DNA from: a virus
Direction: 5' to 3' (one strand)
DNA: 30,986 nt
IMG/VR virus record: IMGVR_UViG_3300025168_000027
Span: 1 to 30,986 of that record
Position 1 is the stretch's first letter, and each line of letters begins with the position of its first letter. Of the stretch, positions 1 through 30,986 are shown one piece after another. The notes under the pieces are model-generated. The model did no database searches, was not told the DNA's origin, and was given only the letters and a program-made list of their open reading frames with translations. The translations under genes and the position numbers were made by a program.

Positions 1-127
1 AATTTTAAAACGTGAAAAATGAATCACAGTCAACAAGAAAATTGGGTAACGGGTAGGTTAGGCACTAAATCAACTGTTGCTTATAGAACGAGCATTTGGA
101 CACCCGTAGACGAAGACGATTTAAACG
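1..127. repeat. 127-bp terminal overlap, left copy (circular contig)
   Basis: Bases 1-127 are identical to bases 30860-30986, so the sequence closes into a circle of 30,859 bp. The repeat has no gene boundary of its own: it starts inside the end of one small gene and finishes inside the next, and both read intact across the junction. A length of exactly 127 equals a common maximum assembler k-mer, so I read it as an assembly overlap of a circular or circularly permuted genome and not as a physical direct terminal repeat. Confidence 0.95.
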
Positions 128-300
128 ACAACCGACAAAAGTATATTGACGCAGGTTGGAAATCGTATTGCTGGACAAAAGGCTCTGAAGGTGGTGATAA
201 GCATTTCTTGTCTAAGCTACCAAAGGATGAGTTTGAAGACCTTTTAATGGTTAAGAAAAACTACGGCTACTTCACATTATTCTATGACATTAATGAATAA
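19..300 (+). CDS. Small early protein of unknown function
   Basis: This 93-residue protein is not recognised. It is hydrophilic, rich in Asp, Glu, Lys, Trp and Tyr, with no signal peptide, membrane segment or cysteine motif. Its ATG overlaps the stop of the gene ending at 30881 (position 22 on the circle) as ATGA, so it is the third gene of the early operon that starts behind the promoter at 30180-30211. The following gene also begins inside its 3' end. Tight coupling and early position suggest a host-takeover or replication accessory role, which is inference only. The first 109 bases of the gene are repeated at the right end of the window because of the contig overlap. Confidence 0.75.
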   Translation: MNHSQQENWVTGRLGTKSTVAYRTSIWTPVDEDDLNDNRQKYIDAGWKSYCWTKGSEGGDKHFLSKLPKDEFEDLLMVKKNYGYFTLFYDINE

Positions 301-493
301 CAAAGATTTAAAACTGTGGCTCAAATGGCGCAAAGAGATGGGATTTAAACCTGTCAGACAAAGCGTTCTGAATAATCTTAGGCGTGAGAACATTGTTATG
401 GAATTGGCATACCAGCCTGAACTTAAAATCTACAAGGTGAAAACCTATCTATGGGGACTCATCAAAATTTACAAACCTTTAAACATCAAGTAA
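284..493 (+). CDS. Small basic protein of unknown function
   Basis: This is a 69-residue, Lys- and Leu-rich protein with no family I recognise. An ATG at 284 and a second in-frame ATG at 293 both lie inside the previous gene. The ATG at 293 overlaps that gene's stop region (ATGAATAA) and gives a 66-residue product, so either start is possible. Basic residues are spread along the whole length, which would be compatible with nucleic-acid binding but proves nothing. The next gene starts only two bases after the stop, consistent with one continuous early transcript. Confidence 0.6.
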   Translation: MTLMNNKDLKLWLKWRKEMGFKPVRQSVLNNLRRENIVMELAYQPELKIYKVKTYLWGLIKIYKPLNIK

Positions 494-494
494 G

Positions 495-947
495 ATGGAA
501 ACAAAATCAGTGATCAAATCAGTGGAACGTACAGATGATAATCCATGGCAAAAAGACGGCAAGACATTCTATCCATATTGGGTAAAAATGGAGGACGGGG
601 TTGAGGGAAAAGCTAATAGCACAGGGCCAGAAAAGACTCCCTATGGTGTAGGAGACGAAGTGAAATACACTAAGACAGAAAATACATATGGTATTAGCTT
701 ACGCATTTCGAAGTTCAATAAAGATCAGGAGGACAAGCAAAAATACTGGGAGGAGAAAGACGCTAGGATTAGCAATCAATGGGCTATTACAACTGCGTTA
801 GAGTATTTAAAAATGACTGCAAACTCAGCAAACCAATTAACGGAAGCTCAGATTAAAATTGAGGCTAAGAACATGCTTCACATGCGTGACAACCTTGATA
901 CGGTTGATGGCCCAATTGTGAGTCAAGACGATAAATACGCGTACTAA
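495..947 (+). CDS. OB-fold-like protein, candidate single-stranded DNA-binding protein
   Basis: This 150-residue protein has an N-terminal beta-rich stretch (about residues 1-75). Its pattern of short strands, a Pro/Gly-containing loop near 'TPYGVGDEV' and a closing basic strand near 'LRISK' is what I associate with small OB-fold proteins next to phage replication genes. The C-terminal half (about 80-150) is helical and charged and ends in an acidic tail (DDKYAY), a feature also common in single-stranded DNA-binding proteins. It lies upstream of the replication initiator in the same operon. The function is inferred from composition and context. The next ATG overlaps its stop as TAATG. Confidence 0.55.
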   Translation: METKSVIKSVERTDDNPWQKDGKTFYPYWVKMEDGVEGKANSTGPEKTPYGVGDEVKYTKTENTYGISLRISKFNKDQEDKQKYWEEKDARISNQWAITTALEYLKMTANSANQLTEAQIKIEAKNMLHMRDNLDTVDGPIVSQDDKYAY

Positions 948-1258
948 TGCAATACACAAAAAAATTTACAACGGTACTACCGACTGTTGCAATGAGTACA
1001 GCATACGGAAATGATTTGCGCAGAAAGGAAAATGTAGAAATGGAAACACAGATCGACATAAGTCCAGAGTATAAATACGGAGGGTGTTTTGAATCTTATG
1101 ACTTAGAAACAGGAGGTGAAGATTTTCATGCCGAAGGTGGTTTAGAAATAGAAAATATAAATGGATACCTTACTTTGACTGGTTACGACGGTGTTTTTGA
1201 GTTACCTGATTACATCGTTGAAGCAGTTCGTGAAGCAGGCATTAAAATTGAATTGTAA
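947..1258 (+). CDS. Small acidic protein of unknown function
   Basis: The 103-residue reading starts at an ATG overlapping the previous stop (TAATG). The first 31 residues are basic and unlike the rest, and a second in-frame ATG at 1040 begins the acidic, beta-rich part (METQIDISPEYKY...), giving a 72-residue product. A-rich sequence (GAAAATGTAGAA) precedes the internal start, so internal initiation is quite possible. The core is rich in Glu, Gly and Tyr and resembles no family I know. It is part of the early operon. Confidence 0.6.
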   Translation: MQYTKKFTTVLPTVAMSTAYGNDLRRKENVEMETQIDISPEYKYGGCFESYDLETGGEDFHAEGGLEIENINGYLTLTGYDGVFELPDYIVEAVREAGIKIEL

Positions 1259-1259
1259 A

Positions 1260-1454
1260 ATGGAAGACTTAAAAAAAGAAATAGCAAAAATTTACAAACT
1301 TGCTGATAGTGGAAGCTTTTATGCTGAAGGCAGGCGAGATGGAATGGAAGAATTACTTCATATTATGGGCTGCAAATTTTCAATTGAAGAAGATGGTTAT
1401 GGCGAAAAAAGTATAAAATTTCAGGAGCATGATGACATTAAGAACATTCATTGA
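1260..1454 (+). CDS. Small protein of unknown function
   Basis: This 64-residue protein starts at ATG 1260, one base after the previous stop. The frame is open further upstream, but any upstream start would overlap the previous gene by about 70 bases, so 1260 is preferred. The protein is mostly helical with a Lys/Glu-rich N-terminus (MEDLKKEIAKIYKLAD) and one Cys. No family is recognised. The next gene starts inside its 3' end (overlap 1429-1454), again pointing to a compact early operon. Confidence 0.6.
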   Translation: MEDLKKEIAKIYKLADSGSFYAEGRRDGMEELLHIMGCKFSIEEDGYGEKSIKFQEHDDIKNIH

Positions 1455-1677
1455 ATTGCACTACAAGTCATTTTCTAAAATGGATAGGGAAATGAATTGG
1501 ACGAACATGACAGCAAACCGTTACTACAACAGCACGCCACACATGTTTCTGTACAAGATGGAAGACATTAAGTTGCACACAGGAATTCACATCATTAGCT
1601 TGACCAAGATGATAGTAGATCGCATAGTAGAATTGCAAGAAGTCAAAAAACATAAAACAGTTGTAGATGGATTATGA
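1429..1677 (+). CDS. Possible XRE-type helix-turn-helix regulator
   Basis: This is an 82-residue basic protein. Residues about 3-70 follow a pattern seen in short XRE-like regulators of Bacteroidota phages: a first helix (TLRTFIELHYKSFSKM), a turn with 'WTNMTANRYYN' in the recognition-helix position, and then two further helices ending in 'VDRIVELQE'. Two adjacent ATG codons (1429 and 1432) could each start it. It lies upstream of the replication initiator. If the assignment holds, it would control the early operon. A homology or structure search would decide between a true HTH and an unrelated helical protein. Confidence 0.5.
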   Translation: MMTLRTFIELHYKSFSKMDREMNWTNMTANRYYNSTPHMFLYKMEDIKLHTGIHIISLTKMIVDRIVELQEVKKHKTVVDGL

Positions 1678-1846
1678 CGCAAATTGGTTTCACGAGAGAA
1701 GCATCATAGAGTTACGACGTTACCGAAGGCTCTTGTTAAGTTTGATTGCAGCAATGCCTGCATCAAATAAGAGAGAGAAGTTGGAACACACGCTTGACAG
1801 GTGTAGGTTTGAATTGAATTTTAAAACGGGAGAAACAAAATACTGA
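1667..1846 (+). CDS. Small basic helical protein of unknown function
   Basis: This 59-residue gene overlaps its upstream neighbour by 11 bases and its downstream neighbour by one (TGATG). The translation starts MDYDANWFHERS and continues with an Arg/Leu-rich helix containing RRYRRLLLSLIAAM, then a charged C-terminus. Its overlapping junctions on both sides match the rest of the operon, which is the main reason to call it real. Function unknown; an amphipathic basic helix could bind nucleic acid or membrane. Confidence 0.5.
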   Translation: MDYDANWFHERSIIELRRYRRLLLSLIAAMPASNKREKLEHTLDRCRFELNFKTGETKY

Positions 1847-1974
1847 TGGAACGTTACATCTACGCCTATTTAGATGAGGATGGTTTGTTGCAATGGACGG
1901 CAGATGTAACTGAAGCAGAAGAGTTCTCAATAACTACATTTTTTCAAATTGAAGTAATATATGAGGCAGTTTAA
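1846..1974 (+). CDS. Very small acidic protein of unknown function
   Basis: This 42-residue gene begins MERYIYAYLDEDG and is acidic. It starts with TGATG overlap to the previous gene and ends inside the start of the replication initiator (14-base overlap). It is supported only by the continuous overlapped arrangement. An alternative is that it acts mainly as a translational coupler for the initiator gene. Confidence 0.4.
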   Translation: MERYIYAYLDEDGLLQWTADVTEAEEFSITTFFQIEVIYEAV

Positions 1975-2602
1975 AGGGATATGGATACCAAGAATAATTC
2001 TTGAAAACGAAAAGCTAGAACCAATTGATAAGATCCTATGGGCTGACATAGATTCTTTTAACTGGGAAGACAACACATTTTTCAAATCAAATGCGTTGAT
2101 TGCGTCGGACTATGGAGTTAGTGAAAGGACAATCAGCAGGAGTATAAAACGCTTGCAAATAGCAAAGTTGATCGTTATAAAGACTGATGGGCGTAAGAGG
2201 ACTATATGTCCATGCAGCATAGACAATGTGTCTAGCCTGCCTCGCCAATATGGCGACCCTGCCTCGCCAATATGTCTACATAATAATAACAATATATCTA
2301 AACAATCTATAAAAACAACTTATAGTAAGAAAAAACCTACAAGCTTTGAAGAGGTAGAAAGATATTTTGCTGAGATTATGCCTTCAACGCTGAACAGTGA
2401 GTTAGCAAAGGAGAGCTTAAGTTTCTACGATTACTACACGGCTAACGGCTGGGTACAAGGCAAGGGCAAGCCGCTTGTTGATTGGAGAGCAGCGGCTCGA
2501 AATTGGTTACGCAACACTAAACAATGGAAAAAATCAAATCATGGATTTAAAGGAGACAACTTTAGCATTGAAGCCGCAAACGAATTCATTACTCAAGGGT
2601 GA
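1961..2602 (+). CDS. Replication initiator / replisome organiser-like protein
   Basis: This 213-residue protein has the two-part build of phage replication initiators. Residues about 1-90 form a winged helix-turn-helix like those at the N-terminus of lambda O and Gram-positive replisome organisers: 'DKILWADIDSFNW', then 'ASDYGVSERTISRSIKRLQ' as the recognition region. Residues about 95-120 are a low-complexity linker with a run of Asn. Residues 125-190 are a helical domain with the 'FYDYYTANGW...GKPLVDWRAAARNWLRN' pattern found at the C-terminus of many phage replication proteins. The linker is encoded by the iteron repeats described separately, so the protein probably binds an origin inside its own gene and recruits host replication proteins. 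Confidence 0.75.
   Translation: MRQFKGIWIPRIILENEKLEPIDKILWADIDSFNWEDNTFFKSNALIASDYGVSERTISRSIKRLQIAKLIVIKTDGRKRTICPCSIDNVSSLPRQYGDPASPICLHNNNNISKQSIKTTYSKKKPTSFEEVERYFAEIMPSTLNSELAKESLSFYDYYTANGWVQGKGKPLVDWRAAARNWLRNTKQWKKSNHGFKGDNFSIEAANEFITQG
2214..2340 (+). other. Candidate replication origin: 22-bp iterons plus AT-rich tract inside the initiator gene
   Basis: Two exact 17-base direct repeats, CCTGCCTCGCCAATATG, lie at 2236-2252 and 2258-2274, exactly 22 bases apart. Diverged copies stand at the same spacing on both sides: 2214-2230 (11 of 17 match) and 2280-2296 (core CAATAT kept). The CAATRT core therefore occurs four times at 2224, 2246, 2268 and 2290, in perfect 22-base phase, about two helical turns. 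An AT-rich stretch (2275-2340) with an inverted repeat CTATAA/TTATAG (2307-2325) follows. This matches the lambda layout, where iterons in the O gene sit next to an AT-rich unwinding region. Origin function is inferred. Confidence 0.65.
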
Positions 2603-3104
2603 GATAACGTTTGTCAATGCGGCTGATGCATGGCACAAAGGAACTAACATACAAACGGCTGTAAAGCTCATGCCTGATTTGTGTCGCGGTTGGATTTATT
2701 CTCAGGTTGCACAGTTATGTAAGGATATGGACATGACGAAAACACTGAACACTGACGAGCAGTTGCAATTTACATGCCGCGCCATTCTGGAAGAACATCC
2801 TACGTTGAAGCTTGAGGAACTTAAGGCTTGCTTTGATATGATACGGATGGGTAAGTTTGGAAAATTGTTTGAGCGTTTAAAGTCTGCTGAAATATTAGAG
2901 TTTTTAAGGCGTTACGAAGGTGAAGTGCGGTCGGAGGTTTTGGAAAAAAAGTATCACAACGATCGCATGAAACAAACACAACGAATGATGGAGGGTGTTG
3001 ATCCTTTGACACTTAAAGAGTTTATTAAAGACACCAATGTTATCTTAAAGCCAGATGGTATAGGCACACGGCTGGCAAAGAAAAACGGTTGGGATAAAGA
3101 ATAA
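2541..3104 (+). CDS. Conserved phage protein of unknown function, next to the replication initiator
   Basis: I place the start at ATG 2541 (MDLKETTLALKPQ), preceded by A-rich sequence and overlapping the initiator gene by 62 bases. The frame stays open further upstream, but that would lengthen the overlap. The 187-residue product is helical. It has a segment 'HPTLKLEELKACFDMIRMGKFGKLFERL' followed by an Arg/Glu-rich helix, an arrangement I have seen in unnamed proteins paired with DnaD/O-like initiators in Bacteroidota phages. It could be a helicase-loading partner, but it shows no Walker motifs and hence no sign of a DnaC-type ATPase. Role inferred from position only. Confidence 0.65.
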   Translation: MDLKETTLALKPQTNSLLKGEITFVNAADAWHKGTNIQTAVKLMPDLCRGWIYSQVAQLCKDMDMTKTLNTDEQLQFTCRAILEEHPTLKLEELKACFDMIRMGKFGKLFERLKSAEILEFLRRYEGEVRSEVLEKKYHNDRMKQTQRMMEGVDPLTLKEFIKDTNVILKPDGIGTRLAKKNGWDKE

Positions 3105-3140
3105 TTGCTATATTGCAAATGGTTCACTGGTTATAGCTAG

Positions 3141-3175
3141 AAGGGGGAGGCTACTTGGATGGTCTCCCTTTTCTT
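3141..3175 (+). terminator. Hairpin with T-rich tail, possible terminator or attenuator
   Basis: AAGGGGGAG (3141-3149) can pair with CTCCCTTTT (3164-3172), including two G-T pairs, around a 14-base loop, and T-rich sequence follows. It lies between the replication pair and the nuclease gene. No promoter is visible between it and the next gene, so partial read-through seems likely. The ATG at 3159 falls in its loop. Confidence 0.5.
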
Positions 3176-3188
3176 TATATTAGATAGT

Positions 3189-3605
3189 GTGAGCGAACGA
3201 ACAAGAGCAGTAACAAACTTAGACGCAGCGTATTCAGTATACGTTCGCAGAAGATACGCAGACACGCAAGGTTATGTGTCATGCTGGACTTGTGGCAAAA
3301 AGAAATTCTGGGAGAAAGACGGCATGCAAGCTGGTCATTTTCAAACAAGAACGAAGTATAGCACTCGTTGGCATGTTGAAGAAATAGACGGTAAGCAAGA
3401 AACTTTAAATTGTATGCCACAATGCGCTCATTGCAATATGGGTAATGGTGGAAGGCAATACGAGTTTGGCAGGAATTTAGACAGAGTTTATGGTCAAGGC
3501 ACAAGCGATCGTTTGATACAGAAAAGCAACCGTACGATAAAGTTCACAACGGCTGAGTTAAAAGAGTTGACTAGCCACTTTAAACGACTAACTAAAGAAC
3601 TGTGA
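3189..3605 (+). CDS. ninG: NinG-type recombination nuclease (HNH-like zinc protein)
   Basis: The protein matches the lambda NinG (Rap) family. Features are an N-terminal helix 'LDAAYSVYVRRRYAD', a first zinc knuckle 'CWTCGKKKFW', a conserved 'MQAGHFQTR', then 'NCMPQCAHCNMGNGG' with the second Cys pair, and a helical C-terminus. Lambda NinG is a Holliday-junction and D-loop resolving endonuclease, so this one is expected to process recombination intermediates during replication or concatemer formation. I prefer the GTG at 3189 (138 residues), because the upstream ATG at 3159 lies in a hairpin loop and would add ten residues of no family resemblance. The stop overlaps the next start as GTGA. 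Confidence 0.85.
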   Translation: MSERTRAVTNLDAAYSVYVRRRYADTQGYVSCWTCGKKKFWEKDGMQAGHFQTRTKYSTRWHVEEIDGKQETLNCMPQCAHCNMGNGGRQYEFGRNLDRVYGQGTSDRLIQKSNRTIKFTTAELKELTSHFKRLTKEL

Positions 3606-4150
3606 CTTGTATCGAGGAGTTTTTTGATGACCACTACGAAGAATTAAAACACATATCTAACATCTGCGTCGGTGAAAAATACGGCAATGATTTGGTTAAT
3701 GACGTGGCAGTCAGTATCTTAGAGAGAGATGACGACAAATACACAGAAATGTGTGAAAGAGGTGAGTTGCTATGGTACGTGTTAAGGTGGATTAAAATTT
3801 GCTCATTTTCAAAGACAACACGGTTTTATTACAAGTACAAGAAATGGACGGAAAATGTAACCTTTGAATATCCGATGCATGCCGTCGGTAATATGACTGA
3901 CAGTTACAAAGACCTAAACCACAAGGAACAATTGCAAGTAATTGATTCACTGTTGGAAGATCTAAACTGGTTTGAAGCAGAAATATTTAGGGTTTACTAT
4001 ATTCATAATCACAGCATAAACACATTGACTAATGCAACAGGAATCGGAAGAAAAACAATCCAAGACAGTCTCAAAAAAAGCAAAGACTACATCCAAAAAA
4101 ACAAAGAAAAAATCCAAGGGACTGGGGGATACGGTGGAGAAAATCACTGA
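3602..4150 (+). CDS. Sigma-70-like regulator (region 4 helix-turn-helix)
   Basis: This 182-residue protein begins at GTG 3602, coupled to the preceding stop. Residues about 5-60 (EEFFDDHYEELKHISN... GNDLVNDVAVSIL) resemble sigma region 2. Residues about 120-170 (LNWFEAEIFRVYYIHNHSINTLTNATGIGRKTIQDSLKKSK) form a good region-4-type HTH. Such divergent sigma-like proteins are common in Bacteroidota phages and probably direct host RNA polymerase to middle or late genes. Region 2 is weak, so it could instead be an anti-sigma-like or purely DNA-binding regulator. Its 3' end overlaps the next gene by 119 bases in another frame. Confidence 0.7.
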   Translation: MTCIEEFFDDHYEELKHISNICVGEKYGNDLVNDVAVSILERDDDKYTEMCERGELLWYVLRWIKICSFSKTTRFYYKYKKWTENVTFEYPMHAVGNMTDSYKDLNHKEQLQVIDSLLEDLNWFEAEIFRVYYIHNHSINTLTNATGIGRKTIQDSLKKSKDYIQKNKEKIQGTGGYGGENH

Positions 4151-4457
4151 GGCAACAGGCATCAAGAAAGTCGTTGAAGCAGTTACTGACGATTGCGGTT
4201 GTCAAGCTCGCAAGGACAAATGGAATAAACTATTTCCTTATGGCAAAATCATGACTGTTGAGCAAAAAGCTGTATGGGAAGAGAAGGTAAAGGTTCAATG
4301 GGGTAAGGGTGTGCTTGACGCAGAAGCACAGAAAGCAGCTAACGATTTATACAGAGATATTTACAGGTTGAAAGCAAGATTTACGCGTTGCGGTGGCTGT
4401 TTAAAGGAACGACTACAGAAGCTAGAACAAGCATATGACGCAGCATGCGAATCTTGA
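4032..4457 (+). CDS. Conserved phage protein with Lys-rich tail and Cys pairs, function unknown
   Basis: The 141-residue reading starts at ATG 4032. Residues 10-30 are almost only Lys, Ser and Thr. Then comes 'GLGDTVEKITEATGIKKVVEAV', followed by 'DDCGCQARKDKWNKLFPYG' and 'RCGGCLKERLQKLE'. The GLGDT...CGC...RK.K.NKLFPYG signature recurs, in my memory, in unnamed Bacteroidota phage and prophage proteins. Because GLGD precedes the alternative GTG start at 4134, I prefer the long form, although it overlaps the sigma-like gene by 119 bases. Two Cys pairs could bind a metal. The Lys tail suggests nucleic-acid contact. Function not known. Confidence 0.65.
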   Translation: MQQESEEKQSKTVSKKAKTTSKKTKKKSKGLGDTVEKITEATGIKKVVEAVTDDCGCQARKDKWNKLFPYGKIMTVEQKAVWEEKVKVQWGKGVLDAEAQKAANDLYRDIYRLKARFTRCGGCLKERLQKLEQAYDAACES

Positions 4458-4804
4458 CGCAAGGAATACTTGATGGATACCAAAGGAGGAAAGACCGATC
4501 GGTAAGCGTCAGGTTTATAACACAAGAGAAGAGCAGCATTGAAGTGATGGCCATAGACGAACTAGTCGATACCTTTGGAATCCTTTACTTTCGAGCTGCT
4601 GAAGAGATGAACAAGGATGAGGTCAATGACTTAGACAACATAGAACTTGATCTGTACGATAAGCCAAAGACACAAAGCCAGAGATTACGAGGTGTGCTGT
4701 TTAAGCTTTGGGAGTCGCAAGGGAAGCAAGGGGATTTTAAAACGTTCTACAAGCAAAAGACTGAATCAGTCATTGAACACTTTAAACAACAGATCGATGA
4801 TTGA
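4445..4804 (+). CDS. Conserved phage protein of unknown function
   Basis: This 119-residue protein overlaps the previous gene by 13 bases. The N-terminal part has 'ILDGYQRRKDRSVSVRFITQE', the centre is acidic, and the C-terminus ends in 'QSQRLRGVLFKLWE...FKTFYKQKTESVIEHFKQQID'. I recognise the 'LDG...RKD.SV...F.TQE ... SQRLR.VL..LW' pattern as a recurrent family in Bacteroidota phages and mobile elements with no assigned function. The mixed alpha/beta N-terminus followed by long helices suggests a small DNA- or RNA-associated accessory protein. Confidence 0.7.
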   Translation: MRILTQGILDGYQRRKDRSVSVRFITQEKSSIEVMAIDELVDTFGILYFRAAEEMNKDEVNDLDNIELDLYDKPKTQSQRLRGVLFKLWESQGKQGDFKTFYKQKTESVIEHFKQQIDD

Positions 4805-5057
4805 ATTTTCAAGGAAAGAACTGCTAAGGCAACTAGAAGAATGGGAGTGTTTAGTTATGCCAGAATATGAAGAAGCGTTGATCGGCATTTCAATGTGTAC
4901 TCAACCCAAAGCTGTGTACAATGCAGAATCAATTATTCATGTTCTTATGAGACAGGACGAAATGAACTATCAGGACGCACGAGAACATTTTGAGTTTAAC
5001 ATACAAGGCTCATACGTCGGTGACAAAACACCGATATATGTTACTTTGCCATGTTAA
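4797..5057 (+). CDS. Conserved small phage protein of unknown function
   Basis: Start ATG 4797 overlaps the previous stop by 8 bases. The 86-residue product carries 'EEALIGISMCTQPKAVYNAESIIHVLM', then 'MNYQDAREHFEFNIQGSYVG' and 'TPIYV'. This pattern (IIGI ... VYD...I..L ... M...EA.E.FEFN..G.YVG..TPI) is widely shared by unnamed proteins of many tailed phages. The conserved FEFN/YVG/TP segment looks like an active or binding site, but no function is established to my knowledge. Confidence 0.75.
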   Translation: MIEFSRKELLRQLEEWECLVMPEYEEALIGISMCTQPKAVYNAESIIHVLMRQDEMNYQDAREHFEFNIQGSYVGDKTPIYVTLPC

Positions 5058-5083
5058 AATAACATAGAATAACATACAATACA

Positions 5084-5320
5084 ATGAAAGAAAAAGACAT
5101 ATTGCAATTTGTTATAGATTCATTGCCTATGTACGATGAACTAGTTGCACACGATAGAAAAGATGATGAGGATTACATCGAGGATGGGATGACGTATGAT
5201 GAATTGTATGCAAAGCGTATAAACGCAACAATTGCTTTGGAGGATATTTTGAAAGCAACGGAGCAATTTGAACGCGCTATTAATGAGGCTATTGACAATT
5301 ACGAACGTTCTAGATACTAA
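5084..5320 (+). CDS. Small acidic helical protein of unknown function
   Basis: This 78-residue protein is helical and rich in Asp and Glu (RKDDEDYIEDGMTYDE in the middle), with no recognised family. An A-rich stretch with repeated 'AATAACATA' precedes the start in the 26-base gap. The next gene begins at the last base of its stop (TAATG), so the two are probably co-translated. Position just before the candidate small terminase is noted, but no function is implied. Confidence 0.65.
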   Translation: MKEKDILQFVIDSLPMYDELVAHDRKDDEDYIEDGMTYDELYAKRINATIALEDILKATEQFERAINEAIDNYERSRY

Positions 5321-5631
5321 TGCCATTCAAAAAAGGAAACACACAGAGTAAGGGTAGACCCAAAGGCGCAAGCAACAAGGTTACCGAGCAGTCCCGAAGT
5401 ATCTTCATGGATGTCATGGAGGGTGAGATGGATAACATAAAAGATTCATTAGCGGTGTTACGCGAAAACAGCGATGAGAAATACTTGAAAGCTCTAAGCA
5501 GTTTGATGCCTTACTTTATGCCTAAGCAATCAGAGACAGAGGTTACAGTGAACGAGACAATGAGCGAACCGAGCTGGTTTCAAGAAGTACTGGATAAGAC
5601 AGATCAAGAAGACGAGAACCTGACTACCTGA
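5320..5631 (+). CDS. Candidate small terminase subunit
   Basis: This 103-residue protein has a basic N-terminus 'KGNTQSKGRPKGASNKVTEQ', followed by helices around 'MDNIKDSLAVLRENSDEKYLKALSSLMPYFMPKQSE' and an acidic C-terminus. The 'KGRPKGA.NK' opening plus 'YL..L..L.PY..PKQ' is typical of short proteins encoded just before phage large terminases, which are presumed to recognise DNA for packaging. Here the large terminase starts 396 bases downstream, with an opposite-strand gene between them. Assignment rests on pattern and position. Confidence 0.55.
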   Translation: MPFKKGNTQSKGRPKGASNKVTEQSRSIFMDVMEGEMDNIKDSLAVLRENSDEKYLKALSSLMPYFMPKQSETEVTVNETMSEPSWFQEVLDKTDQEDENLTT

Positions 5632-5647
5632 CAATGAAAATGAGGCT

Positions 5648-5670
5648 AAAAAAAAAGCCCCGTAGGGCTT
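5648..5670 (-). terminator. Rho-independent terminator of the minus-strand gene
   Basis: On the minus strand, AAGCCC, loop TACG and GGGCTT form a six-pair hairpin followed directly by nine T (the A run at 5648-5656). The stop codon of the minus-strand gene overlaps the hairpin edge (5669-5671). On the plus strand the same hairpin is followed only by ATTTG, so it serves the minus strand best, though it may also slow early transcription coming from the left. Confidence 0.8.
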
Positions 5671-5941
5671 ATTTGTTCGGCTTAACTGCACGAGCAAGTT
5701 TAATGTTAGATTCCATTTCCATTACTAGACGATCTACTTTTTGCTTTGCAGCTTCAAGAAATGTTTGTCCGTTTTCAGAATGAATCCTTTGTGATATTGG
5801 CTGAAACGTATGTCGTTCACATGATATTGTCAGCCATGCTTCTGTGCTATATACAAGAATGTCATATGTAAGTCCACGGTGGTTAGTCCTGTGAAATCCA
5901 TCTTTATGACATCTCCAAGTTATAATTGAATCTTGATTCAT
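5669..5941 (-). CDS. Lone minus-strand gene, unknown function (moron-like)
   Basis: This 90-residue protein is the only gene I accept on the minus strand. It begins MNQDSIITWRCHKDGF, is rich in His, Arg and Thr in its first half, and ends with a Lys-rich helix. No family is recognised. Support comes from its own canonical terminator at 5648-5670 and from the absence of any plus-strand gene in the 396-base gap between the candidate small and the large terminase. A clear promoter upstream (5942-6027) is not visible to me. An inserted gene with independent transcription is typical of a moron that benefits phage or host. Confidence 0.65.
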   Translation of the reverse strand: MNQDSIITWRCHKDGFHRTNHRGLTYDILVYSTEAWLTISCERHTFQPISQRIHSENGQTFLEAAKQKVDRLVMEMESNIKLARAVKPNK

Positions 5942-6027
5942 GGTTTACTGGTTAGATAATTCGGGCTACATTGCCCTGTACGTCAAAGAACTTATCTTAA
6001 TATACGAAATAATTGTGACTTTTCCAA

Positions 6028-7200
6028 ATGAGAAAAAAACAACCCAAGACGTATTACGACCTGATTAACTGCAAAACGAGGATAGCAGTTTTTCAAGGCG
6101 GCACACGTAGTGGCAAGACGTTTTCGATAATGACCGTGCTATGTCAGTGGTGCTATGAGAACCAAAACGCTGGTTACCTCATCACTGTAGTACGTAAGAG
6201 TTTTCCGTCGTTGCGGGCTTCAGTCATGCGTGACTTCTTGTTTATACTTGACAGGGAAGGGTGGTACGACGAACGCAATCACAACAAGACAGAAAACACG
6301 TACTCTCTATTTGGAAACACTATTGAGTTTATTTCGATTGATCAGCCACAGAAAATTCGTGGCGCGAAACGACAATTTTTCTTCGCCAACGAGGCCAATG
6401 AACTGGATTTGGAAAGCTATAGGCAACTAGCCCTACGAACGTCAAACGAGTTAGAAGGCCCAAGTATCATATTGGACTACAACCCTAGTGATGAATACTC
6501 TTACATCTACGACTCAATCATACCTAGAGAAGATGCTAGTTTCTACAAGTCTACATACTTAGACAATCCATTTCTAAACAAGGAGACGATTGACGAAATT
6601 GAGAGGCTCAAAGACACGGACGAATATTACTGGACTGTTTATGGTCTAGGAGAACGAGGAGTTAGTCGTGAGACAATCTTTCGTAGTGACATATATACTG
6701 AGCTTCCAGAACATGCTAAGTTCTTAGCTTGGGGTTTAGACTGGGGCTTTGCCAACGATCCGACAGCTTTGGTTAAGGTGTACGAATACGACAACGCTAT
6801 TTACATTGAGCAATTCTTGTATAGCGGTGGTTTGACTAATAGTGACATAGCAGATAAGATGACCGAGTTAGGCATTACACGTCACGAAGAGGTGATAGCC
6901 GACAGCAGCGAACCTAAGAGTATTGAAGAAATACACAGGATGAATTTTAACATCAAGCCAGCGAAGAAAGGGCCAGACTCTGTACGCATTGGTATAGATT
7001 TGATGCGACGTAAAAAGATATATGTTAAGGAAACAAGCCTTGACGCACAAAAGGAATTTCGCAACTACAAATGGATGACAGACAAAAATGGCAAGGTGCT
7101 AAACACACCTCGTGATGATTGGAATCACTGCGTCGATGCTGTCAGGTATGTATGTTTAAACAAGCTGCTAAGACGAACGGGTAAATACTTTGTACAATGA
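6028..7200 (+). CDS. terL: Terminase large subunit
   Basis: This 390-residue packaging motor has both expected domains. The N-terminal ATPase has Walker A 'GGTRSGKTFS' (about residues 23-32) and Walker B 'QFFFANEANEL', with a coupling segment 'IILDYNPSD'. The C-terminal RNase H-like nuclease has the first acidic motif 'WGLDWGFANDPTAL' (about 236), the second in 'EVIADSSEPKSIEEI' and the third 'DDWNHCVDAVRY' near the end. It uses ATP to drive DNA into the prohead and cuts the concatemer. Length is slightly below the usual 420-550 but all motifs are present. The stop overlaps the next start as ATGA, so tail genes follow in the same operon. Confidence 0.95.
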   Translation: MRKKQPKTYYDLINCKTRIAVFQGGTRSGKTFSIMTVLCQWCYENQNAGYLITVVRKSFPSLRASVMRDFLFILDREGWYDERNHNKTENTYSLFGNTIEFISIDQPQKIRGAKRQFFFANEANELDLESYRQLALRTSNELEGPSIILDYNPSDEYSYIYDSIIPREDASFYKSTYLDNPFLNKETIDEIERLKDTDEYYWTVYGLGERGVSRETIFRSDIYTELPEHAKFLAWGLDWGFANDPTALVKVYEYDNAIYIEQFLYSGGLTNSDIADKMTELGITRHEEVIADSSEPKSIEEIHRMNFNIKPAKKGPDSVRIGIDLMRRKKIYVKETSLDAQKEFRNYKWMTDKNGKVLNTPRDDWNHCVDAVRYVCLNKLLRRTGKYFVQ

Positions 7201-7772
7201 AGATTAAACTTATAATTCCAGAAAGCTATGCTGATATTTCAGTGGCTCAGTACAAGAAGATGCTGGACAAATGGGAGAACAACAAAGGTGCAGAGGCTGT
7301 GCAGAAGGTCCTAGAGGTGTTCTGCGGTGCTGAAAAGGGATTGGTTAACCGAATACATGTCGAGGAGTTAAATAAGATAACACGCGAGCTTACATGGCTT
7401 TTTAGAGAACCTCAACTTACAGACTTCAGTTTGCACCAATCATTTCTAATGGATGGTGTAGAATATGGATTTATTCCAAACATGCAAGAAGTAACTGTTG
7501 GTGAGTTTGCGGACATGGAAACATTCATGGAGGCTGGTATGTATGAGAACATGCAGGAGATGCTGGCATTGCTCTACAGGCCCATTGTAAGAAAGAAAGC
7601 TAAACTGTACGAGATTGAAACGTACAGCCCTAGTCAAATTAAAGTAGATATGATGGGTGAGTGCAAGATGGATGTAGCAATTGGTGCGGTGGTTTTTTTT
7701 TATCGTATCGCCAGTCAATTAGCACAAAGTTTGCAGCACTATTCACCAGTAGTGGCAGCACCGACAAAGTAG
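7197..7772 (+). CDS. Tail assembly chaperone, short form (gpG-like)
   Basis: The unshifted reading gives 191 residues, mostly helical, beginning MKIKLIIPESYADISVAQYKKML, a motif I know from the tail assembly chaperone of Bacteroidota siphoviruses. The centre has 'TVGEFADMETFMEAG' and 'LALLYRP'. In lambda-type phages this protein and a frameshifted longer form coat the tape measure during tail assembly. At 7693-7701 a run of nine T allows ribosomes to slip -1 into the second reading frame. The residues after the slip site in this frame (YRIASQLAQSLQ...) are the short-form tail. Overlaps the terminase stop by four bases. Confidence 0.75.
   Translation: MKIKLIIPESYADISVAQYKKMLDKWENNKGAEAVQKVLEVFCGAEKGLVNRIHVEELNKITRELTWLFREPQLTDFSLHQSFLMDGVEYGFIPNMQEVTVGEFADMETFMEAGMYENMQEMLALLYRPIVRKKAKLYEIETYSPSQIKVDMMGECKMDVAIGAVVFFYRIASQLAQSLQHYSPVVAAPTK
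7693..7701 (+). promoter_or_regulatory. Slippery site for -1 ribosomal frameshift (T9)
   Basis: In the frame of the gene starting at 7197 the codons read GTT TTT TTT TAT. The heptamer T TTT TTT allows both tRNAs to slip back one base, after which translation continues TTA TCG TAT into the open frame ending at 7939. Direction (-1) and gene context match the gpG/gpGT frameshift of long-tailed phages. A T9 homopolymer sequencing error would look similar and cannot be excluded from sequence alone. Confidence 0.7.
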
Positions 7773-7939
7773 CACAGAAGTGGGGGTGGTATGCCATTAT
7801 GTATCAACTAGCTGATGGAGATATATTGAGAATGGAAAGCGTTTCGCGTATATTAATAGAAGAGGCATTCACCTTTTTAGCCTACGAGAAAGATCAAAAC
7901 ATGGCCAATAAAATTAAAATCAATGCAGACAGTAAGTGA
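7700..7939 (+). CDS. Tail assembly chaperone, frameshift extension (T part of gpGT-like fusion)
   Basis: After slippage at the T9 run this frame adds 79 residues to the first 168 of the upstream gene, predicting a 247-residue fusion. It contains 'KWGWYAIMYQLADGDILRMESVSRILIEEAFTFLAYEKDQN', which I recognise as the conserved C-terminal segment of this chaperone family in Bacteroidota phages (KWGWY...LA.GDI...E.....L.E.FTFL.YEK). The frame is open from 7661, but an independent product would begin with unrelated residues, so expression by frameshift is more likely. The fusion should bind the tape measure through this part. The next gene begins inside its end. Confidence 0.7.
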   Translation, partial: LSYRQSISTKFAALFTSSGSTDKVAQKWGWYAIMYQLADGDILRMESVSRILIEEAFTFLAYEKDQNMANKIKINADSK

Positions 7940-8384
7940 CATAAACGATGTATTCGAATCAATTACTGCAAACCACGAGCAGTTAAAGTCGTTTTACACA
8001 CACTCGATTGATGAGGTCGATATTGATAAGCTAACGATTGACAAGTTTCCCTTGCTTTACGCGCAGGTTACAGAGGCCAACATATTAGGGACGCATACAG
8101 AATACACGTATGAGGTTTTTGTAGCTACTGTAGTGTTTGAGGTGCAGCATGATTTTGTGACTCAGGTGTACACAGAGACGTTTGGTATAATGCAAGATGT
8201 CATTGCAGCATTTCATCTATCGCAATCTAACGTAAACAACTTCGTACCGCCTGAATGGTCTTTTGATATGCCAGTAGCGTGCGAACCATTTACCGCCAGA
8301 ATGACAAATAGCCTAACAGGCTGGTCAGCATCCTTTACCATAAAGCTACCAAGCTCAACGAACTTGTGTAATGCCCTCTATTAA
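7923..8384 (+). CDS. Tail completion / head-tail joining protein (candidate)
   Basis: This 153-residue protein has alternating strands and helices: 'FYTHSIDEVDIDKLTIDKFPLLYAQV', then strands including 'YTYEVFVATVVFEVQHD', a helix 'TFGIMQDVIAAFHLSQ' and a final strand segment 'GWSASFTIKLP'. The size, fold pattern and position, between the chaperone and an HK97 gp10-like gene, fit tail-terminator or head-tail joining proteins of siphoviruses. I do not recognise a named family. It overlaps both neighbours (17 and 14 bases). Confidence 0.5.
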   Translation: MQTVSDINDVFESITANHEQLKSFYTHSIDEVDIDKLTIDKFPLLYAQVTEANILGTHTEYTYEVFVATVVFEVQHDFVTQVYTETFGIMQDVIAAFHLSQSNVNNFVPPEWSFDMPVACEPFTARMTNSLTGWSASFTIKLPSSTNLCNALY

Positions 8385-8976
8385 ATATGTCATAGAATTT
8401 GGCGGTAAACTGCACAAGCTAGAATTGTATCGAACGCAGAAACAATTTGATAAATATGCGAAGGCTGTCATAAAACGAGCGCGATCAATACTTGATGAGG
8501 AGGGTAAAAACGCTTCAGGCAATCTGCGTAAATCCATGAACTATGAGTATGCTACGAACAAGAAGCAATTTTCATTGACATTTACTTTTGATGGTGCTGA
8601 TTATTGGGACATCGTAGAGCAAGGTGTACAAGGCGCAGTGAACAACAAGAAAGCACCAAACAGCCCATTTAAGTTTGGTTCAGGTAATGGCCCGAAAGGA
8701 AAGCTTATACCAGCCATTGACAAATGGGTCGTAGTAAAACCGATAAAGGACGCAAGAGATGCAAAAGGTAGATTTATACCACGTAAAAAATTAGTGCGTG
8801 CTATCTCATCAAACATCTATAAATATGGTATTCAACCTACTCCATTTATACGTCCACCAATGCGTATATTGTTTGATAGACACAAAGACAAAATAGCTGG
8901 AGCATTTGCTTCTGATGTGTATCATTTCTTTAAGAAAAATTTACCGCTGAAGTTTAACATTGAATTAGAACTGTAA
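8371..8976 (+). CDS. HK97 gp10-like tail completion protein
   Basis: This 201-residue basic protein has the core of the HK97 gp10 family. There is a helix 'FDKYAKAVIKRARSILDEEGK', then 'ASGNLRKSMNYEYATN' (the G.LR.S turn), a strand and 'ADYWDIVEQGVQG', which corresponds to the 'YA.yvE.Gt' motif. A Lys/Arg-rich middle region and 'TPFIRPPM' follow, the latter matching the usual 'pFlrPA' segment near the C-terminus. Members close the tail or head-tail interface. At about 200 residues it is longer than typical members (110-150). TAATG coupling to the next gene. Confidence 0.65.
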   Translation: MPSIKYVIEFGGKLHKLELYRTQKQFDKYAKAVIKRARSILDEEGKNASGNLRKSMNYEYATNKKQFSLTFTFDGADYWDIVEQGVQGAVNNKKAPNSPFKFGSGNGPKGKLIPAIDKWVVVKPIKDARDAKGRFIPRKKLVRAISSNIYKYGIQPTPFIRPPMRILFDRHKDKIAGAFASDVYHFFKKNLPLKFNIELEL

Positions 8977-10244
8977 TGGCAATTAGCATCACACAACAGC
9001 CTACGCCTAGTTTATTAGGTACAGCCGACAAAATCGTTTACGTCGTAGTAGAACCCACGAATGTGGCAGAACCAAAGTTTCGGTACATCTGCGAAATTAT
9101 CCGTAATTCATCTACGATTGCAATGTTGAAGCAATTACCTAACGGATCACAAGCAGGAGTATTTGATGTGTCGCGTATTTTACAAGCATATGTGTCGCAA
9201 GATTATGAAAAGCACGCTCTTGGCACAACAACCACTGCTCCTAATTCTATGGATGCCTTTACGCTAAAGTTTTATTATGAATACGCGTCCAACGCCGACA
9301 GTGACCCAAACCAATATCCTGCTGCTGCGGTAACAACTACAGACTATGTCGTCAACGGTACATTTACGCCAGTCTTTAATGATTACGATGTAACCAATGT
9401 CAATAATTACTTTTTAGATTCAAGTGACTCCAAGTTTTTATCAGTCTACAATCCCCAAAAGCTAGTTGCGCAAGAAAACGACCAAGGAATTATAGCATTT
9501 ATAAATGGCACAACAAATGCTCCTTGGAACAGTAATCCAGCGTACATCCACGTAAAATATTACGCGAGTGACGGATCGGCATTACAGGCTGATTACTTTC
9601 AAACTAGTCCTACGCCATCTGCGGCTAATTCAGCATCACAATTTCTTTTGTATTTTGGTATTTATCCAGCCAATCTTGAAGTGCAAAATGTTAAACCGTT
9701 GCTTAAACCTTCGCAAAATACAGGGTGGGCTTACTACACAGTACAAGCAGCAAGCAGTACAACTTTAAGCGGAAACGAAACCAGCACTCAATACAAAATT
9801 ACTGGTAAAGGTAAATGCAAATACACCCCTATTCGTTTGGCGTGGTGGAATGAATTAGGAGGCTGGGACTACTACACGTTTTATTCAAAAAATGTACATA
9901 GTCAACGAGTGCAGCGCAGTGACTTTCGTGAAGCTATGGGTAACTCATACAATGCGAATGGCGGTACAATTGATTTTGAGGTCAAGCCATACGAAGGCGG
10001 TTTAAAGGTGAGTAACGTAAAAACCACAAACACATGGCAGCTTAATACCGATGCTGAAGACGAGGATTTTAATAGTGTCGTTGACAGCATTATGAGCAGT
10101 CCCAATGTATTGTGGTATTATCAAAACGCGTGGCGTGGATGCGTAGTCACAGATACAGGTATAGATTTCTTGACTAGCGTTAATGACAAAGGCATCGTTT
10201 ACACGGTTAACATTGAAGAGTCACGATATAAACCCACAATATGA
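8976..10244 (+). CDS. Tail structural protein (distal tail / baseplate component)
   Basis: This 422-residue, beta-rich protein begins MAISITQQPTPSLLGTADKIVYVV and contains 'RLAWWNELGGWDYYTFYSKN', a Trp-rich segment I recall from tail proteins of Bacteroidota siphoviruses, followed by 'QRSDFREAMGNSY'. Its place just before the large tail-tip protein and tape measure, with four-base overlap to the former, suggests the distal tail ring or an adjoining baseplate protein. No catalytic motif is seen. The exact subunit assignment is inference. Confidence 0.6.
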   Translation: MAISITQQPTPSLLGTADKIVYVVVEPTNVAEPKFRYICEIIRNSSTIAMLKQLPNGSQAGVFDVSRILQAYVSQDYEKHALGTTTTAPNSMDAFTLKFYYEYASNADSDPNQYPAAAVTTTDYVVNGTFTPVFNDYDVTNVNNYFLDSSDSKFLSVYNPQKLVAQENDQGIIAFINGTTNAPWNSNPAYIHVKYYASDGSALQADYFQTSPTPSAANSASQFLLYFGIYPANLEVQNVKPLLKPSQNTGWAYYTVQAASSTTLSGNETSTQYKITGKGKCKYTPIRLAWWNELGGWDYYTFYSKNVHSQRVQRSDFREAMGNSYNANGGTIDFEVKPYEGGLKVSNVKTTNTWQLNTDAEDEDFNSVVDSIMSSPNVLWYYQNAWRGCVVTDTGIDFLTSVNDKGIVYTVNIEESRYKPTI

Positions 10245-13060
10245 CTGAGCTACTAGCAAAATCGCAAGATGGCACAGAGACTGTCAGCCTTGACTTAAAA
10301 GACCCACGTATTGAACTGACGTTTGAGATACAGAATAACAGCAAACTATCAGAACGTAGCAGCCCACACAGCCTGAGCTTTAAGTTGCCACGCACTAAGA
10401 AGAACAACAAGTTCTTTAACCATTACCACGAGGTAAACATAGCTGAAGGCACATGGTCAGCGTATAGCGAAACAGTGGTTGAGGTTTATGATCATGGCGT
10501 AGTAATTATGATTGGTGTGCTACAGCTTAATACGGTTGACGCTGATTTATATAACGTCAATGTCTTAGGCACAACTGCTGATTTTTTTAAATCTATTCGC
10601 GGCAAATCATTTGCGGATTTATTCGATTATTTAGACACAGACTTAGACCATGCTTTGACAAATACAAACGTCATAAACTCATGGAATGTAAACAATGACA
10701 TTACAAACGGCACTGTCGGAAATGCCACAGTAGTATATCCATTAATAGACACAGGATGGTTTTTTGAAAGCGGATTAATATTCGTCAACAGCAACTTTAA
10801 CTCACCAATTCTTGTACGGAATTTAAAGCCTGCAATTAAGGTGCAATACCTGCTAAGTGAAATCTTTAAGTTTGCAGGTTACACAACAGAGTATTGCGCG
10901 GAACTGACTAGCGATCGCTTTACAGAGCTTTATATGTATTTGGCTACGGAGCAAAAAGTAGTTGCTACGAGACCATTGTACGGAGCAAAAATTGGACTGA
11001 CTAGCAATATCACTTTACCTGCAAGCACGCCAACATCTTTAGTTACAATTTTAGCGACTAACGAAGTAAATCCGTTTTTTGACCCTGATGCCTTGTTTAC
11101 CACAGGTGTTTTTACAGCTCCATTTGACGGAACGTTTCAGTTTTCAATACAAATGGTACTGTCAACAGCGGCTACTACTGACTACTATTTCTCTTTCAAT
11201 GTAAGTAGCAGCACGCAGTCCTTTAGCAATCAGACTTTAGTTCCAGCATCTGCTAACGCAGGTTATGTTTATACAGGCATTTTTCAGATGGAATGCACAG
11301 CGTCGCAGCAAGTCAATTTTGCCGCTGGCGCAGAATGTTTGTTAGACGTAATAATCAACACGTCAATTGGAAGTGATAGCACGTTTATCAGTGTGCCATT
11401 GTATGATACAGAAAATCCAACAGGTGCAGTTGTAGACATGGCAACGAACATGCCTGACATGACGCTTGATCAATGGGTCAAAGGAATCATAGATAAATAC
11501 AACATCATCCTTGACTATGACATTGACAACCCTACAATTATAAAGGTTGAAACAGCCATTGAGTATTTTCAATCGGGAACAAACAAAGACTGGACAAAAA
11601 AGCTAGATTTAAATAGGCCAACAATTATACAGCCGACTACTAGTCTACAGAAAAAACGTCTGTTGTTTACAGATGCAGAAGGGAAGGACTTTAAGAATCA
11701 ATGGTGGCAACGCAATCATGGTTGGGTTAAAGGTCGGTTTACCTACGAAAACGAGAATGATTTTGCTGTTGATGAAGAAGAAATCGGTGATGTATTTGTG
11801 CCTTTACGGACGGACACGGTTCGCAGTAACGGTCAAGGCAACGATACTGTCATACCAAACGTCTTAATTAGTCGGCAATGGATTAATAGCGAAAATGGCG
11901 CAAAGCAAATTACCAATAAACCGATCTTAGCATTCTATCACAGACTTAAGGATATAGGTAACGGTTACACATGGAATGTAGATGGCACATCTATAACACA
12001 ATACCCATATTTTTCTGTCTATAGCGATACACCAGTTGATGCAGACACAATCAGTTTAAACTGGGGCTATGACTATCCTGATGATGACACTCACCCATTC
12101 GTAAATGGCGTGCCGTTTCTCTTTATGTTTCGTAAGTATTGGGCGAGATACATAAGTAACATTTATGACGACGAAGCGCGTATGATGGAATGTTCAGCGT
12201 ACCTAACACCACAGGACGTAAGAGACTTAACCTTTAATGACAACATATGGTTAGATGATTGTTATTGGCGTGTGTTGTCCGTAACCAATTACGTAGTGAG
12301 CGGTAACCAGCCGTGTAAACTAAAACTGCTTAAGGTTTTAGACAAAGGTGAATGGAATTGTGACCTCATTCCTGACACATACAATACAGACGGAACAGTT
12401 GATTTTGTTTCTAGCGTAGACGGCACGGCACAGACGGCATCGAGGGCTTGTTGTGAACGATTTGGCTATAAGTATGATTCGGTTAATCGCGTTTGTTTTT
12501 ACAAAGCAGTTAGCCCAACAATTGGAGGCAACCCATCAGTTCCAACACCCGAAATATCATCGACATTAAGCGGTGGCGCAACAGATACACCAACACCAAT
12601 TCCAAATAGTTATAATAAGAGCTATAGTGCTACTGACTTTACAGCAAATCAAGTCGAGTTTAGTATGGAGGGATTGAGTACAGGCACTAAATCTGAAAAC
12701 CTAAACATCATTGGAGGAGACGCAAATATTCCAATGCAGCCCAATATGGTTTACACTGTCGATTTAGACATCATAGTCATTCAAACAGGAGGTACAAGCG
12801 GCACGCTAGGTGATGTTGATGCTTTAAAAATGACAGGCGCAGTAAAAACATTCCGAGGTAGTAGCGCAGCTGTAGGAACATTTGACACATTGAGTCATCA
12901 TAGCGATCACAACAACACGCATGGCGTAGCTTGGGCTGTTGTAGGTGGCGGCATACGTCCTGTCACTTTAAACTTAGCAATCACAGGGCAGGCTAATCAT
13001 ATCTTACGGTGGTATGCCAACGTCAAGCTTACAGCAATGAGCGCAATAAAATTCTTGTAA
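10241..13060 (+). CDS. Large tail-tip / baseplate hub protein (Tal-like)
   Basis: This 939-residue protein is the largest of the phage. The N-terminal part (about 1-130) with 'IELTFEIQNNSKLSERSSPHSLSFKLP' and 'VIMIGVLQLN' resembles the hub start of tail-tip proteins of this phage group. The middle (about 260-400) is a beta-sandwich-like insertion with 'TAPFDGTFQFSIQMVL', which resembles C1q/jelly-roll strands. Residues 400-700 return to hub-like sequence ('MTLDQWVKGIIDKYNIILDYD'), and the C-terminal 100 residues are Gly/Thr-rich beta structure. It probably forms the tail tip and contacts the cell surface. The insertion suggests a carbohydrate-binding or stabilising module. Confidence 0.7.
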   Translation: MTELLAKSQDGTETVSLDLKDPRIELTFEIQNNSKLSERSSPHSLSFKLPRTKKNNKFFNHYHEVNIAEGTWSAYSETVVEVYDHGVVIMIGVLQLNTVDADLYNVNVLGTTADFFKSIRGKSFADLFDYLDTDLDHALTNTNVINSWNVNNDITNGTVGNATVVYPLIDTGWFFESGLIFVNSNFNSPILVRNLKPAIKVQYLLSEIFKFAGYTTEYCAELTSDRFTELYMYLATEQKVVATRPLYGAKIGLTSNITLPASTPTSLVTILATNEVNPFFDPDALFTTGVFTAPFDGTFQFSIQMVLSTAATTDYYFSFNVSSSTQSFSNQTLVPASANAGYVYTGIFQMECTASQQVNFAAGAECLLDVIINTSIGSDSTFISVPLYDTENPTGAVVDMATNMPDMTLDQWVKGIIDKYNIILDYDIDNPTIIKVETAIEYFQSGTNKDWTKKLDLNRPTIIQPTTSLQKKRLLFTDAEGKDFKNQWWQRNHGWVKGRFTYENENDFAVDEEEIGDVFVPLRTDTVRSNGQGNDTVIPNVLISRQWINSENGAKQITNKPILAFYHRLKDIGNGYTWNVDGTSITQYPYFSVYSDTPVDADTISLNWGYDYPDDDTHPFVNGVPFLFMFRKYWARYISNIYDDEARMMECSAYLTPQDVRDLTFNDNIWLDDCYWRVLSVTNYVVSGNQPCKLKLLKVLDKGEWNCDLIPDTYNTDGTVDFVSSVDGTAQTASRACCERFGYKYDSVNRVCFYKAVSPTIGGNPSVPTPEISSTLSGGATDTPTPIPNSYNKSYSATDFTANQVEFSMEGLSTGTKSENLNIIGGDANIPMQPNMVYTVDLDIIVIQTGGTSGTLGDVDALKMTGAVKTFRGSSAAVGTFDTLSHHSDHNNTHGVAWAVVGGGIRPVTLNLAITGQANHILRWYANVKLTAMSAIKFL

Positions 13061-13224
13061 TGAGAGACTTTATAAATAATGTTGGTCGTGGCATAGTACC
13101 GACTATTCATTTAATGAACCAGCGTATATATAAGGGTAGCCCTTTGTACAAACAATGGTATGGTCGCTATTCTTTAGACGGCAAGTTGTGGCGCAAAATT
13201 AAACTGACGATAGAAAATGGCTAA
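13060..13224 (+). CDS. Small basic protein between tail-tip and tape measure genes
   Basis: This 54-residue gene starts with a TAATG overlap to the previous stop and ends eight bases inside the tape measure gene. The sequence MRDFINNVGRGIVPTIHLMNQ... is basic, and 'YKQWYGRYSLDGKLWRKIKL' near its end is rich in aromatic residues. No family is recognised. Precise coupling on both sides argues that it is translated. It may be a small tail accessory protein. Confidence 0.6.
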   Translation: MRDFINNVGRGIVPTIHLMNQRIYKGSPLYKQWYGRYSLDGKLWRKIKLTIENG

Positions 13225-14833
13225 ACCGATAAATGTAGAAGCGAAAGTTGTCGCTGAAGTTGAGGACGCGAAACAAAACATCAAAGAGGTCGGAGATGAG
13301 ATTGATTCGCTAAAACGCAAATCCCGAAGCGCAGCAAAAGACAGCTCTAAGGAATTTGGAAACTTTGCCAACTTGTTTAGTGGATTGTTGCCTCGCAACA
13401 TTCAGATGATGATTCGGAAGTTTCAATCAACTCAACGCGCGGTTGGACGTTTAGGTCGTAGCCTGAAATTCCTAAAGGGTGCATTTGCTGGCCTCGGTAT
13501 CGGTTTGTTAATTATAGCTTTAGAATCACTAATAGATAACTGGGAGAAGATTAGTAACCTTCTTACTGGTGTAGACGAAAAGCAAGAGGCTTACAACCAA
13601 CGCATTGAACAAGGTACAAAATCAGTGACGGCTTATGTAACAGCCAATCAGCAATACATTAATACCATTAACGACACCACTGCTAGTGCTGATCTCCGCA
13701 ATCAGGCTTTAGCTACTATGGGTGCGAGGTTGCGAGAAGTTCAAAATTTAGACATTTCAACTGCTGAGGGAGTAGAGCGATTTAATTTGGCTATTGAGCG
13801 TCAATTAGGCTTAGAACGGTTGCAAGCGGAGCAGCAACAAATTCTACAGCGAATTGGAGAGAAGCGTAGCGAGGATGCAGAAGAGGAGTTAAGTTTTTTG
13901 GACATTTTATTATCTAAGAAGGCACGCGCAAAAATCGTCAGCGACAAACAAGCTGACATTGACGAAGAAATCAACGACCTAAAGTCTGATTTTAATTCTT
14001 TAATCTTACAGCAACTGGCAATTGAAGCCAAGCGTACAGCAGAACTAGAACGACAAAACATAGCAGCAACAGAACAACGCAGGCTAGAAGCATTACGTTT
14101 AAAATTTGGTGAGGAGTATGAGAGGCAGCTACGACGGGAAGATGAGGCTGAAGCTGCTGGGGAAGATGATTTTGACCCGATGTTGCAATTTGACATTGAT
14201 CAAGCCAAAGAACAATCCAAGCGTGAACACTATGAACGAAGTTTAGACGACTTAGAAGCATTTTTAGAAGAGCAGACGCAGATGATGCTAGATGCGGACA
14301 GAACAATTAGTGATGCACAGGATAAAACAACAAGAGACAACATAAAGGGGATACAGCTAGAGGGCGCAGCGAGGCAGGCTAAGTTTAGAGCAGCCTTAGA
14401 CATTGCAAATAATCTCGAACGACTGGCAAAAGAAGGGTCAGAAGCACAAAAAGCGTTTGCTATAACTAGCGTATTGTTGTCACAAGCTCAAGCTATTTCA
14501 TCTGCAATTACATCGGCAACTTTAGCAGCGTCAGCTTCTGGCCCACTTGCCCCTATTGTAACTCCTCTGCTTATTGCGCAGATGGTCGGAATTGTCTTAG
14601 GTGGTTTTGCTCAAGTTAAAAGTTTACTAAATCAAGCAGGCGCAAGCACTGGAGGAATTGGTCGAGGTGGTGGTGGTGGCAGTCGAGGTGGTATGACTGG
14701 TGCTTTAGTGCCGCAAGTTAACAATGATCGACAGCTTTCTTTGCCGCATGGTAATCAGGCTTTTATTGTACAGAGCGAACTACAAGGTCAAATGCAAACA
14801 CAAGGAGCTTTAGAAAAAAGGTTACACTTGTGA
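13217..14833 (+). CDS. Tape measure protein
   Basis: This 538-residue protein has the features of a tape measure. There are long helical, coiled-coil stretches (residues 15-90 and 190-390, rich in Gln, Glu, Arg and Lys), a hydrophobic segment 'GAFAGLGIGLLIIALESLI' near 90-110 and a second 'PLAPIVTPLLIAQMVGIVLGG' near 445-465. A Gly/Arg linker (GRGGGGGSRGG) follows, and the C-terminus 'QAFIVQSELQGQMQTQGALEKR' matches the 'a.vV.sdl...q' end common in Bacteroidota tape measures. At about 1.5 angstrom per residue, a general rule for tape measures, it predicts a tail near 80 nm. No lysozyme or peptidase domain is visible. It is the last gene of the tail block. Confidence 0.85.
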   Translation: MAKPINVEAKVVAEVEDAKQNIKEVGDEIDSLKRKSRSAAKDSSKEFGNFANLFSGLLPRNIQMMIRKFQSTQRAVGRLGRSLKFLKGAFAGLGIGLLIIALESLIDNWEKISNLLTGVDEKQEAYNQRIEQGTKSVTAYVTANQQYINTINDTTASADLRNQALATMGARLREVQNLDISTAEGVERFNLAIERQLGLERLQAEQQQILQRIGEKRSEDAEEELSFLDILLSKKARAKIVSDKQADIDEEINDLKSDFNSLILQQLAIEAKRTAELERQNIAATEQRRLEALRLKFGEEYERQLRREDEAEAAGEDDFDPMLQFDIDQAKEQSKREHYERSLDDLEAFLEEQTQMMLDADRTISDAQDKTTRDNIKGIQLEGAARQAKFRAALDIANNLERLAKEGSEAQKAFAITSVLLSQAQAISSAITSATLAASASGPLAPIVTPLLIAQMVGIVLGGFAQVKSLLNQAGASTGGIGRGGGGGSRGGMTGALVPQVNNDRQLSLPHGNQAFIVQSELQGQMQTQGALEKRLHL

Positions 14834-14882
14834 CGCAGGGTATATTTATAAGTAGGAAGCACATCGAAAACTTACAACTTGC

Positions 14883-14914
14883 TTGCATATATGTATAAAT
14901 TTATGTATATTTTG
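14883..14914 (+). promoter_or_regulatory. Possible Bacteroidota promoter upstream of the acidic gene array
   Basis: A -33-like TTG (14883-14885) is followed 20 bases later by TATATTTTG (14906-14914), one base longer than the consensus TAnnTTTG. The element lies in the 97-base gap after the tape measure gene and just before the first acidic gene, where no other signal is visible. The spacing is right but the -7 box is imperfect. Confidence 0.35.
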
Positions 14915-14930
14915 CTATAAAGATAAAAAG

Positions 14931-15122
14931 ATGGATATTTTAGTACACGAACACTGGCGAGATGTAGAGCATGTATTGAAGCTGCATAATCTCGATATGT
15001 TTGTATTACACTATAGGAGCGAGGGTATGGTAGCCTGTGTTGTGGAAGTTGATGACTCGCGTTATGGTCAAGACATCCTTGAGGTATTGAAGGCAAACGG
15101 TTTTGACGCAAACGAATTTTAA
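14931..15122 (+). CDS. Acidic mini-protein 1 of the repeated-junction array
   Basis: ATG 14931 (MDILVHEHWRDVEHVLKLHN) follows A-rich sequence. Upstream in-frame codons encode an implausible Cys/Ile/Tyr-rich stretch and are rejected. The 63-residue product has 13 acidic against 5 basic residues and an alpha/beta pattern, with 'MVACVVEVDDSRYGQDILEVLKANGF' as a strand-helix unit. No family is recognised. It is the first member of an eight-gene array and the only one not preceded by the 17-base junction element. Its stop is the first three bases of junction copy 1. A DNA-mimic or other anti-defence role is inferred from acidity and nearness to ardA. Confidence 0.7.
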   Translation: MDILVHEHWRDVEHVLKLHNLDMFVLHYRSEGMVACVVEVDDSRYGQDILEVLKANGFDANEF

Positions 15123-15133
15123 ACAACAGAGAT

Positions 15134-15379
15134 ATGATTATTGTAATAAAAGGCTTATCGTTTAATGAGGTACATGATTACCTAGACTCACGTGGTGCAG
15201 GCGAAGGTGATTTGGATATTTACATAGATGATTACGGTTATGCAGATGCAGATCGGGGTGATATGCGAAGAATGGTTGAGGTAACGGGTAATTTAGATTT
15301 TGACGAAGAAGAGTTTTTGTTCGAGGTCATGAATGACTTGGAAAGAGAACAACCTGACGTAGAAATTATTGATCTTTAA
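15134..15379 (+). CDS. Acidic mini-protein 2, strongest DNA-mimic candidate
   Basis: This 81-residue protein has 24 Asp/Glu and 6 Lys/Arg (net about -18). An N-terminal strand MIIVIKGLSFNEVHDYLDSR leads into an Asp-rich segment 'DLDIYIDDYGYADADRGD' and an acidic helix 'DFDEEEFLFEVMNDLERE'. The regular spacing of acidic side chains along strands and helices is what DNA-mimic proteins such as ArdA and Ocr use to imitate DNA phosphates, but no sequence family is recognised here. It is flanked on both sides by junction copies 1 and 2. Function is inference. Confidence 0.75.
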   Translation: MIIVIKGLSFNEVHDYLDSRGAGEGDLDIYIDDYGYADADRGDMRRMVEVTGNLDFDEEEFLFEVMNDLEREQPDVEIIDL

Positions 15380-15390
15380 ACAACAGAGAT

Positions 15391-15630
15391 ATGAGTGAAT
15401 TAGATGAAGCATTAGATAAAATTACTCCACGTCTTTTAGACTCATTAGATTATGGAGAAGAATATAAGTTGACTCCTTTGTTCACTCTGTACCGCTACGA
15501 ATCAGAAGATTTTATCGTAGTTAATTTAGATGATGATGAAAATTGGGAGGAATTGCTTGTAGTTATCTACGATGATTATAGCGTAGATTTTGAAATAGTA
15601 GACAATGCGTTGTACAGGAAATACGCATAA
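15391..15630 (+). CDS. Acidic mini-protein 3 of the array
   Basis: This 79-residue protein has about 22 acidic and 6 basic residues. It begins MSELDEALDKITPRLLDSLD (helix), then carries strands 'LFTLYRYESEDFIVVNLDDDE' and 'LLVVIYDDYSVDFEIVD'. The helix followed by a small antiparallel sheet with Asp runs suggests a compact fold with one strongly negative face. No family is recognised. It sits between junction copies 2 and 3. Confidence 0.75.
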   Translation: MSELDEALDKITPRLLDSLDYGEEYKLTPLFTLYRYESEDFIVVNLDDDENWEELLVVIYDDYSVDFEIVDNALYRKYA

Positions 15631-15641
15631 ACAACAGAGAT

Positions 15642-15776
15642 ATGAATAGTCAAGAAATAGACACTCTACATGAGTTGCTGATGGATTTTCAGAATACTGT
15701 ACTTGAAGGATCAATGGGCAGTGCTGAAGACCGTGCAATTAGTGTGGCAATTTCCATAATTGAAGAATATTTGTAA
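15642..15776 (+). CDS. Acidic mini-protein 4 of the array (44 residues)
   Basis: This very short gene is supported by exact junction elements on both sides (copies 3 and 4). The product begins MNSQEIDTLHELLMDFQNTV and has 9 acidic residues against a single Arg. It looks like two helices joined by a Gly/Ser turn (LEGSMGSAED). No family is known. Without the flanking junctions a gene of this size would be hard to defend. Confidence 0.65.
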   Translation: MNSQEIDTLHELLMDFQNTVLEGSMGSAEDRAISVAISIIEEYL

Positions 15777-15787
15777 ACAACAGAGAT

Positions 15788-16006
15788 ATGAATACGACAG
15801 AACAGATCGCAGATTTATTTTCACGCATGGGTTACGTGGTTATTTACGCCATGAACTATACTATTGAACTACAAAAGCCTGACTTTACAGACTGGACCGA
15901 TAGAGAGTTAGACACTCTGTATGATGAAGCAGGTAGGTATGACAGCGTTCGAGTAAGTCCGATTTATAACGAACGCAACATTGCCCAAGTTGAAATAGGA
16001 GTCTAA
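15788..16006 (+). CDS. Acidic mini-protein 5 of the array
   Basis: This 72-residue alpha/beta protein opens MNTTEQIADLFSRMGYVVIY, followed by 'PDFTDWTDRELDTLYDEAGRYDSVRVSP' and a final strand. It has 13 acidic and 6 basic residues, less extreme than its neighbours. The helix-strand opening resembles small ferredoxin-like folds, but I recognise no family. It lies between junction copies 4 and 5. Confidence 0.7.
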   Translation: MNTTEQIADLFSRMGYVVIYAMNYTIELQKPDFTDWTDRELDTLYDEAGRYDSVRVSPIYNERNIAQVEIGV

Positions 16007-16017
16007 ACAACAGAGAT

Positions 16018-16167
16018 ATGAATAAACTTGGAATAGCAATAAGTGGTGCAATATCGGAATTAGATGTTGCAATTTATGAGGCGAAAAAAGTGGGCGATAC
16101 ATTACTTGCTGAAAGATTAGATCAAATTTTTGAGGAATTAGACCGTATTGATCGAAGCCTGTACTAA
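16018..16167 (+). CDS. Acidic mini-protein 6 of the array (49 residues)
   Basis: The product, beginning MNKLGIAISGAISELDVAIY, is almost entirely helical, with 10 acidic and 6 basic residues and a heptad-like spacing of Ile/Leu that would suit a helical hairpin or coiled coil. It is the least acidic member. It lies between junction copies 5 and 6, which define its start and stop. Function unknown. Confidence 0.65.
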   Translation: MNKLGIAISGAISELDVAIYEAKKVGDTLLAERLDQIFEELDRIDRSLY

Positions 16168-16178
16168 ACAACATAGAT

Positions 16179-16409
16179 ATGAGCAGTACACCTAGGAGTT
16201 GGAAAGAGTTATATGATTTAACCAATGATTATTTTGGTTTAAATAGCTATGAAGCGGACTCAATTCTAGAAACATTTTTTGCGTATAACTTTGATGTGAA
16301 CGAACCTGAATTTGTTTATCAATTAAATCAAAGAGAATTGCTTTTAGATAGAGAATGGGAAGATTGGTTTTTGCGGAACGGTGGTGATGAAAGACTGATT
16401 GAATACTAA
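16179..16409 (+). CDS. Acidic mini-protein 7 of the array
   Basis: This 76-residue helical protein has 17 acidic and 6 basic residues and many Phe, Tyr and Trp ('YDLTNDYFGLNSYEADSILETFF', 'LLLDREWEDWFLRNGGDE'). It is preceded by the one junction with a base change (ACATAGAT). Aromatic plus acidic surfaces are typical of protein-protein interfaces and of nucleic-acid mimics, but no family is recognised. Junction copy 7 carries its stop. Confidence 0.7.
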   Translation: MSSTPRSWKELYDLTNDYFGLNSYEADSILETFFAYNFDVNEPEFVYQLNQRELLLDREWEDWFLRNGGDERLIEY

Positions 16410-16418
16410 ACAACAGAG

Positions 16419-16697
16419 ATGAGGACAGACCTATATATCAGTAAAGAAAGACGGTACGATTTGCTCTCGGCTTTGCTATTGGAATATGGCAAAGATCCTT
16501 CTGTTGGTCAGGATCGTTTTGAGTTTATTGAACTTCTTGCTGAGATTACCGCATCGTTTTTTAATGTTGAGGGCATGTCAGCACAAGAAGCCATCGACTA
16601 CGTGGAAGACAGCGTTAGTTATATGGGCATAGGATTTGGAAGAGAAGATTACATTGATGACTTTCTTGATGATTTAGATTACATAAGAAGAGCATAA
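16419..16697 (+). CDS. Acidic mini-protein 8 of the array
   Basis: This 92-residue helical protein begins MRTDLYISKERRYDLLSALL and ends in a strongly acidic helix 'GREDYIDDFLDDLDYIRR'. About 21 acidic and 9 basic residues are present, the basic ones clustered at the N-terminus. Its start follows the shortened junction (copy 7, two bases missing), and its stop belongs to copy 8, which also starts the prohead protease. Function unknown. Confidence 0.7.
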   Translation: MRTDLYISKERRYDLLSALLLEYGKDPSVGQDRFEFIELLAEITASFFNVEGMSAQEAIDYVEDSVSYMGIGFGREDYIDDFLDDLDYIRRA

Positions 16698-16708
16698 ACA
16701 ACAGAGAT

Positions 16709-17656
16709 ATGGAACGTAAGCTAATTGAACTACTTATTGGGGACGAATCAGAAGTTGCAGTAGAAGCAATCAGTCTAGTAAAGCATCCTGCAATTGAGGA
16801 GAATTTCATCTTTTTCTCTAAGCAGGGTAAGAAAGATCAATTTGTCTCATTAGCGAGCGTAGAGGACGAGGACAAACGGATGCTCATTGGCCCTGCTTTA
16901 ATTCCTGATAAGCACATCCCACGATACGATGAGCTGAAAGACGAGGAGTACGACGTTTACTTCTCTAAGGACACAGTTAAGCAAGCTGCTGAAATGTATT
17001 TGAAGCAGAACCGCACCAACGATCACACCTTTGAGCATCAGGACGCAATCGACAATGTATCAGTCGTAGAGTCTTGGGTAGTGTCTGACCCAGAGATGGA
17101 TAAATCAAAGCATTATGGACTAAACGTACCTGAAGGCACTTGGATGGTTCGAGTCCACGTAGGGAACGACGAGATGTGGAAATTCGTCAAGGAGCAAGAA
17201 GTACAAGGCTTTTCTATTGAAGGCTATTTCGTAGACAAAATTGAAAACATGAGCAAACGCGCAAATCCTATTATGGATACCCTTACCGAAATCAAGAACT
17301 TGCTATTGGGCAAACGAAATCTGTACGCTGAAGTCAGGCTTGAAAACGGTCAAATGATTGTCACAGAATCCGATGAATTATCGGCTGGAGTTGAGGTCAA
17401 AACTTTAGATGAAGAAGGTCAGCCAATCGAAATGGCTAACGGCAAGTACACCACAGAAGCAGGAGTAGAGCTTGAGGTGTTTTCAGGCGTTTTAACGGAG
17501 TATGACGGAGAAGTAAAGGCAACGGAAGACAAGGCAGAAGAAGAGGTAAAGAAGGAGGAGTTAAGCCGTAAAAAGCTAATCAAAAAGCACAAGCGCGAAC
17601 TACACAAAATAGTAGTTAAGAAATACGGTTCACTTTACAATTTAAAGAAGCTATGA
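16709..17656 (+). CDS. Prohead serine protease, XkdF-type (S78_2-like)
   Basis: Residues about 20-180 match the XkdF-like prohead protease family. There is an opening 'AVEAISLVKHPAIEENFIFF', then 'RMLIGPALIPDKHIPR', the catalytic His segment 'TFEHQDAIDNVSVVESWVV' and the catalytic Ser in 'EVQGFSIEGYF'. It is expected to mature inside the prohead and digest scaffold. Residues about 185-315 are a separate Glu/Lys-rich tail with 'VRLENGQMIVTESDEL' and 'EEEVKKEELSRKKLIKKHKREL', a possible built-in scaffold segment. Its start uses the same junction element as the upstream mini-genes, and its stop overlaps the ardA start as ATGA. Confidence 0.85.
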   Translation: MERKLIELLIGDESEVAVEAISLVKHPAIEENFIFFSKQGKKDQFVSLASVEDEDKRMLIGPALIPDKHIPRYDELKDEEYDVYFSKDTVKQAAEMYLKQNRTNDHTFEHQDAIDNVSVVESWVVSDPEMDKSKHYGLNVPEGTWMVRVHVGNDEMWKFVKEQEVQGFSIEGYFVDKIENMSKRANPIMDTLTEIKNLLLGKRNLYAEVRLENGQMIVTESDELSAGVEVKTLDEEGQPIEMANGKYTTEAGVELEVFSGVLTEYDGEVKATEDKAEEEVKKEELSRKKLIKKHKRELHKIVVKKYGSLYNLKKL

Positions 17657-18375
17657 AGCTAGAAAAAATATACATTTTTATGGAGCCGTATGACTACAAT
17701 TACCGTGGTCAAGGCTTTTACATTTATCCGTGGTCGTACAATTCTTGGGACGCATTCCAGAAAGGAATGGAAGAGAAGAAAGCCGATTACCCACCAGAAG
17801 TAGAAGAGTGGGAGTTTGTCGATTCTGATGGGCTAAACGCTTACGGAATTGATATGGATGGTATCTCGGAAAAAGACTGGGACGGCATTCAAGAATTAGC
17901 CAAGTTTGCTGATGAAATTGGTTTAGACATCTACGACATCGAAAAGGTGCGCAGCGATTTGGGGAATGTTGATGTAGATTATCTAGAAGAAAGCTACCAA
18001 GGAGAGTTTGACAGCCTGTTAGACTACTCATACGAATTGTTAGACGAACTAGGTGTTAGTAATGAGATGGCTGAACGGTACTTTAGCTTCGACAAGTTTG
18101 GGTACGCACTGCGAGTAAGCGGTGATGTAGACGCTATGTTTATGGATGAGTGGGAAGACAATTACGATAGCGAAATGGAAGCTATGGATGCTTTGGAAGA
18201 ATTCCAGCGTCGCACCGATGCAGAAATCGGAGAATACTATATCTACGACATACTAGGTAGTTTGAGTGAGCTAGGAGCAGAAACGATGAAAGATTACTTT
18301 GACTACAAAGCATTTGCTCGTGACCTTAGTTACGATTACGATGAATACTTTGGTCGCATTTGGTGGAATCACTGA
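17653..18375 (+). CDS. ardA: ArdA-like antirestriction protein
   Basis: The 240-residue, very acidic protein carries the ArdA signature. 'LEESYQGEFDSLLDYSYELLDELG' (about 115-140) is the family's 'ee.Y.GeF.s..dya.el' region, and the C-terminal 'YFDYKAFARDLSYDYDEYFG' matches the 'YfDyeayArDl..d' anti-restriction motif. ArdA dimers imitate bent B-form DNA and occupy the DNA-binding groove of type I restriction-modification enzymes. Typical ArdA is about 165-170 residues, so this one has roughly 70 extra residues, mainly acidic N-terminal sequence. Its coupling (ATGA) to the prohead protease gene places it in the virion operon, unusual for a protein needed at DNA entry. Confidence 0.85.
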   Translation: MKLEKIYIFMEPYDYNYRGQGFYIYPWSYNSWDAFQKGMEEKKADYPPEVEEWEFVDSDGLNAYGIDMDGISEKDWDGIQELAKFADEIGLDIYDIEKVRSDLGNVDVDYLEESYQGEFDSLLDYSYELLDELGVSNEMAERYFSFDKFGYALRVSGDVDAMFMDEWEDNYDSEMEAMDALEEFQRRTDAEIGEYYIYDILGSLSELGAETMKDYFDYKAFARDLSYDYDEYFGRIWWNH

Positions 18376-18629
18376 TGTGGGATAGAATCTACGACATATG
18401 GATTGGTGACGAGGACGCGGAGCTGCGCAATATGATTGACGAGTTTCGAATGGACTATGCGCTTAATCGCAAGTTCATGGTTGCCTTAGACCTCATCGAG
18501 TCGGCTGTAGCCAATTGGGATTACACAGAGGCTGAAACCTTGTTTGAAGAGTATGCTCCAGCAGAAATGGACTACTATGACAAAAGACTTTTTACAACAC
18601 TTTTAAGAGACGCTAATTATGGCATTTAA
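18375..18629 (+). CDS. Acidic helical protein after ardA, candidate anti-defence partner
   Basis: ATG 18375 overlaps the ardA stop (TGATG), giving 84 residues beginning MWDRIYDIWIGDEDAELRNM. About 20 acidic against 8 basic residues, with repeated aromatic-acid pairs (WD, YD, EE, DYYDK). It does not follow a junction element but resembles the array proteins in size and charge. It may act with ArdA or be another DNA mimic. No family is recognised. Its 3' end overlaps the next structural gene by 11 bases. Confidence 0.7.
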   Translation: MWDRIYDIWIGDEDAELRNMIDEFRMDYALNRKFMVALDLIESAVANWDYTEAETLFEEYAPAEMDYYDKRLFTTLLRDANYGI

Positions 18630-19431
18630 ATTTTTTGACGAATTAACAGCGGTAGCAGGCTTTCAAGTTTTGCCTGAGCCTATGGTATTGCACAACCCAG
18701 ACGATGCTGCAATTACTTTAACCTTAAAGCCTTTGCAAGCAGATTTGTTTAGCCCACTAAAATCAGGCGATAATGTATTTGGTGCAATTAATGATTTACC
18801 GACGATGAAAAAAGTAGCGGCGATTTCTTCGTATGCTACTACATCAAGCGGTCGTGGATCGGGTGGTAAAATTAAAGTCACAGTAACTGATGTACAGGGT
18901 GATTTGGTTGATGCTTTCCCCACAGCTACAGGGCCAGTGTTCTCAACAAATCCTCCAATAGGTGATGGTTTTCAAACGTATCGACCAACTTCCGATGGAG
19001 ACGGTGAAGGGCTTCAGATTACTATGAAAGTTACAGGAACTGCTGTAACACAAATTGTCGAAGTCACAAATCTGATTAAAGGCACAGGTTACAAAGCAAG
19101 TGATGTTTTGACTTTTACAGACGTTAACGGAGGTGCTGACTTTACATATACGCTACTTGCAGGCGACACGGAAGCTTTGTTTCAACCGTCTGCGGCTATA
19201 GTAGATTCCAATGCTTTAGGGGCTAATTACCGTGTTGGTGATTGGTTGTATATTACACTAACTGAAACAGTTGATTCTGTTGCTTATAAGTATCCTTTGC
19301 AGTTTCAAATTCCAGCCACCGCCATAAACGAAACGCAAATGACATATGTTCTGGGTGTGGGTGAAAGCACCCCATTTCAAAACGTAGAATTTAAAGTAGG
19401 AGCAACAACAGATATTTTAGCATTATCATAA
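18619..19431 (+). CDS. Virion structural protein, possible head decoration protein
   Basis: This 270-residue beta-rich protein has Thr/Gly-rich segments such as 'GKIKVTVTDVQGDLVDAFP' and 'LIKGTGYKASDVLTFTDVNGG'. The second is a pattern common in beta-helical or Ig-like parts of phage virion proteins. It lies two genes upstream of the major capsid protein in the same operon, so decoration or capsid-stabilising is the simplest guess; a tail fibre part is the alternative. No enzymatic motif is seen. Confidence 0.5.
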   Translation: MAFKFFDELTAVAGFQVLPEPMVLHNPDDAAITLTLKPLQADLFSPLKSGDNVFGAINDLPTMKKVAAISSYATTSSGRGSGGKIKVTVTDVQGDLVDAFPTATGPVFSTNPPIGDGFQTYRPTSDGDGEGLQITMKVTGTAVTQIVEVTNLIKGTGYKASDVLTFTDVNGGADFTYTLLAGDTEALFQPSAAIVDSNALGANYRVGDWLYITLTETVDSVAYKYPLQFQIPATAINETQMTYVLGVGESTPFQNVEFKVGATTDILALS

Positions 19432-19432
19432 C

Positions 19433-19948
19433 ATGAGACGAAAGTTTGAAGAAGAAACGGTGGAGACTCCCGTAGAAGAAGTCCAAGAAGAATCTACCCC
19501 AGATTCTCATGAGCAGTTTATTAATATTTTAGTCGAGATGGGGTTATCGGCTGAACAAGCAGAAGCAGTACACGAAATGGCTATGAATCTAGCACAAGGT
19601 TCTTCAGAAGAAACAGTTACTGAAGAAACAAAAGTAGAAGCGTCTCAATCACGACGAGAAGAATTTGCACGTCGCAAGAAGCGTCGCGGTTATTCACGTC
19701 GCAAGATGTCAGAAGAGCGCGGAGAAGGTCGTCCAGCACGACGAACAGAAATGTCACGAGAAGAGATGCGTATGCGTCGATTGTCACGACAAAACCGAAT
19801 GTTGCGTGAGCAGCTTCAAGAACTTGGTCAGCAACCTGCGGCCAATCCAGTACGCAATCGCCCACAAGCGAAAGCCGAACAGCCTACTATCTCAGCAGAG
19901 GGAACGGCAAAAAGCAGGGTATTTGGTTACTTTAAAGATATGATTTAA
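19433..19948 (+). CDS. Candidate capsid scaffold protein
   Basis: This 171-residue, highly charged protein starts one base after the previous stop and ends one base before the capsid gene. The N-terminus is acidic (EEETVETPVEEVQEE), then a helix 'QFINILVEMGLSAEQAEAVHEMAMNLAQ', an Arg-rich middle (about 75-125) and a Pro/Gln-rich C-terminus. Low-complexity, charged, helical proteins directly before the capsid gene are typically scaffolds digested by the prohead protease. An alternative is a DNA-binding internal head protein, because the Arg-rich middle could hold packaged DNA. Sequence alone does not decide. Confidence 0.5.
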   Translation: MRRKFEEETVETPVEEVQEESTPDSHEQFINILVEMGLSAEQAEAVHEMAMNLAQGSSEETVTEETKVEASQSRREEFARRKKRRGYSRRKMSEERGEGRPARRTEMSREEMRMRRLSRQNRMLREQLQELGQQPAANPVRNRPQAKAEQPTISAEGTAKSRVFGYFKDMI

Positions 19949-19949
19949 A

Positions 19950-20963
19950 ATGAGTATTTCACGTTATCAGCGTCGCCATCGTGCGTTCGCAAATCCAGCT
20001 CTTTCGCCTGATCCAAGCACGTATGCAGGTGAAGCAGCAGATTTTTATGTAGCACCAGCAATTCATGGTGCAGACACAGTAGCCAACAACTGGGTTACAC
20101 AGTTGGACGGAATCCAAAACAAAGCCGTAGTATCAGGTGCGTCTGTTGCAAGCGACGTTATTCAATCAGCAGGTTGTGATTTCCAAGATGGCAACAGCGT
20201 TACTGTTGATGAGCGCGTATTGACGCTAACTGATTTGAAAGTTAACGAGTCGCTTTGCCGAGGTACTATTCTACCTACATGGCAAGGCATGACTGGGGCA
20301 CGTCAATCTATGGATTGGTCTAACGACTCATTCCGTAATTTTGTTTTTGCTACAATCGCAGCTAAAACTGCTGAATCAGTAGAAAATAACATCTGGGTTG
20401 GTGGTAAGGCAACAGGATTCTTGTCAAACGACGGTGTATTTGATTCTGCTGGTTGGGCTGTTGGTCGTTTGCAGGGTGCTACAGAACAAGTAATTGCTAC
20501 TATCACCAATGTAAATGCTACAGCGGAGTTTAATAAGGTCTACACTAAGATGGCAGAAACAACACCTGCTGTAATTACTAAGCCTGACACTGCTTTCTAT
20601 TGCTCGCCTAAGACATACGCTTTGTACTGCCAGCAATTGGCAGGTCTTGGAGTAGGATTGGCAAATAACGCGGGTCAAGGTATTAACAACCAAGGTGCAG
20701 CTCAGTCATTCACAGGGATGACATTCATGGGTATTCCAATTCACGTTTCAGGAGGTATTCCTAACAACTGTATTGTTATGGCTCAAGAGTCAAACTTGTA
20801 TGTCGGTTCTAACTTGCGAACTGACTACACGCAGGCTGCTGTCATTCCCGTATATCAATACGACGGATCAGACAACATTCGAGTAACTATGCAGTTTGGC
20901 CTAGGTACGCAAGCTGGACGATTGACAGAGATTGTAGTTGGTGCTTTAACGACTATCCTCTAA
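19950..20963 (+). CDS. Major capsid protein
   Basis: This 337-residue protein follows protease and candidate scaffold in standard order. It has a basic N-terminus (MSISRYQRRHRAFANP), a region 'DERVLTLTDLKVNESLCRGTILPTWQ', the helical stretch 'FVFATIAAKTAESVENNIWVGG', and a C-terminal part 'GIPIHVSGGIPNNCIVMAQESNLYVGSNLR' followed by 'DNIRVTMQFGLGTQAG'. The last segments match the P-domain end of HK97-fold capsids of Bacteroidota phages (predicted substrate-like loop, 'sNL..GtdL'). Length fits an HK97-fold subunit without a large delta domain. The stop overlaps the next ATG (TAATG). Confidence 0.8.
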   Translation: MSISRYQRRHRAFANPALSPDPSTYAGEAADFYVAPAIHGADTVANNWVTQLDGIQNKAVVSGASVASDVIQSAGCDFQDGNSVTVDERVLTLTDLKVNESLCRGTILPTWQGMTGARQSMDWSNDSFRNFVFATIAAKTAESVENNIWVGGKATGFLSNDGVFDSAGWAVGRLQGATEQVIATITNVNATAEFNKVYTKMAETTPAVITKPDTAFYCSPKTYALYCQQLAGLGVGLANNAGQGINNQGAAQSFTGMTFMGIPIHVSGGIPNNCIVMAQESNLYVGSNLRTDYTQAAVIPVYQYDGSDNIRVTMQFGLGTQAGRLTEIVVGALTTIL

Positions 20964-21553
20964 TGCCAATTAGCTGTACATTAGCAGCAGGTCGGTCTAT
21001 TGATTGCACTGATGTAGTAGGTGGTTTAAAAGCCGTTTACTTCGCATCGGTCTTTCAAGATTTAAGCGTATCAGCCAGCGTTACTGCTGGAGTTCTTGAC
21101 GAGCTTAAAGGAGACACTGGAGCAGCAAGTGGTAACCTTACCATTTTCCGCTATGACTTACGACCTGAGTTGTCAAGCATGACCATTAATGTACAAGCCG
21201 ACACCAATAACGGAACAGTATTCTATGAGCAAACGCTCAGTTTAATGTTCCATAAATTGGCAAGTTCAGACGCAGACAAAATTGTATCGTTGGCTAAGAG
21301 CCGTCTTAACACATTCGTGTTGGACAACAACGATCAATTGTACTGCCTCGGAGCTGAAAACGGCTTGGATGTTTCAGGAGGTAACTTGACAACAGGTACT
21401 AGCTTTGGTGATATGAATGGATTCCAACTGGACTTTAGCGGTCGTGAGTTGTTCCCAATCTATTTCTTACCATCTCCAACAGTAGGCGCAGCAGATTTTC
21501 CGTTCAACGGAGCAGATGCTTTAGCTACTGGCGTTACACTCGCATTGAGTTAA
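20963..21553 (+). CDS. Structural protein after capsid, candidate major tail tube protein
   Basis: This 196-residue protein begins MPISCTLAAGRSIDCTDVVGGLKAVYFA. The 'C.L..GR...C.D.VGGLK.VYF' opening is a signature I recall from a structural protein directly behind the capsid gene in many Bacteroidota siphoviruses. The rest is beta-rich with 'TVFYEQTLSLMFHKL' and ends in hydrophobic strands, compatible with a tail tube fold, though a head-tail or decoration role cannot be excluded. A strong terminator follows 19 bases after the stop, ending the virion operon. Confidence 0.55.
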   Translation: MPISCTLAAGRSIDCTDVVGGLKAVYFASVFQDLSVSASVTAGVLDELKGDTGAASGNLTIFRYDLRPELSSMTINVQADTNNGTVFYEQTLSLMFHKLASSDADKIVSLAKSRLNTFVLDNNDQLYCLGAENGLDVSGGNLTTGTSFGDMNGFQLDFSGRELFPIYFLPSPTVGAADFPFNGADALATGVTLALS

Positions 21554-21571
21554 CAGATAAAATGACAAAAG

Positions 21572-21605
21572 AAAAAGGGGTAGGCTTCGGTTTGCCCCTT
21601 TTTTT
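21572..21605 (+). terminator. Strong rho-independent terminator after the capsid operon
   Basis: AAAAAGGGG (21572-21580) pairs with CCCCTTTTT, with additional inner pairs closed by a C(TTCG)G tetraloop, a specially stable loop, and a run of T follows. It separates the capsid operon from the metallophosphoesterase and tail-fibre genes. Confidence 0.9.
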
Positions 21606-21617
21606 ATTTTAGTTAGT

Positions 21618-22319
21618 ATGATATACCGCCCACGTCTAGACCCAAAGCTAAAGCCAGCACTTGACCATCTAAGAGAAAATGAGCGTAGAATTTTAGTCAT
21701 AGGAGACATACATGAACCATTTGTTCATCAAAATTATTTTAGTCACTGTGTAGAGGCTTATGAAAAGTTTGCTTGTAATCAAGTCATATTTATTGGAGAT
21801 ATAATTGATTCACATGCCAGTAGCAGGTGGGAATCTTCTCCTGACGGAGAAAGCCCTAGGACGGAGTTAGAAATGGCAATAGAGGGTATTAAAAAATGGC
21901 GTGACGCATTTGAAGTCGCTGATGTGACCATTGGAAATCATGATCGAATTGTCGCGCGTAGGGCATTTAGTAGTGCTATTCCTAGCGTTTGGATTAAGAG
22001 CTTCAATGAGGTTTTAGGCACAAATTGGAACTGGGTTGAAAGTATAGAGTACGATGATGTTTTGTACATTCACGGAGAAGGCCCAACCGCTAAAACACGA
22101 GCAAAAAACGAGATGCAAAGCATTGTCCAAGGGCATCGACATACCGAGATGGAGGTCGTACATTTGACTGGCAGGCAAAATATATGGGGCATGCAAACAG
22201 GTTCGGGCATTGACGCTTCGTCTTACGCGATGGCTTACAGTAAGCATTTTAAAAAACCTGCTCTAGGCTGTGGAATCGTTATTGGAGGTCACACAGCGTT
22301 TAATTACGCTATGCAATAA
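21618..22319 (+). CDS. Calcineurin-like metallophosphoesterase
   Basis: This 233-residue enzyme has all the metal-binding motifs of the family in order: 'VIGDIHEPF' (GDxH, about residue 31), 'FIGDIIDSH' (GDxxD, about 60), 'TIGNHDRI' (GNHD, about 113), and near the C-terminus 'VQGHRHTE' (GHxH) with a preceding 'YIHGEG'. Two metal ions should activate water to cleave a phosphoester. The substrate is unknown; phage members may act on proteins, nucleotides or nucleic acid ends. It follows a strong terminator by 12 bases with no clear promoter, so read-through or an unrecognised start signal must drive it. Confidence 0.85.
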   Translation: MIYRPRLDPKLKPALDHLRENERRILVIGDIHEPFVHQNYFSHCVEAYEKFACNQVIFIGDIIDSHASSRWESSPDGESPRTELEMAIEGIKKWRDAFEVADVTIGNHDRIVARRAFSSAIPSVWIKSFNEVLGTNWNWVESIEYDDVLYIHGEGPTAKTRAKNEMQSIVQGHRHTEMEVVHLTGRQNIWGMQTGSGIDASSYAMAYSKHFKKPALGCGIVIGGHTAFNYAMQ

Positions 22320-22337
22320 AACTTATATTATTAAGTG

Positions 22338-24713
22338 ATGATACAGTTAGCTAATTACGAACAGAGGACATTTTACATTGATTTAGGTGAAGAATTAACG
22401 GTAGTTGATTTGACCCTGATTTTTCAAATGACTGACGAGAATTTTTTGGTGCGTTTGACTGCTGACAAAACCAATGAACGGGCCACAAAATTTAGTTACA
22501 CAGCTACAGGTTTACCAGAAGGTCAATATTTAGCGTCTTTTGCTAAAGTGGACGGCACAGACTTAGTTACTGTTGCTGCTTTTGTCACAGGCGACCCAAT
22601 TTTTGCTACTAGCCAGTACAACACTTACAACGACGACGGGACAAGTACAACGTTTGTACCGAGCAACGATCAAGGCTTAGTGCCTAGTGTATCGCAACGG
22701 CTTAGAGTAAAAACCGATAACGACGCAACCGACGTGCATTACGTGCGCACTATAAATGTACCAGACGGAACGCTGACAGATGATGGCAACGGTGAGGTTA
22801 CTTTAGATACTAGCGCAACAGGAGCAGAATCGTTAAACGATTTGAACGACGTTGCCATAAACAATCCTATCCAAGGTAGTGTTATCTCTTACAACTCTGG
22901 AGTTCAAAAGTGGATGGTCAATAATGGCCTTCAAGACCTACTTGCACGATTTAAAGCAAGCGGAACAGGGGCACAAGTATATGACACTCTAAACGACACA
23001 ACAAAGGGGTATATCGACATTCTTGCCAATAGCGCAAAGATGAAAGTCAACCTCTCAGGTCTAACTGTTACCGAAGCAAGTCCAGGAGTTATGTCCTTTG
23101 CAGTTGCAGCAGGTACAGCAGGGAACGAGGTTGAGTTTGAGGCAATGACTATCGAAGGGAGCGACGCTCTATCGACAATTGCAGACATTAACTTTAAACA
23201 AGGCTCGCTAACATATTGGGAGAATGCTACGGGTAAGATTTGGCTTCGCGCACCTAACGTGGGGAATATTACGGTACTCTTTCCAAGCTCAGGCGGTACG
23301 CTGGCACTTACGACCGATATCCCAAACGTTCCTGTCGACTCGGTAAACGGTCAAACGGGTGTTGTTGTTTTGGATACGGGAGACATTGACGAGAACGGGA
23401 ATCTTTATTATACAGAGGCACGGGTTGCAGCGAATGCCGCTGTCGCAGCAAATACGTTAAAGGTGGGAATCACAACCCAACAAGCCGCTGACATAACCGC
23501 CAATAACGCCAAGGTTGGAATTACTTCAGGGCAAGCGAGCGCAATCACAACGAACACAGCTAAGACTGGAATTACATCAACTCAAGCTAGTGACATTACG
23601 GCTAACAATGCGAAGACGGGCATTACTTCAGGGCAAGCCTCAGCGATTACTGCAAACACTGCAAAGATTAGCTATACGGATGCAAGCGCAGTTGCAGCCA
23701 ACACTGCAAAAGTTGGAATTACAAGCCAACAGGCTACGGACATAACAACTAACAACGCGAAGGTTAGTTACACAGATGGCGCAGTTGATTCACGAATCGC
23801 AGCGGCTGACATTGGGGATCTTGCAGATGTTCCCGCATTAATTGGAACAACGGGACAGGTGCTTGCCGTGAACACAGGTGCAACAGCGTTAGAATATGTA
23901 GATCAATCAGGAGGCGGTGGCGGCACAACTTTCGATTACGCTCGTGCTGTTATGAGCGCGTCAGTTTTAAAAGGTGGAGGCAGCCAACAGGATTTTAACA
24001 GCGCAACCGCGCAAAAGGTAAAGTTTGACACAAGCGCAGACACGGAAGGCACAGGTATCACAATTGACCCAACGAACAACCGCATCACGGTTAGTGCTAC
24101 GGGTTACTATCAATTGACCAGTAACATAACATTTAATTCTAGCGCAACAAGAACAACGCCAGCGACGTTCTTTAAAAAGAATGGCAGCACTAATTTACTT
24201 GGCGAGGGTTACGGCTATATCAGAAATGCATCGGCACAAAATGACAACAATAATTTGGTTACCTGCATTGTTGAGTTGCAAGGAGGCGACTATGTTGAAG
24301 TGTTCTCGTTTGATTCAAGTACAGTCGCAGGCACTTGTTTTGCAACACAAGCATTTTTCGAGGTAAGCTCAACAGGTGGTCAAGCAGGACCGCAAGGCCC
24401 AAGTGGCACGACTTACGATGTTGTAACGCTGACAGGTTCAACAACTCTATCAAGTGCGCACACAACAAAATATCTTGTTCTTAACAGTGCTTCAGCAGTA
24501 AATATTACCGTACCAGCGTCTGCGTCTTATGACACTTATGCCGAGTTTGTTATTGAGCAGCGCGGGGCGGGCACTGTCACGGTAGTTGCAGCGTCAGGGG
24601 TAACAATCTACAGCTCAGAAACGTTAGTTTCAGGCGGTCAATACGCGGTAATGGGTTTAAAGAGAACTGCGTCAAATGTTTACACCTTGACGGGAGAAAG
24701 ACAAGCAAGCTAA
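22338..24713 (+). CDS. Tail fibre with trimer-type repeats and C1q-like domain
   Basis: This is a 791-residue protein from ATG 22338 (a GTG lies directly before it). Residues 1-90 are a compact beta domain (MIQLANYEQRTFYIDLGEEL), probably the virion anchor. Residues about 200-345 carry 'SLNDLNDVAI'-type and prophage-fibre-like sequence. Residues 376-475 are 17-residue repeats. About 525-680 is a C1q/TNF-like jelly roll ('DYARAVMSASVLKGG', 'ATGYYQLTSNITFNSS'). A short collagen-like 'GPQGPSG' is followed by a C-terminal beta domain ('AEFVIEQRGAGTVTVVAASGV'). This is a receptor-binding fibre, probably trimeric. Its stop overlaps the next gene (TAATG). Confidence 0.8.
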   Translation: MIQLANYEQRTFYIDLGEELTVVDLTLIFQMTDENFLVRLTADKTNERATKFSYTATGLPEGQYLASFAKVDGTDLVTVAAFVTGDPIFATSQYNTYNDDGTSTTFVPSNDQGLVPSVSQRLRVKTDNDATDVHYVRTINVPDGTLTDDGNGEVTLDTSATGAESLNDLNDVAINNPIQGSVISYNSGVQKWMVNNGLQDLLARFKASGTGAQVYDTLNDTTKGYIDILANSAKMKVNLSGLTVTEASPGVMSFAVAAGTAGNEVEFEAMTIEGSDALSTIADINFKQGSLTYWENATGKIWLRAPNVGNITVLFPSSGGTLALTTDIPNVPVDSVNGQTGVVVLDTGDIDENGNLYYTEARVAANAAVAANTLKVGITTQQAADITANNAKVGITSGQASAITTNTAKTGITSTQASDITANNAKTGITSGQASAITANTAKISYTDASAVAANTAKVGITSQQATDITTNNAKVSYTDGAVDSRIAAADIGDLADVPALIGTTGQVLAVNTGATALEYVDQSGGGGGTTFDYARAVMSASVLKGGGSQQDFNSATAQKVKFDTSADTEGTGITIDPTNNRITVSATGYYQLTSNITFNSSATRTTPATFFKKNGSTNLLGEGYGYIRNASAQNDNNNLVTCIVELQGGDYVEVFSFDSSTVAGTCFATQAFFEVSSTGGQAGPQGPSGTTYDVVTLTGSTTLSSAHTTKYLVLNSASAVNITVPASASYDTYAEFVIEQRGAGTVTVVAASGVTIYSSETLVSGGQYAVMGLKRTASNVYTLTGERQAS
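23463..23762 (+). repeat. 51-base (17-residue) tandem repeats in the tail fibre gene
   Basis: Units at 23463, 23514, 23565 and 23616 encode variants of 'VGITSGQASAITANTAK'. A 45-base unit follows at 23667 (ISYTDASAVAANTAK) and a further 51-base unit at 23712. The pattern IT..QA..IT.N.AK.G recurs in fibres of marine Bacteroidota phages and probably forms a trimeric coiled or helical stalk. Such repeats can change in number and so alter fibre length. Confidence 0.9.
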
Positions 24714-26206
24714 TGGGAAATTTTTACCAAGCCGTGTCATCAAATAAAGCTGTTAGCGGCTTATTGCTTGACGTATATGCAAATTTCTCGGTTGCCTATT
24801 CGCTACGCAAGCTCAGGACACTTTACACAGGCGATTGCATCGAAGTTTATAACGGCACTTCATACGCTAGTATAGGGTTCGACAGTAGCAACGGTTTAGA
24901 CTTGACAGCGTTGGCTAATCACTGCGGTTCAAATGATGGGTTTGTGTCAAAATGGTATGATCAGTCAATTAATAACAACACGGCATTCCAGACAGACACG
25001 ACTAAAATGCCCAAGGTTTATGACGGCACAACACAAAGTGTTTTGTTGCAGGATTCTAAGCCTGTTATTAAATATATTCATGGCAACGGATGCTCTATGG
25101 ATATCACAAATTTAGTAACTGATTCTACTGCCCATTTCTTTAATAGAACAGGAATTGATACTCAGAATGACAAAAAGCAGGTGTGGGAGCCTCGTTTTAA
25201 TAATAGCTTGTATTCTACTTTTCTGAGTAATGGTGGAACGGCTCTCAGTGGTACGAGTTTATTTATCAATGGCGTTTCAAGTACTGCTACGCTAAAAAAT
25301 ACATTTTATAATGCGATCCAACCTTTTTCAGGTTACAACTCAATTCAGAACCTACAAAGCTCAAATATTACAGCAGATGTTTTAGGTGGGTTTAATATGC
25401 ATCACATGCAGGAGGTCATAATTTTTAACGTTGATATGTCATCTGAACGTGTTGATGTTGAACGTAGAATAAATAATTTTTACTTTCCTCCTGCTCCAGC
25501 AACTCCTGCTCAAGTAAATTCTCTCGCGTCATGGTCAGATCCTGCTGACGCTGCTGTAAACGATATTACTATACCTGATAAAACATACAACAATTACGGT
25601 CCATACAGCGCATACGACAATTATGTTGGTGGCTCAAATGGCGCGGCTGTGGTTGATTTAAACGGGACGAAGTGTATGTATTTAGATGGCGTAAATGACC
25701 GCGTTTATACATATAACGTGCGGGTTAATAACGTTAACATTTGGCAACCAACAGGTGATGTGGAAACGTTTACACACGAGTTGTGGGTGCGGTCAAATGG
25801 TTCATGGTTAACAAATGGCAATTTTATAAACTACGGCTACAACAGTGCATGGCGGTGTAGGATGAATAGCAATAACACGCTGTGGCAGTATTTTAACGGA
25901 ACTTCTAGATCAAGTTCTTCAACCTTAGCAACAGATACTTGGCATCATCTTGTCTTTTCAATGACAGGAAGTGGAAGCGATTATCAAACCATGAACGTTT
26001 ACAGGAATGGATCGCTATGGCAGTCAGAAAGTCTAAGCGTAAATCCAAGCTACAATCAAGCGGTAAAATTTTATGGTGGCTACAGCTCAAGCAGTGAGGC
26101 ACAGCGCATGTACTTAGGAGTAACAAGGACTTACGAGGATGTCGCATTGACTGCTGCTGAAGCGTTGCAGAATTTTAATTTAGAGAAAGCAAACTACGGG
26201 TACTAA
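24713..26206 (+). CDS. Tail protein with two glycan-binding-like domains (LamG type)
   Basis: This 497-residue protein follows the fibre gene with a one-base overlap. Residues about 15-245 contain 'YSLRKLRTLYTGDCIEVYNG', 'IGFDSSNGLDLTALANHCGSN' and 'GFVSKWYDQS', a pattern shared with the arabinofuranosidase-B-type beta-sandwich seen in phage adhesins. Residues about 265-497 are a LamG/concanavalin-like domain: 'MYLDGVNDRVYTY', 'FTHELWVRSNG', 'DTWHHLVFSMTG', 'NVYRNGSLW', 'YLGVTRTYEDVALTAAEA'. Both are carbohydrate-binding folds, so it probably binds host capsule or polysaccharide. Catalysis is not evident: I see no intact active-site motif. Confidence 0.75.
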   Translation: MGNFYQAVSSNKAVSGLLLDVYANFSVAYSLRKLRTLYTGDCIEVYNGTSYASIGFDSSNGLDLTALANHCGSNDGFVSKWYDQSINNNTAFQTDTTKMPKVYDGTTQSVLLQDSKPVIKYIHGNGCSMDITNLVTDSTAHFFNRTGIDTQNDKKQVWEPRFNNSLYSTFLSNGGTALSGTSLFINGVSSTATLKNTFYNAIQPFSGYNSIQNLQSSNITADVLGGFNMHHMQEVIIFNVDMSSERVDVERRINNFYFPPAPATPAQVNSLASWSDPADAAVNDITIPDKTYNNYGPYSAYDNYVGGSNGAAVVDLNGTKCMYLDGVNDRVYTYNVRVNNVNIWQPTGDVETFTHELWVRSNGSWLTNGNFINYGYNSAWRCRMNSNNTLWQYFNGTSRSSSSTLATDTWHHLVFSMTGSGSDYQTMNVYRNGSLWQSESLSVNPSYNQAVKFYGGYSSSSEAQRMYLGVTRTYEDVALTAAEALQNFNLEKANYGY

Positions 26207-26436
26207 TGATACAGACAGAAGACATCAACGCCAAGCTATATAAAGTCATATTCAATGTTAACGATATTGTTTGGGATGATATTGTTGAAGATAGCCTTGA
26301 TCAAATTTTGACCTCTCAAGATGGTGCAATTCGTGTGGTTGAATTACTACAAACTCATCCCACAGCGTTTTCATCAGAGAACGTTCGGTACATGGTACAA
26401 AGTGATTTAGATAATTGGACAGCTCCGTTAACCTGA
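26206..26436 (+). CDS. Small acidic protein after the tail adhesin
   Basis: This 76-residue protein starts with TAATG overlap. It is rich in Asp, Val and Ile and begins MIQTEDINAKLYKVIFNVND, with a helix 'DSLDQILTSQDGAIRVVELLQ'. No family is recognised. Coupling to the adhesin gene suggests a fibre chaperone or a small tail subunit, which is inference. Confidence 0.6.
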   Translation: MIQTEDINAKLYKVIFNVNDIVWDDIVEDSLDQILTSQDGAIRVVELLQTHPTAFSSENVRYMVQSDLDNWTAPLT

Positions 26437-26450
26437 CATAACAAAAAAAC

Positions 26451-26600
26451 ATGACTATAGACGTATATTATTTGCTATCGTGGCTTGCTTACTTTGGTAC
26501 TCAAACGAAGTACGACCCTACTTATGATTTAAATGGTGATGGTTATGTCACTATTGCAGACCTTTTAGAGTTTCTTACTTTGTTTGGTACGACTATTTAA
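26451..26600 (+). CDS. Stand-alone dockerin-like calcium-binding miniprotein
   Basis: This 49-residue gene lies between tail and portal genes. Its C-terminal half 'YDLNGDGYVTIADLLEFL' is a dockerin-type EF-hand loop: Asp, Asn, Asp at loop positions 1, 3, 5 and Asp at 12, followed by the F helix. The N-terminal part 'VYYLLSWLAYFGT' echoes the C-terminal 'ADLLEFLTLFGT', so the protein looks like two helix repeats around one calcium loop. Dockerins normally sit at the ends of large proteins and bind cohesins. A free copy in a virion operon is unusual. It is preceded by an A-rich stretch (AACAAAAAAAC). Confidence 0.65.
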   Translation: MTIDVYYLLSWLAYFGTQTKYDPTYDLNGDGYVTIADLLEFLTLFGTTI

Positions 26601-26624
26601 GCATATGAACAACTAAGATTCAAA

Positions 26625-28379
26625 ATGAGCAATATGAAAACAAAGCTCGGTGTAATTGATTACGCCAAATACGAGCAACCCATGTTTACTGATCACAGCA
26701 ACAAAGACTGGGTATTTTTTGGTGAGGACAATTTGTATCCTCTTTATCTTGACGACTTATTTATCTCCTCTTCTATACACGGAGCTATAGTCACGGGTAC
26801 TGCGGATATGATTTACGGTGAGGGTTTAGACAGCGATAGTAAAGACGAAAATGTCAAACAGTGGTTGCAGCTTACTGGTATGTTTCGTCACGACTCACTT
26901 AAACGTGCAGCCTTTGATTTAAAACTTTATGGCAATGCTTACTTAAATGTCATTTGGTCACAAGATAGAAGCAGCATAAGCGAAGTCCACCATGTTCCTG
27001 CAAGCACTATTCGGTGTGGCAAAGCCGATGACAACGATGATATTAAGATTTTTTATCACAGCACAAATTGGATTGAATCAAACCAATCTACATTTAAGCC
27101 AAATCCTATTCCAGCTTTTGATGTAAACGACCGCACCGCAGCAAGTCAAATCGTTCACATTAAATCGTACAGTCCTGTGTCTTTCTTTTACGGAATGCCA
27201 GACTACAAAGGGGCTACAGCATATTGTGAGCTGGATAAAAGCATAGCTGAATTTCATCTTAGCAATATAAAAACGGGGCTTTTTCCCTCTATGGCCATTA
27301 GCTTCAACAGTGGCATACCTACAGATGACGAGCGTAGAGATTTGGAACGCTTGATTTACGACAAGTTTGGTGGGGCAAGCAACGCAGGTAAAATTTTAAT
27401 GACCTTCAATGATGGCCAAGATTCAGCACCGACTATTGAACCTTTTAATTTACCCAACCCACACGACACTTATGACTTCTTAGCGAAGCAAGTGTTTCAA
27501 GAAATACTATCGGGTCACCGTGTAACTTCGCCACTGCTGTTTGGGTTGCGATCAGAAGGAGGAGGTTTTGGAAGTAATGCAGATGAGATGCGTGACGCAT
27601 ACGATTTATATAGCAAGACGGTTGTAGAGCCATTTCAGCATACGTTGCTACATGGTATAAAGCCTCTACTAGCTGCTAATAGCATTGTTTTAGACGTGTA
27701 TTTTAAAGACTTAGTGCCAGCTAGTTTTATCGTACAGAAAGAAGAAGAAGAAAAAAAAAAAATCTTTTCCAAGCAACCTGTTCGCATTAACGACACGCAA
27801 GGATCAATTTGGCTAAATCATTTGGCTGACAAAGACGCACCACTGCCTAAAGAATTCCGTCTTTTAAAAGAAGAAGACATCACCGATACGTCAGACGACA
27901 AACGCCTGCATAGCATGCACAAGTTTGGCTTAGAAGATTATTCAAACTATGACCTAGTTTCTGACTGGGGTGACGTTGTTAGTCCACAGGGTAATTTGTT
28001 TGCTGTACGCTATCAGTATTTTAAAGCTACCAGTCAACAGCCTAAAGGCAACAGCCGAGATTTTTGTGTGGAGATGATGGATTTGTCAGATGCTGGTGTG
28101 CAGTACCGATACGAAGACATAGGCAATATGAGTTCTGATGGAGTAAACGGTCAGTTTGCCGCAGCAGGACAAAGCACTTATGACATATTTGAATGGGCTG
28201 GCGGCAAGAATTGCTACCACGGTTTTAAAAGACTTATATATGTATATGTACCCGATGGTCTTCCAGACACCACAGATGGGCTATATGAGGATTGGGACGC
28301 TGTTATGCGTCGAGTTGGAAACAACCCTTACATAGTGCAGAAAGGAGAAGAAGCTATCGCACCAATAGACAAGCAATAA
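26625..28379 (+). CDS. Portal protein with extra C-terminal domain
   Basis: This 584-residue protein has, in residues about 1-380, the pattern of portals of Bacteroidota siphoviruses: 'DWVFFGEDNLYPLYLDDL', 'ISSSIHGAIVTGTADMIYGEGL', 'FDLKLYGNAYLNVIW', 'HVPASTIRCG', 'YGMPDYKGA', and 'EILSGHRVTSPLLFGL'. Residues about 400-584 form a second domain with 'SRDFCVEMMDLSDAGVQYRYEDI', 'STYDIFEWAGGKNCYHGFKR' and 'YVYVP', a module I recall attached to head morphogenesis proteins in this phage group. The portal is the ring through which DNA enters and to which the tail is attached. It lies 20 kb from the terminase, an uncommon arrangement. Confidence 0.85.
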   Translation: MSNMKTKLGVIDYAKYEQPMFTDHSNKDWVFFGEDNLYPLYLDDLFISSSIHGAIVTGTADMIYGEGLDSDSKDENVKQWLQLTGMFRHDSLKRAAFDLKLYGNAYLNVIWSQDRSSISEVHHVPASTIRCGKADDNDDIKIFYHSTNWIESNQSTFKPNPIPAFDVNDRTAASQIVHIKSYSPVSFFYGMPDYKGATAYCELDKSIAEFHLSNIKTGLFPSMAISFNSGIPTDDERRDLERLIYDKFGGASNAGKILMTFNDGQDSAPTIEPFNLPNPHDTYDFLAKQVFQEILSGHRVTSPLLFGLRSEGGGFGSNADEMRDAYDLYSKTVVEPFQHTLLHGIKPLLAANSIVLDVYFKDLVPASFIVQKEEEEKKKIFSKQPVRINDTQGSIWLNHLADKDAPLPKEFRLLKEEDITDTSDDKRLHSMHKFGLEDYSNYDLVSDWGDVVSPQGNLFAVRYQYFKATSQQPKGNSRDFCVEMMDLSDAGVQYRYEDIGNMSSDGVNGQFAAAGQSTYDIFEWAGGKNCYHGFKRLIYVYVPDGLPDTTDGLYEDWDAVMRRVGNNPYIVQKGEEAIAPIDKQ

Positions 28380-28942
28380 TGGCTACACTGTATATAAACG
28401 CATCGCGTATAAAAAAAGACACGGCACTTGGGTCAGCTGTAGATGACAACCTGTTGCACCCTTATATCTTAATTGCGCAAGATCGGTGGATATTGCCAGC
28501 TCTTGGTACAGACCTCGACGACAAGCTAAAACAGGATATTGTAGATAGCACCCTTGTTGGAAATTATGATAAATTAGTGACTGAATTTATTCAGCCCTGT
28601 TTAGTGCAATTAGCCTTTGCAGAAGTGGCTTATGTAATGCGATTGCGGTTCTCTAATAATAGCGTTACCTTGATAGACAACGAGCAAGGTACAAGTGCCT
28701 CAATGGGTGATATTAAGATGGTTGTTCAAAAAGCTACAGATATAGGAATGTTCTATCGAGGTCGCTTAGTAGATTACTTGTGTCACAACACCAGTTTGTT
28801 TCCTGAATATTCAAGCAACAGTGGTGCAGACCTTAGCCCAAACACTCACAATTATTTTGGAAACCTCAATGTCGATAAGAACAGAATCAAGAGTAACCGA
28901 GAAATCAGAATCGCACAAGGTATTGGCCTCAAAGATTACTAA
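28379..28942 (+). CDS. Head-tail adaptor (head completion) protein
   Basis: ATG 28379 overlaps the portal stop (TAATG). The frame is open further upstream but only inside the portal gene. The 187-residue product starts MATLYINASRIKKDTALGSAV and carries 'LHPYILIAQDRWILPALGTDLDDKLK', a conserved opening of proteins encoded directly after portals or capsids in Bacteroidota phages (DUF6712-like by memory). The helical build and position match head-tail connector adaptors of the gp6 type. It should bind under the portal and close the filled head. Confidence 0.65.
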   Translation: MATLYINASRIKKDTALGSAVDDNLLHPYILIAQDRWILPALGTDLDDKLKQDIVDSTLVGNYDKLVTEFIQPCLVQLAFAEVAYVMRLRFSNNSVTLIDNEQGTSASMGDIKMVVQKATDIGMFYRGRLVDYLCHNTSLFPEYSSNSGADLSPNTHNYFGNLNVDKNRIKSNREIRIAQGIGLKDY

Positions 28943-28984
28943 GCGAATTAGGAATGAAGCCAAGCTCATTGAATACATAAAAAG

Positions 28985-29191
28985 ATGGAGTACGATTTAA
29001 TAGGTGTAGTAGTTGGTGCGTTAAGCGGTATCATAGCGACATGGGTTAAGCTGACAAATGAGGTCACAAAAATAAAGAGCCGCTTGTACTCGTTAGAAAA
29101 ACAAGAAACCAAGGTGCAGGAAACACTAGAGGTTTTAGTCAGTGGCATTAATGAGATAAAAATCTTACTAGCTAAAAAAGGAATAGAATGA
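28985..29191 (+). CDS. Membrane-anchored coiled-coil protein of the lysis block (holin/XhlA-like)
   Basis: This 68-residue protein has one N-terminal hydrophobic helix (LIGVVVGALSGIIATWV) followed by a charged coiled-coil segment (VTKIKSRLYSLEKQETKVQETLEVL). This build is seen in XhlA-type lysis accessory proteins and in some small holins, although in XhlA the membrane helix is usually C-terminal. It is the first gene of the lysis block, after a 42-base gap with no other gene. The next gene overlaps its stop by four bases (ATGA). Confidence 0.6.
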   Translation: MEYDLIGVVVGALSGIIATWVKLTNEVTKIKSRLYSLEKQETKVQETLEVLVSGINEIKILLAKKGIE

Positions 29192-29457
29192 AATTAAGAA
29201 TAATGTTTTTTGGCCCTGCAAATGCAAGGTATAGGGACACATACGAAGCAGTTGAAGATGTTATGTACAACTTAAAAGGCATAGGCGGTTTATTAGATGT
29301 AACTAGTCGAAAATCCATGTACATTGAAGGAACAGACATAGAGCCTATTTTAGTTTTAAGGCTAAAAAATGACACTAATTATGTCATTGATGCTGCTATG
29401 TCAAATATTGAAGAATTAGCAGACTATGTTGGGTGTGATATAGCAGACGTTTCTTAA
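29188..29457 (+). CDS. Small alpha/beta protein in the lysis block, unknown function
   Basis: This 89-residue protein starts MKLRIMFFGPANARYRDTYE and contains 'LKGIGGLLDVTSRKSMYIEG' and 'IEPILVLRLKND', with an acidic end. Overlap ATGA with the previous gene shows co-translation. No family is recognised; it has no signal peptide or membrane segment, so it is not an obvious spanin or holin. A regulator of lysis or an unrelated accessory protein are both possible. Confidence 0.6.
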   Translation: MKLRIMFFGPANARYRDTYEAVEDVMYNLKGIGGLLDVTSRKSMYIEGTDIEPILVLRLKNDTNYVIDAAMSNIEELADYVGCDIADVS

Positions 29458-29467
29458 AAGGTATTGA

Positions 29468-29890
29468 GTGAGAGATATTGATAAGGTAATTTTGCACTGC
29501 TCTGCTACTATTGAAGGAGCGCATATTGATGTTGACACTATTCGCACATGGCATGAAGCCAGAGGATGGAATGACATTGGGTATCACTATGTCATTTACC
29601 GTGACGGATCAGTGCATCGTGGTCGAGACGTAGACAAAATAGGAGCGCATACCGCAAGTCAAAACCGAACTTCTATTGGTGTATGTTATGTTGGTGGCAT
29701 ATCAGCCAAGACAGGAGAGCCAGCGGATACAATGACAGCACAACAAGAAATGGGTTGGCTGGAATTATGGCATGCCTTAAAGGTGTGTTTTGGCAAATTA
29801 GAATTGCATGGTCACAACGAGTTTGCTAGTAAAGCGTGTCCATGTTTTGATGTAAAAGAGAAGTATAATTTTTTAATAGAAGACAAATGA
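29468..29890 (+). CDS. Endolysin: N-acetylmuramoyl-L-alanine amidase (Amidase_2 type)
   Basis: This 140-residue enzyme begins at GTG 29468, preceded by AAAAGG; no ATG is available upstream. Zinc ligands of the T7-lysozyme family are all visible: His in 'VILHCSAT' (about residue 10), His in 'KIGAHTASQN' (about 60) and Cys in 'ASKACPCFDV' (about 128). The active-site Tyr is in 'IGYHYVIYRDGSVHRGR', and 'SIGVCYVGG' is the conserved central strand. It cuts the bond between muramic acid and L-alanine in peptidoglycan. No cell-wall-binding domain is present, which is usual for phages of Gram-negative hosts. Confidence 0.9.
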   Translation: MRDIDKVILHCSATIEGAHIDVDTIRTWHEARGWNDIGYHYVIYRDGSVHRGRDVDKIGAHTASQNRTSIGVCYVGGISAKTGEPADTMTAQQEMGWLELWHALKVCFGKLELHGHNEFASKACPCFDVKEKYNFLIEDK

Positions 29891-30048
29891 ATTTTTTAAC
29901 CCTTTACTGGAGTGAAATTTTGAACGCAGTTTTAATTGCTGCTGGTACGTTAACAGCTTTGACTGAAACCAAGAAAGACGATCGTATTGTGAATGTACTA
30001 AGTCGCATTTTGAATGCGGTTGTACTTGGTAAAAACCGAAAGAAATAG
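29887..30048 (+). CDS. Small holin-like membrane protein
   Basis: This 53-residue gene overlaps the amidase stop (ATGA). It has a hydrophobic N-terminal half (MNFLTLYWSEILNAVLIAAGTLTAL) and a basic C-terminus ending 'VVLGKNRKK'. One membrane helix with a Lys/Arg tail, coupled to the endolysin, fits a small holin or antiholin. Tandem hairpins follow directly, ending the lysis operon. Either this protein or the coiled-coil membrane protein at 28985 could be the true holin. Confidence 0.6.
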   Translation: MNFLTLYWSEILNAVLIAAGTLTALTETKKDDRIVNVLSRILNAVVLGKNRKK

Positions 30049-30068
30049 TAAATTGCTTTATGGATAGA

Positions 30069-30163
30069 AGCGATGTATGCAATCGTCGCTGCTAGGTTGT
30101 TCCCTTACCTAGCTTTTTCATGGTTGATTATGAAACCCCTGCCTAACGAGGTGGGGGTTTTTT
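30069..30163 (+). terminator. Tandem hairpins ending the lysis operon
   Basis: There are three inverted repeats in 95 bases. AGCGA/TCGCT lies at 30069-30090. GCTAGGT/ACCTAGC is at 30091-30113, followed by TTTTT. The third is AACCCC...GGGGGTT at about 30134-30159, followed by a T run to 30163. The last two have the form of rho-independent terminators. Together with the promoter at 30180 they mark the boundary between late and early transcription. The 183-base gap (30049-30231) holds no gene. Confidence 0.8.
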
Positions 30164-30179
30164 ATGCTTGATAGTATTA

Positions 30180-30211
30180 TTTGGACAATACGACAAATAG
30201 ATGTATATTTG
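30180..30211 (+). promoter_or_regulatory. Bacteroidota-type promoter for the early operon
   Basis: TTTG (30180-30183) and TATATTTG (30204-30211) are separated by 20 bases, matching the published Bacteroidota consensus TTTG-N19-21-TAnnTTTG. The first early gene starts 21 bases downstream, and a terminator lies just upstream. This is the best promoter match found in the window and the main sequence evidence for the host phylum. Confidence 0.85.
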
Positions 30212-30231
30212 CATCTAATCAATACAAATCC

Positions 30232-30558
30232 ATGAAAATAAACAAGACAAAGGACAAGGTCATTTACTTGCTGAAGCAGTACCCTGCGCTACGCGATGAC
30301 GATAGCAGGCTAATAGCGAACTATTGGAATGCCGAACTACAGGCAAAAAACATTAGCGTATCTGAATGCAGAATGTATGAGTTGTTGCAGATGATTGCAA
30401 CGAAAGAATTAGCTACACCTGAGAGTATAGTTCGAATGCGTCGGAAAGCACAAGAAGACATGGTAGAATTAAGGGGTGAGGAATACAATCGTAGACACAG
30501 AGAACAGCATAATGTACAGCAGGACTTAGGCTATAACACTGAAAATTACGCACAATGA
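30232..30558 (+). CDS. First early protein, conserved phage family of unknown function
   Basis: ATG 30232 lies 21 bases after the promoter; the open frame upstream of it would overlap the promoter, so this start is well supported. The 108-residue basic protein has 'KDKVIYLLKQYPALRDDDSRLIANYWNAEL' and 'LATPESIVRMRRKAQEDMVELRGEEYNRR'. This pattern (LL..YP.LRDDD.RLIA.YW ... L..PESI.R.RRK.QE ... LRG..Y..R) recurs in many phages and prophages, often near replication or regulatory genes. Its function is not established to my knowledge; a helical DNA-binding role is plausible. Confidence 0.75.
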   Translation: MKINKTKDKVIYLLKQYPALRDDDSRLIANYWNAELQAKNISVSECRMYELLQMIATKELATPESIVRMRRKAQEDMVELRGEEYNRRHREQHNVQQDLGYNTENYAQ

Positions 30559-30881
30559 ACAGTAACGCTATAGAGGTAACAAACAATTTTGAAACTTGCC
30601 AGTCTGCAATTGATTTTTATAATCAGCACGGATTGGAAGACGGTATGAGTAAGGTTATTGGTGTCCTACAGTATTGGATAGACAGATCGCCTATAGGCAG
30701 GCTACACGAAAACTATTTTAAAAGCACTGTTTTTTTTATGCTTGCTTATGATATGTACAAGGTGCATGGTTTTCGCGATGAGGTTGTTAAAGCCTTAAAC
30801 ATTGCGGAGTCATACGCAAGCGGCAAGGGCCAGATGAACGCAATAGATGGTGCATTGGCAATTTTAAAACGTGAAAAATGA
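30555..30881 (+). CDS. Second early protein of unknown function
   Basis: This 108-residue helical protein begins with ATGA overlap to the previous gene. It contains 'VTNNFETCQSAIDFYNQHGLEDG' and two long helices 'FKSTVFFMLAYDMYKVHGF' and 'DEVVKALNIAESYASGKGQM', with no family recognised. Its stop at 30879-30881 overlaps the ATG of the gene that starts at 30878 (position 19 on the left copy), which proves that the operon runs across the contig junction. Confidence 0.7.
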   Translation: MNSNAIEVTNNFETCQSAIDFYNQHGLEDGMSKVIGVLQYWIDRSPIGRLHENYFKSTVFFMLAYDMYKVHGFRDEVVKALNIAESYASGKGQMNAIDGALAILKREK

Positions 30882-30986
30882 ATCACAGTCAACAAGAAAA
30901 TTGGGTAACGGGTAGGTTAGGCACTAAATCAACTGTTGCTTATAGAACGAGCATTTGGACACCCGTAGACGAAGACGATTTAAACG
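30860..30986. repeat. 127-bp terminal overlap, right copy
   Basis: This stretch is identical to bases 1-127. It contains the last 22 bases of the preceding gene and the first 109 bases of a second, truncated copy of the gene annotated at 19-300 (from 30878). One copy should be removed to obtain the circular sequence of 30,859 bp. Confidence 0.95.

Follow-up and report, generated by a model that had tools for sequence, protein, structure and literature searches.

Phased dyad sites in the linker of a phage initiator gene mark a likely theta-type replication origin

The stretch of viral DNA analyzed here, 30,986 bp long and referred to as the window, carries short and regularly spaced repeats inside the gene of a predicted replication initiator, and we asked what these repeats are for. 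Comparisons of the DNA and of the encoded proteins with their relatives led us to a reading that we consider very likely: positions 2198-2326 constitute a phage replication origin of the theta type, which lies in the linker-coding part of the initiator gene and is bound by the encoded protein. The features on which this reading draws are collected in Table 1. The window begins and ends with an exact 127-bp direct terminal repeat (1-127 and 30860-30986), and the assembly is therefore probably circular and complete, with a length of 30,859 bp. Its cumulative GC skew, proposed beforehand as a check, rises almost monotonically, shows no turn near 2.2 kb, and is uninformative for an origin; a search of Rfam found no family in the window. 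Elsewhere, a 51-bp tandem repeat (2.4 copies, 23516-23638) lies inside a long ORF, and a leader, TAAACAACAGAGATATG, was found nine times with at most three mismatches (0.11 expected), at 15120-16711 and as a weaker copy at 4783. Several ORFs begin, with ATG, where the leader ends (15134, 15391, 15788, 16709, and others), and the leader looks like a shared gene-start element.

Table 1. Coordinates of the features discussed in the text, numbered from the first base of the window.
Feature	Coordinates	Strand	Remarks
Replication initiator gene	1961..2602	+	213 aa; HTH_36 winged-helix type (FKGIWIP family)
N-terminal winged-helix DNA-binding domain	1961..2233	+	Residues 1-91; AlphaFold model
Recognition helix	2123..2161	+	Residues 55-67, with Arg56 and Arg60 inside; AlphaFold model
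Dyad site 1	2198..2212	unstranded	AGGACTATATGTCCA; absent from the earlier note; conserved in relatives
Spacer 1	2213..2219	unstranded	TGCAGCA, central CAG
Dyad site 2	2220..2234	unstranded	TAGACAATGTGTCTA
Spacer 2	2235..2241	unstranded	GCCTGCC, central CTG
Dyad site 3	2242..2256	unstranded	TCGCCAATATGGCGA
Spacer 3	2257..2263	unstranded	CCCTGCC, central CTG
Dyad site 4	2264..2278	unstranded	TCGCCAATATGTCTA
AT-rich tract, candidate DNA unwinding element	2277..2326	unstranded	42/50 A/T; includes 2286-2300
C-terminal helical domain	2345..2599	+	Residues 129-213; AlphaFold model
Partner gene	2541..3104	+	187 aa; overlaps the 3' end of the initiator gene; candidate helicase loader

An earlier note on this DNA, made from the letters alone, had described two exact 17-base repeats 22 bases apart, flanked by diverged copies in the same phase. 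The exact repeat, CCTGCCTCGCCAATATG, is indeed present at 2236-2252 and 2258-2274, the core CAATRT recurs at 2224, 2246, 2268, and 2290, and Tandem Repeats Finder reports 2224-2279 with a period of 22 and a score of 84. Upon a closer inspection, the repeated unit is a 15-bp dyad that recurs every 22 bp from 2198, 2220, 2242, and 2264. The count of four in-phase copies therefore needed a correction: the cores are where they were said to be, but the copy at 2290 is not part of a dyad, and the dyad at 2198 had been overlooked. At 2286-2300 only two of seven mirrored pairs match and no CWG spacer (CAG or CTG) precedes the copy, so we counted it as part of the AT-rich tract. The sites have the mirror symmetry seen for binding by a dimer. 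Being dyads, they are not direct repeats without internal symmetry, and we excluded the monomer-binding direct-repeat iterons of plasmids, a distinction drawn as in PMC5043065.

Chance is a poor explanation for this arrangement. None of 500 synonymous-codon shuffles of the gene reached its best dyad-pair score, and the four-site array scored 53, whereas none of 200 order-2 simulations of the whole window exceeded 41. The same scoring recovered the annotated iterons in the lambda O gene, where 4 of 500 shuffles scored as high as the gene itself, and hence works on a known case. Allowing one mismatch, the site occurs six times in the window, where chance alone would give 3.0, and three of the six belong to the array; for this reason, we claim no sites outside the array.

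The AT-rich tract that the earlier note saw after the repeats also held up: the 50 bp following the last site are the least stable 50-mer of the entire window. In the relatives, instability was ranked within about 2 kb. Of 42 clusters, 37 have DNA from the most unstable 1% immediately 3' of the array, whereas random places give 4.3%; on the 5' side, a single cluster does. TAATAA-like triplets 3' of the array were considered as a single-strand binding motif; those inspected follow the codon frame, and we therefore do not claim them. As the same note had proposed, the array sits in the linker of the initiator. In the AlphaFold model, a low-confidence segment (residues about 85-128) separates the winged helix from the C-terminal helical domain, and coincides with the array and the tract.

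Next, we considered whether the protein or the DNA is conserved here. By a criterion named beforehand, an origin would be contradicted if relatives with the same initiator had lost the 22-base spacing; the spacing was retained in all close relatives examined. Where the window and one relative (L010) encode identical residues in codons 80-119, they use the identical codon at 25 of 29 positions, compared with 40 of 93 elsewhere in the gene (p=3e-5); between L010 and a second relative (L023), the corresponding figures are 25 of 26 and 41 of 99 (p=1.3e-7). The repeats might instead have been conserved for the peptide that they encode, with the DNA pattern as a by-product, since RQYGD, SPICL, and similar pieces are common to close relatives and occur in the same order. 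However, 22 is not a multiple of three, so the reading frame shifts from one dyad to the next, through all three frames, and the encoded peptides differ (RTICP, IDNVS, RQYGD, and SPICL). Moreover, synonymous positions are frozen, no synonymous shuffle reproduces the pattern, and the encoded segment is the low-confidence part of the protein model. We regard an explanation by the peptide as barely credible. What is conserved in the array is the DNA itself.

When viral contigs were scanned for a two-site DNA pattern, using no protein information, arrays turned up in the linkers of initiators about 30% identical to that of the window; the matches include initiators missed by the search for close homologues, and in several of them the gene lies on the strand opposite to the matched pattern. 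In bacterial genome contigs, 19 stretches (L060-L078), several of them from Bacillota, match the two-site array pattern, with Jeotgalibacillus matching twice in one contig. A protein search of genome contigs found no relative. The bacterial stretches may be prophages with the same origin.

To describe the array across the family, protein searches were seeded from these genes and yielded 275 gene copies, of which 160 were distinct, in 79 clusters at 70% identity. An array was called for a cluster when no more than 5 of 200 synonymous shuffles scored as high as the natural sequence. By this measure 53 of the 79 clusters have an array, with about two expected by chance, a proportion that is no unbiased frequency because most of the genes used as search seeds themselves had an array; the other 26 showed no clear array at the threshold used. 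Among the 53, the best spacing is 22 bp in 40, and in 50 the array falls within codons 74-107, just past the winged helix. The spacers are also alike. CWG is exactly in the middle of 62 of the 69 spacers of 22-bp arrays, 11 bp from the dyad centre, whereas it is found at any other spacer offset in at most 4 of 69. This central CWG is nearly invariant even though the half-sites differ among relatives.

We took advantage of this variation in half-sites to examine what reads them. Among 25 clusters whose initiator has Arg60, 24 have C at position 5 of the half-site (CAA), and all 14 clusters with Lys60 have A there (AAA); the association of residue 60 with position 5 gives a Fisher value of 1e-9 over 44 clusters with readable sites, with kinship ignored. 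Residue 56 shows a looser trend with the site sequence. On a tree built from the winged-helix domain with the recognition helix masked, the Arg/Lys change at residue 60 occurred at least seven times, and the site changed eight times. Well-supported branches provide only two independent contrasts, both concordant in nearly all pairings, which are too few for significance. The tracking of the half-site by residue 60 suggests that it is the encoded protein that binds, and the case that this protein reads the sites is good but not tree-proof. Another protein, of the host or of the phage, might be the main reader of the dyads within an origin, given that CWG is nearly invariant where the half-sites vary and could be read by a second, common factor. 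Yet it is the recognition helix of the encoded protein that the half-sites follow, and the phage has no further DNA-binding candidate that can be linked to the array. We therefore consider another main reader very improbable, and continue with the encoded initiator as the putative one.

What kind of protein is this initiator? It matches HTH_36 (PF13730) at 26.5 bits, above the curated cutoff of 25, and 43 of 44 relatives match the same family at an E-value of 0.01 or better. Its PHROG matches are to replication-initiation and DnaD-like loader families. Neither RepA_N nor Phage_rep_O (PF04492) was among its Pfam matches up to an E-value of 0.1; two of the 44 relatives match Phage_rep_O weakly (best 0.002), while the O proteins of lambda and HK97 match it strongly. 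In a PDB fold search with the winged-helix model, the best-matching solved initiators were 4pql, 4pt7, and 5kbj (Z 9.2 to 10.3), which, going by their entry titles, we take to be N-domains of RepA_N initiators. This attribution agrees with a review (PMC5703833). The highest of these scores, Z 10.3 over 90 residues for 4pql and Z 9.9 for 4pt7, are to be read beside the 9 to 10 of other winged helices, and identity to the RepA_N N-domains is about 16%. One of the matched RepA_N structures is a Rep-DNA complex. Judged by its profile matches, the initiator belongs to neither Phage_rep_O nor RepA_N, and represents a distinct HTH_36 family. The initiator of Psychrobacter phage Y8A matches the C-terminal half of the window protein, and we infer that the C-terminal helical domain contacts the replisome.

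A winged-helix protein with dyad sites could instead serve in gene regulation, in which case the array would be an operator through which the protein controls transcription of its own operon rather than the start of replication. Such proteins are often regulators, and many of the fold neighbours are repressors. On the other hand, the array lies deep inside a gene and not at a promoter, above-chance copies are missing from the rest of the window, the unstable tract is on a fixed side of the array, and the initiator, like the neighbours of its relatives, belongs to replication families. An operator in place of an origin thus appears improbable to us; a double role of the array, as operator and origin, is possible.

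The gene that overlaps the 3' end of the initiator is kept beside it through most of the clade. Its family matches only PHROGs of unknown function, with phrog_35728 matched by 28 of 31 members, and a fold search with the protein gave a best Z of 4.3 and no E-value under 0.9, so we assigned it to no family. Named relatives have at this position a gene for a DnaB-type helicase, for DnaC, for an ATP-binding protein, or for an AAA ATPase, and from these genes a helicase-loading role is suggested for the partner, which is possibly a new kind of helicase loader. Further downstream, there is a NinG-like endonuclease gene (3159-3605) and then a gene that may encode a sigma-factor-like protein or a late regulator (3602-4150), and these make up a lambda-like early gene order.

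How might such an origin work? We propose that the initiator would bind the four phased dyads as dimers via its winged-helix domain, with the recognition helix reading the half-sites. Initiator complexes seated side by side would put the DNA under strain, so that the AT-rich tract next to them opens. The C-terminal domain, probably together with the partner protein, would then bring in the host replicative helicase. In sum, the dyads, their phasing, their conservation at the DNA level, the low stability and placement of the tract, and the correlation of protein with site are observed; from these we infer binding, melting, helicase loading, and origin activity at 2198-2326, in the manner of lambda ori/O and of RepA_N plasmids such as pSK41.

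The distinctive parts of this putative origin are its strict 22-bp phasing, the CWG spacers, and the paired changes of helix and site; in the open-licence literature searched, we found no publication describing them. We tentatively advance a broader proposition, on which we remain slightly more doubtful than convinced, namely that a single origin design is common to a large group of phages, most of them unnamed. Its 22-bp unit would have two symmetry axes 11 bp apart, one being the variable dyad read by each initiator and the other the nearly invariant CWG. Specificity would shift when the recognition helix and the half-site change in step, so that the origin of an unstudied phage could be predicted from the sequence of its initiator, and CWG would serve a step common to all members. 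Apart from this proposition, the array offers a precise and testable origin for a group of uncultivated phages, as well as a natural set of matched initiator/site variants for measuring a rule of protein-DNA recognition. The combination of 22-bp dyads, CWG spacers, and a 3' unwinding tract would also be a simple origin marker for unannotated phage genomes.

A close parallel in layout is lambda, whose ori lies within O and is bound by O dimers (PMC5043065). Lambda and the window have in common four mirror-image sites in the linker of an initiator gene and an AT-rich unwinding tract beside them. The likeness to lambda O that the earlier note drew thus stands for layout and symmetry; as for the protein, its predicted DNA-binding domain has its best initiator matches among RepA_N structures and, unlike lambda O, which is of the Pfam family Phage_rep_O, the window initiator has no match to that family at an E-value of 0.1. 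The sites differ too: those of lambda start 20, 24, and 23 bp apart and lack a regular CWG spacer, in contrast to 22 bp with CWG in the window. The next gene of lambda, P, acts in helicase loading, as is suggested for the partner gene; the latter has no detectable similarity to a known loader.

Plasmids of the RepA_N type provide a second parallel. Rep of pSK41 binds four boxes inside rep, and resembles the window initiator in its winged-helix N-domain, the boxes inside the gene, an origin-encoded linker, and a separate C-terminal domain (PMC5703833). The differences are that pSK41 is a plasmid and not a phage, and that the window initiator has no RepA_N Pfam match. The pPR9 mini-replicon, with a chimeric Rep whose N-domain is HTH_36 (pfam13730), replicates autonomously (PMC5703833). 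Like the Rep of pPR9, Orf5 of Leptospira LE1 and the lcp rep genes encode initiators with an HTH_36-type or related helix-turn-helix, and their rep regions support autonomous replication (PMC5703833; PMC4338851); an origin inside these genes is not mapped in the texts of the two papers. A rep of the pPR9 type was absent from the matches of the plasmid search used. Among the distantly related Leptospira genes, LE1 orf5, p74 rep, and the L. kobayashii rep genes have no dyad array, and we dropped them as an experimental bridge; lcp3 rep has one dyad pair, a weak signal that 2 of 500 shuffles reached.

Five named phages, namely Pseudomonas HU1, Skulduggery, and Cruim01, Psychrobacter Y8A, and Oceanospirillum GJ44, also carry repeats in the linkers of their initiator genes, 20-23 bp apart. 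Their repeat sequences differ from those of the window, the spacing is less regular, and no origin is annotated there in their records. The gene after the initiator is annotated as replication protein P in Y8A; in HU1, Skulduggery, and GJ44, genes for a helicase, a DnaC-like protein, or an AAA ATPase come next.
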